DNA of 64,000 nt. It comes from Pseudoxanthomonas sp. PXM01 (lineage in GTDB: Bacteria; Pseudomonadota; Gammaproteobacteria; Xanthomonadales; Xanthomonadaceae). Under the pieces are notes generated by a model. That model had not been told where the DNA came from, did not search any database, and saw only the letters and a list, made by a program, of their open reading frames with translations. The stretch lies in contig NZ_JACVAJ010000001.1 in the NCBI RefSeq assembly GCF_014851815.1, forward strand, positions 124,001 through 188,000, in the 5' to 3' direction. Positions 1 to 64,000 of the stretch are shown piece by piece. The translations under genes and the position numbers were made by a program. The first letter of the stretch is position 1, and each line of letters opens with the position of its first letter.

Positions 1-362
1 GCTGCGCTCTGTTCACGCGATTTGCGGTTCATCGCATCGAAGCTGCCGCCCAGGTTGCCGACGGCTTCGCGGATCAGTTCGCGGGCACGGTCGATCTCGC
101 TGCGCGAGCCCTCGATCTCGTTGTTGACGAAGCGGCGCAGTTCGGTCAGCAGGGCATCCTGTTCGCGCACGACGCTGGCGTGCTCGGGGGAGATCTGGTG
201 CGAGGTCGTCACGGTCAGCCAGGCGAAGATCAGCCAGGCCAGGGTCAACGACGTCAGCAGCGCCCATTGCAGGGCATTGGGCCAGTCGAAGCCGACCGAC
301 ACCGGGAACAGCAAGGTGAGGATGAGGGGTGCCGCCAAACGAACCAGGATGCGCGAATACAT
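1..362 (-). CDS. MCP-like inner-membrane protein, N-terminal fragment
   Basis: Only the first 120 codons lie in the window; the gene runs off the left edge. Two hydrophobic segments (about residues 5-25 and 32-52) are joined by a short loop. They are followed by a charged helical stretch rich in heptad-like Glu, Arg and Leu that reaches a Gly-Gly-Ser-Phe motif near residue 105. There is no sizeable periplasmic sensor. The two-helix anchor plus cytoplasmic coiled coil resembles short sensorless methyl-accepting proteins of xanthomonads, but the signalling tip is not visible, so the family call is an inference. A strong sigma-28 promoter lies at 392-418, which supports a motility role. It is the last minus-strand gene of the block, downstream of cheB but with its own promoter. 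Confidence 0.5.
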   Translation of the reverse strand, partial: MYSRILVRLAAPLILTLLFPVSVGFDWPNALQWALLTSLTLAWLIFAWLTVTTSHQISPEHASVVREQDALLTELRRFVNNEIEGSRSEIDRARELIREAVGNLGGSFDAMNRKSREQSA

Positions 363-391
363 GGGTGCTCTCTGCTGAAGCTCACTGATGA

Positions 392-418
392 GTATCGGCC
401 GTGCGGATCGGCTCTTTA
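392..418 (-). promoter_or_regulatory. sigma-28 (FliA) promoter of the MCP-like gene
   Basis: On the minus strand this reads TAAA, 15 bases, GCCGATAC, against the FliA consensus TAAA-N15-GCCGATAA. It ends 30 bases before the start codon. Confidence 0.8.
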
Positions 419-486
419 GGCGGGAAATCCGGCGGTTCCGGAGTTGCGGGCGATCTGTGACGGACGTTGCCGCTTGTGCGACAGGT

Positions 487-570
487 TGTTGTGGGAGCGA
501 CGTGAGTCGGGATGCTCCTCGTTCAGGCATCGTGGTCCCGTCATCGCGACTTGCCTCGCTCCCACAACAG
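487..570. repeat. REP-like inverted repeat pair after cheB
   Basis: Two divergent copies of a GTGGGAGCGACGTGAGTCG-type unit (487-514 and 542-570) face each other around a 27-base spacer. They are close relatives of the three units at 45541-45704. The pair lies immediately after the cheB stop and could end or stabilise the cheRDB transcript. Confidence 0.7.
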
Positions 571-583
571 CAATCCTGGAGAC

Positions 584-1651
584 TCAGGCGATCGCCGCGG
601 CCAGGTCGAGCAGGCGCTGGGCGATGCGTTCCAGCGGCAAGGCTTCCTTGGCGGCGCCCAGGCGCATGGCGGCGCCCGGCATGCCCCATACGACGCTGCT
701 GGCTTCGTCCTGCACCAGCGTCGGTGCGCCGGCCTGGCTCATTTCCAGCAGGCCGCGCGCGCCGTCGTCACCCATGCCGGTGAGGATCGCACCCACCGCA
801 TTGCCGCCGGCGCTCTGCGCGACCGAGCGGAACAGGACGTCGACCGCCGGCTTGTGGCGGTTGACCGCAGGACCGTCGTCGATGCGGGCACGCCAGCGCG
901 CACCGTCGCGGATGATCCGCATGTGCTGCCCGCCGGGCGGCAGGTACGCGTGCCCCGGCAGGATGGCTTCACCGTCGCTGGCCTCGCGCACGGCCATGGC
1001 CGAATGCCGGTCCAGCCGTTCGGCGAAGGCGCGGCTGAAGCCGGCCGGGATGTGCTGGGTCAGCACGATGGCGGGCGCGTCGGCCGGCATCTGCTCCAGC
1101 ACCACGCGCAACGCTTCGGTACCGCCGGCGGACGCGCCGATGGCGATCAGGCGGTCGGTGGTGCGGAAGCGCAGGGCGGGCGGTGCGGGCAGCGCGGTGT
1201 CCAGGCCGACGCGCGGTGCACCGGTGCGCGCGAGCGGACGCACGCGCGCCTTCGCCGCGGTCTTGACCTTGGCGATGATCTCGTCGGAATACGCCTGCAG
1301 GCCGCTGGCGACGTCGAGCTTGGGCTTGGAGACGAAATCCACCGCGCCCAGCGCCAGCGCCTGCAGCGTCGTGTCGGCGCCACGCTCGGTCAGGGAGGAA
1401 ATCATCACCACCGGCATCGGCCGCAACCGCATGACGTTCTCCAGGAACGCCAGGCCGTCCATGCGCGGCATTTCCACGTCCAGCGTCATCACGTCCGGAT
1501 TGAGGCGCTTGATCTTGTCGCGCGCCAGCAGCGGATCGGCGGCGGAACCGACGACCTCGATGCCGGGGTCGCGGGACAGGATTTCGGTCAGGATCTGGCG
1601 CACGACCGCCGAGTCGTCGACGATCAGCACGCGGCAAGGGGACGTACTCAT
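584..1651 (-). CDS. cheB: CheB, chemotaxis protein-glutamate methylesterase/deamidase
   Basis: 355-residue response-regulator methylesterase that removes methyl groups from chemoreceptors and deamidates their glutamines when phosphorylated by CheA. The receiver domain (about 5-125) has the acidic pair D12/D13 and phospho-acceptor D58 in [11 protein letters not shown]. The C-terminal esterase domain shows the catalytic serine in GASAGGTEA, histidine in TQHIPAGF and aspartate in GMGDDGA. The start at 1651 overlaps the cheD stop by one base (TGATG), so cheR, cheD and cheB form one operon. This is the only cheB in the window; the cheYZA-motCD block lacks the cheB that Pseudomonas carries there. 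Confidence 0.97.
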
Positions 1652-2253
1652 CAGAACAGCTCCACGCCCCCGGTGACGGGAGCCTTGGACAGGCGGGCGC
1701 GGGCCGCGGATTCGGCGGCCAGCACTTCGGCATCGTGGGCATGCGGCAGGCGCTGCACGACCGCACGGCCGGTGTCGGGGAAGTACCACACCTTGCGCGG
1801 ATGGATGCCGCGCAGGTCTTCGGCCACCACCGGAATGCGCTCGGCCTCCAGGTAGCGGCGGACGAACTCGGCGTTGCGCGTGCCCACCGGATTGCTGGTG
1901 AAGCCCTTCAGCACGTTGGCGCCGCCGAACACCTTGGCCTGCAGCCGGCTGCGCGAGGCGCCGCGCTTGAGCAGGTCGTTGATCAGCAGTTCCATCGCGT
2001 AACTGCCGTAGCGCGCCGGCGCGCCGTCGCCGACGTTGCCGTCGGGCAGCAGGAAATGGTTCATGCCGCCCAGCTTCAGCAAGGGGTCGCGGATGCAGGC
2101 GGCCACGCACGAACCCAGCACGGTGACCAGCGCAGTGTGATCGTCCACCACCAGGTACTGCGTGGGCAGCAGCTTGGCGGCTTCGGTCTTGAAGCGGATG
2201 TCGTGGTAGCGCAGCACGCTGCCATCGGCGAAGGCGGCCGCGGCGGCGCTCAT
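1651..2253 (-). CDS. cheD: CheD, chemoreceptor glutamine deamidase
   Basis: 200-residue protein that deamidates specific receptor glutamines to create methylation sites. The family signature is visible: the catalytic cysteine in VLGSCVAAC and the histidine in GGMNHFLLP, followed by a conserved FGG(A)N segment. The start is set at the ATG at 2253 because it overlaps the cheR stop as ATGA; an in-frame upstream ATG at 2292 lies inside cheR and is unlikely. The cheR-cheD-cheB order matches F7-type chemosensory clusters. Confidence 0.95.
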
Positions 2254-3158
2254 GCGGCGCCCTTGGCGCGGCGGTACAGCGTGCGACCGCACGGCTGGAT
2301 GATGTCGGCCGCGTGCAGGTAGTTTTCCGAATGCCCGGTGTACAGCATGCCGTCGTCGGCCAGGTGCGGGACCAGGCGCGTGAGGATGCCGCGCTGGGTC
2401 GGCTTGTCGAAATAGATCATCACGTTGCGGCAGAACATCGCCACGAACGGGCCGGTCACGTCATAGCGTGGCGCCAGCAGGTTGAGCGGGCGGAACTCGA
2501 TCAGCTGCTGCAGCGCCGGATGCACGCGGCACTTGCCTTCGTTGGGGCCGCTGCCGCGCTGGAAATAGCGCCGTTTCAGCGCGTCGCTCAGGCCGGCGAT
2601 CCGCTCGACCGGATAGACGCCGCGTTCGCCGGTGGCCAGCACCTGCGTATCCACGTCGGTCGCCAGGATGCGCACCGGCGGCGTCAGCGTGCCATAGGCC
2701 TCGCAGGCGGAGATGGCGATGGAGTAGGGCTCTTCGCCGGTGGACGCGGCGCAGGACCAGATCTTCAGCGGACCGTCGTGGCGGCGCTTGGCCAGTTCTT
2801 CCTGCAGGCGTTCGAAGTGGTGCGGCTCGCGGAAGAACGAGGTGAGGTTGGTGGTCAGCGCGTTGGTGAACGCCTGCCATTCGTCGCCGCCGTCGCGTTC
2901 CAGCTGGTCCAGGTAATCCTTGAAGCTGCGCAGGCCGAGCGCGCGCAGGCGGCGCGAAAGCCGGCCATAGACCATGTCGCGCTTGCCGTCGGCCAGGGCG
3001 ATGCCGGCGCGCTGGCGGATCAGGTCGGCGACGCGGCGGAAGTCGCGGTCGTCGAACTCGAAGTCACGCGTGCCGCTGGCAGGTGCGTCGTCGGCGGGGA
3101 GCGGGGAAGTCCGTCGGGTCGAGGTTACCGGGGCGATGGAGCGGGTACTGACGGACAT
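2250..3158 (-). CDS. cheR: CheR, chemoreceptor glutamate methyltransferase
   Basis: SAM-dependent methyltransferase of 302 residues that methylates receptor glutamates. The N-terminal helical domain is followed by FFREPHHF, the SAM-binding region with GEEPYSIAI, and the CRNVMIYFD motif. The chosen start is the ATG at 3158. Another ATG at 3224 would add 22 residues, and neither has a strong ribosome-binding site. It follows the first receptor gene by 100 bases with no clear promoter between, so co-transcription is likely. Four receptors in this window end in WQEF, the xWxxF type of C-terminal tether that docks CheR in other species, so this CheR is their probable partner. Confidence 0.96.
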
Positions 3159-3258
3159 GGGCGTCTCGAGAGAGCGGGTACTGAGGGAGTACTCGACCGA
3201 TGCACCGTCACGGGGACGGTACATCGATCATCGGCTGGACTGATGCAAACCGCGTGCC

Positions 3259-5481
3259 TCAGAACTCCTGCCAGTCGTCGCCGTCGGCCAGGGCCGGTTC
3301 CAGCACCGCTTTGGCGGCGGCCCGGACGGCCGGCTTGGCCGGCGCGGCAGCGGGAGCCGCCTTGACCGCCTTGGCGGCGGGCGCCGCGTGGGCATGCAGC
3401 TTGAACACCGACACCGATTCGCTCAGGACCTGCGCCTGTTCTTCCATCGAACGGGCGGCGGCCGAGGCTTCTTCCACCAGCGCGGCGTTCTGCTGGGTGG
3501 TTTCGTCCATCTGCGTGATGGTCTGGTTGACCTGCTCGATGCCGGCCGACTGTTCCTGCGAGGCCGCCGAAATCTCGGCCATGATGTCGGTCACGCGCTG
3601 CACGGAGGCCACGATCTCGGCCATGGTGGTACCGGCCTGGTTCACCAGTTTGGAACCATCGGCGACCTTGTCCACGGACGTCTCGATCAGGCCCTTGATC
3701 TCCTTGGCCGCGTTGGCCGAGCGCTGGGCGAGGGTACGTACTTCCGAGGCGACCACGGCGAAACCACGGCCCTGTTCGCCGGCACGGGCGGCTTCCACCG
3801 CGGCGTTGAGCGCCAGGATGTTGGTCTGGAAGGCGATGCCGTCGATGACCGAGATGATGTCGGCGATCTTCTTCGACGACTGCTCGATGTCGCGCATGGT
3901 CGTCACCACCTTGCCGACCACGTCGCCACCCTGCGACGCCACGCCGGCGGCACCGATCGACAACTGGTTGGCCTGGCGTGCGGACTCGGCGTTCTGGCGC
4001 ACGGTGGAGGTCAGTTCCTCCATCGAGGCGGCGGTTTCTTCCAGGTTGGCGGCCTGCTGCTCGGTGCGGCGCGACAGGTCGGAGTTGCCGGAGGCGATCT
4101 CGCCGGCGGCGGTGTTGATGCTGGTGGAGGCGTCCTGGATGCGGCCGACGATGTCGGTCAGCTGCGTGACGGTGGCGTTGGCGTCGTCGCGCATGGTGGC
4201 GAACACGCCGTGGAAGTCGCCTTCCATGCGGGCGGTCAGGTCGCCGCGGGCGATGGCCTGCAGCAGCTCGGACACTTCCGCCAGGTTCTCGTCGGTCGTC
4301 TCCATCAGCTGGTTCAGGCCGTCGATCATGTCGCGGAAGTCGTACTGGTACTTGTCCACGTCGCCGCGCTGGGTGAAGTCGCCGGACGAGGCGGCCATGG
4401 CTAGGCGCTTGATCTCGCCGTTGATCGCGGACAGGTTGGCCTTGGTGGCGTCCATCGTCTCGGTCAGGTTGGCCTTCTCGCCGGGCAGCTTGGGCATGTC
4501 CTGGCTGAGGTCGCCGACCGAGTAGCGTTGCATGATCTTCAGCGCATCGCCGATCGCCTGCAGGTGCGAGGCGACCAGGGCGTTGGTGTCGCGCACCATG
4601 CGGCCGTACTCGCCCGGGAACGCGCTGTCGTCCATCCGGTAGCTGATCTGGCCTTCGTCGTGGCGCGCGGCCATGTCGCTCTGCGCGGCGATGACCGACT
4701 GCACCTGCGTCTGCATGCGCTGCATGGCGGTGAGCAGCTGGCCGACTTCATCGGAGCGGCTGGTGTCGATCTTGCCGTCCAGCTTGCCGGCGGAGACGTC
4801 GTTGGCCACGCGCACGGCTTCGCCGACCGCATTGGCGATGGCGCGGGCGAAGAACCAGGCCAGGGCCAGGCCGCCGACGATGCCGGCCAGCAACATGACG
4901 ATCATCAGCGTGCTGGAGGCGGTGTAGGTGCTGTCGGCGTCGGCGCTGGCGCTCTTGGCCTGCTGGTCGACGACGTTGATCAGGGCGGTCAGTGCCCCGG
5001 TGGCCTTGCGGTGCTGGTCGCGCGTGGCACCGATGAAGGTGTCCACGGCGTCATCCGGCAGGCCGAGGTCGAGCATCTCCTGCACTTCCGTGTAGGACTG
5101 CTGGGCCGCTTTCCATTCCTTGGAGAAGGTGTCGTAGGCCTTCTTCTCTTCCGGGCTGGTGATGAGCTTGGCGTACCCCTGCCTGGCGTCTTCGATGCGC
5201 TTTTCGGTCTCGGCGGCCAGCTTCCTGGCCTCCGCCTTCACCGCGTCGCTGGCGCGCACATGCTGGCGATAGGAGTTGGTGCGGTACTCGCCGAGCAGAC
5301 TCTGCATGTCGCCGGCGGCCTTGACGCTCGGCAGGACATGGCCGGTGACTTCGGTGGTGGCACCGTTCAACGAGTTCAGGCCCACGAAGGCCGCAATGCC
5401 CTGGATCAGCATCAGGGCCAGTACGACGCCGAAGGCGAGCATCATCTTCGTCGTCAGTTTGAGGTTCTTGATCCGCTGCAT
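3259..5481 (-). CDS. Methyl-accepting chemotaxis protein with four-helix-bundle sensor (MCP1)
   Basis: 740-residue transmembrane chemoreceptor. TM1 lies at about 13-33. A mostly helical periplasmic segment without a Cache fold (about 34-188) suits a 4HB sensor. TM2 at about 191-212 is followed by HAMP and then further HAMP-like modules carrying repeated GDL(S/T) and GDFTQRGD motifs before the signalling domain. The hairpin tip has the invariant [16 protein letters not shown] region. The protein ends in an Ala/Pro/Lys linker and the pentapeptide DWQEF, a predicted CheR tether. No sigma-28 site lies directly upstream. The exported-protein gene 93 bases upstream has one, so the two may be co-transcribed across a weak hairpin. 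Confidence 0.95.
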
Positions 5482-5540
5482 GGGATTCTTTTTCCTTTAC
5501 CGGGGCGCGCGCCGCGCCGCTCTCAGTGGCAACCAAGACA

Positions 5541-5563
5541 GGGCAGGGCGTCGTGCCCTGCCC
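5541..5563 (-). terminator. Hairpin between the exported-protein gene and MCP1
   Basis: A 9-bp perfect stem (5541-5549 with 5555-5563) and 5-base loop. On the minus strand it is followed by TGTCTTGGTT, a weak U tract, so read-through into MCP1 is plausible. Confidence 0.45.
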
Positions 5564-5573
5564 GTGGGACGGC

Positions 5574-5978
5574 TCAGCGGATCGTTGCCAGCTTCAGGTT
5601 CGACGGCGAGTTCACCACGATCTCGGCGCGCGACTGGTCACGCTCGATGGTGCCGATCACGCAGACGTCCTTGCCTTCCAGTTCTTCCGGCGCCGGCTTG
5701 AACTTGGCGCGGGCGTCGCCCGGGATGCGCGCGGTGAAGGTGTGGCGCGGGAAGTTGCCGCCCATGTACAGGAAGGTCGGCGTGCCTTCGGTGTTCTCGG
5801 CGAAACGGGCCTTGCCCACCTTGCCGCAGACCGTACCGGCCTTGCCGGCGAAGCGCGGTGCCATGTCGGCCGGGATCGCGTTGTCGACCTGCGACTGGCT
5901 GTTGGCGGGCGCGGCGGGCATCAACAGGGCGGTGGCGGCGACGGCGATGGACAGGGTCAGGACGGACGCGATTTTCAT
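5574..5978 (-). CDS. Exported OB-fold-like protein of unknown function
   Basis: 134 residues. A signal peptide of about 27 residues (basic start, hydrophobic core, then PANS) predicts periplasmic location. The mature part has GTVCGKV near residue 50 and KDVCVIGTIER near residue 105, a strand pattern typical of small OB-fold proteins of the bacterial exported nucleic-acid-binding-like type. Two cysteines, one in each motif, could form a disulfide. The precise role is not recognised. It is preceded by a sigma-28-like promoter (6024-6050) and followed by MCP1, so it is expressed with the motility regulon. A role in ligand capture for the neighbouring receptor is possible but unsupported by sequence alone. 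Confidence 0.6.
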   Translation of the reverse strand: MKIASVLTLSIAVAATALLMPAAPANSQSQVDNAIPADMAPRFAGKAGTVCGKVGKARFAENTEGTPTFLYMGGNFPRHTFTARIPGDARAKFKPAPEELEGKDVCVIGTIERDQSRAEIVVNSPSNLKLATIR

Positions 5979-6023
5979 TCCAGTAGCTCCGGATGGTCAG
6001 AAGGGATAAGGACTCTCCGCCTG

Positions 6024-6050
6024 AGATCGGCGCGGTGACGTGGAACTTGA
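6024..6050 (-). promoter_or_regulatory. sigma-28 promoter of the exported OB-fold-like gene
   Basis: Minus strand: TCAA, 15 bases, GCCGATCT. The -10 differs from consensus in its last two bases, and the same variant precedes cheW. Confidence 0.65.
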
Positions 6051-6148
6051 GGTGATGGCGCCCCGGAATGGCGCCGATGCGCGTGACTGGGAGCTGCATC
6101 ACACTTCGGCCGGTCGCGCGCCATTGCGCACGCCGGCACCGCGATGCG

Positions 6149-8761
6149 TCAGGACGCGGGGACAGCGTCCGCAGTGGATTCCACGACCGAGGCATAGCCG
6201 TGTGTCCCGAGCCAGTCTTCCAGCGCCGCGGGCGGCAGGGGCGGCGAGAACAGGTATCCCTGCAGCACGGGAAAGCGCTGCTCGGTGAGGAAGCGGTGCT
6301 GCGACTCGGTTTCCACGCCTTCTGCGACCACCTTCATGCCCAGGCTTTCGCCGATGCGCAGTACGGAAGATGTCAGCGTGCGCGCGATGGCGCTGGTGTC
6401 GATGTCGCGCACGAAGCTCTGGTCCAGCTTCAGTTCGCTGATCGGCAGGCGATGCAGGTGGCTGAGGCTGGAGTAGCCGGTGCCGAAATCGTCCAGCGAC
6501 AGGCGCACGCCGAGCACGTAGATCGCCTCGATGTTCTCCAGCACATCCGGATCCGGGTCGAGCATGACGCTTTCGGTGATCTCCAGCGTCAGGTCATCGG
6601 GGACCAGGCCGTGTTCGTCCAGCAGGTCGGAGATCTGCAGCGACAGCTGCGGGTCGCGGAAGTTGATCGCCGACACATTGACCGACACGCGCGGGATATC
6701 GACGCCGCGTCGCCGCCAGTCGGCCATCTGCGCGCAGGCCTGGCGCAGGACCCACAGGCTGAGATCGGCGATCAGGCCGCATTCCTCGGCCACCGGCACG
6801 AAGCGCGACGGCGGGATGACGCCCAGATCGGCGTGGTGCCAACGGAGCAGCGCCTCGACGCCGTACAGCTGGCGTCCGTCGCAGCCACCGACCTGCGGCT
6901 GGTATTGCAGGTTCAGCTGGTTCAGCCGCAGCGCATCGCGCAACGCCGTCTCCAGCGAGACGCGTTCCTGCGCCAGGCGGTTCATGTCGACGCTGAAGAA
7001 GCGGAAGCCGCTGCCGCCATCGCGCTTGGCGCGGTACATCGCCATGTCGGCATGGCGCACCAGCAGATCGATGTCGCGGCCGTCGTCTGGGAACATGGCC
7101 ACGCCGATGCTGGCGCTGGGATGCAGGGTCATCAGGCCGGCGGCGGTGGGCGCGGCGATCGCGCCCAGCAGGCGCTCGGCCACGCTGCCGGCCTGTTCGG
7201 CGCTGCACATCGGCAGCACTGCGACGAATTCGTCGCCGGCCTGGCGGCCGACGATGTTGATGCCGCCGAGTTCCTCGCTGAGGCGCGCGGCGACGTCGCG
7301 CAGCAGGCCGTCGCCGGCCGCGTGGCCCTGCGCGTCGTTGACGCGTTTGAAACGGTCCAGGTCGATGAACAGCACCGCAGCGGTACCGTTGCCCTGCGCG
7401 ACGTTCGCCAGCGCCTGTTCGGCCTTGGCACTGAACATGATGCGGTTGGGCAGGCCGGTCAGCGTGTCGTAGAACGCGAGCTGGTGCACGCGCTCATTGG
7501 TCTGTTCGCGTTCCAGCGTCAGCGAGCACAGGTGCAGGCAGGTGTCGGCAAGGCGCTCGTGCAGCTCCTCGGGACCGCGGTTTTCCCGGTAGTAGAACGA
7601 CAGCGTGCCGAGCACGCGGCCGCTGCTCGACTTGATCGGGTGGGTCCAGCACGCGCGCAGGCCGAGCGGCGTGGTCAGGTGGCGGGTGTTGGCGCACAGC
7701 GGATCGCTGGCGATGTCCTTGACCAGCACCGCGCGCCCGCGCCAGGCGGCCACGCCGCTGACGCCGGCGCGCGGGCCGATCGGCAGGCCGTTGATCTTGC
7801 GCGCCCAGGCTTCGGGCAGGCTCGGCGAAGCGAGGGCATGCATCAGTCCCTCGCTGTCGACGGTGATGATGGAGACCGTCAGCTCCGGCGCGATGTGCTC
7901 CACCTCGCGGCAGATCAGCGTCATCACGTCGGCGACGTTCCACTCGTGCACCAGCGCATCCAGCACCTTGTTGTGCAGCACCTGGTGCATCTTGGTCTGG
8001 GTGATGTCGCTGAGCACGCTGACCAGGCCCAGCAGCGAGCCGTCCTCGTCGTGCACCGGATTGATCGCCGTGGACAGCCACAGCGGACGACCGGCCTTGG
8101 TGTAGAGCAACACTTCGGTCTGCAGGCCTTCGCCGGCGGCCATCGCCCGGCTGATGCGCTCGTCCAGCGAGCCATCGGTGTGCGGTCCGGACAGCAGCTC
8201 CGCCGGCTTGATGCCGCGCAGCTCCTCCAGCCGGTAGCCCAGCATGCGGGTGAAGCCGCTGTTGACGTAGACGACCTCGCGGTCGGCCGAACTGATGAAG
8301 ATCGCGTTGTCGCTGCTGTCCACGACAATGGACAGCTGGCGCAGCCGTGCCAGTTGCCGTTGCTGGTCGCTGGTGTCGCGGACAAAGGCGGTATGGAACA
8401 CGTGGTCGCCGATGACGACCTTCGACATCGAGACCGAACACGCGCCTTCGCTGCCGTCGGGCCGCAGCAGGGTCGCATCGCGATGGCTGCCCAGCAGGGA
8501 CGCCAGGGTGGATTCGGCGGTACCGCCGGCCGGTGTCTCGCCGAGCAGACGGGTGAAGGGCAGGCCGTGCACTTCCTCGCGGCGGCAGCGCCACAGCGTC
8601 TCCGCGGCGGGATTGAACAGCACCACGCGATGGCGGCTGTCGATGACGAACGCCGCGTCGACGGATTGCTCCAGGACATGCCACAGGCTGTCCTGCGCCG
8701 GCTCGACCGGCGCCTGTGCGTCGCGCAGCGGCGTCAGTGCGTTCAGCGTACGGCGAAGCAT
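6149..8761 (-). CDS. PAS-PAS-GAF-GGDEF-EAL cyclic-di-GMP signalling protein
   Basis: 870 residues, no transmembrane segment, so cytoplasmic. Order: PAS (about 24-125), PAS (about 145-265), GAF (about 275-425), GGDEF (about 430-595), EAL (about 605-855). The cyclase signature is AGDEF, which can be active, but there is no RxxD inhibitory site before it. The EAL domain keeps the residues expected for phosphodiesterase activity: EALLRW, SVNVSA, LEITES, DDFGTGYSS, LKLDQSF, AEGVE and LQGYLF. It is therefore probably a phosphodiesterase with possible dual activity, its PAS/GAF region sensing a small ligand or redox cue. A sigma-28 promoter at 8858-8884 places it in the flagellar regulon beside ycgR, which suggests control of swimming through c-di-GMP. 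Confidence 0.93.
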   Translation of the reverse strand: MLRRTLNALTPLRDAQAPVEPAQDSLWHVLEQSVDAAFVIDSRHRVVLFNPAAETLWRCRREEVHGLPFTRLLGETPAGGTAESTLASLLGSHRDATLLRPDGSEGACSVSMSKVVIGDHVFHTAFVRDTSDQQRQLARLRQLSIVVDSSDNAIFISSADREVVYVNSGFTRMLGYRLEELRGIKPAELLSGPHTDGSLDERISRAMAAGEGLQTEVLLYTKAGRPLWLSTAINPVHDEDGSLLGLVSVLSDITQTKMHQVLHNKVLDALVHEWNVADVMTLICREVEHIAPELTVSIITVDSEGLMHALASPSLPEAWARKINGLPIGPRAGVSGVAAWRGRAVLVKDIASDPLCANTRHLTTPLGLRACWTHPIKSSSGRVLGTLSFYYRENRGPEELHERLADTCLHLCSLTLEREQTNERVHQLAFYDTLTGLPNRIMFSAKAEQALANVAQGNGTAAVLFIDLDRFKRVNDAQGHAAGDGLLRDVAARLSEELGGINIVGRQAGDEFVAVLPMCSAEQAGSVAERLLGAIAAPTAAGLMTLHPSASIGVAMFPDDGRDIDLLVRHADMAMYRAKRDGGSGFRFFSVDMNRLAQERVSLETALRDALRLNQLNLQYQPQVGGCDGRQLYGVEALLRWHHADLGVIPPSRFVPVAEECGLIADLSLWVLRQACAQMADWRRRGVDIPRVSVNVSAINFRDPQLSLQISDLLDEHGLVPDDLTLEITESVMLDPDPDVLENIEAIYVLGVRLSLDDFGTGYSSLSHLHRLPISELKLDQSFVRDIDTSAIARTLTSSVLRIGESLGMKVVAEGVETESQHRFLTEQRFPVLQGYLFSPPLPPAALEDWLGTHGYASVVESTADAVPAS

Positions 8762-8857
8762 GCGCAGTCCTTGCCGTGCACCGGGGGGCGGCGGGCGTCG
8801 TCGTTGGCGGTGGTTGCGACGGTCATCGGGAGCCGGGAAAGGAAGCCTTCTGGTGAC

Positions 8858-8884
8858 ATATCGGCCATGGTCCGGGTTACTTGA
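8858..8884 (-). promoter_or_regulatory. sigma-28 promoter of the GGDEF-EAL gene
   Basis: Minus strand: TCAA, 15 bases, GCCGATAT, ending 96 bases before the start codon, between this gene and the 3' end of the next receptor gene. Confidence 0.7.
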
Positions 8885-8925
8885 ACGCGGTCACGGGACA
8901 GGCGTGGAATGCGGCACGCGGTGCG

Positions 8926-11175
8926 TCAGAACTCCTGCCAGTCGCCATCGGCCAGGGCCGGTTCGGGCAGGCGTACCGCCGGCTTGCGGGCCACGGCCTT
9001 GGCGACCGGCTTCGGCGCGGCGACCGGGGCCGCGGCGACGGCCTTGCGCACCGGTGCGCTGGTGGTGGCGTGCAGCTTGAACACCGCCACCGATTCGGTC
9101 AGCGACTGCGCCTGCTCTTCCATCGAACGGGCAGCCGCGGTGGCTTCTTCCACCAGCGCAGCGTTCTGCTGGGTCGCTTCATCCATCTGGGTGATGGTCT
9201 GGTTGACCTGCTCGATGCCGGCGGACTGTTCCTGCGAGGCGGCCGAGATCTCGGCCATGATGTCGGTCACGCGCTGCACGCTGGCCACGATCTCGGCCAT
9301 CGTCGCGCCGGCTTGGTTCACCAGTGCCGAACCATCGGCGACCTTGTCCACGGACGTCTCGATCAGGCCCTTGATCTCCTTGGCCGCGTTGGCCGAGCGC
9401 TGGGCGAGCGTACGCACTTCCGAGGCGACCACGGCGAAACCACGGCCCTGCTCACCGGCACGGGCGGCTTCCACCGCGGCGTTGAGCGCCAGGATGTTGG
9501 TCTGGAAGGCGATGCCGTCGATGACCGAGATGATCTCGGCGATCTTCTTGGACGACTGTTCGATGTCGGTCATGGTGGTGACGACCTTGCCGACCACATC
9601 GCCGCCCTGCGAGGCGACCGACGCGGCACCGATGGCGAGCTGGTTGGCCTGTCGGGCGGACTCGGCGTTCTGGCGCACGGTGGAGGTCAGTTCCTCCATC
9701 GAGGCGGCGGTTTCTTCCAGGTTGGCGGCCTGCTGTTCGGTACGGCGCGAGAGGTCGTTGTTGCCGGAGGCGATCTCGCCGGCGGCGGTGTTGATGCTCA
9801 GTGCCGCGGTCTGGATGCCGCCGACGATCTCGGTCAGCTGGCCGACGGTGGCGTTGGCGTCGTCGCGCATGATGGCGAACACGCCATGGAAGTCGCCTTC
9901 CATCCGCGCGGTCAGGTCGCCATCGGCGATCGCGCGCAGCAGGGCCGACAGCTGCGCGAGGTTGCGGTCGCTGGTGGCCATCATCGCGTTCAGGCCCTGC
10001 ACCATCTGCAGGAAGTCGTGGCGGAAACCGGCTTCGTCGCCGCGCGCCGTGAAGTCGCCGGCGGCCGCCGCCTGCGCCAGGCGTTTGATCTCGCCGTTGA
10101 TGGCCAGCAGGCTCTGCTTGGCGGCGTCCATCGCCTCGTGCAGGAAGGCGCGCGTGCCGGGCAGGCGGCGCGCATCCTGGCTCAGGTCGCCGCTGGCGTA
10201 GCGCTCCAAGATGCCGATGGCATCGCGGAAGGCATCCAGGTGTTCGAACATCATGGTGTTGATGCCGCCGGCCAGTTCGCCGTACACGCCGGGGAAATCT
10301 TCCGGCATGCGGTGGCTGATGTCCTCGGCGGCATGCAGGCGGATCATGTCGCGCGTCTCGTGCGAGAAGCGCTCCAGCATGTGCACCATCTCGTCGGTGG
10401 CCTTCAGCATCTGGCCGACTTCGTCGCGGCCATGGTGGCCGGTGCGCACGCTCAGGTCGCCGCGCGAGACGCCCTTGATCGCGGACAGGGCGCGCGCCAC
10501 CGGTTCCAGCACCGACTGGCCGATGACCCAGCTGATCGCCATGCTCAGCAGCACCAGCAGGCCGCCGACAGCGGTCATGATGAAGGTGAACTGCAGCGCC
10601 TGCGCCTGGGTGTCGTCGATGTAGACGCCGGTGCCGACCACCCAGCCCCACGGCTGGTACAGCGCGGCGTAGGAGGTCTTCGGTACCGGATCTTCTTCGC
10701 CGGCCTTCGCCCAGCTGTAGTCGACATGGCCGCCGCCGGCGCGCGCCGCGCGCACGAACTCCGGGAAGATCCGCTTGCCGTCGGGGCTCTCGACGTCGCC
10801 CAACGGCTTGCCGATCAGGTCGGGCCGCGTGGGATGCATCAGCATGACCGGGGCTTCGTCGGTGACGAAGAAGTAGTCCACGCCCTCGTTGGCCTGCATC
10901 GCGGCGAGGGCGGCGAGCGCGCGCGCCTTCGCTTCGGCTTCGTCCAGCGTGCCGGCGTCGGCCTGTTTGGCGTAACTGCCGATCACGCCCAGCGCCATGT
11001 CGGTCTGCGCCTTCAATCCGGCCTGGCGCGTCGCGTTCAGATCCAGGTACTGCATGCGCGCCGCGATCACGGCGAGCGACACGACCCCCAGGGCGACCAG
11101 GGCGGTCTGGATCAGGAACCGGCGCTTGAGCGGCAGCGAGGAGAGGGTGGCGGCGATCTTGGCGGTGAACGTCAT
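8926..11175 (-). CDS. Methyl-accepting chemotaxis protein with single Cache sensor (MCP2)
   Basis: 749-residue chemoreceptor. TM1 is at about 20-42. The periplasmic part (about 45-195) has the sCache_2 hallmarks [19 protein letters not shown] and [13 protein letters not shown], a family that often binds small carboxylates. TM2 (about 198-220), HAMP modules and the signalling domain follow, ending in DWQEF, a predicted CheR tether. The C-terminal third is nearly identical at DNA level to the receptor at 35375-37588, which shares the [11 protein letters not shown] variant before the signalling domain. A sigma-28 promoter with perfect -10 (GCCGATAA) lies at 11242-11268. Confidence 0.95.
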
Positions 11176-11241
11176 GGCGATCTCGGACGACAGGGGGTGG
11201 CGTGCGGGGAGGAGGACGGGAACAAGGAGGTCCCGCTGTTG

Positions 11242-11268
11242 TTATCGGCCGCGGCGTCGGAACTTTCA
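11242..11268 (-). promoter_or_regulatory. sigma-28 promoter of MCP2
   Basis: Minus strand: TGAA (context TGAAAGTT), 15 bases, GCCGATAA. Confidence 0.8.
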
Positions 11269-11321
11269 GTCATGTGAAGCCCCCTGCGACGAATGGCGCA
11301 TGCCGGGGCAGGGCGGAAACG

Positions 11322-11355
11322 CGAAGACCGCGGGCCTTGCGGTCCGCGGTCTTCG
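11322..11355 (-). terminator. Hairpin after cheW
   Basis: 12-bp stem (11322-11333 with 11344-11355) and 10-base loop, 35 bases past the cheW stop. On the minus strand it is followed by CGTTTCC, a short U run. It probably ends the cheW transcript before the MCP2 promoter. Confidence 0.6.
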
Positions 11356-11389
11356 GAGGGCGACGCCATGCCGGGCGTCCGGCGACGGA

Positions 11390-11878
11390 TCAGGCGGCGG
11401 CCTGTTCCGGCAGCGGCTGACCGAGGTCGGCGCTGTCGATCAGCGTTTCGATGTCGAGCAGGATCAGCATGCGCTCGTCCACCGTGCCGATGCCCGAGAT
11501 GAAGCGGGTGTCGACGCTGGCGCCGAATTCCGGCGTGGGACGGATCTGCTCGGCGTTCAGCGCCAGCACGTCCGACACGCTGTCCACGACGATGCCGACC
11601 ACGCGGTCTTCCACGTTCAACACGATCATCACCGTGAAGGCGTCGTAGCGCGCTTCCTTCAGACGCAGCTTCAGGCGCAGGTCGATCACCGGCACGATGG
11701 TGCCGCGCAGGTTGATCACGCCCTTGATGTAGTCCGGCGCGTCGGGCAGGCGGGTCACCGAGTCGTAGCCGCGGATTTCCTGGACCTTCAGGATGTCCAC
11801 GCCGTAGTGCTCGTCTCCCAGGGTGAAGCTGAGGAACTCGTCCGCGCTCGCTGCTGCCTGGGTCTTCTTGTCGCTCAT
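11390..11878 (-). CDS. cheW: CheW, chemotaxis coupling protein
   Basis: 162-residue adaptor linking chemoreceptors to CheA. The CheW fold is clear: FTLGDEHYGVDILKVQEI at the start, the conserved VINLRGTIVPVIDLR core, and the later RFISGIGTV and LLDIETLI segments. The start is the ATG at 11878 (MSDKKTQ); longer frames upstream are out of register with any homologous sequence. It sits between two receptors and has its own sigma-28 promoter with a full TAAA -35. It is the only stand-alone CheW in the window, so both CheA proteins here may depend on it or on another CheW elsewhere. Confidence 0.97.
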   Translation of the reverse strand: MSDKKTQAAASADEFLSFTLGDEHYGVDILKVQEIRGYDSVTRLPDAPDYIKGVINLRGTIVPVIDLRLKLRLKEARYDAFTVMIVLNVEDRVVGIVVDSVSDVLALNAEQIRPTPEFGASVDTRFISGIGTVDERMLILLDIETLIDSADLGQPLPEQAAA

Positions 11879-11942
11879 GGGTCGGGCTCCTGTTGCAGCC
11901 GGTAAGGGTTCGGGGTTCCCGGGGCGGAACCGGTCAAGGCCA

Positions 11943-11969
11943 AGATCGGCCCCGGGCGGGGTTTCTTTA
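11943..11969 (-). promoter_or_regulatory. sigma-28 promoter of cheW
   Basis: Minus strand: TAAA, 15 bases, GCCGATCT, lying in the 97-base gap between the MCP3 stop and cheW. Confidence 0.75.
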
Positions 11970-11975
11970 GCGGGC

Positions 11976-14681
11976 TCAGTGGGCGTGCGGTGCGGACACC
12001 GGGCGCGGCGCGCCGCCGGCCGCGATGCGGGTGACGCGTTCCTGCACCAGGCGGGCCACGCTGCCGTGGCTGTCCAGCCGGAAGCTGGACACGGCATCGT
12101 TCAGCGCCTGCGCCTGTTCTTCCATCGAGCGGGCGGCGGCCGAGGCTTCTTCCACCAGCGCGGCGTTCTGCTGGGTGGTTTCGTCCATCTGCGTGATGGT
12201 CTGGTTGACCTGCTCGATGCCGGCCGACTGTTCCTGCGACGCCGCCGAAATCTCGGCCATGATGTCGGTCACGCGCTGCACGCTGGCCACGATCTCGGCC
12301 ATCGTCGCGCCGGCCTGGTTCACCAGCGCCGAACCATCGGCGACCTTGTCCACGGACGTCTCGATCAGATCCTTGATCTCCTTCGCGGCATTTGCGGAAC
12401 GCTGGGCGAGGGTGCGTACCTCGCTGGCAACGACCGCGAAACCGCGACCCTGTTCGCCGGCACGCGCCGCTTCCACCGCGGCGTTGAGCGCCAGGATGTT
12501 GGTCTGGAAGGCGATGCCGTCGATGACCGAGATGATCTCGGCGATCTTCTTCGACGACTGCTCGATGTCGCGCATGGTCGTCACCACCTTGCCGACCACA
12601 TCGCCGCCCTGCGAGGCGACCGAGGCCGCGCCGATGGCGAGCTGGTTGGCCTGTCGGGCGGACTCGGCGTTCTGGCGCACGGTGGAGGTCAGTTCCTCCA
12701 TCGAGGCGGCGGTTTCTTCCAGGTTGGCGGCCTGCTGTTCGGTACGGCGCGAGAGGTCGTTGTTGCCGGAGGCGATCTCGCCGGCGGCGGTGTTGATGGA
12801 GCCGGAGGCGTCCTGGATGCGGCCGACGATGTCGGTCAGCTGGGCGACGGTGGCGTTGGCATCGTCGCGCATGGCAGCGAACACGCCGTGGAAGTCGCCG
12901 TCCATGCGCGCGGTCAGGTCGCCCTTGGACAGCGACTGCAGCACGCCGGAGACCGCCTCGACGCTGCCGGCGATCGCGGCCAGCAGGCCGTTGACCTGCT
13001 GCGACAGCATCAGCAGGAAGCCCTGCTTGCCGGTCTCGGCGATGCGTCCGCTCAGGTCGCCCTGCGCGGCGGCCTGCACGATGCGGGTGACTTCCTGCTC
13101 GACCATGACCTCGTTGGTGCGGTCGGCCCACTCGACCACGTAGCCGATGCGCTGGCCTTCGCCGTCGGTCACCGGGTTGATGATCAGCTGCATGATGCGG
13201 CCGCCCACGGCGATCTGCGCGCGGTGCGTGCCCTGCAGCGCGGCCAGCATGCGCGATTGGTGTTCGGGCTTCTTGTGGAAGATGTCGATGCTGCTGCCGA
13301 TCACCGTGCGCACGTCGAAGGCGGGCAGGTCGCGGCGCAGGTCCTGCTCCACGTCGGCCAGCATCTTCATCAGCGGGCGGTTGGCGTAGACGATGGTGCG
13401 GTCGGCGTCGGCGATCATGACGTTGGTGGTCACGTCTTCCAGCGCAGTGCGGATGCGCAGGCTTTCCTTCGCCACCACGGCGTCGCGTTCGATGCGTTCG
13501 CGCAGATGGCCCTGCATGCTGCGCATGGCCTTCATCAGCGTGCCGATCTCGTCATCGCCGCTGGCATCGATGTCGCTGTCCAGCTTGCCGCGGGCGATGT
13601 CGTCGGCGACGCGCACGGCACCCGCCAGCGGCCTGGCGACCTGGCGGCGCAGCAGCCAGAACACCGCACCGCAGAGCAGGGCGGCGCCAAGCGAACCGAC
13701 GGCCACTACCGTCCACAACACGGCGCGGGCCTCCTTCATCAGGACGGCGCGCGGGACCACCACGCCGAGCGCGAAGCGCTCCTGCGCGCCACCGATCTGC
13801 AGCGGCACGTAGGCTTCCATCACCGCGTCGCCGGCGGCATTGGCGGCCTCGCGGAACACGGATTCGCCGGCGGCGATCCGCTTGATCACGTCGGCGGCCT
13901 GGTCGCCCGCATACGGCTTGCCGACCGAAGCCGCATCCTGGTCGGCGATGACCACACCGGCCGGCGTCAGCAGGCGCACGAAGCCCGCGTCCATCGGGGT
14001 GAGTTTGGCGATGCGTTCCTGCAGCGACTGCAGGGCGAAGTCGACGGTCATGACGCCGACGTACTTGCCGTCTTCCAGCACCGGGGTGGACAGGGTCGTC
14101 ATCAGCACGTCCTTGCCCGCGATCTTGTACACGTAGGGCTCGGCGACCACCTGGCGCTTGAGTTCGCGCGGACGCAGGTACCAGTCACCGGCACCGGGGA
14201 CTTCGTAGTCGCGCAGCGCCTCTTCCAGCGGTACGCCGTCGCTCCATGCCCAGTAGCTCATGAAGCGGCCGGTGTCGTCGTGGCCGGCCGCGGACACGTA
14301 GTCCGCATCCTTGCCGTCGAACGCATCGGGCTCCCATAGCGTGCCCACGCCGATCCATTCCGGATGGGCTTCCAGCTGGCGCTTGAAAATGGCGCTGGCG
14401 GCGGAGCGGCTGATGCCGTCGCCGTTGCGTTGGGCGAGCAGGGCATGCGCCAGGGCCGCATTGGTGTCGAAGGCGCCGGTCAGTTCGCCCGAGATGCGCT
14501 GCGCTTCCAGATTCGCCAGCCCTTCCATCGTGGTGCGGGCGCCGGCGAGCAGCGACTGGCTGCTGCGCAGGTAGCTGGCCGCCGCGGCGACGCCGAAGGC
14601 GAGCAGGGCGACGACGGCGGTGCCGTACATCACGCGCGTGGCGATGCTGCGGGAAGAGAAGCGGGCGGAAGCGGATGACAT
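11976..14681 (-). CDS. Methyl-accepting chemotaxis protein with double Cache and PAS domains (MCP3)
   Basis: 901 residues, the longest receptor here. TM1 at about 17-37 is followed by a large periplasmic region (about 40-320) with dCache features: WIGVGTLWEPDAFDG, the GDWYLRPR loop, and PVLEDGKYVGVMTVDF, a pattern seen in amino-acid and related ligand sensors. TM2 is at about 325-345, followed by HAMP, a cytoplasmic PAS (about 405-525) and the signalling domain. Unlike its four paralogues it does not end in WxxF; the tail is short and ends in His-Ala-His. It would depend on neighbouring receptors for CheR docking. A sigma-28-like promoter is at 14774-14800. Confidence 0.94.
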   Translation of the reverse strand: MSSASARFSSRSIATRVMYGTAVVALLAFGVAAAASYLRSSQSLLAGARTTMEGLANLEAQRISGELTGAFDTNAALAHALLAQRNGDGISRSAASAIFKRQLEAHPEWIGVGTLWEPDAFDGKDADYVSAAGHDDTGRFMSYWAWSDGVPLEEALRDYEVPGAGDWYLRPRELKRQVVAEPYVYKIAGKDVLMTTLSTPVLEDGKYVGVMTVDFALQSLQERIAKLTPMDAGFVRLLTPAGVVIADQDAASVGKPYAGDQAADVIKRIAAGESVFREAANAAGDAVMEAYVPLQIGGAQERFALGVVVPRAVLMKEARAVLWTVVAVGSLGAALLCGAVFWLLRRQVARPLAGAVRVADDIARGKLDSDIDASGDDEIGTLMKAMRSMQGHLRERIERDAVVAKESLRIRTALEDVTTNVMIADADRTIVYANRPLMKMLADVEQDLRRDLPAFDVRTVIGSSIDIFHKKPEHQSRMLAALQGTHRAQIAVGGRIMQLIINPVTDGEGQRIGYVVEWADRTNEVMVEQEVTRIVQAAAQGDLSGRIAETGKQGFLLMLSQQVNGLLAAIAGSVEAVSGVLQSLSKGDLTARMDGDFHGVFAAMRDDANATVAQLTDIVGRIQDASGSINTAAGEIASGNNDLSRRTEQQAANLEETAASMEELTSTVRQNAESARQANQLAIGAASVASQGGDVVGKVVTTMRDIEQSSKKIAEIISVIDGIAFQTNILALNAAVEAARAGEQGRGFAVVASEVRTLAQRSANAAKEIKDLIETSVDKVADGSALVNQAGATMAEIVASVQRVTDIMAEISAASQEQSAGIEQVNQTITQMDETTQQNAALVEEASAAARSMEEQAQALNDAVSSFRLDSHGSVARLVQERVTRIAAGGAPRPVSAPHAH

Positions 14682-14773
14682 GGCGGCCTCGTGCGGATGG
14701 GGCGGTACGGCTGCCCCGGTGCACGGAGCGGCCGCCTGTGGGCCACACCTGCGTGTCAGGAGCGTTACACGGG

Positions 14774-14800
14774 GTATCGGCGGGCGTGCGGCGGGATTGA
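14774..14800 (-). promoter_or_regulatory. sigma-28-like promoter of MCP3
   Basis: Minus strand: TCAA, 15 bases, GCCGATAC, about 90 bases before the start codon. Confidence 0.65.
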
Positions 14801-14849
14801 GCGCAAGACGCTCAGAACCGACGGAAGGCGTTCGAAACGTCGACGCCGG

Positions 14850-15629
14850 TCACGCCGCGCCGCGCTCGCGGGCGCTGCGCTGGCGTTCCAGGCGGAAGAT
14901 GTAGCGCTGGATCAGGGCGTCGCCACCGCGCGGCATCTCGGTGAACTGGCAGCCGGCACGCCAGCTTTCGCTGCCGTTCTGGTTGAGCTGGCGATGCAGG
15001 CTCTTGACCATCAGGCGCACGCACAGCGGCCCGCTCTCGGGCAGGTGCAGCAGGCTGCCGGGGAACTCCTTGTACGGCTGCAGCGTCGGCTCTTCCGCCT
15101 GCACGGCCAGCGCGATGCCGCCGCCGCTGATATCCAGCACGCGGTAGTTGCGGTAGGTCGTCTCGCCATCGGGGTGGCGGGTCGGGACGGCGCACTCCAT
15201 CGGCTGCGTCACCGGCACCTGCAGCCGGTAGAACTCGCGGCGCTGCAGGCGCAGGACACTTTCCGGCAGCGATGCGCGGAACGCGACCTGCCCGTCCTTC
15301 TGGACGCGCTGCAGGTCGTACAGCTTGAACTGCACGTGGATCCGCTCGAGCCGGGACACGCAGGTGACGTGGGTGGCTTCCTCGATGCTGCGGTTGATCG
15401 CCTCCGAGGCGCTGCCGTCGATCAGGACGCCGTCTTCGTCCTCCAGCACTTCGACCACGGACGTGGGGAAGGTGTGGTTGCGCGGCATCGCGCAGCCGCT
15501 GACCAGCGCCCGCTTGTCGATCAGCGACTGCAGGATCTGGCGGATCGCGTACTCGCCATGCACCAGGTACTTGTCTTCATCGTCGTACCTGACGGGATCG
15601 GCCAGTGGGGAGTCGCTGGTCTCGGTCAT
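14850..15629 (-). CDS. ycgR: YcgR-type flagellar brake (PilZ domain)
   Basis: 259-residue c-di-GMP effector that slows or biases the flagellar motor. An N-terminal YcgR domain (about 20-125) precedes a PilZ domain carrying RREFYRLQVP (RxxxR-type c-di-GMP motif) and DISGGGIAL (D/NxSxxG). The start MTETSDSP at 15629 was chosen over an upstream ATG at 15809, because the extra 60 residues are low-complexity and would include the promoter. The sigma-28 promoter at 15670-15696 has a consensus TAAA -35. With the c-di-GMP enzymes at 6149-8761 and 61702-62733 it gives a local c-di-GMP motility circuit. Confidence 0.93.
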   Translation of the reverse strand: MTETSDSPLADPVRYDDEDKYLVHGEYAIRQILQSLIDKRALVSGCAMPRNHTFPTSVVEVLEDEDGVLIDGSASEAINRSIEEATHVTCVSRLERIHVQFKLYDLQRVQKDGQVAFRASLPESVLRLQRREFYRLQVPVTQPMECAVPTRHPDGETTYRNYRVLDISGGGIALAVQAEEPTLQPYKEFPGSLLHLPESGPLCVRLMVKSLHRQLNQNGSESWRAGCQFTEMPRGGDALIQRYIFRLERQRSARERGAA

Positions 15630-15669
15630 TGCGGGCGGGAACGTCGGGGCAGGGAGGGCGTCACAGGCT

Positions 15670-15696
15670 GTATCGGCGTACGTCACAGCATCTTTA
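15670..15696 (-). promoter_or_regulatory. sigma-28 promoter of ycgR
   Basis: Minus strand: TAAA, 15 bases, GCCGATAC, one base from consensus in the -10, 40 bases before the start. Confidence 0.85.
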
Positions 15697-15805
15697 GTGG
15701 CGGTGCCCGTGCATCCGGCGCCCCTTGGGCGGAACACCCTGCGAAGACGCGCCGGAGGGGCACGTCGGAGGTGACGGCGACACGCGCCGTCACCTCCGGA
15801 GGTGC

Positions 15806-16591
15806 TCACCTGGCCTGTCCGGCGACGTCCTTCGCCGCGCGATCAATCGTATCGGCCACCACCTTGGGCTGGGTCATGAAGACCGCGTGGCTGGCGGAGA
15901 CCTTGGTGATGCGCGCATTGATGCGTTCGGCCATGTGGATGAGCATGGCCTGGTCGAAGGCCTTGTCTTCGGTGGCGATGACGGCCCAGCTGGGCTTCGT
16001 GCGCCATGCAGCATTCGTCAGCGTGGTGCCGAACACCGACATGTTGATCGGCACCTGCGAATCGCGCAGGAATGCCGCGTCGGCGTCCGTGGCGTCACCG
16101 GCGAAGCCCGCCTTGAACTTGGCCGGGTTGATGAAGCCGTAGCCATCGCGCCCGGTCTCGATCACGAACTCGGGCGTCGCTGCGAAGCCTTCGTACTGCT
16201 GCGCCGTGGTTTCGCCCGCGTCGGGGGCCAGCGCCGACACGTAGACCAGGCCGGCCACCTTGTCGTGGACACCGGCTTCGGTGATCACCGTCCCGCCCCA
16301 GGAGTGCCCGACCAGGATGGCCGGACCGTCCTGGCGATCGAGCACGCGCGTGGTCGCGGCCACGTCGTCGGCGAGCGACGTCAGCGGGTTCTGCACGATG
16401 GACACGCGGTAGCCGCGTGCGGTCAGGTCGTCGTACACCGGGCGCCAGCCGGCGCCGTCGGCGAAGGCGCCGTGCACCAGCACGACGTTCTTCACCTGGC
16501 CGCCATCGCGGGTGGTCTCGGCGGCATGGGCGGTGGGGGACAGGCTGGCGGCCAGGGCGGCGGCGAGCAGGGCGGGGATGAGCTTGAACAT
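15806..16591 (-). CDS. Exported alpha/beta-fold hydrolase
   Basis: 261 residues with a clear signal peptide (about 1-23, ending AHA). The mature protein shows the oxyanion strand VVLVHGAFADG, the nucleophile elbow GHSWGG, and the histidine in SASHAVF near the C-terminus, so the catalytic triad is complete. It belongs to the esterase/salicylate-esterase-like group of alpha/beta hydrolases (PF12697 type); the substrate cannot be read from sequence. It is monocistronic, separated from the SDR gene by 189 bases holding a GC-rich hairpin and an AT-rich stretch that is a likely promoter. It has no visible link to chemotaxis. Confidence 0.85.
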   Translation of the reverse strand: MFKLIPALLAAALAASLSPTAHAAETTRDGGQVKNVVLVHGAFADGAGWRPVYDDLTARGYRVSIVQNPLTSLADDVAATTRVLDRQDGPAILVGHSWGGTVITEAGVHDKVAGLVYVSALAPDAGETTAQQYEGFAATPEFVIETGRDGYGFINPAKFKAGFAGDATDADAAFLRDSQVPINMSVFGTTLTNAAWRTKPSWAVIATEDKAFDQAMLIHMAERINARITKVSASHAVFMTQPKVVADTIDRAAKDVAGQAR

Positions 16592-16737
16592 GGTCGTGTC
16601 CTCGGGGCAGTGGTGGGTAGCGTTCGGAGTGCGGCGTTGGCCGGCAGGGGTACTGTGCAGGTCCCTCAGGAACCATCGGTCACGAAACGTACTGATAATT
16701 TGATCCTTCGTACGTGTTTACCGCGAACGCCTCCCGG

Positions 16738-16765
16738 CCCGCCCGCCGGGTCGCCGGCGGGCGGG
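16738..16765 (-). terminator. GC-rich hairpin after the SDR gene
   Basis: 12-bp perfect stem (16738-16749 with 16754-16765) and 4-base loop, 15 bases past the SDR stop. There is no U tract on the minus strand, so it may protect the 3' end rather than terminate alone. Confidence 0.4.
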
Positions 16766-16780
16766 GAGGTCATCGTGGGC

Positions 16781-17563
16781 TTACGCTGTCGGCACGGTGC
16801 CGCCGTCGATCGTGTGTTCCGATCCCGAGATGGACGCGGCGCGAGGCGAGACCAGGAACGCGATGAGGTCGGCCACCTCGGACGGCTGGGCCGGGCGCCC
16901 CACCGGAATGCCGCCCAGCGCGTCCATGACCATCTGCTTGGCGCCTTGGTAGTCGGTGCCGGCGTTGGCCGCGATGCCGCCGAGGAAATCGATCGAGGCT
17001 TCGGTCTCGATCCAGCCCGGCGACACGCGGACCACCCGTACGCCCTGCGGCGTGACTTCCTTCGACAGTGCCTTGCTGTAGGTCGACAACGCGGCCTTCG
17101 CGGCGGCATAGGCGATGGTGGAATCGTGCAGCGGCAGCAGGCGCTGGATCGAGGTCACGTGCAGGATCACGCCGGAGCGCTGCGCGAGCATCGCCGGCAG
17201 CAGTGCACGGTCCATCCGCACGGCGGACATCAGATTGAGGTCCAGCGCCTTCGCCCACTCGCCGTCGTCCAGCCTGGCGAAGCCGCCCGCGGGCGCCGAC
17301 GAGCCGCCCACCACGTTGATGAGGATGTCGACGGTGCCGAGGTGGCGCTGGGCCGCGTCGGTCGCCATGCGAACACCCTCGGCGGTGGCGAGATCGGCGG
17401 CGACGTAGTGCACGCCGTCGGTGGGCTGCCTCGGCGCCGACAGCGCCGTCGCCACGACGCGTGCCTGCAGCGAGGCGAGCCGTTCGACGACGGCGGCGCC
17501 GACGCCACGCGTGCCGCCGGTCACCAGCACGCGCTTGCCCGCCAGCGAGAGATCGAAGCTCAT
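16781..17563 (-). CDS. Short-chain dehydrogenase/reductase
   Basis: 260-residue classical SDR, an NAD(P)-dependent oxidoreductase. It has the nucleotide-binding TGGTRGVG motif at residues 15-22, an NVVGG variant of the NNAG strand, the catalytic serine in HVTSIQ, and YAAAK as the YxxxK pair. The C-terminal INGSEHTIDGGTxP-like ending is also typical. The arginine after TGGT slightly favours NADP. The substrate is unknown. The start at 17563 overlaps the upstream NTF2-like gene (ATGA), so both are one operon, read away from the LysR gene at 17988. Confidence 0.9.
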   Translation of the reverse strand: MSFDLSLAGKRVLVTGGTRGVGAAVVERLASLQARVVATALSAPRQPTDGVHYVAADLATAEGVRMATDAAQRHLGTVDILINVVGGSSAPAGGFARLDDGEWAKALDLNLMSAVRMDRALLPAMLAQRSGVILHVTSIQRLLPLHDSTIAYAAAKAALSTYSKALSKEVTPQGVRVVRVSPGWIETEASIDFLGGIAANAGTDYQGAKQMVMDALGGIPVGRPAQPSEVADLIAFLVSPRAASISGSEHTIDGGTVPTA

Positions 17564-17889
17564 GGCGCGATCTCCAGCGTGGCGATCTTGCCGCGCTCCA
17601 GGGTGAAGCGGTAACGCAGGTCCAGCGGACTGCCCGGGAAGTCGCCCGACACGCGGCTGGTCACGGTGTAGCTGCGGCCCTGCGTCTCCAGCGTGTGGGG
17701 CGTGGCGGTGTAGGTGTACTGGGCGGACGAGGCGGTCTTCCAGGCCTCGATGGCGGCGAGGCCGGCATGGGTGTGGCCTTCGTCCAGGACCAGGCCATCC
17801 CTGGTGAAACAGCGGGCGACGGCCTGGCCGTCCTGGCGGTCGGCGTCGAAGTAGGCCGCGATGGGCTCGGGCAGGTTCAGGTCTTTCAT
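17560..17889 (-). CDS. NTF2-like (SnoaL-type) protein
   Basis: 109 residues with the alpha+beta cone pattern of nuclear transport factor 2-like proteins: N-terminal helices IAAYFDADRQDGQAVARCF, the loop LVLDEGHTHAGLAAIEAW, then long strands. Such proteins are small ligand-binding or isomerase-type folds, and bacterial copies often lie beside an SDR. It is first in a two-gene operon with the SDR and divergent from LysR. The catalytic function, if any, is unknown. Confidence 0.8.
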   Translation of the reverse strand: MKDLNLPEPIAAYFDADRQDGQAVARCFTRDGLVLDEGHTHAGLAAIEAWKTASSAQYTYTATPHTLETQGRSYTVTSRVSGDFPGSPLDLRYRFTLERGKIATLEIAP

Positions 17890-17953
17890 GGCGGTGCTCC
17901 GGTGTGGGTACGGCGCTAGGTTGATCCGTCCACCCGGGTAAGAGAATCACCTA

Positions 17954-17964
17954 TGATCCGATCA
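17954..17964. promoter_or_regulatory. Candidate LysR operator
   Basis: An 11-base palindrome, TGATCcGATCA, in the 98-base divergent region between the NTF2-like gene and the LysR gene. Position and dyad symmetry suit autoregulation plus control of the SDR operon, but the T-N11-A fit is only approximate. Confidence 0.4.
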
Positions 17965-17987
17965 GGCTATGCAGGAATCCGTATACA

Positions 17988-18923
17988 ATGCGCGGCGCAG
18001 AATTCGCGGAACTGAAGGCCTTCGTGGCCATCGTCGACCGGGCCAGCTTCGCCCGCGCCGCCGATCACCTGGGGCTGTCGCGGTCCGCGCTCAGCCAGAC
18101 CATCCGTCAACTGGAATCGCGGCTGGGGGTGCGTCTGTTGAACCGGACCACGCGCAGCGTGTCGCCGACCGAACCGGGCCGCCGATTGCACGAGCGCCTG
18201 GCGCCGATGCTGCGCGACATGGACGAGGCGGTGGCGCAGGCGGTGGGCACGAGCGCGCGCGCCGCCGGCACGCTGCGCATCAACACGCTGAGCATGGCGG
18301 CCAGGCGCGTGCTCGCGCCGCGACTCGGAAGGTTCGCGAAGGCGAACCCCGACGTCGTGCTCGACATCGTGATCGACGATGCGCTGAGCGATATCGCCGG
18401 CGAAGGCTTCGATGCCGGCATCCGCGTGGGCGGTCGCCTGCAGAAGGACATGGTGGCGGTGCGGCTGACGCCGGACATCGAGCTGTTGGCCGTGGCCTCG
18501 CCCGGGTATCTCGAGCGGCATGGCGAACCGAAGACGCCTGCGGATCTGGACCGCCACGCCTGTATCAACTGGCGCTTCCCCGGCAGCGGCAAGATCGCGG
18601 GCTGGCCGTTCGCGAAGAAGGGCAAGACGGTCGAGGTTTTCGGCGAGGGCAAGGTGATCTCGAACCACCAGGACATCATCGTGCCCGCCGCGCTGCAGGG
18701 ACTCGGCATCCTCTACGCATACAACGACGACGACATCGCCGAGGCCCTGCGTGACGGACGCCTGAAGCGCGTCCTTGCCGACTGGTCACCGACAGTGCCC
18801 GGCCTCTACCTCTACTACTCGAGTCGCCGCTACATGCTGCCGGCGCTGCGCGCCTTCATCGACTGCCTGTTGGACCGCGACCTCGGCAATGAAGATCCTG
18901 CAACGTCTTCAAGTTCCGGATAG
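17988..18923 (+). CDS. LysR-family transcriptional regulator
   Basis: 311 residues. The N-terminal winged helix-turn-helix (about 3-62) contains VAIVDRASFARAADHLGLSRSALSQTI and the RLLNRTTR recognition-wing ending. The effector domain (about 90-295) is of the CrgA/DmlR-like group. The gene is divergent from the NTF2-like/SDR pair, the usual arrangement for a LysR regulator and its target, so it probably controls that operon in response to an unknown metabolite. Confidence 0.92.
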   Translation: MRGAEFAELKAFVAIVDRASFARAADHLGLSRSALSQTIRQLESRLGVRLLNRTTRSVSPTEPGRRLHERLAPMLRDMDEAVAQAVGTSARAAGTLRINTLSMAARRVLAPRLGRFAKANPDVVLDIVIDDALSDIAGEGFDAGIRVGGRLQKDMVAVRLTPDIELLAVASPGYLERHGEPKTPADLDRHACINWRFPGSGKIAGWPFAKKGKTVEVFGEGKVISNHQDIIVPAALQGLGILYAYNDDDIAEALRDGRLKRVLADWSPTVPGLYLYYSSRRYMLPALRAFIDCLLDRDLGNEDPATSSSSG

Positions 18924-19003
18924 TCGTCTACAGCGATGGGGCGGCTGGCGGCCTGCTCCGGCGCGACCGCGTCTTCGTGGCAAGCATTCCCGACGGTCGG
19001 TCG

Positions 19004-19720
19004 CTACTTCGCTTTCGCCGGTGCTTTCCTTCCCGTGGCCTTCGCGGCGCGGGTAGCGGGCGCCGCGGGTTCTTTCGCCTTGCGCTGCTGTGCGGCGCTC
19101 TCTTCGCCGTGCAGCGTCATCAGGGATTCCAGCAACTGCTCGTCCGAGCTGGAGCAGACGCCGAGCAGCAAGACTTCGTCGCAGCCCTCGGCCGCGATGT
19201 ACGCGTGGCCCATGTTGGAGTCGATGTAGACCGACTGGCCGGTCTCGAGCACGATCGGGTCGTAGAACTCGGTATGGACTTCCATGCGTCCTTCGAGGAC
19301 ATGGATGTATTCCTCGCCGGAGTGGTGGACCAGTTCGCCGAACTCCTCGATCGTCTTCGCGCGCACGCGGGTCAGTACCGGGATCATGCGCTTCCGGCGC
19401 AGTTCCGGGCACAGGTAGAAGTAGTCGTAGTTGGGCGTGGTGACGCGGATAGCGTCCTCGATCCGCCCGATGCTGCGGCGTGCGGTCACCGGCGGTTCCA
19501 CGTTCTCCACGTCCTCGGCGAACAGTTCCGACATCCGCAGCTGCAGGCGCTGCGCCAGTTGCAGCAGCTTGTCGTAGGTCAGCGTGAGGCGGTCGTGCTC
19601 GACTTTAGACAGCGTCGAAAGCGGGATACCCGCGTGCTCGCTCATCTGCTTGAGCGTCCATCCCTTGCGCGCGCGCAGGGAGCGCAGCAGGCCGCCGATG
19701 GTGGGGTGTTGTGACGTCAT
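19004..19720 (-). CDS. XRE-family regulator with cupin sensor domain
   Basis: 238 residues. The helix-turn-helix (about 10-65) has LRARKGWTLKQMSEHAGIPLSTLSKVE. The C-terminal cupin barrel (about 115-200) has HHSGEEYIHVLEGRMEVHTEFY and a later SNMGHAYIA motif, giving the histidines and glutamate for metal or ligand binding. The tail is Lys/Ala-rich. This is the PuuR/SutR architecture that usually senses a small nitrogen or sulfur compound. The start at 19720 fits the family; an upstream ATG at 19777 adds unrelated residues. The gene is divergent from the catabolic locus and 130 bases from a palindrome that recurs before the TonB receptor gene, so it is the prime candidate repressor. Confidence 0.9.
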   Translation of the reverse strand: MTSQHPTIGGLLRSLRARKGWTLKQMSEHAGIPLSTLSKVEHDRLTLTYDKLLQLAQRLQLRMSELFAEDVENVEPPVTARRSIGRIEDAIRVTTPNYDYFYLCPELRRKRMIPVLTRVRAKTIEEFGELVHHSGEEYIHVLEGRMEVHTEFYDPIVLETGQSVYIDSNMGHAYIAAEGCDEVLLLGVCSSSDEQLLESLMTLHGEESAAQQRKAKEPAAPATRAAKATGRKAPAKAK

Positions 19721-19850
19721 CCTTGCGGGATCTCCTGGGACCCGATGCTTCTGCTGGCGTATCCAGCACGGCGGCATGATCGCCTTCCGGCAGGGTCGCG
19801 GGAAGGGGCGAGCGGTTCAAGCGCTGCCGGCGCCTGACGTTCGGCACGGG

Positions 19851-19892
19851 TTGACAATTCTCTGATTAGGATCATTATCGCCGAATCAGGAT
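19851..19892 (+). promoter_or_regulatory. Promoter with overlapping operator before the first serine hydrolase gene
   Basis: TTGACA at 19851-19856 and CATTAT at 19873-19878 (16-base spacer) form a sigma-70 promoter. An inverted repeat CTGATT (19862-19867) / AATCAG (19884-19889) overlaps spacer and -10, as expected for a repressor site. The first 29 bases match the site at 26063 with one difference. Confidence 0.75.
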
Positions 19893-19961
19893 ACATCTGC
19901 CAGCGCGCCGTCGGGCGCGGACCGGCCCTCCGTTCCCTCGTTCCAGTCGGGAGATCGTTCG

Positions 19962-21986
19962 ATGCGTGCGATTCATCAGATCCTGTGCGGCGCCATGCTG
20001 ACCGCCCTGGTGTCCTTGCCGTTGCTGGCCCAGGACGCCACGTCCCCCACGGCGATACCGCCTGCGCCCGTTGCCGCGGCGCCGGACAACGGCGTGTCCG
20101 CCACCACGGAGACGCCGTCGACGCCTGCAGGCGTGCCGGTCCTCACCCGTGAGGATGTCGGTGCCTGGCTCGATGGCTTCCTGCCTTATGCCTTGGCCAA
20201 CGGCGACATCGCCGGTGCCGTGGTCGTGGTGGTGAAGGATGGGCAGGTGCTGGTGCAGAAGGGCTACGGCTACGCCGACCTCGCCAAGCGCACACCGGTC
20301 GATCCGGATGCCACGCTGTTCCGGCCGGGCTCGGTGTCCAAGCTGTTCACCTGGACCGCGGTGATGCAGCTGGTGCAGGCCGGCAAGCTCGACCTCGATG
20401 CGGACGTAAACCAGTACATCGATTTCAAGATTCCCGCCCGCGACGGCAAGCCGGTGACGCTGCGCCAGGTGATGACGCACACCACCGGCATGGAAGAGCA
20501 GATCCGCGGCCTGATCACCGCGAAGCAGGACGAGATCACGTCGCTCGGCGATGCGCTGAAGCACTGGACGCCGGAACGCATCCATGTGCCGGGCGCCACG
20601 CCGGCGTACTCGAACTACGCCACTGCGCTGGCCGGCTACATCGTCGAGCGCGTGTCGGGGCAGTCGTTCGATGACTACCTCGACGGCCACATCTTCAAGC
20701 CACTCGGGATGAACCACTCAAGCTTCCGTCAGCCGCTGGCGCCGGCGCTGCTGGAGGGCATGTCGAAGGGGTACTCGAAAGCGTCGGAAGGCGAGCCCAA
20801 GGACTACGAGTTCATCAGCCTGTCGCCCGCAGGCAGCCTGGCGGCGACGGGGTCGGACATGGCGCGCTTCATGATCGCGCACCTGCAGGACGGCGCATTC
20901 GGCGACGCGCGCATCCTCGATGCGGCGACCGCGGAGAAGATGCATTCGACCGGACAGGCCTCGGTCGGACCACTGAACCGGATGATGCTTGGCTTCTACG
21001 AGACCACGGTGAACGGCCATCGCGCGATCTCGCACGGCGGCGACACGCAGTGGTTCCATAGCGACCTGCAGCTGTTCCTGGACGACGGCATCGGCCTGTT
21101 CGTCTCGATGAACAGTTCCGGCCGCGATGGCGCGACCGGCCACATCCGCTACGCGCTGTCGCGCGGCTTCGCCGACCGCTACCTGCCTGGCACGCCGGCC
21201 AAGCCGGTGGGCGTGTCGAAGGAAGATGCCACGGTGCACGCCGCGCAACTTGCCGGTACCTATACCAGCAGCCGCCGTCCCGATACCAATTTCGTGTCGC
21301 TGGCCAACCTGCTGGGTCCGATCAAGGTGGTCGCCAACGAAGACGGCACCATCAGCGTGACCGCCGCCATGGGCGTCGGCGGCGCGCCGAAGAAGTGGCG
21401 CGAGATCGCGCCGTACGTGTGGCAGGACACCAGCAGCACCGATCGCCTTGCGGCTGACGTCGTCGATGGCAAGGTGACGCGCTTCAGCATGGAGCCGTAC
21501 GCGCCGATCATGGTGTTCGAGCGCCTGTCGGCCTGGCGCGCGCTGTCGATGCCGCTGCTGGTCGCCAGTCTGGCGGTGCTGCTGTTGACGGTGATCGCGT
21601 GGCCGGTGTCGGCGCTGGTGCGCCGCTACTACGGCGTGCGCTATGCACTGGATGGCATCGACGCGCGTGCGCATCGCCTCGTCCGTATCGGCGCGCTGCT
21701 ATCGCTGCTGGCGACGGCCGCCGCGCTGGGCCTGGTGGTCGGCATGCTGAGCAAGCTGGAGATGACCAGTCCGGGCAGCGATGGCCTGATCATCGCGATG
21801 CGCCTGTTCGCCACCGTCGCGCTGCCGCTCGGGGCCGGCATCGCGGTCTGGAATGCGTGGCATGTGCTGCGTGGCCGTCGTAAATGGCTGGCGAAGCTGT
21901 GGGCACTGCTGCTGGCGCTGGCCTGCCTGTTCCTGCTGTGGATCGGCTTCGCGCACCACGTGATCGGGTTCGGCGCGAACTACTGA
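19962..21986 (+). CDS. Exported serine hydrolase (beta-lactamase/D-aminopeptidase family) with C-terminal membrane domain
   Basis: 674 residues. A signal peptide (about 1-23) and Pro/Ala/Thr linker lead into a penicillin-binding-type serine hydrolase (about 60-400): nucleophile SxxK in GSVSKLF, YxN as AYSNYA, and the third motif as SHGGD. The C-terminal 170 residues hold three or four hydrophobic helices that anchor it in the inner membrane with the catalytic domain in the periplasm. The family includes esterases, D-aminopeptidases and D-Ala-D-Ala peptidases. First gene of the catabolic locus, with a good GGGAG ribosome-binding site and the operator-promoter at 19851. In this context action on D-residue peptides is plausible but inferred. 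Confidence 0.88.
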   Translation: MRAIHQILCGAMLTALVSLPLLAQDATSPTAIPPAPVAAAPDNGVSATTETPSTPAGVPVLTREDVGAWLDGFLPYALANGDIAGAVVVVVKDGQVLVQKGYGYADLAKRTPVDPDATLFRPGSVSKLFTWTAVMQLVQAGKLDLDADVNQYIDFKIPARDGKPVTLRQVMTHTTGMEEQIRGLITAKQDEITSLGDALKHWTPERIHVPGATPAYSNYATALAGYIVERVSGQSFDDYLDGHIFKPLGMNHSSFRQPLAPALLEGMSKGYSKASEGEPKDYEFISLSPAGSLAATGSDMARFMIAHLQDGAFGDARILDAATAEKMHSTGQASVGPLNRMMLGFYETTVNGHRAISHGGDTQWFHSDLQLFLDDGIGLFVSMNSSGRDGATGHIRYALSRGFADRYLPGTPAKPVGVSKEDATVHAAQLAGTYTSSRRPDTNFVSLANLLGPIKVVANEDGTISVTAAMGVGGAPKKWREIAPYVWQDTSSTDRLAADVVDGKVTRFSMEPYAPIMVFERLSAWRALSMPLLVASLAVLLLTVIAWPVSALVRRYYGVRYALDGIDARAHRLVRIGALLSLLATAAALGLVVGMLSKLEMTSPGSDGLIIAMRLFATVALPLGAGIAVWNAWHVLRGRRKWLAKLWALLLALACLFLLWIGFAHHVIGFGANY

Positions 21987-21993
21987 CTTCCCG

Positions 21994-22025
21994 CGGCCGA
22001 CGGCATGCGCCGTCGGCCGTCTTTT
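21994..22025 (+). terminator. Intrinsic terminator inside the catabolic locus
   Basis: Perfect 11-bp stem (21994-22004 with 22009-22019), 4-base loop, then TCTTTT. It lies 8 bases past the first hydrolase stop and only 25 bases before the enolase start, so downstream genes need read-through or another promoter. Confidence 0.85.
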
Positions 22026-22049
22026 GGCCTGTTCCTGCGCGAGGCTGCC

Positions 22050-23051
22050 GTGCCCGTCGAACTCCAGCTGCACAACGAACCATTGCCGCTGTCCGCGCCG
22101 TTCCGCATCTCGGGGCACGTGTTCGAGGCCATGCCGGCGACGGTGGTGACGCTGCGCGATGGCCCGCACATCGGCCGCGGCGAGGCCGCCGGCGTCTACT
22201 ACAACAACGACCACCCCGAGACGATGCTGGCGACGCTGGAAGCGTTGCGGCCGCGCATCGAAGCGGGCCTCGACCGCGACACGCTGCGCTCGCTGCTCCC
22301 GCCGGGTGGTGCGCGCAATGCATTGGACTGCGCGCTGTGGGAACTGGAATCGCAACGCAGCGGACAACCGGTGTGGTCGCTTGCGGGGTTGCCGAGCGTG
22401 TCGCCGCTGCTGACCACATTCACCGTGGGGGCCGACGAACCCGGGACGATGGCCGAGCGCGCCGCTGCCTATGCGCAGGCGCGTGCATTGAAGTTGAAGC
22501 TGACCGGCGACGCGACGCTCGACGCGGCGCGCGTACGCGCGGTGCGGGCCCGCTGTCCGGACCCGTGGATCGGCGTCGACGCCAACCAGGGCTATACCGG
22601 TGCGACGCTGCCGTCGCTGCTGCCGGTCCTGGTCGAGGCGCGGGTATCGCTGCTGGAACAGCCGTGCGCGCGCGGCAGCGAGAACGAACTGGACGGCGTC
22701 GAGCGTGCACTCCCGTTCGCGGCCGACGAGAGCATCCTCGATCTGGCCGAACTGGAAGAATGGCATCACCGCTTCGACGTCATCAACATCAAGCTGGACA
22801 AGTGCGGTGGCCTCACCGAAGGCCTGATGATGGCGCGGCGCGCCCGCGAGCTCGGCAAGCGCGTCATGGTGGGCAACATGGCCGGCACCAGCCTGGCGGC
22901 GGCCCCGGCGTTCGTACTGGGACAGTACTGCGATGTCGTCGACCTCGATGGCCCGGTCTTCCTGGTCCGCGACCGCGTGCCGTCGGTGCGCTACGAAAAC
23001 GGGCTCATCCATTGCGGCGACGAGGTATGGGGGCCGAAGACGAGCGCATGA
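22050..23051 (+). CDS. Enolase-superfamily racemase, dipeptide epimerase / DgcA-like
   Basis: 333 residues from a GTG start preceded by GAGG; an in-frame ATG at 22005 lies in the loop of the terminator and is rejected. The muconate-lactonising subgroup residues are all present: the KxK pair K148/K150, metal ligands D177, E203 and D226, and K248 in the IKLDKxGG strand. A DxD pair (D298/D300) near the end is the feature that binds substrate in L-Ala-D/L-Glu epimerases. Two readings fit: epimerisation of murein-type dipeptides, or racemisation of N-acetyl-D-glutamate (DgcA). The DUF1611 gene at 28597 favours the second. The stop overlaps the permease start (ATGA). Confidence 0.85.
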   Translation: MPVELQLHNEPLPLSAPFRISGHVFEAMPATVVTLRDGPHIGRGEAAGVYYNNDHPETMLATLEALRPRIEAGLDRDTLRSLLPPGGARNALDCALWELESQRSGQPVWSLAGLPSVSPLLTTFTVGADEPGTMAERAAAYAQARALKLKLTGDATLDAARVRAVRARCPDPWIGVDANQGYTGATLPSLLPVLVEARVSLLEQPCARGSENELDGVERALPFAADESILDLAELEEWHHRFDVINIKLDKCGGLTEGLMMARRARELGKRVMVGNMAGTSLAAAPAFVLGQYCDVVDLDGPVFLVRDRVPSVRYENGLIHCGDEVWGPKTSA

Positions 23052-24322
23052 ATGCATCGGTCGGCGTGCAGGAGAAAACCTGGTTCGGCCAGCCCCGCGG
23101 GCTGACCATCCTGTTCCTGACCAACATGTGGGAGCTGTTTTCCTACTACGGCATGCGCACGCTGCTGGTCTACTACATGACCAAGCAACTGCTGTTCGCA
23201 CAGGAGAAAGCGTCCTTCATCTATGGCGTCTACACGGCGATGGCGTACTTCACGCCCATCATCGGTGGCGCCATCGCGGACCGCTGGCTCGGCAAGCGCA
23301 ACGCGGTGATCCTCGGCGGTACCATCATGGCCTTCGGGCACTTCGTGATGGCGTTCGAGCCGATGTTCTACGTGGCGCTGGCGACCATCGCGCTCGGCAA
23401 TGGCCTGTTCCTGCCCAGCCTGCCCAGCCAGATCAACGATCTCTACGCCGCCGACGATCCGCGTCGCGGTCGCGCCTACAACGTCTATTACGTCGGGCTG
23501 AACATCGGTGGCTTCCTCGCGCCGCTGGTGTGCGGCACGCTCGGCGAGCTGTACGGATGGCACTACGGCTTCGGTGCGGCCGGCATCGGCATGTTCCTGG
23601 GACTGATGATCTACGTCGTCGGTCGCCGGTACCTGCCGCCGGAGCCATCGCGGCTGGCGGTTCCGTCTGCCGGACTCGCCGGCGCGCGCGCGACGCCGTC
23701 CTACGCCGTGTGGTGGCTGCTGCTCGGCGTCGGCATCGCGGCCACGATCTTCCGCGGTGCTTACGAGCAGGTAGGCAACACGCTGCCGTTGCTGATCGAC
23801 ACCGGCGTGGACCGCGTCGTCGCCGGCTTCACCATTCCGATGACGTGGTTCCAGTCGCTCAACCCGTTGCTGGTGATCAGCATGACGCCGCTGTTGCTGC
23901 TGCACTGGCGGCGTCGCGCGGATGCCGGTCGCGACACGTCGCCGGCCTTGAAGATGGCGATCGGCGCGCTGATCGTCGCCGTGGCCTACGTCATGTTGGC
24001 GGCGCTGAGCGCGTGGACAGGCGACGCGCGCATCGGCTGGGGATGGCTGGTGGTGTTCTTCGTCGTGCTCACGCTGGGTGAGCTGTACATCCTGCCGACA
24101 GGGCTCGGCCTGTTCGCGAAGCTCGCGCCCCCGCGGCTGGGTGCCACCACCGTGGCGTCCTGGTTCCTGGCGGTCTTCAGTGGCAGCCTGCTGGCCGGCC
24201 TGGTGGGCACGTTGTGGTCGAAGACCAGCCATGCCGGCTTCTTCCTGCTGCTTGCGGGCCTGGCCATCGTCGCCGCGATCCTGCTGTGGCGGCTGGACCG
24301 CCCGATCCGCTCAATGCACTGA
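23048..24322 (+). CDS. POT/PTR-family peptide permease
   Basis: 424 residues with about 12 membrane helices, short for bacterial POT transporters, which usually have 14. The N-terminal helix carries the POT signature region MWELFSYYGMRTLLVYYM, and YVGLNIGGFLAP matches helix 5. The proton-coupling ExxER motif is degenerate: the first Glu is Asn and the Arg is Leu (NMWEL). It probably imports di- or tripeptides or a related small molecule across the inner membrane, feeding the enolase whose gene it overlaps by four bases. Coupling chemistry may differ from canonical members. Confidence 0.88.
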   Translation: MNASVGVQEKTWFGQPRGLTILFLTNMWELFSYYGMRTLLVYYMTKQLLFAQEKASFIYGVYTAMAYFTPIIGGAIADRWLGKRNAVILGGTIMAFGHFVMAFEPMFYVALATIALGNGLFLPSLPSQINDLYAADDPRRGRAYNVYYVGLNIGGFLAPLVCGTLGELYGWHYGFGAAGIGMFLGLMIYVVGRRYLPPEPSRLAVPSAGLAGARATPSYAVWWLLLGVGIAATIFRGAYEQVGNTLPLLIDTGVDRVVAGFTIPMTWFQSLNPLLVISMTPLLLLHWRRRADAGRDTSPALKMAIGALIVAVAYVMLAALSAWTGDARIGWGWLVVFFVVLTLGELYILPTGLGLFAKLAPPRLGATTVASWFLAVFSGSLLAGLVGTLWSKTSHAGFFLLLAGLAIVAAILLWRLDRPIRSMH

Positions 24323-24336
24323 CCCGGAGAACCGAC

Positions 24337-26049
24337 ATGACGCGACTCACGCCCCGCCTGCTGTTCCTTGCGCTCTTCGCCTCCGGCTCGACACTGGCCG
24401 CACCCGCCGAGCGCTACGACCTGCTGATCCGCAACGGCGTGGTGTACGACGGCAGTGGCGGCGCACCGCAGCGGGTCGATGTGGCGGTGAAGGACGATCG
24501 TGTCGTCGCGCTGCTGCCGGCCGGCCAGGCGGCCGCGGCCGATCAGGTGCTCGACGCAAAGGGCATGGCGGTCGCGCCGGGTTTCATCAACGTGCTGAGC
24601 TGGGCGACCGAGTCGCTGATCGCGGACGGCCGTGGCATCAGCGATACCAAGCAGGGCGTGACGCTGGAGATATTCGGCGAAGGCTGGTCGATGGGGCCGG
24701 TCAATCCGCGCATGAAGGCGGATGCGCTGAAGCAGCAGGTCGACATCCGCTACGACATCCCGTGGACCACGCTGGGCGGCTACCTCGAACACCTGCAGCA
24801 GCGTGGCGTCACGCCGAACATTGCCTCGTTCGTCGGTGCGACGACCGTGCGCATCCACGAACTGGGCGAGGACGATGTCGATCCCACGCCCGAGCAACTG
24901 GCGCGCATGCAGGACGTGGTGCGGCAGGCGATGCGCGAAGGTGCGCTGGGCGTCGGCAGCTCGCTGATCTATCCGCCGGCCGCGTTCGCCGACACGAACG
25001 AACTGATCGCGTTGGCGAAGGCGGCCGGTGAATCCGGTGGCGGCTACATCTCGCACATGCGCAGCGAAGCGGACCGCTTCCTGGAAGCCATCGATGAAAC
25101 GATCTCGATCGCCCGCGCCACCGGCCAGCGTGCCGAGGCCTACCATCTGAAGGCCGCCGGCGAGAAGAACTGGCCGAAGATGCAGCAGGCCATCGACCGG
25201 ATCAACGCGGCGCGCGACGCGGGCCTGCAGGTCAGCGCCGACATGTACGTCTACACCGCCGGTGCGACCGGGCTGACCGCCAGCCTGCCGCCGTGGGTGC
25301 AGGCCGGCGGGCACGACGCGATGATCCAGCGTCTCAAGGATCCCGCGATCCGCGCACGGGTGATCGCCGAAATGCGCGACCCCAACGTGTCCTGGGAAAA
25401 CCTGCGCCTGCTCGCCGGTTCGGACGAGCGGCTGTTGCTGATCGAGTTCAAGAGCGACGCGCTGAAGCCGCTCGGCGGCAAGACGCTGGCGGCGATCGCA
25501 CGTGAGCGCGGCACGCCGGTCGAGGACACGGCGATCGATCTGATCATCGAGGACGACCATCGCATCGGCACCGCCTACTTCCTGATGAGCGAAGAGAACA
25601 TCGAGCTCGGCCTGAAGCAGCCGTGGGTCAGCCTGGGATCGGATGCGGAGTCGTCGGCGCCGGAAGGCGTCTTCCTCAAGTCGAGCACGCATCCGCGCGC
25701 CTACGGCAACGTCGCGCGCTTCCTTGGCCACTACGTGCGCGACCGCAAGCTGATGCCGCTGGAGGAGGGCATCCATCGCCTGACCGGCCTGCCGGCCGCG
25801 AACTGGAAGCTCAAGGATCGCGGCTGCCTGCAGGCCGGCTGCTACGCCGACATCGTGGTGTTCGATCCGGCGACCATCGCCGACCGCGCGACCTACGACC
25901 GGCCGCAGCAGTACGCGACAGGCGTCAGCGAGGTGTTCGTCAACGGTGTGCAGGTGTTGCGTCAGGGCGAACACACCGGCGCGACGCCGGGCCGTGTGGT
26001 GCGCGGGCCCGGTTGGACAGGGAAGGTCGACGATACCGCTCGTCGATGA
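24337..26049 (+). CDS. Exported D-aminoacylase-like amidohydrolase (N-acyl-D-amino-acid deacylase family)
   Basis: 570 residues. A signal peptide (about 1-20) ends before the amidohydrolase fold, which starts YDLLIRNGVVYDGSG. The start has a GGAGA ribosome-binding site. Family landmarks present: VAPGFI, QGVT, the histidine in GYISHMRSEAD, EAYHLKAAG, the metal aspartate in LGSDAE, and the HPRAYG segment. The metal-binding HxH after PGFID is missing (PGFINVLSWATESL), and the GNCG cysteine is replaced in GEGWS. A mononuclear or altered active site is therefore expected. Known relatives free D-amino acids from N-acyl forms; export suggests periplasmic processing of such substrates. The lost motif makes activity uncertain. 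Confidence 0.82.
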   Translation: MTRLTPRLLFLALFASGSTLAAPAERYDLLIRNGVVYDGSGGAPQRVDVAVKDDRVVALLPAGQAAAADQVLDAKGMAVAPGFINVLSWATESLIADGRGISDTKQGVTLEIFGEGWSMGPVNPRMKADALKQQVDIRYDIPWTTLGGYLEHLQQRGVTPNIASFVGATTVRIHELGEDDVDPTPEQLARMQDVVRQAMREGALGVGSSLIYPPAAFADTNELIALAKAAGESGGGYISHMRSEADRFLEAIDETISIARATGQRAEAYHLKAAGEKNWPKMQQAIDRINAARDAGLQVSADMYVYTAGATGLTASLPPWVQAGGHDAMIQRLKDPAIRARVIAEMRDPNVSWENLRLLAGSDERLLLIEFKSDALKPLGGKTLAAIARERGTPVEDTAIDLIIEDDHRIGTAYFLMSEENIELGLKQPWVSLGSDAESSAPEGVFLKSSTHPRAYGNVARFLGHYVRDRKLMPLEEGIHRLTGLPAANWKLKDRGCLQAGCYADIVVFDPATIADRATYDRPQQYATGVSEVFVNGVQVLRQGEHTGATPGRVVRGPGWTGKVDDTARR

Positions 26050-26062
26050 TTCTCTGTTTGTA

Positions 26063-26103
26063 TTGACAATTCTCTGATTGGGATCATTATCCCTGATCAG
26101 GAT
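26063..26103 (+). promoter_or_regulatory. Promoter with overlapping operator before the TonB receptor gene
   Basis: TTGACA at 26063-26068 and CATTAT at 26085-26090 with a 16-base spacer. A better dyad than its twin: CTGAT/ATCAG (26074-26078, 26096-26100) enclosing GGGAT/ATCCC (26080-26084, 26089-26093). An extra ATTCTCTG copy lies exactly 20 bases upstream, at 26049. Confidence 0.78.
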
Positions 26104-26178
26104 GTCGCATGACCCGGCCGGGGGCCGGCGCGGCGTCCAGACCACCGCAGACCCTTTAAGTCGCCCGGGAGAACAGGC

Positions 26179-28539
26179 ATGACCCAGTTCCAGTCCGCAC
26201 GGCCGTGGTACCGCAAGCAACTCTCCCTGGCGATCGCCGGCGCACTGGCGTGTTCCGTCGCGCCGGCCCTGGCGCAGGATGCCGCCACGACGCAGCCTGA
26301 CGGCGCCAGCGCCGACGCGACCAACCTCGATACCGTCGTCGTCACCGCCAACAAGCGCGTGGAGAACGTCCGCGACGTCGGCGCGTCGATCAGCGTGATC
26401 GGCGAGCGGCAGCTGGAGAACATCGGTGCCGTGTCGCTATCGGACTACGCCGCCTTCATCCCCGGCCTGCAGGTGCAGAACGACGGCAGTCCCGGCCTGA
26501 CGCGCATCTCGCTGCGGGGTGTCGCCGCGCTGTCGTCGGGCGCCACGGTCGCCACCTACATCGATGAAGTGCCGGTGGGCTCCAGCGGCATCTACCAGGG
26601 CGCGAGCACGCTGATGCTCGATCTGCTGCCCTACGACGTCAGCCGGGTCGAGGTGCTGCGCGGGCCGCAGGGTACGCTGTATGGTGCCGGCGCCATCGGT
26701 GGCCTGCTCAAATACGTGACCCGCGAGCCCGAGCTGTCCACGACCGAGGCGCGCGTGGGTGTGGGTGTGCGCAGCGTGCAGGGCGGCGACCAGGCGCTGA
26801 ACCTGCGCTTCGGCGCCAGCGTGCCGTTGAAGGACGACCGACTCGGCTTGCGGATGAGCTTCGCGCGCAACGAGATCGCGGCATTCACCGACAACGCCGT
26901 CGATGGGCGCGAGGACATCAACGGCGGCAGTCAGCTCGGCGCGCGCACGGCGCTGTCGTGGGACGGCGATAAGGTCGATCTGGATCTCGGTGTCCTGCAC
27001 CAGCGCATCCGCAGCGACGACCGCGCCGGCGTGGCGCTGGATCCGGACACCCAGCAGCCGCTGTTCGGCGATGACGACGACCTGGCCTGGCAGCCGCGCC
27101 CGTTCTCGAAGGAGCTGACCCTGGTCTCGCTCGGCCTGGATTGGGAGCTGGGCTGGGGCAATTTCATTTCGGGGACCGGCTGGTCGCAGACCGATACCCT
27201 CGACCAGATCGATTCGACCGTGCAGTTCGGCGAAGTCGCGGACGGTCTGCTGGGGCTGCCCGAGCCGGGCAGCTCTTTCGTGCGCTACAGCTTCGACATG
27301 GAGAAGGTCACGCAGGAGTTCCGCCTGCAGTCGAAGGGCGGCGGTACCTTCGAATGGATGGTCGGCGCGTTCTACACCAAGGAGGATGCGCTGCAGAGCC
27401 AGTTCGCATGGCTGGGCCAACGGGATGGCACGCCATTGCCGGCGCCGTACGACGACATGTTCGGCACGCTGGCGATCATCAACCTGCCCAGCACCTACAA
27501 GGAATACGCGCTGTTCGCCAACGGCTCATGGCGGTTCGGCGAGCGCTTCAAGATCGATGCGGGCCTGCGCCAGGCACGCAACGACCAGTGGTTCAGCCAG
27601 AACGTGCCCACGGGCATCCTGGCGCCGATCGGCGAAACGCCCGGCGACTCCAGCGAGGACGTGTTCACCTGGAGCCTCAGCCCGCAGTACCGGTTCTCGG
27701 ACGACGTCATGGTCTATGCGCGCGTGGCGACCGGTTATCAACCGGGCGGTCCGAACGTGGCGCTGGCCGGCATGCCGCCGCAGGTCGACTCGTCGATGCT
27801 CGACAGCTACGAGATCGGCCTGAAATCGCAGTTCGCCGACCGTCGCGTGACGTTGGACCTCTCGGCGTTCCGGATCGACTGGGAGGACATCCAGGTGGCG
27901 TCTTCGTTCAACGGCGTCGGCGGTCTGGTCAATGGCGGCGAGGCCACCAGCGAAGGTGTGGAACTGTCTTCGCAGTTCCGCGTGACGGATGCGCTGACGC
28001 TGGGTCTGAATGCGGCCTACACCGATGCGAGCATCAAGAACGATTTCGAGCCGACGGTGATCCCGCAATACGACGAGGACGGAGACCCCGCGTTCGACGT
28101 GATCCTGTGGACGGGCCTCGCCGGCGATCGCATGCCGTACTCGCCGAAGCTGTCCTGGACGGCGACAGCCGAGTACGCATTCTCGACGGCGGGCGGCGTC
28201 AGCGGGCAGGTGGGTGCCGCGCTGCGCGGCGTGGGGAAGCGCGTCAACGACACCACCGAGCGGCAACGCGTCACCGCACCGGGTGAGCCGGACACGCTGC
28301 TGGTGCCGGACGACATCACGGCGCCGCTGCAGCTGCGCAGCTACCGTGCTCTCGACCTGTACGCCGGCATCGGCAAGGGCAACTGGGAGCTGCGTGCCTA
28401 CGCCAACAACGTCACCGGCGAGAAGGCGTGGTCGACCCTGGCGCCGATGGACGGCGCACTGACCGGCACGCGGTCGCACCTGGCCGGGGTACCGATCCAG
28501 CCACGCAGCTTCGGTCTGGAAATCGATTTCCGCTTCTGA
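26179..28539 (+). CDS. TonB-dependent outer-membrane receptor
   Basis: 786 residues. The signal peptide (about 1-33, ending ALAQ) precedes a TonB box DTVVVTAN at about 50-57. The plug domain (about 60-175) contains SISVIG, ISLRGVA and VEVLRGPQGTLYGAGAIGG; a 22-strand barrel follows and ends in the terminal Phe of EIDFRF, the usual outer-membrane assembly signal. It actively imports a substrate using the proton motive force. Its position among peptide and D-amino-acid genes, and its copy of the locus operator, suggest peptides or N-acyl-amino acids rather than siderophores. It has its own promoter and ribosome-binding site (GGGAG). Confidence 0.95.
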   Translation: MTQFQSARPWYRKQLSLAIAGALACSVAPALAQDAATTQPDGASADATNLDTVVVTANKRVENVRDVGASISVIGERQLENIGAVSLSDYAAFIPGLQVQNDGSPGLTRISLRGVAALSSGATVATYIDEVPVGSSGIYQGASTLMLDLLPYDVSRVEVLRGPQGTLYGAGAIGGLLKYVTREPELSTTEARVGVGVRSVQGGDQALNLRFGASVPLKDDRLGLRMSFARNEIAAFTDNAVDGREDINGGSQLGARTALSWDGDKVDLDLGVLHQRIRSDDRAGVALDPDTQQPLFGDDDDLAWQPRPFSKELTLVSLGLDWELGWGNFISGTGWSQTDTLDQIDSTVQFGEVADGLLGLPEPGSSFVRYSFDMEKVTQEFRLQSKGGGTFEWMVGAFYTKEDALQSQFAWLGQRDGTPLPAPYDDMFGTLAIINLPSTYKEYALFANGSWRFGERFKIDAGLRQARNDQWFSQNVPTGILAPIGETPGDSSEDVFTWSLSPQYRFSDDVMVYARVATGYQPGGPNVALAGMPPQVDSSMLDSYEIGLKSQFADRRVTLDLSAFRIDWEDIQVASSFNGVGGLVNGGEATSEGVELSSQFRVTDALTLGLNAAYTDASIKNDFEPTVIPQYDEDGDPAFDVILWTGLAGDRMPYSPKLSWTATAEYAFSTAGGVSGQVGAALRGVGKRVNDTTERQRVTAPGEPDTLLVPDDITAPLQLRSYRALDLYAGIGKGNWELRAYANNVTGEKAWSTLAPMDGALTGTRSHLAGVPIQPRSFGLEIDFRF

Positions 28540-28544
28540 CCATG

Positions 28545-28568
28545 CGCCGCCCGCGCGAGCGGGTGGCG
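28545..28568 (+). terminator. Hairpin between the TonB receptor and DUF1611 genes
   Basis: 10-bp stem with one G-U pair (28545-28554 with 28559-28568) and 4-base loop, followed by TCGTCC, a poor U tract. More likely an attenuating or RNA-stabilising structure than a full terminator. Confidence 0.45.
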
Positions 28569-28596
28569 TCGTCCTCCCCGGATCCGGGCACCGCGC

Positions 28597-29649
28597 ATGC
28601 AGACCGCCGTTCCGTCGTCGCTCGACGCCGACATGCTTCCGCAGCCGTACCTGCTGTTCCTCGGCGATACCGTCGAACCCAGCTATGCGAAGACCGCGTT
28701 CGGCCTGCGCGACTGGGCGCGCGAGCGCTGTGTGGGCGAATTCGCCTGCGACACGGTCGCGGTCACGACGGGATTGCCGTTCCTGTCGCCGGCACAGGCC
28801 CGGCAGGCGGGCGCACGCGCGATGGTCATCGGTGTCGCCAATCCGGGCGGACGCATTCCGGCGACCTGGATCCCGTTGCTGATCCAGGCGCTGGAGTCGG
28901 GCCTGGACCTGATCGGCGGCATGCACATGCGGCTGTCGGGCATCGAGCCGTTGCGCAACGCCGCGCGTGCGCTGGGCAGGCGCCTGATCGACGTGCGCGA
29001 TCCGCCCGCCCACATTCCCGTTGCCAGCGGCGCCAAGCGCACCGGCAATCGCCTGCTGACCGTGGGTACCGATTGCGCACTCGGCAAGAAGTACACGGCA
29101 CTGGCGCTCACGCGCGCATTCCGGGCGCGTGGCGTCGATGCCGACTTCCGTGCCACCGGCCAGACCGGGATCCTGATCGCCGGCGCTGGCGTCCCGATGG
29201 ATGCGGTGGTGGCCGATTTCGCCGCCGGTGCCGCCGAGACGCTGTCGCCCGATGCGGCGGCCGGGCACTGGGACGTCATCGAAGGGCAGGGCTCGCTCTC
29301 GCACCCAGCCTACGCAGGCGTCTCGCTGGCGTTGCTGCACGGCAGCCAGCCGGACGTGATCGTGGTCTGCCATGAGTACGGCCGCGAGCGTGTGCTCGGT
29401 TATCCACACTATCCGCTGCCGTCGATCGAGGACACCGTCGCGCTCGCATTGACGCTGGGCGCCCGCACCAATCCCGCCATCCGTTGCGCGGGCATCAGCG
29501 TCAACACCGCCCGGCTCGAGGCCGAGGCTGCCGGCCACGTCCTCGCGGCGATGGCGGATCGCCTCGGCCTGCCGGTCGCCGATCCGATCCGCGGAGGCGA
29601 TGCATTCACCGCACTGGTCGACGCCTGCCTGGCGCGTGGCGTACGTTGA
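28597..29649 (+). CDS. DUF1611 protein, DgcN-like D-glutamate N-acetyltransferase
   Basis: 350 residues. The N-terminal Rossmann-like half (about 17-135) contains GVANPGG and a GMHMRL segment. The C-terminal half has a P-loop-like GTDCALGKKYT at 157-167, then ATGQTG, DVIEGQGSLSHP and HEYGR, all conserved in DUF1611. Members called DgcN acetylate D-glutamate, and DgcA then racemises the product to N-acetyl-L-glutamate. Both partners are in this locus. The start is uncertain: ATG at 28597 or 28633, neither with a strong ribosome-binding site. It is followed 4 bases later by the YkvI-like gene. Confidence 0.85.
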   Translation: MQTAVPSSLDADMLPQPYLLFLGDTVEPSYAKTAFGLRDWARERCVGEFACDTVAVTTGLPFLSPAQARQAGARAMVIGVANPGGRIPATWIPLLIQALESGLDLIGGMHMRLSGIEPLRNAARALGRRLIDVRDPPAHIPVASGAKRTGNRLLTVGTDCALGKKYTALALTRAFRARGVDADFRATGQTGILIAGAGVPMDAVVADFAAGAAETLSPDAAAGHWDVIEGQGSLSHPAYAGVSLALLHGSQPDVIVVCHEYGRERVLGYPHYPLPSIEDTVALALTLGARTNPAIRCAGISVNTARLEAEAAGHVLAAMADRLGLPVADPIRGGDAFTALVDACLARGVR

Positions 29650-29653
29650 ACCG

Positions 29654-30793
29654 ATGAGCGCCATGCCGACGCGGTTCCAGCGCTGGATCCTGCCCGGGCT
29701 CGCCTTCAAGGCGGCGGTGATCGGCGGCGGCTACGCGACCGGCCGGGAACTGGCGGAATACTTCATTCCCAGTGGTCCGCAGGGCGGAATGCTGGCGATC
29801 CTAGCAGCGATGGCGTGCTGGAGCCTGGTCTGCGCGCTGACCTTCACGCTGGCGCATGCGACCCGAAGCGTCGACTACCGCAGCTTCTTCGCCGTCCTGC
29901 TCGGGCGCTTCGCGTTCGTGTTCGAACTGGCGTACCTGGTGTTCATGGTGCTGATCCTGGCGGTGTTCGGCGCGGCTGCCGGCGAGATCTTCGCGGCATT
30001 GCTGGGCTGGCCGAAGCTGGTGGGTACGCTGTTGCTGATGATGGGCATCGGCGCCTTCGCCGCCTACGGCAACGACACCGTCGAAGCGTTGTTCAAGTGG
30101 GTATCGGTGTTCCTCTACGGCATCTATGCCGCGTTCGTACTGATCGTGCTGGCCGGCTTCGGCGACCGCGCACTCGCCACGCTGTCCACGCCGCTGCCGA
30201 CCACGGGCTGGCTGCAGGGCGGGCTGACCTACGCCGGCTACAACATCGTCGGCGCGGTGATCGTGCTGCCGCTGGTGCGGCATTTCATCGACAGGCGCGA
30301 TGCGGTGATCGCGGGCGTGCTGTCCGGGCCGCTGGCGATGCTGCCGGGGCTGCTGTTCTTCCTGTGCATGTTGGCGTGGTACCCGCAGATCGGTGACGAA
30401 GCCCTGCCGTCGGACTTTATCCTGCGCCAGCTCGACATGCCGGTTTTCCATGTGCTGTTCCAGTTGATGATCTTCAGTGCGTTGCTGGAAAGCGGAACGG
30501 CCGTGGTGCATGCCGCCAACGAACGGATCGCGCACGCGTGGCACAGCCGTCGCAGCAGCCGTCTTGGCAAGCGTGTGCGCCTGGCCATCGCCAGCGTGCT
30601 GCTGGTCGGTTCGATCTTCATCGCCGACCGCGTCGGCCTGGTGGCGTTGATCGCCCAGGGCTACCGCGGGCTGGCCTATCTGTTCCTTGCGGTCTACGTC
30701 CTGCCGCTGTTGACGGTCGGTGCCTGGCGGCTGTGGCGCGGTCCTGCTGCTGTCGCCATGCCGGCGCCCACCCTGTCCGGAGATCGTCCATGA
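29654..30793 (+). CDS. YkvI-family membrane protein, probable amino-acid transporter
   Basis: 379 residues with about ten hydrophobic helices. The first helix contains a GGGYATGREL break, the unwound Gly-rich pattern of LeuT-fold transporters, which matches the YkvI family. No transport substrate is established from sequence. It is sandwiched between the DgcN-like gene (4-base gap) and a serine hydrolase (ATGA overlap), so uptake or export of an amino acid made or used by this pathway, such as glutamate, is the natural guess. Confidence 0.78.
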   Translation: MSAMPTRFQRWILPGLAFKAAVIGGGYATGRELAEYFIPSGPQGGMLAILAAMACWSLVCALTFTLAHATRSVDYRSFFAVLLGRFAFVFELAYLVFMVLILAVFGAAAGEIFAALLGWPKLVGTLLLMMGIGAFAAYGNDTVEALFKWVSVFLYGIYAAFVLIVLAGFGDRALATLSTPLPTTGWLQGGLTYAGYNIVGAVIVLPLVRHFIDRRDAVIAGVLSGPLAMLPGLLFFLCMLAWYPQIGDEALPSDFILRQLDMPVFHVLFQLMIFSALLESGTAVVHAANERIAHAWHSRRSSRLGKRVRLAIASVLLVGSIFIADRVGLVALIAQGYRGLAYLFLAVYVLPLLTVGAWRLWRGPAAVAMPAPTLSGDRP

Positions 30794-32382
30794 ACGTTTC
30801 CCTGAAAACGGCGTTCGCCGCCGTCCTGATGGCATGGCTGTGCGCGGCGACACCTTCGCACGCGCAGGTGCCCGCAGGATTCGACGCTCGGGTCGAGCAG
30901 GCCATGCGTTCGCGCGACGTGCCGGGGATGGCGATCTCGATCGTCAAGGACGGCCGGATCGTGCATGCGAAAGGCTATGGCGTGCGTCGGCTGGGCGGTA
31001 GCGAGCCGGTGGATGCGGACACGATCTTCCCGACCGGATCCACCGGCAAGGCGGTGACCGCGGCGGCTCTCGCCATCCTGATCGACGACGGCAAGCTGTC
31101 GTGGGACGCCAAGGTGGCCGACCACCTGCCGGATTTCCGCATGTACGACGCCTGGGTCACGCGCGAGATGACCGTCGCCGACCTGCTGCTGCACCGGAGC
31201 GGCCTTGGCCTCGGGGCGGGCGACCTGCTGTTCATTCCGCGCACGTCGCGCAGTCGCGCGGACATCGTGCGTGCCTTGCGGCACATCAAGCCGGCCACCA
31301 GCTTTCGCAGCGGCTATGCCTACGACAACATCCTGTACATCGTGGCCGGCGAACTGGTGGCCCAGGTCAGCGGGCAGCCATGGGAGGACTTCGTGCGCAC
31401 GCGCATCTTCCAGCCGCTCGGCATGACGACCGCCGTCAGCGACGAGGAGGACCGTTTCGCCAACCCGAACCGCGTGCAGCCGCATGCGCGGCTCGACGCA
31501 CGCCTGCGCGGCCTGGGTCCGCAGCAGGTGCTGCCGGAACGCGAAGGCCTGGGCCAGGTGGGTGCGCCGGCCGGTGGCCTGTCGTGGAGCGCGAAGGACT
31601 TCGCGCGCTGGGTGCAGGCGCAACTCGCGCTCGGCGCGCTGCCCGACGGCAAGGGGCGCATCTACAGTGAAGCGTCCGCGCATGCCATGTGGACGCCGCA
31701 GGTGACGATTCCGATCCGACCGTATCCGGCGCCGATCACCGACATGACGCCGCAGTTCTCCGGCTATGGCTATGGCTGGAACGTGCAGGACTACCGTGGT
31801 GTCAAGGTGGTGCAGCACGGCGGCGCGGTATTCGGTGTCCTCGCCTTCGTCGTGCTGGTGCCAGAGCGCAACCTCGGCATCGCGCTGCAGATCAATTCGG
31901 AGGACGTCGAGGTGATGCGTGGCCTGGGCTACGAACTGCTCGACCACTACCTGGGCTTCGAGGCGCGCGACTGGGTCGGGGCGTTCTCCACCTGGAACCA
32001 GGCGCGGCTGGCGGGCGGGTTGGAAGCGCTGCAGGGCATGAAGGGCGCCACGCGCAACGCCGCCTCGCGACCCTCCCTGAAGCCCGCCGGTTATGCCGGC
32101 GACTACAGGGACGCGTGGTACGGCCCGATCACCATCGCCGAGCATGCAGGCAAGCTGCGCGTCGACTTCCGGCAGACGCCCAACATGGCGGGCACGCTGA
32201 GCCACTGGCAGTACGACACGTTCCGCGTGGACTGGGACGATGCCTCGGTCGAGCCGGCCTACATGACGTTTTCGCTCGACGCCGATGGGCGCGCACGGCG
32301 CATCACGATGAAGGCGGTGTCGCCGTTGGCGGATTTCAGCTACGACTATCACGACCTTCTTTTCGAGGCCTCGGGGCCCTGA
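30790..32382 (+). CDS. Exported serine hydrolase (beta-lactamase family) with C-terminal lipocalin-like domain
   Basis: 530 residues. A signal peptide (about 1-26, ending AHAQ) is followed by a beta-lactamase-type hydrolase (about 30-370): SxxK in GSTGKAV, YxN in AYDNIL, and HGGA as the third motif. The last 110 residues form a beta-rich domain (DUF3471 type: YAGDYRDAWYGPITI) common in this family. There is no membrane anchor, so it is soluble periplasmic, unlike the first hydrolase of the locus. Last gene of the plus-strand block; the start overlaps the permease stop. Likely substrates are small esters, amides or D-residue peptides. Confidence 0.88.
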   Translation: MNVSLKTAFAAVLMAWLCAATPSHAQVPAGFDARVEQAMRSRDVPGMAISIVKDGRIVHAKGYGVRRLGGSEPVDADTIFPTGSTGKAVTAAALAILIDDGKLSWDAKVADHLPDFRMYDAWVTREMTVADLLLHRSGLGLGAGDLLFIPRTSRSRADIVRALRHIKPATSFRSGYAYDNILYIVAGELVAQVSGQPWEDFVRTRIFQPLGMTTAVSDEEDRFANPNRVQPHARLDARLRGLGPQQVLPEREGLGQVGAPAGGLSWSAKDFARWVQAQLALGALPDGKGRIYSEASAHAMWTPQVTIPIRPYPAPITDMTPQFSGYGYGWNVQDYRGVKVVQHGGAVFGVLAFVVLVPERNLGIALQINSEDVEVMRGLGYELLDHYLGFEARDWVGAFSTWNQARLAGGLEALQGMKGATRNAASRPSLKPAGYAGDYRDAWYGPITIAEHAGKLRVDFRQTPNMAGTLSHWQYDTFRVDWDDASVEPAYMTFSLDADGRARRITMKAVSPLADFSYDYHDLLFEASGP

Positions 32383-32490
32383 TCCGAGCGGATGCCTCCA
32401 GCGCGTGTGACGCGGTGGGTGCAGGTGGCGGCCTCTTGCCGGCATGCGGAACGGTGACCGCGTTGCGCAGGTAGCCGTGCCCCCGTAACG

Positions 32491-32519
32491 CACACGGCCC
32501 GCGAGGTGCGGGCCGTGTG
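32491..32519. terminator. Convergent hairpin between the catabolic locus and MCP4
   Basis: 12-bp perfect stem (32491-32502 with 32508-32519) and 5-base loop in the gap between converging genes. There is no U tract on either strand, so this is a structural call only. Confidence 0.5.
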
Positions 32520-32550
32520 GTCGAAGCGGGCAGGCAGGCGCAATGGCGGA

Positions 32551-35193
32551 TCAGAACTCCTGCCAGTCGCCGTCCGCCAGCGCGGGTTCCTGCAGGGACG
32601 CGGCCGGTTTGCGGGCGACTGCCTTCGCGGGTGCCTTGGGCGTCGTTGCGTGGGCGGCGGCAGGCGCCTTGCGCACCGGCGTGCGGACGGCGGCTTGGAG
32701 CTTGAACACCGCGACCGATTCGCCCAGTGCATGCGCCTGTTCTTCCATCGAACGCGCGGCGGCGGAGGCCTCTTCCACCAGCGCGGCGTTCTGCTGGGTG
32801 GTCTCGTCCATCTGCACGATGGTCTGGTTGACCTGCTCGATGCCCGAGGACTGCTCCTGCGAGGCGGCGGAGATCTCGGCCATGATGTCGGTCACGCGCT
32901 GCACCGAGGCCACGATCTCGGCCATGGTGGTACCGGCCTGGTTCACCAGCCTGGAACCGTCGGCGACCTTGTCCACCGAGGTTTCGATCAGCGTCTTGAT
33001 CTCCTTGGCGGCATTGGCCGAGCGCTGGGCGAGCGTGCGCACCTCGCTGGCGACGACCGCGAAGCCACGGCCCTGTTCGCCGGCACGGGCGGCTTCCACC
33101 GCGGCGTTCAAGGCCAGGATGTTGGTCTGGAAGGCGATACCGTCGATGACGGAGATGATCTCGCCGATCCGCTTCGAGGACTGCTCGATATCGGTCATCG
33201 TCGCCACTACCTTGCCGACCACGTCGCCACCCTGCGACGCCACACTGGCGGCACCGATCGACAACTGGTTGGCCTGACGGGCCGATTCGGCGTTCTGGCG
33301 TACGGTGGAGGTCAGTTCCTCCATCGACGCGGCGGTTTCCTCCAGGTTGGCCGCCTGCTGTTCCGTGCGGCGGGACAGGTCGAGGTTGCCCGATGCGATC
33401 TCGCCGGCGGCGGTATTGATGGACGCGGAGGCATCCTGGATGCGGCCGACGATGTCGGTCAGCTGGCCGACGGTGGCGTTGGCGTCGTCGCGCATGGTGG
33501 CAAACACGCCGTGGAAGTCGCCTTCCATCCGCGCGGTCAGGTCGCCGCGGGCGATGGCCTGGAGCAGGGTGGAGACCTCGGCCAGATTGTTGTCCGTGGT
33601 CTCCATCAGCCGGTTCAGGCCGGACACCATGTCGAGGAAGTCGAACTGGTACTTCGTCACGTCGCCGCGCTGGGTGAAGTCGCCGGAGGAGGCGGCATGT
33701 GCGAGACGCTTGATCTCCGCGTTGATGGCTGACAGGCTGGCCTTGGTGGCGTCCATCGTCTCGGTCAGCACCGCCTTCTCGCCGGGCAGGCGGTCCATGT
33801 CGATCGACAGGTCACCGATGGAGTAACGCTGCATGACCTCGATCAGGCGCATCTTCACCGCGATGTGGGCGGCGACCAGCGTGTTGGTGTCGCGCACCAT
33901 GCGGCCGTAGTCGCCCGGGAAGCCGGTGTCGTCGATGCGGAAGCTGATCTGGCCTTCGTCGTGGCGGCGCGTCATCTCGGTCTGCGCGGCGATCACCGAG
34001 ACCACCTGCGTCTGCACGTGGTGCATGGCGGTCAGCAGTTGGCCCACTTCGTCGCTGCGGGACGTATCGATCCGGCCGTCCAGCCTGCCTGCCGCAACGT
34101 CTTCGGCGATGGCGACGGCCGCGCGCAGCGGACGCGAGACCACGCGGCGGACGCCGAGCGCGGTCAGCACGCCGATCACGAGCAGCGCCAGCAGCGACAG
34201 CGATACGATCGCGATCATCAGTGCATGGCTGGCGGCGAGTACGTTGTCGCGTGGCTCGACGGCCACCAGCGCCCATTTCCAGGGGGCGAACTGCTTTACC
34301 GCAACCAGCGCGGGCACCGCGTCGTCGCCCGCCTTGGGGGCGATGTCGAGCACCGCATGCCCGCTGTCCTGCGCCAGCAACGCCTTCATTGCCGGCACCG
34401 AGGCCGCATCGACCACGGCGGTGTAAGGGGATTCCTGGCTGGCGGGATGCGCCGCGAGCATGCCCTGGTGGTCGCCTTCGGCGAGGTCGACCACGAAGAA
34501 GTAACCCGCTTCGCCCAGCTGCGTCGTGCGCAGCTTGTCCTTCAGCGCCGCCAGTCCGTCGCCGTAGTTCTGACCGACGAACAGGATGCCGACGGTCTTG
34601 CCTTCGGCATCCTGCAGGGGCTGGTAATGGGTCATGTAGTCGCGGCCGAACAGGCGGGCGCGACCGGTGTACGGCTTGTCCTCCAGCATCAGCGCGTAGG
34701 CGGGATGCTTGTGGTCCAGCGCGGTGCCGATGACGCGTTCGTCCTGCGTGTTGCGCAACGAGGTGGTGGCGCGGATGAAGTCGTCGCCCTGGCGCACGAA
34801 CAGCGTGGCGACCACGCCCGTCGCCTCGGTGAAGCGGTCGACGGCGGTGAAATCGAGATTGATCGCCTGCCCGCCGAAGCGCAGCGCCGGCACGTCGACA
34901 TCGCCGATCAGCGTGCTGTTGTCCGCGTCCACCGAAACATCGCCGGAGGGCAGGGCGGCGCGGAAACTGCTGGCCATGCGCTGCGTGGCGTCCGTCAGGG
35001 TGCTGTCGTAGAGGGCGATGGATTCCTGCATGACCTGCGCCGCGACGTCCAGGTCGCCCAGTGCGCGCGCTTCGATGGCGCGGCCCGACTGCCGTTGGAC
35101 CACCAGCGCCAGGAGGGTGAGGACGATGGCCACCGCGACGGTGACCTGGAGCGAGAGTTTGCTGCCGAGCGACAGGCGCGCGAGTCGATTCAT
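32551..35193 (-). CDS. Methyl-accepting chemotaxis protein with Cache3-Cache2-type sensor (MCP4)
   Basis: 880-residue chemoreceptor. TM1 is at about 14-34. The large periplasmic part (about 35-320) carries [21 protein letters not shown], the [12 protein letters not shown]-like loop and [17 protein letters not shown], hallmarks of Cache_3-Cache_2 sensors, then a second module with GYFFVVD. TM2 (about 327-350) is followed by several HAMP-like repeats and the signalling domain, ending in DWQEF. The middle cytoplasmic part ([20 protein letters not shown]) is shared with MCP5. Its sigma-28 promoter is at 35227-35253. Confidence 0.94.
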
Positions 35194-35226
35194 GGGACAG
35201 GGCGGAGTGTGGTGGTGGCCCTAGCG

Positions 35227-35253
35227 ATATCGGCGTCGCCCTCGCGTCATTAA
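35227..35253 (-). promoter_or_regulatory. sigma-28-like promoter of MCP4
   Basis: Minus strand: TTAA, 15 bases, GCCGATAT, 33 bases before the start codon. Confidence 0.65.
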
Positions 35254-35322
35254 GTAAATGAACGTACTTTCCCGACGAACGGTCGGGCGGTCCCTGACAG
35301 GTCGCGGCCCTCCGAAACGAAG

Positions 35323-35345
35323 ACGGCCCGGAAAGTCCGGGCCGT
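35323..35345 (-). terminator. Intrinsic terminator after MCP5
   Basis: 10-bp perfect GC-rich stem (35323-35332 with 35336-35345) and 3-base loop, 30 bases past the MCP5 stop. On the minus strand CTTCGTTTCG follows. Confidence 0.65.
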
Positions 35346-35374
35346 CGTTCGGTCACACAGGTGCGGGCAGTGGG

Positions 35375-37588
35375 TCAGAACTCCTGCCAGTCGCCATCGG
35401 CCAGGGCCGGTTCGGGCAGGCGTGCCGCCGGCTTGCGGGCCACGGCCTTGGCGACCGGCCTGGGCGCGGCGGCAGGGGCCGCGGCGATGGCCTTGCGCAC
35501 CGGCGCGCCGGTGGTGGCGTGCAGCTTGAACACCGCCACCGATTCGGTCAGCGACTGCGCCTGCTCTTCCATCGAACGGGCGGCCGCGGTGGCTTCCTCC
35601 ACCAGCGCAGCGTTCTGCTGGGTCGCTTCGTCCATCTGTGTGATGGTCTGGTTGACCTGCTCGATGCCGGCGGACTGTTCCTGCGAGGCGGCGGAGATCT
35701 CGGCCATGATGTCGGTCACGCGCTGCACGCTGGCCACGATCTCGGCCATCGTCGCGCCGGCCTGGTTCACCAGCGCCGAACCATCGGCGACCTTGTCCAC
35801 GGACGTCTCGATCAGGCCCTTGATCTCCTTGGCCGCGTTGGCCGAGCGCTGGGCGAGGGTGCGCACTTCCGAGGCGACCACGGCGAAACCACGGCCCTGC
35901 TCGCCGGCACGGGCGGCTTCCACCGCGGCGTTGAGCGCCAGGATGTTGGTCTGGAAGGCGATGCCGTCGATGACCGAGATGATCTCGGCGATCTTCTTGG
36001 ACGACTGTTCGATGTCGGTCATGGTGGTGACGACCTTGCCGACCACGTCGCCGCCCTGCGAGGCGACCGAGGCCGCACCGATGGCGAGCTGGTTGGCCTG
36101 ACGGGCCGACTCGGCGTTCTGGCGCACGGTGGAGGTCAGTTCCTCCATCGAGGCGGCGGTTTCTTCCAGGTTGGCGGCCTGCTGTTCGGTACGGCGCGAG
36201 AGGTCGTTGTTGCCGGAGGCGATCTCGCCGGCGGCGGTGTTGATGCTCAGTGCCGCAGTCTGGATGCCGCCGACGATCTCGGTCAGCTGGCCGACGGTGG
36301 CGTTGGCGTCGTCGCGCATGATGGCGAACACGCCATGGAAGTCGCCTTCCATCCGCGCGGTCAGGTCGCCGCGGGCGATGGCCTTCAGCAGCTCGGACAC
36401 TTCGGCCAGGTTCCTGTCGGTGGTTTCCATCAGCTGGTTCAGGCCGGCCACCATGTCGCGGAAATCGTACTGGTACTTGTCCACGTCGCCGCGCTGGGTG
36501 AAGTCGCCGGAGGAGGCGGCATGCGCCAGACGCTTGATCTCGGCATTGATCGCCGACAGGCTCGCCTTGGTGGCGTCCATCGTCTCGGTGAGCACCGCCT
36601 TCTCGCCGGGCAGGCGGTCCATGTCCACCGACAGGTCGCCGATGGAGTAGCGCTGCATGACCTCGGCCAGGCGCATCTTCACTGCGATGTGCGACGCGAC
36701 CAGTGCATTGGTATCGCGGACCATACGGCCGTAGTCGCCCGGGAACGCGCTGTCATCCATCCGGTAGCTGATCCGGCCTTCGTCGTGGCGTGCGGCCATT
36801 TCGCTCTGCGCGGCGATGACCGACCTGACCTGCGTCTGCATGCGCTGCATGGCATTGAGCAGGTCGCCGGTCTCGCTGCGGTCGTCGACCGTGATCTGGC
36901 GATCGAGCTGGCCACGCGCCACGGCGTCGGCGACGCTCATGACGTCGCCGATCGGACGCACGATCGAGCGCGTGATGAGGACCGCCGCCGCGATCGCCAG
37001 CAGCATCGCCACCACGACCAGCAGGCCGATGGCGCGGATGTTGCTGTTGTAGCCCGCCTGCTGGGCAGCCACCGCCTCGTCCAACCCCTTCATCTTGTCG
37101 TCGAGCATCCGCGCGACGGCGTCGGCCACGGCCTGGCGCAGGTCGCCGGCGTCACTGGCAGGCGTCAGGTCGCCGACCTTGACCGATTCGATCAGCTGGC
37201 GGCTGTTGTCGAAGTACAGCGCGGACTTGGCCAGCATCTGCTGGTACAGCTCCTGCTCCTGCTTGTCGGTGATGCTGTCGCCGTACGCCTTCGACAACGC
37301 GTCGAACGCCTTGTCGCCCGCGACCATCTCGCCTGTGTATTCGGCGACCTTGTCCGGATCCTCGTAGTTGGCGACCAGGCCGCGCTCGCTGACGCGATAC
37401 TCGGCCAGCATGGTCGCCAGACGGCCCAGATCGCGGATGGCCGGGACCTCCTTGTTCGTGATCTCGACCACCACGCCCTGGGCGACGCCCATGCGCTGCG
37501 CGGAGAACGCGCCGGTGACGACGATGAGCAGGACGAGGACGGCGAAGCCGATGGCCAGGCGTTTGCCGATCTTGAGGTGCTTGAACAT
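35375..37588 (-). CDS. Methyl-accepting chemotaxis protein with four-helix-bundle sensor (MCP5)
   Basis: 737 residues from the ATG at 37588 ([10 protein letters not shown]); an upstream ATG at 37642 adds an implausible polar leader. TM1 (about 10-30), an all-helical periplasmic sensor with conserved [11 protein letters not shown] (4HB type), TM2 (about 187-208), HAMP, additional HAMP-like repeats, the signalling domain and a DWQEF end. The gene looks mosaic: the region coding for repeats such as [20 protein letters not shown] is like MCP4, while the 3' third is nearly identical to MCP2. Its sigma-28 promoter (37681-37707) has a full TAAA -35, and a 16-base perfect palindrome lies just upstream. 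Confidence 0.94.
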
Positions 37589-37680
37589 GAAGTGGTCTCG
37601 GTTGAGTTCAGCGGTTGGTGCTGGTGCGTCAGGCTGAAGCAAGGGCGGTCCCTGTCCCTTGCTGCGATGTCTGCTCTGGA

Positions 37681-37707
37681 GTAGCGGCGTTGAGGGCCGC
37701 TTCTTTA
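37681..37707 (-). promoter_or_regulatory. sigma-28 promoter of MCP5
   Basis: Minus strand: TAAA, 15 bases, GCCGCTAC. Two mismatches in the -10, but consensus -35 and exact spacing. Confidence 0.65.
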
Positions 37708-37724
37708 CCGTCGTCCGATGGATG

Positions 37725-37740
37725 GGTAAGCGCGCTTACC
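37725..37740. promoter_or_regulatory. 16-base perfect palindrome upstream of the MCP5 promoter
   Basis: GGTAAGCGCGCTTACC, centred about 27 bases upstream of the -35 and 60 bases past the porin stop. The position suits an activator or repressor dimer; the binding protein is unknown. Confidence 0.45.
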
Positions 37741-37799
37741 GAACTGCTGTCGCGCGCGCACCGGATTCGTGACGGGCTGCGCGCGAGGCGGCGATGCGC

Positions 37800-38993
37800 T
37801 CAGAAATGCATCTGCGCGCGCAGTTGGAACACGGTCGGATCGGCGGAGAACGCGCCGCGCGTGGCGTCCGTCTTCACGACGTTGGCCTGGAACTTGAAAT
37901 ACGGCGTCAGGTACCAGTTGGCGCCCAGCGTCCAGTTGTGTTCGCGGCCACCGGCGATGCCGTCGCTGTCCAGGTCGATGCGGCTGTAGCGGGCCAGCAG
38001 CTCCAGCGCGCCGTACTTGCCCTTGGGCTTGGGGTTGGCGACGTTGCCGCCGCTGTAGCCGCGCGACTCGCCGGTCGCCAGCCAGCTGGCGAACACGTAG
38101 CCGCCATCGGCCGAATACGACGGCAGGCCGAGGTCGCGGGTGGTCTTCTGCCGCAGGTATTCGCCCTGCAGCGACCACGGGCCGTGGATCCACAGCGCTT
38201 CCAGGCCGGTGCGGTCGATGCGGTCCACGCGCGTGAGCGTGCCCGAGTCGACCAGGCGCACGTCGGTAAGCGCGGCTTCGGGACGTGCGCGCCAGCGGAC
38301 GCTGGGATGCACGGTCGCGCCGAGGCCGTTGACCTCGCTGTCCGGACGCTCCTGCGAGCCGGCCACGCCCAGGTGCAGCACGTCGCCGGCCGCCTTGCGC
38401 GGCGTCCACGCCAGGCGTATCGCGGCCGTGTCGCCCTTGTTGTTGCCGAGCAGGTCGGATTCGAAGAAGTAGCCGGCGTTGGCGATGTAGCGATCGCGTT
38501 CGAACGCCCAGTCGATGCCGCTGCGGCGGTTTTCGTAGAACGCCTGCGTGGGCAGGGCGTTCTCGAGGAAGCTCACCGTGCGCGTGGCGGTGTTGCCTTC
38601 GAAGCCGAGCGGCACCTTCATCTGGCCGATGCGCAGCTTGCCGAGGTCGCGGCCGAACAGGGCCTTGGTCTCGACACGCAGCGCCACGTCGTTCCAGCTC
38701 TTGGCGTGGAAGTCGTAGGTGACGCCCAGTTCGTAGACGCCCTTCCTGCGCAGGGTCAGGCCGAGTTCCTGGCGGCGCCAAGCATCATCGTCTTCCAGGT
38801 CGGCGCCGTTGTAGCCGTCGCCGGAAAAGTCGTTGACGTCGTACTGCAGGTTGCCGCCCAGGCTGAGTTCGGTGCCGCCACTGAAGGTGATCTTCGGCGG
38901 CCACGCGGTGGCGGCGGTCTTGCCGTCGTCGGCGTGGGCGCCGGCGTGCACGGCCAGCAGGGCGAGGGCGAGGGTGGAGAGGGCGTACTTCAT
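37800..38993 (-). CDS. OprP/OprO-type outer-membrane porin
   Basis: 397 residues with a signal peptide (about 1-22, ending AHA). The mature barrel matches phosphate-selective porins O and P: GGNLQYDVNDF, ELGVTYDFHAKSWND, KLRIGQMKVPLGFEG, NRRSGIDWAFERD and YFFESDLLG, ending in the outer-membrane terminal Phe (LRAQMHF). It should form an anion channel favouring phosphate or polyphosphate, though specificity of this copy is not certain. It follows cheA by 87 bases on the same strand, so it may be co-transcribed with the chemotaxis genes, which is unusual for a porin. Confidence 0.9.
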   Translation of the reverse strand: MKYALSTLALALLAVHAGAHADDGKTAATAWPPKITFSGGTELSLGGNLQYDVNDFSGDGYNGADLEDDDAWRRQELGLTLRRKGVYELGVTYDFHAKSWNDVALRVETKALFGRDLGKLRIGQMKVPLGFEGNTATRTVSFLENALPTQAFYENRRSGIDWAFERDRYIANAGYFFESDLLGNNKGDTAAIRLAWTPRKAAGDVLHLGVAGSQERPDSEVNGLGATVHPSVRWRARPEAALTDVRLVDSGTLTRVDRIDRTGLEALWIHGPWSLQGEYLRQKTTRDLGLPSYSADGGYVFASWLATGESRGYSGGNVANPKPKGKYGALELLARYSRIDLDSDGIAGGREHNWTLGANWYLTPYFKFQANVVKTDATRGAFSADPTVFQLRAQMHF

Positions 38994-39080
38994 GCGGATA
39001 CCGGTAGTGTAGGCGCGTGCGTCACCGGGCGTCGCCTGTGGGAGGCGACGCGCGGGAAGGCAACGCGAGGGAATGTGGCG

Positions 39081-41075
39081 TCAGGCCGCCTGCTGCATCC
39101 GGCGCGTGCGCACCAGGCCGCCGACGTCGACGATCAGGGCGACGCGGCCATCGCCGAGGATGGTGGCGCCGGAGATGCCGTCGATGCGGCGGTAGTTGTT
39201 CTCGAGGTTCTTCACCACGACCTGCTGCTGGCCGATCAGTTCGTCGACTTCCAGCGCGAGCTTCTGGCCATCGGCTTCCACCACCACCACCAGTTGTTCG
39301 GCGTTGCGGTTGTCGCCGTAGCGGTAGTACTCGTTCAACGCGACGATCGGGAGGTATTCGCCGCGCACGCGCAGCACGCGGCCTTCGCCGCCCACGGTGC
39401 GCACGTCTTCGCCTTGCGGCTGCAGTGCTTCCAGCACATAGGTCAGCGGCAGGATCAGGGTTTCGTCGCCCACCGAGACGGCCATGCCGTCGAGGATGGC
39501 GAGCGTCAGCGGCAGGCGGATCACCACGCGGGTACCGTGGCCGGCCGCGCTTTCCAGCTGTACTTCGCCGCCCAGCGCCTGGATGTTGCGACGGACCACG
39601 TCCATGCCCACGCCGCGTCCCGACAGATCGGTGACGGCATCGGCGGTGGAGAAGCCGGGCTGGAAGATGAGGTCCCACACCTGCGCATCGGTGGGATTCT
39701 CGGGCAGCGGCAGGCCGCGCTCGGCCGCCTTGGCGAGGATGCGATCGCGGTTGAGGCCGCGGCCGTCGTCGCTGACTTCGATGACGATGTGGCCGCCCTG
39801 GTGCGAGGCCGCCAGCGTGATGGTGCCGGTCTCGTCCTTGCCTGCCTCGGCGCGCACGTCGGGCATCTCGAGGCCATGGTCGATCGAGTTGCGCACCAGG
39901 TGCACCAGTGGATCGGCGATGCGTTCGATCAGGCCCTTGTCCAGCTCGGTGCCTTCGCCGACGGTGCGCAGGCGCACCTGCTTGCCGAGGCGGGCGGACA
40001 GGTCGCGGACCAGGCGCGGGAAGCGGCGGAACACGGCGTCCACCGGCAGCATGCGCACGCCGATGACGGCTTCCTGCAGGTCGCGCGTATTGCGCTCCAG
40101 CAGGTCGAGGCCGGCGAACAGGCGCTCGCACTGGGCCTGGTCGAGCAGGCCGGAGACCTGCTTGAGCATGGCCTGGGTGATGACGAGTTCGCCGACCAGG
40201 TTGATCAGCCCGTCGATCTTGTCGACGCTGACGCGGATGGAGGTTTCGGCGGCATCGTTGGCGGCCGGTGCGGCGGCTGCGGCAGGCGCCTGCACGCCGG
40301 CGGCGGCGACCGCGGCCACTGGTTGCGCGGCGACGGCGACGGCCTCGACTGGCACCGCGTTGCGCTGCATCGGCTGGATGTCGAGTTCGCAGTCGTCGAC
40401 GACCCAGGCGAACACGTCGTCCACCGCACTGCGCGGCACCTTGCCGATCAGGCCGAGGTCCCACGCCAGGTAGGCTTCCAGCGGGTCGATCTGCTCGAAG
40501 CCGGGCAGGCGTTCCATACGGCACGCGATTTCCAGCGGACCGAGGTGTTCCAGTTCGCGCAGGATGCGCAGTGGATCGTTGCCGCTCATGAACAGCGACG
40601 GCGCCGGGGTGAAGCCGATCTTCCATCCATCGGGTTCGGCGTCGGCGACCACTGCCACCACAGGTGCGGCGGCGGCGGGTGCGTCCTGTCCGGACAGCAC
40701 CGCATTGAGGCGATCCTTCATGGCCTGTACGGCGGCGGGATCGGCCGGCGTGCCGTGTTCGGCTTCGGCCAGCAGGGCGCGCAGCACGTCGACCGAGGCG
40801 AGCATCGCATCGACCGCAGGCGGGCTGACCGCACGCTGGCCGGCACGCAGTTCGTCCAGCAGGGTTTCCAGCACGTGGGTCATGCCGGCGATGGCGTCGA
40901 AGCCGAACGTCGCCGAGCCGCCCTTGATCGAGTGCGCGGCGCGGAAGATGGAGTTGATCAGGTCGCCGTCACGGTTGCCCTGTTCCAGCGACAGCAGGCC
41001 GGCCTCCATGGCTTCCAGTCCTTCGCGGCTTTCCTCGAAGAACGTGGCGTGGAAGCGCTGCATGTCCATGTTCAT
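39081..41075 (-). CDS. cheA: CheA, chemotaxis histidine kinase (F7-type cluster)
   Basis: 664 residues. The Hpt domain at the N-terminus has H48 in RAAHSIKGGS. A middle region (about 150-230, WKIGFTPAPSLFMSGNDPLRI) is an additional regulatory module seen in some CheA proteins. Dimerisation helices (about 270-340) lead to the ATPase with HLVRNSIDHGLE (N box), DDGRGL (G1) and GRGVGMDVV (G2), and a C-terminal CheW-like domain. It lies in an operon with a STAS protein and a CheY-type regulator, near the five receptors, cheW and cheRDB, so it is the likely kinase for them. It lacks the DDEFEALLD motif of the second CheA. Confidence 0.95.
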   Translation of the reverse strand: MNMDMQRFHATFFEESREGLEAMEAGLLSLEQGNRDGDLINSIFRAAHSIKGGSATFGFDAIAGMTHVLETLLDELRAGQRAVSPPAVDAMLASVDVLRALLAEAEHGTPADPAAVQAMKDRLNAVLSGQDAPAAAAPVVAVVADAEPDGWKIGFTPAPSLFMSGNDPLRILRELEHLGPLEIACRMERLPGFEQIDPLEAYLAWDLGLIGKVPRSAVDDVFAWVVDDCELDIQPMQRNAVPVEAVAVAAQPVAAVAAAGVQAPAAAAAPAANDAAETSIRVSVDKIDGLINLVGELVITQAMLKQVSGLLDQAQCERLFAGLDLLERNTRDLQEAVIGVRMLPVDAVFRRFPRLVRDLSARLGKQVRLRTVGEGTELDKGLIERIADPLVHLVRNSIDHGLEMPDVRAEAGKDETGTITLAASHQGGHIVIEVSDDGRGLNRDRILAKAAERGLPLPENPTDAQVWDLIFQPGFSTADAVTDLSGRGVGMDVVRRNIQALGGEVQLESAAGHGTRVVIRLPLTLAILDGMAVSVGDETLILPLTYVLEALQPQGEDVRTVGGEGRVLRVRGEYLPIVALNEYYRYGDNRNAEQLVVVVEADGQKLALEVDELIGQQQVVVKNLENNYRRIDGISGATILGDGRVALIVDVGGLVRTRRMQQAA

Positions 41076-41123
41076 TGCGACGGTGCCCTGGTGCGGTCGG
41101 AAGGGAAGCGGAGGAAAGGAGGA

Positions 41124-41489
41124 TCAGCCCAGGACTTTCTGGACGGTGGCGACCAGTTGTTCCGGGTTGAACGGCTTGACCAGCCAGCCGGTCGCGCCGG
41201 CGGCCTTGCCTTCGGCCTTCTTGTCGGCGGCCGATTCGGTGGTCAGCATCAGCATCGGCGTGAACTTGTAGTCCGGCAGGCCGCGCAGCGCACGGATCAG
41301 CGAGATGCCGTCCATGTTGGGCATGTTGACGTCGGTGACCACGGCATTGAACTTCTGTCCCTGCGCGCGCCCCAGCGCCACCTGGCCGTCTTCGGCTTCA
41401 TCGACCGAGAAACCCGCCGAGCTCAGGGCGAAGGCGACCATCTGTCGCATCGAGGCCGAATCGTCCACTACCAGAATGCGTGCGCTCAT
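41124..41489 (-). CDS. CheY-type single-domain response regulator
   Basis: 121-residue receiver domain with no output domain. Acidic pair DD at 8-9 in ILVVDDSASMRQM, phospho-acceptor aspartate in VVTDVNMPNMDG, the conserved threonine in MLTTES and lysine in VKPFNP. The start at 41489 overlaps the STAS stop (ATGA). Longer open frames upstream run antisense through STAS codons and are rejected. The cheY-cheA order resembles F7 clusters such as che2 of P. aeruginosa, so it may act as a phosphate sink or a separate output rather than the main motor regulator encoded at 48294. Confidence 0.93.
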   Translation of the reverse strand: MSARILVVDDSASMRQMVAFALSSAGFSVDEAEDGQVALGRAQGQKFNAVVTDVNMPNMDGISLIRALRGLPDYKFTPMLMLTTESAADKKAEGKAAGATGWLVKPFNPEQLVATVQKVLG

Positions 41490-41797
41490 GCGGCGTTCTC
41501 CACTTGTTGCGTGTTGTGTTCGTTGTCGTTGTTCAGGCCCAGCTGCGGCGCGATGCCGAGCAGGCGCGCGGCGTCGCGGAAGCTCTGGCTGACCGCACTG
41601 AAATCGGTGGCCAGGCCGGCCTGTTCGCGCTGGCGCACGAAACTGCACAGCACCTGCAGGCTGGCGGTATGCACGCGCTGCACGGTGCCGGCGTCCAGCG
41701 CCAGCGGTCCCGGCTGCGCGACGTGCGGGGCCAGGTGCTGCTTGAGGTCGGTGGCGGCTTCGATACCGAGGTCGTCACCCAATGGCACAGCGCTCAT
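41486..41797 (-). CDS. STAS-domain protein
   Basis: 103 residues with the SpoIIAA-like pattern: LGDDLGIEAATDLKQHL, ALDAGTVQRVHTASLQVLCSFVRQ and FRDAARLLGI. In anti-sigma antagonists the central loop is D-S-(A/S)-G with a phosphorylated serine; here it is H-T-A-S, so the usual acceptor serine is a threonine and the Asp a His. It is the first gene of the STAS-cheY-cheA operon, and similar proteins lead other F7 chemotaxis operons. The role in signalling is not established. The C-terminal 15 residues are Asn/Gln-rich. Confidence 0.85.
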   Translation of the reverse strand: MSAVPLGDDLGIEAATDLKQHLAPHVAQPGPLALDAGTVQRVHTASLQVLCSFVRQREQAGLATDFSAVSQSFRDAARLLGIAPQLGLNNDNEHNTQQVENAA

Positions 41798-41826
41798 CGT
41801 GTCTCCGGAAAGGCGGCTCTAGTCGG

Positions 41827-41853
41827 GTATCGGCGCGTGGAGGCCGCACTTGA
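41827..41853 (-). promoter_or_regulatory. sigma-28 promoter of the STAS-cheY-cheA operon
   Basis: Minus strand: TCAA, 15 bases, GCCGATAC, 29 bases before the STAS start. Confidence 0.75.
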
Positions 41854-41912
41854 GTGAGGGCGAACCAAAAACGGCACTGCCGTCACATCGCGGCGTTCGA
41901 TCAGCGGCGGAC

Positions 41913-42992
41913 TCACTGCAGGATCCGCGAGGCGTCCAGCAGGATCACCGCGCACTCGTTGAGGCGCGCCACGCCGCGGAACAGCGGATTGGCGATGCGG
42001 CCGACCCGTGCGTTGTCGGGCGACTCGATCTGCTGGTCGGTCAGGTTGGCGACGTCCTCGACCGCGGTCACGCGCAGGCCCAGCGTCTCGCCGTGTTCTT
42101 CCAGCACCACGATGCGGGTGGTGGCATCGGACTCGACCGCGCGCCGGCCCAGGTACAGGCCCAGGTCGATCACCGGCACCACCTGGCCGCGCAGGTTCAT
42201 CACGCCCAGCATGTGCGGGGCCGCGCCACGCAGCGGCAGCAGGGTCGCGGGACGCACGACCTCCTGCACCTTCAGCAGTTCCAGCGCGTAATGCTGCTGG
42301 TCGCAGCGCAGGCGCAGCCAGCGGGTCTTGCGCTCGGTCGCGCGCCGACGCTCGCCGGTGTCGGTCGGCGTCAGCAGATAGGGTTTCGCCGGCAGCGGCG
42401 CCGTCGCACGCGGGGGCGGCGCCACCGGCACCGGTGCCGCGACGGCGGGTGCAGGCGCGACGCGCGAGGTCGGCGCGGCCCCGCCGTGCAGGGTGTCGAG
42501 CAGGGCTTCGAATTCGTCGTCGCCGATCAGATCGCCCTCGGTGCCTGCGCGGACAGGGGCCACGGCCAGTGCGGTCGGTGCCGGGTCGGCGGGCGCGGCC
42601 ACCACGGCGGTCGGCACGCCGTTGCCATGCAGCTGGTCGAGCAGGGCTTCGAACTCGTCGTCGTCGATCAGGTCGGTTTCGCTGCCGGCGCGCACGGGCG
42701 CGACCGCGAGGACAGGCGGTGGCGTCGTTGCGGGCGCGGGCACCGTCGTGATGGCGGCTGGCGCGGCATCGCCATGCAGGGTGTCGAGCAGGGCTTCGAA
42801 TTCGTCGTCGGTGATCAGGTCGGCTTCGCTGCCGGCACGCACGGGCGCCATGGCCAGCGTCGGCGTGGCGGCCGGCGCGACATCGATGGCGATCGGAGCT
42901 GTCGCCGCCGGCTCGGCGGCCTGCACGGGCGCCACGGCGGCATCGCCGAGCAGGTCGAGCAGGTAGTCGTCGAGGACGGCGGGGGTGGTCAT
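41913..42992 (-). CDS. parP: ParP-like CheW-domain protein with triple DDEFEALLD repeat
   Basis: 359 residues. The C-terminal CheW-like domain (about 225-355) has WLRLRCDQQHYALELLKVQEV and VMNLRGQVVPVIDLG. The N-terminal half is Ala/Pro-rich and holds three copies of APVRAG(S/T)E-DLIxDDEFEALLDxLHG at residues 50-74, 99-123 and 146-170; the same core recurs once in the CheA at 45726. In Vibrio and Pseudomonas, ParP links CheA arrays to the pole through ParC. Gene order motC-motD-parC-parP supports this call. The start at 42992 overlaps the parC stop (ATGA). Confidence 0.88.
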   Translation of the reverse strand: MTTPAVLDDYLLDLLGDAAVAPVQAAEPAATAPIAIDVAPAATPTLAMAPVRAGSEADLITDDEFEALLDTLHGDAAPAAITTVPAPATTPPPVLAVAPVRAGSETDLIDDDEFEALLDQLHGNGVPTAVVAAPADPAPTALAVAPVRAGTEGDLIGDDEFEALLDTLHGGAAPTSRVAPAPAVAAPVPVAPPPRATAPLPAKPYLLTPTDTGERRRATERKTRWLRLRCDQQHYALELLKVQEVVRPATLLPLRGAAPHMLGVMNLRGQVVPVIDLGLYLGRRAVESDATTRIVVLEEHGETLGLRVTAVEDVANLTDQQIESPDNARVGRIANPLFRGVARLNECAVILLDASRILQ

Positions 42993-43771
42993 GCGGCCTG
43001 CTCCGTGTCGCGGGCTTCGGTCAGCAGCAGCCAGTCCAGCGCGCGGCGGTAGGCCGACAGTCCACGACCGGGGTAGGCGGTGGCCGGGCTGGAACGCGTC
43101 AGCACGTCGACGCTGCAGATGCGGGTGTCGTTGGGAATGGCGTCGTTCCAGACGCGCTCGCCGTACTCGTCCTGCATCGCCTTCAGCGTGTCGGCGCCGG
43201 TACGCGTGCGCTTGTCGTGCAGGGTGGGCAGGATCGACACCGGCAGTTCGCGGTGGCGCGAGCGCTGGATCATCTCCGCCGTGCGGCACATGCCTTTCAG
43301 GCCATGCAGCGCCAGCGGTTCGGTCTGCGTCGGGATGATGACGTGGTCGGCCGCGGCCAGCGCGTTGACCATCAGCAGGCCGAGCGTGGGCGGGCAGTCG
43401 AACAGCACGTGGTCGTAGGCGTGGCCGCCGCGCGCGAGCGCGTTGGACAGCGCCAGGCCGAGGCCCGGCTGGGTGGCGCTGCGGCGTTCCAGCGTGGCCA
43501 GCGGCGTCTGCGCGGCGACGAAGGAGAGGTTCTCGATTTCGGTGTTGCGCGCCACGCTGGCCAGCGTCGGCGGCTGTTCGTCGAACAGGTCCAGCACGCC
43601 GGTCGGCTGCGGATCGGTGGCCAGGCCGAACGCGCGCGTCAGCGAGGCATGCGGATCCAGGTCGATCAGCAGCACGCGATGGCCGCGCATGGCCAGGCCG
43701 CGCCCGAGGGCGAGGGTGGTGGTGGTCTTGCCGACGCCGCCTTTCTGGTTGGCGATTGCCCACACGCGCAT
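42989..43771 (-). CDS. parC: ParC, ParA-family ATPase for chemotaxis-array positioning
   Basis: 260 residues starting MRVWAIANQKGGVGKTTT, a deviant Walker A motif. The ParA switch LLIDLDPHASLT and the FDCPPTLG Walker B strand are present. The start at 43771 overlaps the motD stop (TGATG). There is no parB or parS nearby. The location between motD and the ParP-like gene matches the ParA homologue of Pseudomonas that partitions chemotaxis clusters, rather than chromosome segregation. Confidence 0.9.
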   Translation of the reverse strand: MRVWAIANQKGGVGKTTTTLALGRGLAMRGHRVLLIDLDPHASLTRAFGLATDPQPTGVLDLFDEQPPTLASVARNTEIENLSFVAAQTPLATLERRSATQPGLGLALSNALARGGHAYDHVLFDCPPTLGLLMVNALAAADHVIIPTQTEPLALHGLKGMCRTAEMIQRSRHRELPVSILPTLHDKRTRTGADTLKAMQDEYGERVWNDAIPNDTRICSVDVLTRSSPATAYPGRGLSAYRRALDWLLLTEARDTEQAA

Positions 43772-44733
43772 CACTGGACTCCTTCATGGACCTGGGGCGC
43801 CGGCGGCGCTCCGGGCATGGGCGACGCGGCGTGGGCCGGCAGCGGCGGCAGCGAGATCACTGACGGCGGCGGCGGGGCCTGTTCCTGTGCCTGCAAGTTC
43901 GGTGCCGGACCGGTGGGGCTGGCCAGGATGATCAGCAGCACGCGGCGGTTGGCGTTGCGGCCTTCCTGGGTGGCGTTGTCGGCGATGGGGCGGAACTCGC
44001 CGTAGCCGATCATCGCCAGCCGCTCCGGCGGAATTCCGTCGCGCACGAACAGGTGCACCACGCTGGCGGCGCGTGCCGACGACAGCTCCCAGTTCGATGG
44101 GAACTGCGAGGTGCGGATGGGGCGGTCGTCCGTGTAGCCCTCCACGCGCACCGAGTTGGGCACGTTGCCCAGCACCGCGGCGAGCTTGCCCACGGTCTGC
44201 TGGGCCTGCGGGTCCAGCGCCGCCGAACCGGTGGCGAACAGGATGTCGCTGTTGATCTGCACTTCCAGCCACAGCGCCGAGCGCTTGATGGTGACCAGCT
44301 TCTCGTCGATCAGCGGCGCAAGCGCGCGCTCCAGGTCGTCGGCGATGCGCTTGAGCTCGCCCTGCGCGGCCTGCAGGCCCTTGGCGTCGAGCGACATGTT
44401 CATCTGCGACGCCATCGCCGCCAGCAGGGTGACGTTGGGCGACGGCGAGGGCGCGGAGGGTCCTTTCTTGGCGCCGGACTTGATCGGCGACGGCCGGTCG
44501 TAGTCCGCACCCTGCAACTGGTGGTTGCCGACCTGCACCGGATTGATCGTGCGCGGCGCTCCGCCGAAGGCGGCGGTCAGCGAATCGGCCACCACCCGGT
44601 ACTTGCCCTCGTTGACGGTGGAGATGGCGTACATCACCACGAAGAAGGCGAGCAGCAGCGTCATCAGGTCGGCATAGGGGATCGCCCAGGCCTCGTGGTT
44701 GGCGTGCTCTTCGTGCTTCTTCCTGCGTGCCAT
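43771..44733 (-). CDS. motD: MotD, flagellar stator subunit (MotB family)
   Basis: 320 residues. The cytoplasmic basic start (MARRKKHEEH) is followed by one transmembrane helix with the proton-binding aspartate in AIPYADLMTLLLAFF, a plug/linker, and an OmpA-like peptidoglycan-binding domain (about 160-285: VEGYTDDRPI, NWELSSARA, GYGEFRPIADN, NRRV). The last 40 residues are Pro-rich. It pairs with MotC 18 bases upstream to form a proton-driven stator of the second (MotCD) type used for swarming and viscous swimming in Pseudomonas. Confidence 0.95.
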   Translation of the reverse strand: MARRKKHEEHANHEAWAIPYADLMTLLLAFFVVMYAISTVNEGKYRVVADSLTAAFGGAPRTINPVQVGNHQLQGADYDRPSPIKSGAKKGPSAPSPSPNVTLLAAMASQMNMSLDAKGLQAAQGELKRIADDLERALAPLIDEKLVTIKRSALWLEVQINSDILFATGSAALDPQAQQTVGKLAAVLGNVPNSVRVEGYTDDRPIRTSQFPSNWELSSARAASVVHLFVRDGIPPERLAMIGYGEFRPIADNATQEGRNANRRVLLIILASPTGPAPNLQAQEQAPPPPSVISLPPLPAHAASPMPGAPPAPQVHEGVQ

Positions 44734-44751
44734 CGCCGTCGTCCCGCAGGC

Positions 44752-45492
44752 TCAGTGCAGGAAGCCGGCCAGCTTGGCCTCGATGTTGCGCGGGTTCTCG
44801 CCCTGCGCGATGGCGATCAGGCCCTCGATGATCATTTCCTGCTCGCGGCTGCGGCCGCCGATCACGCTCTTGAGTTTGCTGGCGATGGGCAGGAAGAACA
44901 GGTTGGCCGAGGCGATGCCGTAGATGGTCGCGGTGAACGCCGCGGCGATGCCGTGGCCCAGCTTGCTGGGGTCGGCCAGGTTCTTCATCACCGCGATCAG
45001 GCCGAACACGGCGCCGATGATGCCCAGCGTGGGCGCGTAGACGCCCATCGCCTCGAACACCTTGGCGGCAGCCAGGTCTTGGTGTTCCTGGCCGTTGAGG
45101 TCGATTTCCATCATGTGGCGGATCGATTCCGGCTCCACGCCGTCGACCAGCATCTGCAGGCCTTTCTTCAGGAACGGATCGTCGAGCTGGTTCACCACCG
45201 GCTCGAGCCCCAGCAGTCCCTGCTTGCGGGCGATGTTGCTCCATTCGACGATCTGCGCGACCAGCGCGTCGCCTTCGGTGCCGGGCGGACGGATGATCCA
45301 GCGCACGATCGCCAGGGCGCGCTTGAACACCGGCGGCGGCGTATGCACCAGGATCGCGGCGATGGTGCCGAGGATGACGATGACGAACGCGGCCGACGAC
45401 CACAGCGACGACAGGCCTGCGCCCTTGAGGATGCTGCCACCCACCAGGGCGACCAGCGCCAGCAGAAGTCCGATGAGGCTGAAGATGTCCAT
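44752..45492 (-). CDS. motC: MotC, flagellar stator subunit (MotA family)
   Basis: 246 residues with four transmembrane helices (about 4-22, 30-50, 150-170 and 185-205) and the large cytoplasmic loop between helices 2 and 3 that contacts FliG. Family motifs: GTIAAILVHTPP, VDGVEPESIRHMMEID, and the conserved APTLGIIGAVFGLI helix. First gene of the motC-motD-parC-parP operon, behind a sigma-28 promoter. Named MotC rather than MotA by synteny with the cheA-motCD block of Pseudomonas. Confidence 0.94.
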   Translation of the reverse strand: MDIFSLIGLLLALVALVGGSILKGAGLSSLWSSAAFVIVILGTIAAILVHTPPPVFKRALAIVRWIIRPPGTEGDALVAQIVEWSNIARKQGLLGLEPVVNQLDDPFLKKGLQMLVDGVEPESIRHMMEIDLNGQEHQDLAAAKVFEAMGVYAPTLGIIGAVFGLIAVMKNLADPSKLGHGIAAAFTATIYGIASANLFFLPIASKLKSVIGGRSREQEMIIEGLIAIAQGENPRNIEAKLAGFLH

Positions 45493-45500
45493 GGTCTGAT

Positions 45501-45527
45501 CTATCGGCCCCGTTCAGGTGGACTTGA
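45501..45527 (-). promoter_or_regulatory. sigma-28 promoter of motCD-parCP
   Basis: Minus strand: TCAA, 15 bases, GCCGATAG, 8 bases before the motC start codon and just downstream of a REP cluster. Confidence 0.75.
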
Positions 45528-45540
45528 GGTGCGCTTCCTG

Positions 45541-45704
45541 CAGGAGCGATGTAAGTCGCGACCGGGGTCACACCCGGTTCGTGGTTGCTGTTGTGGGGCG
45601 ATGGCGGCTTTTGTAGGAGCGACGTAAGTCGCGACCGTGATGACGAGTGCGTCCGGCTGCCGCGTTGCGCACGGCGTGCGGTCGCGACTTACGTCGCTCC
45701 TACA
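45541..45704. repeat. REP cluster, three units
   Basis: Three copies of a GTAGGAGCGACGTAAGTCGC-type unit: 45541-45563 (direct, diverged), 45612-45636 (direct) and 45679-45704 (inverted). Each is an imperfect hairpin with a GTAG-like head, as in xanthomonad REP elements mobilised by RAYT transposases. They fill the gap between cheA and motC. Confidence 0.8.
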
Positions 45705-45725
45705 GGAAACCAACCGCACACCGCG

Positions 45726-47468
45726 TCACGCCGTCGCGCGCAGTCCGTCGACGTCGAGGATCAGCGCCATGCGGCCATCACCGATCAGGGTGGCGCCGGC
45801 GTAGCCGGTCAGGCCGCGCACGGCACGCGGCAGGGGTTTGATGACGACTTCCTCGCGGCCACGCACCTGGTCGACGATCAGGCCGAAGCGCTGTTCGCCC
45901 ATCTGCAGCACCACGATGGTGAGCAGCGGCGCCATCACCGGATCCACGCGCAGCCACTGCCGCAGGTCGACCAGGGGCAGGGTGTGGGTCTGGCGGTCCA
46001 GCACGGCCTGGCCGTCGAACCAGCGCAGGCTTTCCGACGGCGCATGCAGCACTTCCATGACGCGCGCCAGCGGCAGTGCGTAGACAGGATCGCCGGCCTG
46101 CACCAGCAGCGTGGGCAGGATGGCCAGCGTCAACGGCACGCGGATGACGAAGCGGCTGCCGCGGCCCACGTCGGAATGGATGGTGATCTGGCCACTGAGT
46201 TCGCGGATGCGCGACTGCACCACGTCCATGCCGACGCCGCGGCCGGAGATGTCGGTGACCACGGCCTTGGTGGAGAAGCCGGCCATGAAGACCAGCTGCA
46301 GGCACTCGTCGTGGGTCAGACGGGCGGCCGCCTCCGGATCGATCAGCCCCTTCTCCAGCGCCTTCGCGCGCAGGCGCTCGGGATCGATGCCGGCGCCGTC
46401 GTCGCGGATCTCGATGGTGACGAAGTCGCCTTCCTGTTGCGCCGACAGGCGCACATGGCCGGCGCGCGGCTTGCTGCAGGCTTCGCGCAGCGAGGGCACT
46501 TCGATGCCGTGGTCGATGGCGTTGCGCACCAGGTGCACCAGCGGATCGGCGAGCGCCTCCACCAGGTTGCGGTCGAGCTCGGTGTCGGCGCCGACCAGCT
46601 CCAGGTCGACTTCCTTCTGCAACTGGCGGGCGACATCGCGCGCCACCTTGGGGAAGCGCGAGAACACCTTGCCGACCGGCTGCATGCGCGTGCGCATGAC
46701 GGCGGTCTGCAGGCGCGCGGTGGCGATATCCAGGCTGCTGACGGCGCGGTCGAGCTCCTCGTCGCGGATGCGGGCACGCAGCGTCTTCAGGCGGTTGCGC
46801 GACAGCACCAGCTCGCCGACCAGGTTGACGATGGCATCCAGCCGCTTGGTATCCACGCGGATGGTCTGTTCGGCCTCGCCGCCGGCCTTTGCGGCCGGCT
46901 TGGGTGCCGTGGGTTTCGCCGGCGTCGGGGCGGCCGCGACGGGGGCGGGGGGCGCAACGCTGGTCGGTGCGCCGCCGCCATGCAACTGGTCGAGCAGGGC
47001 CTCGAATTCGTCGTCGCCGATCAGGTCGCCGCCGGCCTGCGCTGCCGGTGCGGCTGCCGCGACAGGTTTCTGCGCCGGCGTGGGGGCGCTGCCGTGCACG
47101 TCGAACTGCTCGATCAGCGTCTGCGGCGCGTGCGGCGGTTCCTCGCCGGCGCCGACGGCGTCCAGCATCTGTTGCAGCCAGTCCAGCGATTGCTGGGCGG
47201 CGTCGAAGTGTTGTGCTTCCAGTGTCGCCTGGCCCGCGCGCACCAGCCCGAGCGTCTCCTCGGCCGCGTGGCAGAGATTGACCATCGCCTGGATGCCGAG
47301 GAAGCCGGCGCCACCCTTCAGCGTGTGGAAGCCGCGGAACACCGCATTGAGCTGGCCGCTGTCGGACGGGTCGTGCTCCAGCGTCACCAGCTGTTCGCCC
47401 AGCCGGTCGAGGATCTCCTGTGCTTCGATCAGGAAGTCGGCGGCGATTTCAGGGGTGACGGCAGACAT
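45726..47468 (-). CDS. cheA: CheA, chemotaxis histidine kinase (F6-type flagellar cluster)
   Basis: 580 residues. A single Hpt domain with H48 in RGFHTLKGGAGF is followed by an Ala/Pro-rich linker bearing one DLIGDDEFEALLDQLHG motif (148-164), shared with the ParP-like protein. Dimerisation and ATPase domains follow: HLVRNAIDHGIE, RDDGAGID and GRGVGMDVV, then the CheW-like domain ending in LILDVDGL. Order fliA-cheY-cheZ-cheA-motC-motD matches the main flagellar chemotaxis system of Pseudomonas, so it should phosphorylate the CheY encoded at 48294. It is shorter than Pseudomonas orthologues, which have several Hpt-like repeats. Confidence 0.95.
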   Translation of the reverse strand: MSAVTPEIAADFLIEAQEILDRLGEQLVTLEHDPSDSGQLNAVFRGFHTLKGGAGFLGIQAMVNLCHAAEETLGLVRAGQATLEAQHFDAAQQSLDWLQQMLDAVGAGEEPPHAPQTLIEQFDVHGSAPTPAQKPVAAAAPAAQAGGDLIGDDEFEALLDQLHGGGAPTSVAPPAPVAAAPTPAKPTAPKPAAKAGGEAEQTIRVDTKRLDAIVNLVGELVLSRNRLKTLRARIRDEELDRAVSSLDIATARLQTAVMRTRMQPVGKVFSRFPKVARDVARQLQKEVDLELVGADTELDRNLVEALADPLVHLVRNAIDHGIEVPSLREACSKPRAGHVRLSAQQEGDFVTIEIRDDGAGIDPERLRAKALEKGLIDPEAAARLTHDECLQLVFMAGFSTKAVVTDISGRGVGMDVVQSRIRELSGQITIHSDVGRGSRFVIRVPLTLAILPTLLVQAGDPVYALPLARVMEVLHAPSESLRWFDGQAVLDRQTHTLPLVDLRQWLRVDPVMAPLLTIVVLQMGEQRFGLIVDQVRGREEVVIKPLPRAVRGLTGYAGATLIGDGRMALILDVDGLRATA

Positions 47469-47495
47469 GGGAGGACGGGGTACCGTGGCAGGCGA

Positions 47496-47639
47496 TCAGC
47501 GGGAGGGATCGGGCAGGTGCATCGCGTGGGCGTGGCGGCGGCGCAGAAGGCGCCCGACCACGACATCGCACACCAGCAGCAATCCCACGAACAGCAGGAC
47601 GACGGGATGGCGGGAACGGCGGGCGGAAGCAGCGTGCAT
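47496..47639 (-). CDS. Small single-helix membrane protein between cheZ and cheA
   Basis: 47 residues, MHAASARR start, with one hydrophobic helix at about 12-29 flanked by basic residues (RRSR before, RLLRRRHAH after). A GGAG ribosome-binding site sits 7 bases before the ATG. It fills the otherwise unexplained 208-base gap between cheZ and cheA in the cheYZA operon. No family is recognised. Charge placement predicts the C-terminus inside the cell. It may be a conserved small protein or a chance frame; the ribosome-binding site and operon fit argue for a gene. Confidence 0.45.
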   Translation of the reverse strand: MHAASARRSRHPVVLLFVGLLLVCDVVVGRLLRRRHAHAMHLPDPSR

Positions 47640-47676
47640 GGCAGGTCTCCGGTTCCGCAGCGCACGTCCCCCGGGG

Positions 47677-48294
47677 CTACAACCCCAGGCCGGACAGCAG
47701 GTCGTCGGCGTCGTCCTGCGAAAACGCGTTGCGGTCAAGACCAGCAACGGCCGGGCCGGCGAGTTCTGAACCCTTCTCCTGCTTTTTTTCAGGCGGAGGC
47801 AGGCCGAGCGCGCCGAAACCCTCGTGTACGCGGCGCACGATGCCGGCCACGCGACGGATGATCTGGCCGGTGAGGTCCTGGTAGCTCTGCGCCAGCGCCA
47901 TCTCGGACAGGCCCTTGCCGATGCGCTCCACCAGCGCCGCCTGTTCGGCGGACAGCGCGGTGGCCTTCAGTTCGGTCGCGTAGCCGCGGCACTGCTCGGC
48001 CAGGTCGAGGGTCTTGTGGCTGGCCTGTTCGGTCATCTCGACCACGTGGTCCAGGCGCGAGCAGGCGTCGTCGAGTTCGCCGGCATCGGTCGGGGGCAGT
48101 TCGCCCAGCGTCTGCGCGAGCTCGCGCGCCAGGCGTCCGAGACCTTGCATCATCGGCTGCGTGCGCCAGGCGGCGATCGCATCCAGTTCCCGGCGCCAAC
48201 CGGCTTCGTCGCCCTGTTCCAGCGCATCGAGCGCGTGCTGCAGTTTTTCCACCAGCGCCGCGCGCGCACCGGTGGCATCGGCGACGGCGTTCAT
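47677..48294 (-). CDS. cheZ: CheZ, CheY-phosphate phosphatase
   Basis: 205 residues, nearly all helical. The active-site segment SYQDLTGQIIRRV holds the Asp and Gln that position water for dephosphorylating CheY. The C-terminal AFSQDDADDLLSGLGL is the CheY-binding helix, joined by a flexible Pro/Lys/Gly linker. The start overlaps the cheY stop (TGATG). It terminates motor signals in the F6-type system. Confidence 0.95.
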   Translation of the reverse strand: MNAVADATGARAALVEKLQHALDALEQGDEAGWRRELDAIAAWRTQPMMQGLGRLARELAQTLGELPPTDAGELDDACSRLDHVVEMTEQASHKTLDLAEQCRGYATELKATALSAEQAALVERIGKGLSEMALAQSYQDLTGQIIRRVAGIVRRVHEGFGALGLPPPEKKQEKGSELAGPAVAGLDRNAFSQDDADDLLSGLGL

Positions 48295-48692
48295 CAGGCG
48301 GCGGCTCCCAGGCGTTCGAAGATCTTACCCAGCTTCTCTTCCAGCGTCTGTGCGGTGAACGGCTTGATGATGTAGCCGTTCACGCCGTTCTGCGCGGCCT
48401 CGATGATCTGTTCCCGCTTGGCTTCGGCGGTCACCATCAGCACCGGCAGCGTCTTGAAGCGGTCGTCGGCGCGGATGGCCTTCAGCAGTTCGATGCCGGT
48501 CATGCCCGGCATGTTCCAGTCGGTGACCACGAAATCGAAGCTGCCCTGGCCCAGCGCGGTCAGCGCGGTGGTGCCGTCGTCGGCCTCGGCGGTGTTGGTG
48601 TAGCCGAGGTCGTTGAGCAGGTTCTTGATGATGCGGCGCATGGTGGAGAAGTCGTCCACGATGAGGATGCGCATGTTCTTGTTGGCGGTCAC
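48294..48692 (-). CDS. cheY: CheY, flagellar motor response regulator
   Basis: 132 residues from a GTG start ([15 protein letters not shown]) with a GGAG ribosome-binding site 6 bases upstream; the inner ATG at 48674 has none. Receiver-domain residues: [11 protein letters not shown], phospho-acceptor aspartate in [12 protein letters not shown], threonine in MVTAEA, tyrosine in [10 protein letters not shown] (switch residue) and the KPF lysine. The sequence matches gammaproteobacterial motor CheY closely ([10 protein letters not shown]). It binds FliM when phosphorylated. Confidence 0.97.
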
Positions 48693-48767
48693 ATCGAACT
48701 CCGGTAAAGCGTGCCCGGCGAGGGGCAACGGCAAGGCAGGGGCTGCACGCGGCGGCCTACCGGGGCT

Positions 48768-48794
48768 TTATCGGCAGGCTGCGGGGATTCTTCA
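48768..48794 (-). promoter_or_regulatory. sigma-28 promoter of cheYZA
   Basis: Minus strand: TGAA, 15 bases, GCCGATAA (perfect -10). The -35 overlaps the fliA stop codon, so FliA would drive the genes directly behind its own. Confidence 0.8.
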
Positions 48795-49544
48795 GTCTTG
48801 GTCTTCCAGGCCGGCATCGGCCTTCTCGAACACCTGCAGGCGACCGCGCAGGCGCACCATCGCCTGGCCGTGGATCTGGCAGACGCGGGACTCGCTGACG
48901 CCCAGCACCGCGCCGATTTCCTTCAGGTTGAGCTCCTGCTCGTAGTACATCGACAGCACCAGCTGCTCGCGTTCGGGCAACTGACCGATGCACTTCACCA
49001 ACTGCTGGCGGAACTCGCTGCGTTCCAGGTTCTGCTGCGGCGACGGGCCGCCGGTGCGCGTGGTGTTCGGTTCGCCGTGGTCGTCGATGTGCGACTCCAG
49101 GCTCAGCACCTGGCCGCGCGCGGCGTCTTCCATCAGCCGCAGGTATTCCGGCAGCGGCATCTCCATGGCACTGGCCACTTCGGTGGCGATGGCGGCGCGG
49201 CCGGTGCGCTGCTCGATCTCCCGCACGGTGGCGGCGGCCTGGCGGGCGCGGCGGTGCACCGAGCGCGGCACCCAGTCGCCACGACGGATCTCGTCGATCA
49301 TCGAGCCGCGGATGCGGATGGAGGCGTAGGTTTCGAACGAAGCGCCCTGTTCGGCGTCGTAGCTGCGCGAGGCTTCCAGCAGGCCGATCATGCCGGCCTG
49401 GATCAGGTCGTCGATCTCCACGCTGGCCGGCAGGCGCGCCGCCAGGTGATGGGCGATGCGGCGCACCAGGTCGGCGTGCTGGGTGACGAAGTCGTTCGCG
49501 CTGCTGCGTTGCACGGCGCGGTACTGGGCGGCGGCGGTGTTCAT
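48792..49544 (-). CDS. fliA: FliA, flagellar sigma-28 factor
   Basis: 250 residues with sigma regions 2 (DDLIQAGMIGLLEASRSYD, FETYASIRIRGSMIDEIRRGDWVPRSV), 3 and 4 (LPEREQLVLSMYYEQELNLKEIGAVLGVSESRVCQI). RGSMIDEIRRGDW is specific to flagellar sigma factors. It directs RNA polymerase to the twelve TAAA-N15-GCCGATAA-type sites in this window. The start overlaps the fleN stop (ATGA), giving the flhA-flhF-fleN-fliA order. Confidence 0.98.
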   Translation of the reverse strand: MNTAAAQYRAVQRSSANDFVTQHADLVRRIAHHLAARLPASVEIDDLIQAGMIGLLEASRSYDAEQGASFETYASIRIRGSMIDEIRRGDWVPRSVHRRARQAAATVREIEQRTGRAAIATEVASAMEMPLPEYLRLMEDAARGQVLSLESHIDDHGEPNTTRTGGPSPQQNLERSEFRQQLVKCIGQLPEREQLVLSMYYEQELNLKEIGAVLGVSESRVCQIHGQAMVRLRGRLQVFEKADAGLEDQD

Positions 49545-50419
49545 GCGGCCACCCCGCGCTGGATCAGGCGTTCGACGAAGAACTCGACGTTGCCGCGTGC
49601 GCCGACCGGCGGCTGCCAGCGGGCGGTGGTACGCGCGATGTCGGTGATGGCGCGGGCCGACGGGCTGCCCGGGTAGGCCTTCACGACGGGCTGCTGGCGC
49701 TGCACGGCGCGGCGCAGCCAGTCGTCCTGCGGCACGGCGCCCAGGTAGTGCAGGGCGACGTCGCCGAGGAAGCGTTCGCAGACGCGGGCGAGCTTCTCAT
49801 ACAGCTTCCGGCCTTCGTTGGGGTCGCGGACCATGTTGGCGATGACGTGTACGCGGTCCAGGCCGCGCTCGCGCGCCAGCACCTTGATCAGCGCGTAGGC
49901 GTCGGTGATCGAGGCCGGCTCGTCGCAGACCACCACCACGGTGTCCTGTGCGGCCTGGCAGAACGTCAGCACGCTGTCGCTGATGCCGGCGGCGGTATCC
50001 ACCACCATGAAGTCGAGCGCGCGCTGAAGTTCGGAGAACACGTTGACCAGGCCGACATGCTCGGCCGGCGTGAGTTCGGCCATGTGGCGGAAACCCGACG
50101 AAGCCGGCACCACCAGCACGCCCTCGGGGCCTTCCAGCAGCACGTCCTCGAGTCCGCAGCGGCCGGCGATCAGGTCGGCCAGGGTGAACTTCGGCGACAG
50201 GCCGAGCAGCACGTCGACGTTGGCCAGGCCCAGGTCGGCGTCCATCAGCAATGTGCGCTTGCCCATTTCGGCCAGCGACACGGCGAGGTTGACCGACACG
50301 TTGGTCTTGCCCACGCCGCCCTTGCCGCCGGTGACGGCGACGACACGCACGGGATGGAACGCGCCGGGCAACGGCGGGGTGCTGCGGGGGTTGGTCTGCA
50401 GCGGGTGATCAGGCGACAT
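49541..50419 (-). CDS. fleN: FleN (FlhG), flagellar number-control ATPase
   Basis: 292-residue MinD-family ATPase. A 25-residue leader precedes VVAVTGGKGGVGKTNVS (deviant Walker A); LLMDADLGLANVDVLLGL and FMVVDTAAGI complete the nucleotide site. It restricts flagellar number by antagonising the master regulator FleQ and stimulating FlhF GTPase. The gene overlaps the 3' end of flhF by 11 bases, showing translational coupling. Confidence 0.96.
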   Translation of the reverse strand: MSPDHPLQTNPRSTPPLPGAFHPVRVVAVTGGKGGVGKTNVSVNLAVSLAEMGKRTLLMDADLGLANVDVLLGLSPKFTLADLIAGRCGLEDVLLEGPEGVLVVPASSGFRHMAELTPAEHVGLVNVFSELQRALDFMVVDTAAGISDSVLTFCQAAQDTVVVVCDEPASITDAYALIKVLARERGLDRVHVIANMVRDPNEGRKLYEKLARVCERFLGDVALHYLGAVPQDDWLRRAVQRQQPVVKAYPGSPSARAITDIARTTARWQPPVGARGNVEFFVERLIQRGVAA

Positions 50420-52094
50420 GGGTGGCCTCGGTCGAGCAGGGTTCGTCGGCTTCGCGGCGCAGCTGGTCCAGCCGCAGCACGAGGTGGGCGCTGTTGGCGC
50501 GGTGGAGGTCGTCGGGGACGCGCTGGCCGTCGGTCACCCAGGTCATCGGGAGCTGGTGGTCGACCACCACGCTCAGCGCGCTGCCCAGGCGGCCGGTCTC
50601 GTCCAGCTTGGTCAGCACCACGCCTTGCGGCTGCACGGTGCTAAAGCGGCGGACCACTTCGTCCAGGTCGGAGAAATGGGAGTTGGCCGGCAGGCACAGC
50701 AGCGTCTTCACCTGGCCCGAGGCGCGCAGCCAGTTGAGCTGGCCGACCAGGTTGCGGTCGCGCTGGCCCAGGCCGGCGGTGTCGATCAGCACCAGCTTGT
50801 AGTCGCGCAGACGCTCCAGCACCAGCGCCAGGGTCTGCGCGCTGTCGGCCTCGTGCACGGCGATGCCGAGCTGGCGGCCGTAGCCGTGCAGCTGTTCGCG
50901 GCCGCCGACGCGCACGGTGTCGGTGGTGACCAGCGCCACGTCGCGGGCGTTGTGGCGCTGCGCGAAGCAGGCCGCCAGCTTGGCGATGGTGGTGGTCTTG
51001 CCGGCGCCGGTCGGGCCGACCAGGGCGATGACGCCGCCGGTGTCGAGCAGGTCGGTGTCGAGCACCGGCAGCTTCTTCGACAGCAGGCCCAGCATCAGGC
51101 CGCGCCCGCGATGCAGTTCGGTGTCGGCGGGAATCTGCAGGGCGATGTCGCGGGTGATGCCGGCGTCAAAGCCGTAGTCTTCCATCAGCTCCATCGCCTG
51201 CATGCGCACCGGCGAGCCGCGCAGCCGCTCATCGGTGAGGCGGTGCATCTCGCGCTCGATCATCTCGCGCATGGCGGACAGTTCGCCGCGCATCTGCACC
51301 AGCTGCTCGTCGCTCTCTCGCGCTTCCGCGGCGTTGTCGGTGACGACCGTCAGCGTCGGCACGGTGATGGCGGCCGGCATCGGGGCCGGTGCGGCGGCGG
51401 TCACGCGGGTGGCGTGCAGTGCGGCGACCGGTGCCGGTTCGGGTTCCGGCAGCGACAGCGGCGGGGCAATCGAAGGCAGCAGGGCGTCCAGGTCGAGCGT
51501 CTCGTCGATCTCGGCGCGGTGCGAGGCCGGTCGGCGCGGGATCGCGGCCGGCTCGATCCTGGCGACCGGTTCGTTGGCGGGCGCGGCCGGCAGGCAGGCG
51601 GCCAGCTTGGCCGCGAAGGATTCGGGTTCGATCAGTTGCGGTGCGATGTCACGGATGACCGGCGCCGGGATCTCGTCGTGGATCGGCGCGGGCGTGACAA
51701 CCACCGGTGCGCGCGGAGGTGCGATCGGCGCGGCAGGTGCGATCGGGGCGGGCGCCGGCTTTGCGGCCTCGGCGCGCGGGGCGGCGGGAGCGGCCGGCTG
51801 GCGACGGGCGAAGTAGCTGGCCGCTGCTTCGGCCGGCGACAGCGCCGGGGCGTTGGCGGCCGGTGCCTGCGGCGCCGGGTCGAGCAGCGGATGCAGCGGC
51901 GCGGCGGGCGCGGCCGGGCGCATCGCGTCCAGCGTGCGCTGCACCAGCGCTTCGTCATAGTTGCTGGCGGCGACGATCTCGACACCATCCTCGGTGACCC
52001 GGTTGGACAGGATCACCGCGTCCGGGCCGTGTTCCTGCCGGACCATCGCGAAGGCGGTGCGCATGTCGGGGGCGACGAAGCGTTTGATTTTCAT
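50409..52094 (-). CDS. flhF: FlhF, SRP-type GTPase for polar flagellum placement
   Basis: 561 residues. The N-terminal B domain starts MKIKRFVAPDMRTAFAMVRQEHGPDAVIL. A long Ala/Pro-rich spacer (about 75-270) is longer than in many orthologues. Then come the N and G domains with G1 GPTGAGKTTTIAKLA, VTTDTVRVGGREQLHGYG, G3 DTAGLGQRD and G4 TKLDE. It recruits the first basal-body parts to the pole. It follows flhA by 48 bases. Confidence 0.96.
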   Translation of the reverse strand: MKIKRFVAPDMRTAFAMVRQEHGPDAVILSNRVTEDGVEIVAASNYDEALVQRTLDAMRPAAPAAPLHPLLDPAPQAPAANAPALSPAEAAASYFARRQPAAPAAPRAEAAKPAPAPIAPAAPIAPPRAPVVVTPAPIHDEIPAPVIRDIAPQLIEPESFAAKLAACLPAAPANEPVARIEPAAIPRRPASHRAEIDETLDLDALLPSIAPPLSLPEPEPAPVAALHATRVTAAAPAPMPAAITVPTLTVVTDNAAEARESDEQLVQMRGELSAMREMIEREMHRLTDERLRGSPVRMQAMELMEDYGFDAGITRDIALQIPADTELHRGRGLMLGLLSKKLPVLDTDLLDTGGVIALVGPTGAGKTTTIAKLAACFAQRHNARDVALVTTDTVRVGGREQLHGYGRQLGIAVHEADSAQTLALVLERLRDYKLVLIDTAGLGQRDRNLVGQLNWLRASGQVKTLLCLPANSHFSDLDEVVRRFSTVQPQGVVLTKLDETGRLGSALSVVVDHQLPMTWVTDGQRVPDDLHRANSAHLVLRLDQLRREADEPCSTEATHVA

Positions 52095-52142
52095 GGCGTG
52101 CTATCCGGTTCCAGGTCGCGTCGGGTTCTGCTGCTCCGGGTA

Positions 52143-54224
52143 TCAGCTGATCGTGCCGACCAGCTTCAACCGCTTGTCCTCGGGAACCTCGCTGTAGGCC
52201 AGCACCGACAGCGAGGGGACGCTGTGGCGGACCAGGCGGGCGAGGGCGGCGCGGACCGTTCCCGGTACCAGCACCACCGCAGGCTCGCTGCGGGCTTCCT
52301 GCTTGGTCACCACATCGGCGAGGCTCTGGTGCAGGCGTTCCGCCAGTCCCGGTTCCAGCGCCGCGCCGGTTCCCTGGGTACTGTCCTGCAAGACGCGTTC
52401 CAGATTCGGCGCCAAGGTATAGACGGGCAGTTCCGGCGCCATCCCGGAGATCTCCTGCACGATGAAACGGCCCAGCGAGGTACGTACGGCGGCCGTGAGC
52501 GCGGCCGGATCGGTGTTCTGCGGGGCGAACTCGACCAGTGCCTCGGCGATGCGGCGCAGCTGGCGGATCGGCACGCGCTCGATCAGCAGGTTCTGCAGCA
52601 CGCGCACCACGGTGGCCAGCGGCAGCGCCTTCGGGGTGAGGTCCTCGACCAGCTTCGGCGCGCTGCGGCCCAACTGCGCCAGCAGCTGCTGGACTTCTTC
52701 GTGGCCGAGCAGTTCCGGCGCGTGTTCGCGTACCAGGTGGGAAAGATGGGTGGCCATGACGGTGGCCGGATCGACCACGGTATAGCCCAGCGATTCGGCG
52801 GTGGCCTTCTGGTGCGACTGGATCCACACCGCATCCAGGCCGAAGGCCGGATCCTTGCCCGGAATACCATCGATGGCACCGAACGCGCCGCCCGGGTCGA
52901 GCGCCAGCTCGCGGTCGGGATGGATCTCCGCCGACGCCACCGGCACGCCATGCACCAGCAGGCGATAACCGTTGGACGGCAGTTCCAGGTTGTCGCGGAT
53001 ATGCACCGGCGGCACCAGGAAGCCGAGGTCCTGGGTCAGCTTGCGGCGTACGGCCTTGATGCGCGACATCAGCTCGCCGCCCTGGTTCTTGTCGACCAGC
53101 GGGATCAGCCGGTAGCCCACTTCCAAGCCGAGCGGATCGACCGGGCGCAGCTCGTCCCAGGTCAGTTCGGCATTGCGGTCGGGCGCACCCGGGCCGGGCA
53201 GGGCGGGCACGTCGCCGGCTGCGGCCTCGGGTCCTTCCTGGGTCCGCTTCCACATCTTCCATGCCAGGTAGCCGATGCCGGCCGCCAGCGTCAAAAAGGC
53301 GACGTTGGGCATGCCGGGCACCAGGCCGACCAGGCCGAGCACGCCGGCGGCCACCGCCAGTGCCTTGTGCTGGCCGAAGGCCTGGCCCATCACGGCCTTG
53401 CCCATGTCCTCCGAGCGCGAGGCTCGGGTGACCAGCATCGCCACCGCCGACGAGACCAGCAGCGCGGGCAGCTGGGCGACCAGACCGTCGCCGATCGACA
53501 GCAGGGTGTAGGTCGAGGCCGCTTCGGCGGCCGGCATGCCGTGCTGGAGCATGCCCACGGCGAAACCGCCGATGAGGTTGATGAACAGGATCAGGATGCC
53601 GGCGATGGCGTCGCCGCGGATGAACTTGTTGGCACCGTCCATCGAGCCGTAGAAGTCGGCTTCCGCACGCACTTCCTCGCGGCGGGCCTTGGCTTCCTCG
53701 CGGGTCAGCACGCCGGCGTTGAGGTCGGCGTCGATGGCCATCTGCTTGCCGGGCATCGCGTCCAGGATGAAGCGCGCCGACACCTCGGCGATGCGGCCTG
53801 CGCCCTTGGTGATGACCACGAAGTTGATGATGGTCAGGATGGCGAACACCACGATGCCGACGGCGTAGTTGCCGCCCACCACGAACTCGCCGAACGCCGC
53901 GATGACCTTGCCGGCCGCGTCATGGCCGTTCTGGCCGTTGAGCAGGATTACGCGGGTGGAGGCCACGTTCAGCGCCAGGCGCAGCATCGTGGTCATCAGC
54001 AGGATGATCGGGAAGATGGTGAAGTCCAGCGGCCGCTTCACGTAGATCACCGCCAGCAGCACCACCAGCGAAATGGCGATGTTGAAGCTGAAAAGCGCGT
54101 CCAGCACCGGCGGCGCTAGCGGCACCACGATCATGGCCAGCAGCGCCAGCACGACCAGCGGCGCGCCCAGGCCGTTCTTCAGCATGTCCATCCAGCGCAG
54201 GCCGCCGGCCGGTTGCGCGCTCAT
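52143..54224 (-). CDS. flhA: FlhA, flagellar export gate protein
   Basis: 693 residues. The N-terminal half has about eight membrane helices and the FHIPEP-family signature RFILDAMPGKQMAIDADLNAG on the cytoplasmic loop. The C-terminal half (about 350-693) forms the cytoplasmic ring that docks chaperone-substrate complexes. Length and motifs are normal. The start overlaps the flhB stop (ATGA). Confidence 0.97.
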   Translation of the reverse strand: MSAQPAGGLRWMDMLKNGLGAPLVVLALLAMIVVPLAPPVLDALFSFNIAISLVVLLAVIYVKRPLDFTIFPIILLMTTMLRLALNVASTRVILLNGQNGHDAAGKVIAAFGEFVVGGNYAVGIVVFAILTIINFVVITKGAGRIAEVSARFILDAMPGKQMAIDADLNAGVLTREEAKARREEVRAEADFYGSMDGANKFIRGDAIAGILILFINLIGGFAVGMLQHGMPAAEAASTYTLLSIGDGLVAQLPALLVSSAVAMLVTRASRSEDMGKAVMGQAFGQHKALAVAAGVLGLVGLVPGMPNVAFLTLAAGIGYLAWKMWKRTQEGPEAAAGDVPALPGPGAPDRNAELTWDELRPVDPLGLEVGYRLIPLVDKNQGGELMSRIKAVRRKLTQDLGFLVPPVHIRDNLELPSNGYRLLVHGVPVASAEIHPDRELALDPGGAFGAIDGIPGKDPAFGLDAVWIQSHQKATAESLGYTVVDPATVMATHLSHLVREHAPELLGHEEVQQLLAQLGRSAPKLVEDLTPKALPLATVVRVLQNLLIERVPIRQLRRIAEALVEFAPQNTDPAALTAAVRTSLGRFIVQEISGMAPELPVYTLAPNLERVLQDSTQGTGAALEPGLAERLHQSLADVVTKQEARSEPAVVLVPGTVRAALARLVRHSVPSLSVLAYSEVPEDKRLKLVGTIS

Positions 54225-55351
54225 GCCTTGCCTCCGTGCTCGTCGATGTCGACGGCGGGCAGGTCGGGCAGCGCGGCTTCGCCCACGCGCCAGGCGCGCA
54301 GTTGATAGACGTAGGAGAGGATCTGGGCGACGGCGGCGTACATTCTCACGGGGATTTCCCGGCCAAGCTGACCTTCGCGATACAAGGCGCGTGCCAAAGG
54401 CGGCGCCGACACGATGGCGATGCGGTGGGCGTCAGCGACTTCGCGGATGCGCATGGCCAGTTCGTCCACGCCCTTGGCGACCACCGTGGGAGCGCCCATC
54501 TGGCCGGCCTGGTACTTCAGGGCCACCGCGTAGTGGGTCGGGTTGACCACGATCACGTCGGCCTTGGGCACGTCTTCCATCATCCGGCGCTGCGACATCT
54601 GGTGCTGCATCTGGCGGATGCGGCCCTTCACTTCCGGGCTGCCCTCGCTTTCCTTCATCTCCTTGCGCAGCTCTTCGCGGGTCATCTTCAGCTTCCGCAG
54701 CCAGTTCCACTTCTGGTACGGGGCATCGATGGCGGCCAGCAGGATCAGCCCGCCGGTGGTGGCCAGCAGCAGCGTGCTGGTGAACTTCAGGCCGCTGCGC
54801 ACCGCCTGCTCCAGCGGCATGGTCAGCAGTTCGCGCAGGGGGTTCAGGCCCATCTTCAGGCAGATCGCCGCCGCACCACCGATCAGGGCCACGCGGAGCA
54901 AGGACTTCAGCAGTTCGGCCACGCTCTCCGCGCCATACAGGCGCTTGAGGCCGCTGGCAGGGTTGAGCCGCTTGAAGTCGGGCATCAGCGACTTCTGCGA
55001 AAAGCGCAGGCCGCTCATCGCCACCGGTGCGGCCAGGCCCGCCAGCACGCAGATGGCCGCGACCGGCGCGATCGCGACCAGCAGCTTCAGCATCATCAGG
55101 CCGACGTAGCCGAACAGCTGGTCCGGCTGGCGCATCAGCATCGGGTCGGGGGTCAGGGCGATCTTCATCCAGCCCAGCGCGTTGCGCGCCAGTCCGGGGC
55201 CCATCGCGATGATCGCCAGCACGCCCGCACCGAACACCGCCGCCGTCGCCAGCTCGCGCGAACGCGGGATGTTGCCCTGCTCACGGGCTTCGCGAAGCCG
55301 TTTCTCGGTGGGTAATTCAGTGCGTTCGCCGCTTTCGTCCTGCTCAGACAT
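54221..55351 (-). CDS. flhB: FlhB, flagellar export specificity switch
   Basis: 376 residues with four membrane helices (about 35-205) and a cytoplasmic domain containing the autocleavage site VVNPTHYAVAL, whose Asn-Pro cleavage switches export from rod/hook to filament substrates. It is normally beside fliR; here 8.4 kb holding czc genes, a cyclase gene and a TetR gene separate them. A sigma-54 type promoter lies at 55384-55399, so flhB starts the flhBA-flhF-fleN-fliA operon. Confidence 0.97.
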   Translation of the reverse strand: MSEQDESGERTELPTEKRLREAREQGNIPRSRELATAAVFGAGVLAIIAMGPGLARNALGWMKIALTPDPMLMRQPDQLFGYVGLMMLKLLVAIAPVAAICVLAGLAAPVAMSGLRFSQKSLMPDFKRLNPASGLKRLYGAESVAELLKSLLRVALIGGAAAICLKMGLNPLRELLTMPLEQAVRSGLKFTSTLLLATTGGLILLAAIDAPYQKWNWLRKLKMTREELRKEMKESEGSPEVKGRIRQMQHQMSQRRMMEDVPKADVIVVNPTHYAVALKYQAGQMGAPTVVAKGVDELAMRIREVADAHRIAIVSAPPLARALYREGQLGREIPVRMYAAVAQILSYVYQLRAWRVGEAALPDLPAVDIDEHGGKA

Positions 55352-55383
55352 GGCGTGTTTCCGACGGGGTCGGGAGCCTGTCG

Positions 55384-55399
55384 TGCAAGAGCTGTTCCA
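55384..55399 (-). promoter_or_regulatory. sigma-54 promoter of the flhB operon
   Basis: Minus strand: TGGAAC, 5 bases, TTGCA, with the invariant GG and GC exactly 10 bases apart. FleQ-dependent sigma-54 control of flhBA is usual in polar flagellates. Confidence 0.7.
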
Positions 55400-55464
55400 G
55401 TCGGGGACAGGAACCCGGCGTGGAATTGTCTAACGCGAGACCGGGCGGCTAGCATGTCGCTCCG

Positions 55465-55851
55465 ATGCTCCGTTTCCTGCGCCACCGCCGTTTCTTCCTG
55501 CTGCGCCTGCCGGCGCTGGCGGTGTTGCTGCTGGCGGTGCTGGCGAACCCGGTCTTCGCCTCGCTCGGCGACCTGCATGAGCTGGGCAGTGGGAGCGAGC
55601 ACCTGCATGCGGTCAGCGATCATGACGCGACCGGCAGCGGTCACGAGCACGCCGATGGCGACGCAGGCGAGGGCGACCTGCTGCATGCGCTGATGCATGC
55701 CAGTCACTGCTGCGGCCACCTGACCGCCATCGTCCCCTCGCCGCTGCTGCTGCAGGGCATGCTGTTGCCGTCCGTGGCCCTGGCGGCCGACGCGGTCCCG
55801 TTGCCGACCGCGCGTCCCGCATCCTTGCTGCGCCCTCCGATCCTCGCGTGA
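55465..55851 (+). CDS. His-rich exported protein leading the czc operon
   Basis: 128 residues. An N-terminal hydrophobic segment (about 14-32) ends with a VFAS cleavage-like site. The mature region is full of His and Asp/Glu (HELGSGSEHLHAVSDHD, GHEHADGD, HALMHASHCCGH), suited to binding Zn, Co or Cd in the periplasm, as in CzcI-like and related small metal proteins. A second hydrophobic stretch follows. It precedes czcC by 62 bases and is probably co-transcribed. The function is inferred from composition and context. Confidence 0.75.
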   Translation: MLRFLRHRRFFLLRLPALAVLLLAVLANPVFASLGDLHELGSGSEHLHAVSDHDATGSGHEHADGDAGEGDLLHALMHASHCCGHLTAIVPSPLLLQGMLLPSVALAADAVPLPTARPASLLRPPILA

Positions 55852-55913
55852 TGGCCTTGCCGGGCTGACGTCCTGTCGCCCGCGTTCCCTCACCGACGTT
55901 CCGGAGACTTCCC

Positions 55914-57199
55914 ATGTGGTTGCGACTGGCGGCATTGGCCGCCTTCGCGATCGCGCCGTGCGTGCACGCACAGGCGCCATCGCCTGCTGTTCCCCCTGAC
56001 ACCCTGACGCTGGACGACGCCATGGCGCGCGTCGCCCGCGCCCATCCCGACCTGCGCCTGTTCGGTGCCCGCACCGAAACCCTGCTGGCCGAGCGCGAGG
56101 TCGCGCTGCTGCGGCCCGCATTGCGCGCCGGGCTCGATATCGAGAACGTGCTCGGCACGGGCGACGCCAGCGGCTTCGGCCAGGCCGAAGCCACGCTGAC
56201 GCTGGCCGGCGTACTCGAGCGCGGTGGCAAGCTCGATGCCCGCCGCACGCTGACCCAGGCCCGCATCGATGCCCTGGCGATGCAGCGGGAAACGCAGCGC
56301 CTCGACCTGCTGGCCGATGTCGCCCGCCGCTACCTGGCGGTCGCCGGCGCACGGGCGCAACGGGCCATCGCCGCGCAGGACATCGCGCAACGCCGACGTA
56401 CCGTTGCCGGCGCCCGTCAGCGGCTGCAGGCAGGCGCCTCGCCCGAATCGGTCGTATTGACCGCACAGGCGGCGCTGGCGCGTGCCGAACTGGCGCTGGT
56501 GCGTGCCGACCAGCAGCAGGCCGCCGCACGCCAGCATCTGGCTGCACTGTGGGGTGAGCGCGCGCCGCGCTTCGAGGTGGTCGCCGGTGATCCGCTGGCG
56601 CTGCCTGCGATCGACGACATCGACGTCCTGGCATCCCTGCTGGACGGCACGCCGGAGCTGGCCCAGTTCGCCGACGAGCGCCGGATCCGCGAAGCGCGGG
56701 TGCGTCTTGCGCGCACGGCATCGACGCCCGATCTCGACTGGCAGGTCGGCGTGCGTCGGATGCAGGACAGTGGTGATACCGCGCTGGTCGGTGGCGTATC
56801 GCTGGCATTGGGGGGCGCGCGCCGCGCCGCGCCCGAGATCCGCGCGGCCGAAGCGGACCTGGCGGCATTGGAGATCGAGCGCGAATCGCGCGACACCGCG
56901 CTGTACTCCACGCTGACCGACGCGCACGGCCGCTACCGCGTGGCGCAGGTCGACGTGCAGCGCACACGCGACGACGTGCTGCCGCGCCTGCTGCGTGCCG
57001 AACAGGCCGCCGAGCGTGCCTACCGCGGCGGTGCCATCAGCTACCTGGAATGGGCACAGCTGCAGTCGGAAACCACGGCGACGCGTCGCCAGCAACTGGA
57101 CGCCGCGCTCGATGCGCAGGCGGCCCTCATCGAGATCCAGCGGCTCACCGGGCAGGCGTTCGTCGCCGCGCCGGCCGCTCCAGAAGAAGGAACGACCCC

Positions 57200-57203
<4 letters not shown>
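55914..57203 (+). CDS. czcC: CzcC-type outer-membrane channel of a heavy-metal RND pump
   Basis: 429 residues, TolC family. A signal peptide (about 1-20, ending VHAQ) and two outer-membrane efflux domains, each with long amphipathic helices rich in Ala, Arg and Gln. GGKLDARR near residue 105 and GGAISYLEW near residue 370 are the repeated motif positions seen in CzcC. It forms the exit duct of the tripartite pump with the products of the next two genes. The stop overlaps czcB (ATGA). Confidence 0.9.
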
Positions 57204-61664
<4,461 letters not shown>

Positions 61665-61701
61665 ATGATGGGGTGGGGAGTGAGCTCCGCTTCGCTCGTT
61701 C

Positions 61702-62733
61702 CTAGAACAGGTCGTCCGCGATCACGTAGCTGTCGCGGCCGGCCATCTTGGCGCGATACAACGCGGCATCGGCACGCGAGAACCAGTCGTGCCAGGTCTT
61801 CTCCTGTTCGCGCAGCAGGGCGGCGCCCAGCGAGATGGTGATGCGGCCGCCCGGTCCGCGCAGCGCGCCGCGTACCGCCTTGCGCAGCCGTTCGGTCGTG
61901 GCTTCGAGGGCTTCCGTGCTGTCCAGCTCGAGCAGGGCCACGAATTCTTCGCCGCCGAAGCGGAACACCTGGTCGTTGCGGCGCATCTCGAAACGCAGGA
62001 TCGAGGCCAGGTCGGCGATGGCGGCATCGCCGGCCGCATGGCCGTACTGGTCGTTGACGTCCTTGAAATGGTCGAGGTCCAGCACGACCAGGCCGAAGCA
62101 GCACTCGCCGCGCTGGAAGCGATCGACCGCATCGCCCAGCGCACGTTCCATGCTGCGCCGGTTCGGCACACCGGTCAGTGCGTCGATCGCCGCCAGCCGC
62201 TCGAGTTGTGCGCGGTCGTCCTGCGTGCGCGAGGCGAAGATCAGCGAGAACCCGGTGATGAGCCCGGCACTGACGAACACGGACACCGCATGCACGCCGT
62301 CATGGAAGAACCCGGGGATCAGCTGCATGCCCACGATCAACGCCACGTTGCAGCCCACCGCCAGCCAACGGTGACCGATGAAGAAATTGGTCAGCAGCAC
62401 CAGGTAGGTCCAGGTGAGCGCGGTGTGCCCCAGCATCAGGCAGGCGCCGAACGTCGCGCAGGAATTGAGCGCCGCCAGCACATTGCCGGCGCGCAGGCTG
62501 TCGCCCGTGCGCCAGGCGTGGATCACCGGCGCCGCGACCACCAGCACCACGGCGAAGTCGAACGCGGCCTGCGGCCAATGCCCCTGCCAGGCGCGGTACC
62601 CACCGAACGACGCGATCGTCACCGCCGTGATGGAGCCCAGCAGGACGATGATGTCCAGGCGGAAGTCGCGGCGTGTCGGCTTCATCGAGAGGGCCGGGTG
62701 CGGACGCTGAGGGTCGGAGGGTGGCGTGCTCAA
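61702..62733 (-). CDS. Membrane-bound diguanylate cyclase
   Basis: 343 residues. About six membrane helices (about 25-170) form a compact sensor-like module, followed by a GGDEF domain (about 185-343) with GGEEF active site and the RRND inhibitory I-site just before it, so active and product-inhibited c-di-GMP synthesis is expected. The start may be the internal ATG at 62685. It lies between flhB and fliR, as do GGDEF genes in related flagellar clusters, suggesting a motility role. It opposes the EAL protein at 6149 and may feed YcgR. Confidence 0.9.
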   Translation of the reverse strand: MSTPPSDPQRPHPALSMKPTRRDFRLDIIVLLGSITAVTIASFGGYRAWQGHWPQAAFDFAVVLVVAAPVIHAWRTGDSLRAGNVLAALNSCATFGACLMLGHTALTWTYLVLLTNFFIGHRWLAVGCNVALIVGMQLIPGFFHDGVHAVSVFVSAGLITGFSLIFASRTQDDRAQLERLAAIDALTGVPNRRSMERALGDAVDRFQRGECCFGLVVLDLDHFKDVNDQYGHAAGDAAIADLASILRFEMRRNDQVFRFGGEEFVALLELDSTEALEATTERLRKAVRGALRGPGGRITISLGAALLREQEKTWHDWFSRADAALYRAKMAGRDSYVIADDLF

Positions 62734-62958
62734 AGGAATCGGGTAAGCGGACGGAACAGCGCCGCGAGGGCCCGCGCAGTGTAGGCCGTTGCGCGGAGTG
62801 GGGAGTGATGGAGATCACGCTTGCCGGACGGCGGGCGCGCGCGGCAATGCGTGCGCCGGGCGACGGTGTTGCATGTCAGCGGTGGACGCCGGCGATCCGC
62901 GCATTCCTTCGAATGCCGTCTTCGCGCGAAGGCATCGAAGACGGTGGTCGACAACGAA

Positions 62959-62982
62959 AACGGCCTCCCGAAGGAGGCCGTT
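62959..62982 (-). terminator. Intrinsic terminator after the TetR gene
   Basis: 10-bp perfect stem around a UUCG tetraloop (62959-62968 with 62973-62982), with the U run TTTTCGTT on the minus strand. 36 bases past the TetR stop. Confidence 0.85.
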
Positions 62983-63018
62983 CGTTTGCGGGTGCAAGCG
63001 CGCCGGGTGGGCGCCGCT

Positions 63019-63609
63019 TCAGGCCGACAACGCTTCCAGCGTCTTGAACACCTGCGGCACCGCCATCGCCGGCGTGCCGCCATTCACGGACACGGCACGC
63101 AGGCCATGCTGGTAGCTCTGCCAGATCATCTCGTCGGCATGCTGGATGTCCAGGCCGCGGAACTCGCCTGCGCCCATGCCACGGCTCAATTCCAGACGGA
63201 CTGGTTCGCGCATCCGGCGCAGCGCGCCGTTCATCTCGGCCTCCACGGCGGGCGACCAGCGGGCCGACACGCTCCACAGTGCGGGGAAGGCGATGAAGTT
63301 GGCCGCGTCTTCGCGGGCCATCCAGAAATAGAAGTCGAGGATGCGCTGCGCGTGCGTCGATCCCTGCGGACGTTCCACCATCGGCGCCTTGCGCCCGGTG
63401 TAGTCACGGATGAGCAGCGTGGCGATGATGTCGGCCTTGGTCTCGAAGTGCAGGATGACGCCGCGCGCGCTGAGACCGGTTTCCTCGCCCAAGTCCATCA
63501 GCGTGGTCTGGTCGAATCCCTTGGTGAAGAAGAGCCGGCGTGCGGCGGCGAGCACGGCCTCCCGCGTTTCCTGGCTGGTGCGTCGCTTGTGGGTAGGGCT
63601 GTGGCTCAC
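63019..63609 (-). CDS. TetR-family transcriptional regulator
   Basis: 196 residues from a GTG start with a GGAG ribosome-binding site 7 bases upstream; longer frames to 63723 carry non-homologous leaders. The N-terminal helix-turn-helix (about 10-57) has REAVLAAARRLFFTKGFDQTTLMDLGEETGLSARGVILHFETKADI split over the three helices. The ligand-binding half is unassigned. It is isolated from the czc genes by the cyclase gene, so its target is not evident. Autoregulation in the 212-base gap to fliR is possible. Confidence 0.88.
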   Translation of the reverse strand: MSHSPTHKRRTSQETREAVLAAARRLFFTKGFDQTTLMDLGEETGLSARGVILHFETKADIIATLLIRDYTGRKAPMVERPQGSTHAQRILDFYFWMAREDAANFIAFPALWSVSARWSPAVEAEMNGALRRMREPVRLELSRGMGAGEFRGLDIQHADEMIWQSYQHGLRAVSVNGGTPAMAVPQVFKTLEALSA

Positions 63610-63821
63610 AGGCAATCTCCGTTTCGCGGGGGGAGCGCTGCCGCGTCGGGCCGGAGGGTCTCCAGTCCGTTCGCAGGCGTATGTTGCAGCTCCCTCGTCC
63701 CCATTCTGCACAAATTCATGCATTTAGTGGAACAGCCCGCGCAAACGCGATGTGAAACGAGGCGCCAGCATCCGCCAAACGTGCGTTCCGACACCTTTTC
63801 ACATAAGTAACGCGCGTTTCG

Positions 63822-64000
63822 TCAGACAGTGATTTGCCGCGCCGCGTCAAACGAAAGGTCGAAGATGCGCTGCACCGGTGGTCCCAGTTCACCGGCCAGC
63901 AGCGCCAGCAGGAACAGGCCCAGCAGCAGGGCAGTGGGCAGGCCAAGTTGGATCGGATTGAGCGCGGGGGCGGCGCGGCCCAGCACGCCGAAGGCAAGGT
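63822..64000 (-). CDS. fliR: FliR, flagellar export gate protein, C-terminal fragment
   Basis: Only the last 58 codons are in the window. They read GVLGRAAPALNPIQLGLPTALLLG, then a membrane helix and the short tail RIFDLSFDAARQITV, matching the conserved C-terminus of FliR. It should lie at the end of the fliLMNOPQR block to the right. The usual downstream partner flhB is 8.4 kb away. Confidence 0.85.
   Translation of the reverse strand, partial: LAFGVLGRAAPALNPIQLGLPTALLLGLFLLALLAGELGPPVQRIFDLSFDAARQITV

What the first reader, a model, noticed from the sequence alone, without database searches (positions are those of the whole stretch)
19004..32382. Candidate D-glutamate / D-amino-acid peptide scavenging locus embedded in chemotaxis genes
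Seen: an uninterrupted locus with an XRE-cupin regulator, two exported serine hydrolases, an enolase-type racemase, a POT permease, a D-aminoacylase-like amidohydrolase, a TonB-dependent receptor, a DUF1611 protein and a YkvI-type permease. Known: DUF1611 (DgcN, D-Glu N-acetyltransferase) and a dipeptide-epimerase relative (DgcA, N-acetyl-D-Glu racemase) form a D-glutamate catabolic route described in marine bacteria and haloarchaea. Inferred: here the route is joined to outer-membrane capture, periplasmic hydrolysis and peptide import, making a dedicated pathway for peptidoglycan-type D-residue peptides in a xanthomonad. I know of no description of this whole combination.
Basis: partly seen in the sequence, partly recalled or inferred. 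Interest (0 to 1): 0.85.

Follow-up and report, generated by a model that had tools for sequence, protein, structure and literature searches.

The report
Self-regulated D-peptide scavenging gene locus
Nine neighbouring genes in a Pseudoxanthomonas-like bacterium look like one jointly switched unit that probably captures, cuts, imports and inverts mirror-image amino acids from peptides, and its peptide permease groups with the presumed permease of bacteria that break down the algal toxin microcystin.

Summary
Window 19004-32382 carries the nine named genes, between chemotaxis genes. It is more than chance: of 34 other strong DUF1611 neighbourhoods in the family, 24 belong to the same DUF1611 clade and 20 of these keep the core gene order; the set recurs in Sphingomonadales, also on plasmids. 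A 28-bp promoter/operator-like element occurs exactly twice (<=3 mismatches) in the 4.18-Mb genome, before each of the two gene runs; in 298 sphingomonad genomes 28 of 32 copies lie within 12 kb of this DUF1611 clade. So it reads as one regulon, though only 28 of 69 such loci there carry a copy.

The DgcN/DgcA label is only partly right: both genes miss the curated cut-offs (444 of 480; 345.5 of 400 bits), lie in a separate clade, and the epimerase lacks the RGx(R/K) loop motif. The D-aminoacylase lacks the HxH metal motif and the POT lacks the Arg of ExxER. Best reading: a TonB-dependent utilisation locus for D-residue peptides; substrate perhaps, not certainly, D-Glu. Unexpected: MlrD, the presumed microcystin-pathway permease, groups with these POTs (99/96) and also lacks that Arg.

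The parts
19004..19777 (-). XRE-cupin regulator (an internal ATG at 19720 may be the true start)
   Evidence: HTH_19/HTH_31 and Cupin_2 over cut-off; divergent from SerH1, 184-bp gap
19851..19878 (+). promoter/operator-like element, site 1, upstream of SerH1
   Evidence: 0 mismatches to the 28-bp consensus; G000:C4:143851; 32 of 38 XRE-SerH1 gaps (window included) match at <=3 mismatches, 0 of 38 shuffled
19962..21986 (+). SerH1, exported beta-lactamase-fold serine hydrolase with C-terminal TM helices
   Evidence: PF00144 218 bits; SVSK and YSN motifs, signal-like N-terminus, four C-terminal hydrophobic segments
22005..23051 (+). enolase-superfamily epimerase, DgcA/YcjG relative
   Evidence: NF042940 345.5 (cut-off 400), NF011708 203 (343); catalytic residues and DxD kept, RGx(R/K) loop motif absent
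23048..24322 (+). POT-family peptide permease without the Arg of ExxER
   Evidence: TIGR00924 295.7 bits over cut-off 130.2; NMWELF; groups with MlrD 99/96
24337..26049 (+). exported D-aminoacylase-like amidohydrolase lacking HxH
   Evidence: Amidohydro_3; similar to D-aminoacylase structures 1rjp/3gip and to 9g5m; NVLSW for HxH, Glu for Cys, two His and Asp kept; signal-like N-terminus
26063..26090 (+). promoter/operator-like element, site 2, between D-aminoacylase-like gene and TonB receptor gene
   Evidence: G000:C4:150063, 1 mismatch; the only other copy in the genome at <=3 mismatches
26179..28539 (+). TonB-dependent outer-membrane receptor
   Evidence: PF00593 and PF07715
28597..29649 (+). 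DUF1611 protein, in a clade separate from the NCBIfam-passing DgcN proteins
   Evidence: NF041892 444.1 bits, cut-off 480; trees
29654..30793 (+).
   Evidence: model pLDDT 89.1; 6f2g E 1e-6, AdiC 5j4n E 2.6e-6; no family model
30790..32382 (+). SerH2, exported beta-lactamase-fold serine hydrolase with DUF3471
   Evidence: PF00144 216 and PF11954 92 bits; STGK and YDN motifs, signal-like N-terminus

Best explanation
The locus is one regulon of two operons (SerH1-epimerase-POT-D-aminoacylase; TonB receptor-DUF1611-permease-SerH2) switched by its own XRE-cupin regulator, which probably binds the 28-bp element overlapping each promoter and senses a breakdown product through its cupin domain. The TonB receptor takes a peptide with D-residues across the outer membrane; the exported serine hydrolases and the D-aminoacylase-like enzyme (in other lineages an M19 dipeptidase) cut it; the POT permease and the LeuT-fold permease import dipeptides or single acylated or free D-amino acids; in the cytoplasm the DUF1611 protein acylates the D-amino acid and the enolase-type enzyme inverts it, giving an L-form for catabolism. 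Shown: genes, conserved set, shared element, signal-like sequences and folds, retained catalytic residues. Inferred: binding of the element, every reaction, the direction of transport. The substrate is probably a particular kind of D-residue peptide rather than ordinary L-Ala-D-Glu, because three proteins lack motifs that their relatives use for substrate or metal binding.
For: Conserved gene set and order. Element at both operon heads and nowhere else in the genome at <=3 mismatches; in G063 and G123 the second copy also lies before the receptor gene, in G032 before the M19 gene; 28 of 32 sites in 298 genomes within 12 kb of a clade-a DUF1611 gene, 3 of the other 4 beside a SerH1 gene, reversed-pattern control 0. 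An M19 dipeptidase is present in 17 of 62 loci. Another permease stands in 5 of 62 loci, never together with the POT; two of these were checked and are DUF819. Catalytic residues kept in both serine hydrolases, epimerase, DUF1611 P-loop.
Against: No assay and no transcript data. 6 of 38 XRE-SerH1 gaps match the element poorly (4-11 mismatches); only 28 of 69 clade-a DUF1611 loci in 298 sphingomonad genomes carry a site; one of ten genomes chosen for (G149) has none. 24 of 62 loci have neither D-aminoacylase-like nor main-type M19 gene, so that step is not obligatory. The HxH-less amidohydrolase could be altered or dead.
Confidence: 0.6

Rival explanations
1. One reading: the cytoplasmic pair is simply DgcN-DgcA, so the locus feeds D-glutamate from peptidoglycan fragments through N-acetyl-D-Glu to L-Glu. 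(Nested in the best explanation; differs in fixing the substrate.)
For: The genome's only full-length DUF1611 gene sits with its epimerase; same families; DxD of dipeptide epimerases kept; the clade-c epimerase, also with a DUF1611 partner below its cut-off, just passes the DgcA cut-off (401.6 v 400), so the cut-offs are not sharp; a Glu/Leu/Phe/Val dehydrogenase gene lies near the cluster on the Croceicoccus plasmid.
Against: Both genes under the equivalog cut-offs while clade-b L051 passes both; clade separate from 7xrj; 20s loop (GHVF for RGxR) and 50s loop (GVYY for VPYARYG) differ from clade b; GltS beside 5 of 22 other-clade loci and 0 of 62 clade-a loci.
Confidence: 0.3
2. A locus for using D-residue natural products (cyanobacterial or nonribosomal peptides) as food, of the same kind as the mlr microcystin cluster.
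For: MlrD groups with the cluster POTs (99/96) and also lacks the ExxER Arg; 23 of 27 best MlrD relatives in 298 genomes lie within 12 kb of a DUF1611 gene; mlr also uses a PF00144 hydrolase, an M19 dipeptidase and an amidohydrolase.
Against: No MlrA or MlrC gene in the locus; MlrF keeps canonical HxH; none of the 30 best MlrE relatives lies near a clade-a DUF1611 gene and one near another DUF1611 gene; the best hits of MlrB in my loci are not SerH1 or SerH2 genes; no element at the mlr cluster.
Confidence: 0.2
3. Recycling or remodelling of the cell's own wall rather than nutrient capture.
For: SerH1 is distantly like AmpH and D-aminopeptidase (76 and 68 bits, cut-offs 266 and 443).
Against: A TonB receptor, plasmid carriage and patchy distribution (strong DUF1611 in 28 of 149 family genomes; clade a by score in 49 of 298 sphingomonads) do not fit a housekeeping role.
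Confidence: 0.07

Closest known systems
DgcN-DgcA D-glutamate pathway (NCBIfam NF041892, NF042940; Yu et al. 2023, known here only from the reference list of PMC12363236)
   Same: DUF1611 protein plus enolase-type racemase; P-loop and catalytic residues kept
   Different: both proteins below the equivalog cut-offs, separate clade, different 20s/50s loops, plus periplasmic and outer-membrane modules and own regulator
L-Ala-D/L-Glu epimerase YcjG (1jpd, NF011708)
   Same: fold, K-x-K/D/E/D/K and DxD
   Different: 203 bits v cut-off 343; RGxR loop motif absent
mlr microcystin-degradation cluster (L183; its MlrC passes NF041767)
   Same: PF00144 hydrolase, POT permease of the same clade also without the Arg; M19 and amidohydrolase families
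   Different: no MlrA/MlrC here; no DUF1611 or epimerase within the mlr genes; MlrF keeps HxH; element absent there
D-aminoacylase / N-acyl-D-Glu deacylase (1rjp, 3gip)
   Same: fold family, two His and the Asp
   Different: HxH replaced by NVLSW; Cys ligand replaced by Glu
POT peptide transporters (DtpA/B, PepT)
   Same: family models
   Different: Arg of ExxER replaced in 34 of 34 cluster-type POTs

Membership tests
DgcN (NF041892) | score over the curated equivalog cut-off (480 bits) | tested here: not met
   444.1 for the window; 450, 464, 433 for three clade-a relatives, 446 and 448.5 for clade c, 520 and 514 for clade b
DgcN (NF041892) | same clade as the NCBIfam-passing proteins and PDB 7xrj | tested here: not met
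   7xrj in clade b (100/96); window in clade a (99/97). That 7xrj is a DgcN is recalled; its entry says putative epimerase/dehydratase
DgcN (NF041892) | DUF1611 P-loop GTDCxxGKxYT | tested here: met
   GTDCALGKKYT
DgcN (NF041892) | acetyl-CoA-dependent N-acetylation of D-Glu | not testable with these tools
   needs assay
DgcA (NF042940) | score over cut-off (400 bits) | tested here: not met
   345.5; 331 for clade-a L035, 401.6 for clade-c L036, 458 for clade-b L051
DgcA (NF042940) | enolase-superfamily catalytic residues and DxD | tested here: met
   K163xK165, D192, E218, D241, K263, D313xD315; the roles are recalled
DgcA / YcjG | 20s-loop RGx(R/K) motif | tested here: not met
   GHVF in the window; RG-type in most clade-b rows, in 1jpd and in 4gfi. 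Its role in binding the Glu side chain is recalled
D-aminoacylase | HxH and Cys metal ligands | tested here: not met
   NVLSW and FGEGW (1rjp alignment)
D-aminoacylase | second-site His, His and catalytic Asp | tested here: met
   SHMRSE, YHLKAAG, GSDAESS; roles recalled
POT permease | family model | tested here: met
   TIGR00924 295.7 v 130.2
POT permease | ExxER motif | tested here: not met
   NMWELF; kept in 20 of 20 non-cluster POTs aligned
MlrD | clade of MlrD with cluster POTs against other POTs | tested here: met
   25 of 42 rows, 99/96; MlrD branch is long (2.55)
mlr microcystin cluster | MlrA and MlrC genes present | tested here: not met
   none among the locus genes
YkvI membrane proteins | named family model | tested here: inconclusive
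   no Pfam or NCBIfam hit; LeuT fold only
XRE-cupin regulators | HTH plus Cupin_2 | tested here: met
   both over cut-off

The most novel reading that the evidence does not exclude
This is one example of a widespread, horizontally moving class of self-regulated D-peptide utilisation loci (up to seven DUF1611 genes in one sphingomonad genome), built from relatives that each lack a textbook binding motif, and it is from this class that the microcystin pathway took its permease MlrD; the cluster POT would then be a candidate for the MlrD-like compensating protein inferred from mlrD knockouts.
Probability: 0.35. Interest if true: 0.8.

Novelty: new variant of a known kind. Interest (0 to 1): 0.62.

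Why it matters
D-amino-acid peptides are part of the slowly used organic matter pool, and a locus with its own regulator, a defined element, a TonB receptor and permeases makes their uptake directly testable. A 2019 paper says in its introduction that the origin of mlrB, mlrC and mlrD was unknown, and itself argues for entry of the whole cluster on a genomic island (PMC6563193, passages). A 2025 knockout study inferred compensating MlrB-/MlrC-/MlrD-like enzymes; the passages I saw name none (PMC12474180). The cluster POT is a concrete candidate for the transporter. POT proteins without the ExxER Arg are also a natural test of models in which that Arg binds the substrate C-terminus (PMC11265797, passages).

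Tried and rejected
Rejected: that the pair is an ordinary DgcN/DgcA (cut-offs and trees). Rejected: that the cluster D-aminoacylase gave MlrF (MlrF keeps HxH). Not supported: MlrE from the cluster; 25 of 72 relatives (>=285 bits) lie within 12 kb of a DUF1611 gene, 24 of them near clade a, but none of the 30 best is near clade a and one (G407) is near another DUF1611 gene. Not supported: MlrB related specifically to SerH1/SerH2. Not supported: the element controlling mlr. The weak DUF1611 hit at G000:C5:1321321 covers profile positions 6-46 only and was dropped. In one search loci with under 7.5 kb before or 5 kb after the DUF1611 gene were dropped, the window was not counted, the threshold was 60 bits within 10.5 kb, and clades were assigned by hand from the tree; the control set is small (22). 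The 38 gaps are those with a divergent XRE-cupin (>200 bits) and SerH1 (>500 bits) less than 700 bases apart. Tree sets were subsets: 42 of 67 POT rows, 42 of 120 DUF1611 rows plus 7xrj. For MlrD the lower tier is the next 30 listed hits (217-163 bits), not all. In one search the 69 clade-a loci are the 68 places over 430 bits plus one of 414. Literature: searches of an open-licence library listed no paper with this gene combination and none tying DUF1611 loci to mlr; most subscription papers are not held.

Papers: PMC4520899 whole text; PMC6563193, PMC12474180, PMC12363236, PMC10845958, PMC11265797, PMC9144602 passages only; Yu et al. 2023 (ISME J) nothing but its reference-list entry. Recalled, from no call: the name YkvI, that 7xrj is a DgcN, the roles of the enolase residues and loops and of the D-aminoacylase ligands, and the sigma-70 reading of the element.
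Full report
What is there. The window is G000:C4:124001-188000 of a 4.18-Mb, 12-contig genome; the nearest named relative returned is Pseudoxanthomonas sp. PXM02, 91% identical in the DUF1611 protein. Nine genes lie at 19004-32382. The ninth, the permease at 29654-30793, has no family model but a confident predicted structure whose best solved matches are APC/LeuT-fold transporters. Both serine hydrolases keep SxxK and YxN; they, the amidohydrolase and the receptor begin with signal-like stretches. Chemotaxis genes flank the locus on both sides.

Is it more than chance. In 149 genomes of the family, strong DUF1611 matches lie at 35 places in 28 genomes. I read the 34 neighbourhoods other than the window's: 24 belong to the window's clade (a), the other 10 to two different clades; 20 of the 24 keep SerH1, epimerase, TBDR, DUF1611 and SerH2 in this order. 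Against 22 loci of other DUF1611 clades, 62 clade-a loci are strongly enriched in the partners.

One regulon. In 38 divergent XRE-cupin/SerH1 gaps (window included) I looked for the stretch TTGACAATTYTCYRATYAGGATCATTAT, first seen by eye: 32 of 38 match with at most 3 mismatches, 17 exactly, 6 with 4 to 11; one shuffle per region gave 0 of 38 at 3 or fewer. It looks like a -35 box with a conserved spacer and a -10-like end (my reading). In the window's genome there are exactly two copies at up to 3 mismatches: 19851-19878 before SerH1 and 26063-26090 before the TonB receptor gene. So the locus reads as two transcription units under one control. Of ten genomes chosen for that search nine have a copy, G149 none. 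In G063 and G123 the second copy also precedes the receptor gene, in G032 the M19 gene. In 298 sphingomonad genomes 32 copies were found in 27 genomes, none with the reversed control pattern; 28 lie within 12 kb of a clade-a DUF1611 gene, three of the other four beside a SerH1 gene, and one was not examined. Against a universal rule: only 28 of 69 clade-a loci there carry a copy. Binding by the regulator is inferred, not shown.

Is it DgcN/DgcA. The DUF1611 protein scores 444.1 (cut-off 480), the epimerase 345.5 (cut-off 400). In clade b, two DUF1611 proteins (L032, L051) and the one epimerase tested (L051) pass; clade c fails the first (446, 448.5) and its one tested epimerase just passes the second (401.6). 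Three clade-b loci (L032, L044, L051) carry a Na+/glutamate symporter and an HxH D-aminoacylase. In a careful tree the solved protein 7xrj falls with clade b and the window with clade a (all 120 rows). The epimerase keeps all catalytic residues and DxD but has neither the RGx(R/K) of the 20s loop nor the VPYARYG of the 50s loop. Membership in the two characterised families is therefore not claimed; working like them is plausible. G063, of the same genus, holds one DUF1611 copy of each of the three clades, which also speaks for different jobs.

Three missing motifs. Of 21 distinct close relatives of the D-aminoacylase-like protein (>=649 bits, window included; duplicates L100, L193, L194 left out) 19 read N(V/M/T)LSW for HxH; L111 and L112 read NMLAH, which keeps one His. 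The Cys ligand is Glu, and the two further His and the Asp stay. More distant amidohydrolases in clade-a loci vary: a DMMDQ/DMLDQ type without HxH (such as L076, L077, L078, L095), and two (L089, L110, 118-119 bits) with HxH. All 34 cluster-type POTs aligned lack the Arg of ExxER; all 20 other POT rows keep ExxER. That Arg contacts the substrate C-terminus in the mammalian transporter (PMC11265797, passages). Together with the epimerase loops this suggests an unusual substrate.

The link to microcystin breakdown. G404 carries an mlr cluster: MlrC 1174 bits over the 999 cut-off of NF041767, a Rce1-like MlrA, POT, PF00144 hydrolase, M19 dipeptidase and amidohydrolase, matching the six genes described for strain C-1 (PMC4520899). 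MlrD groups with the cluster POTs (25 of 42 rows, 99/96) and reads EMWEAF, also without the Arg. In 298 genomes its 27 best relatives (>=285 bits) include 23 within 12 kb of a DUF1611 gene (21 of clade a), against 3 of the next 30 listed (217-163 bits; none of clade a). MlrD's branch is long, and whether it lies inside or beside the cluster POTs is open (AU p 0.12 for the cluster POTs alone as a clade). MlrE, MlrF and MlrB do not show the same link. G404 has seven DUF1611 genes, two of them of clade a by score with the element nearby. MlrD's transport role is itself hypothetical (PMC12474180, passages).

Judgement. I rate it a new variant of a known kind.

Noticed in passing
G404, G247, G363, G160: Four of 298 sphingomonad genomes hold seven DUF1611 genes each, like multiplied utilisation loci.
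   Followed up: partly
L170 10237-23350, L192 8173-17850: The cluster on large plasmids of Croceicoccus marinus and Novosphingobium sp. EMRT-2.
   Followed up: partly
L034 14886-16283, L055 15220-17100 (DUF819); L068 near 4530 (similar): A DUF819 membrane protein stands where other loci have the POT permease; in 62 loci the two kinds (5 and 32) never occur together.
   Followed up: partly
L239 3396-4736 and genes near 13000-15000 in L070, L079, L082, L083, L093, L096, L102: An MlrE-like M19 dipeptidase ends many sphingomonad clusters (22 of 62 clade-a loci have one).
   Followed up: yes
G404:C2:56193-57107 (L238): A lone enolase-type epimerase about 23 kb from the mlr cluster, without a DUF1611 hit beside it.
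   Followed up: no
L227: A rearranged variant locus (permease, DUF1611, TBDR, POT on one strand, XRE-cupin and epimerase on the other) whose POT reads QMWAEF.
   Followed up: partly
L116, L117, L125, L136, L137, L142: The LeuT-fold permease also sits beside DUF1611 genes of other clades, suggesting it carries the DUF1611 substrate or product.
   Followed up: no
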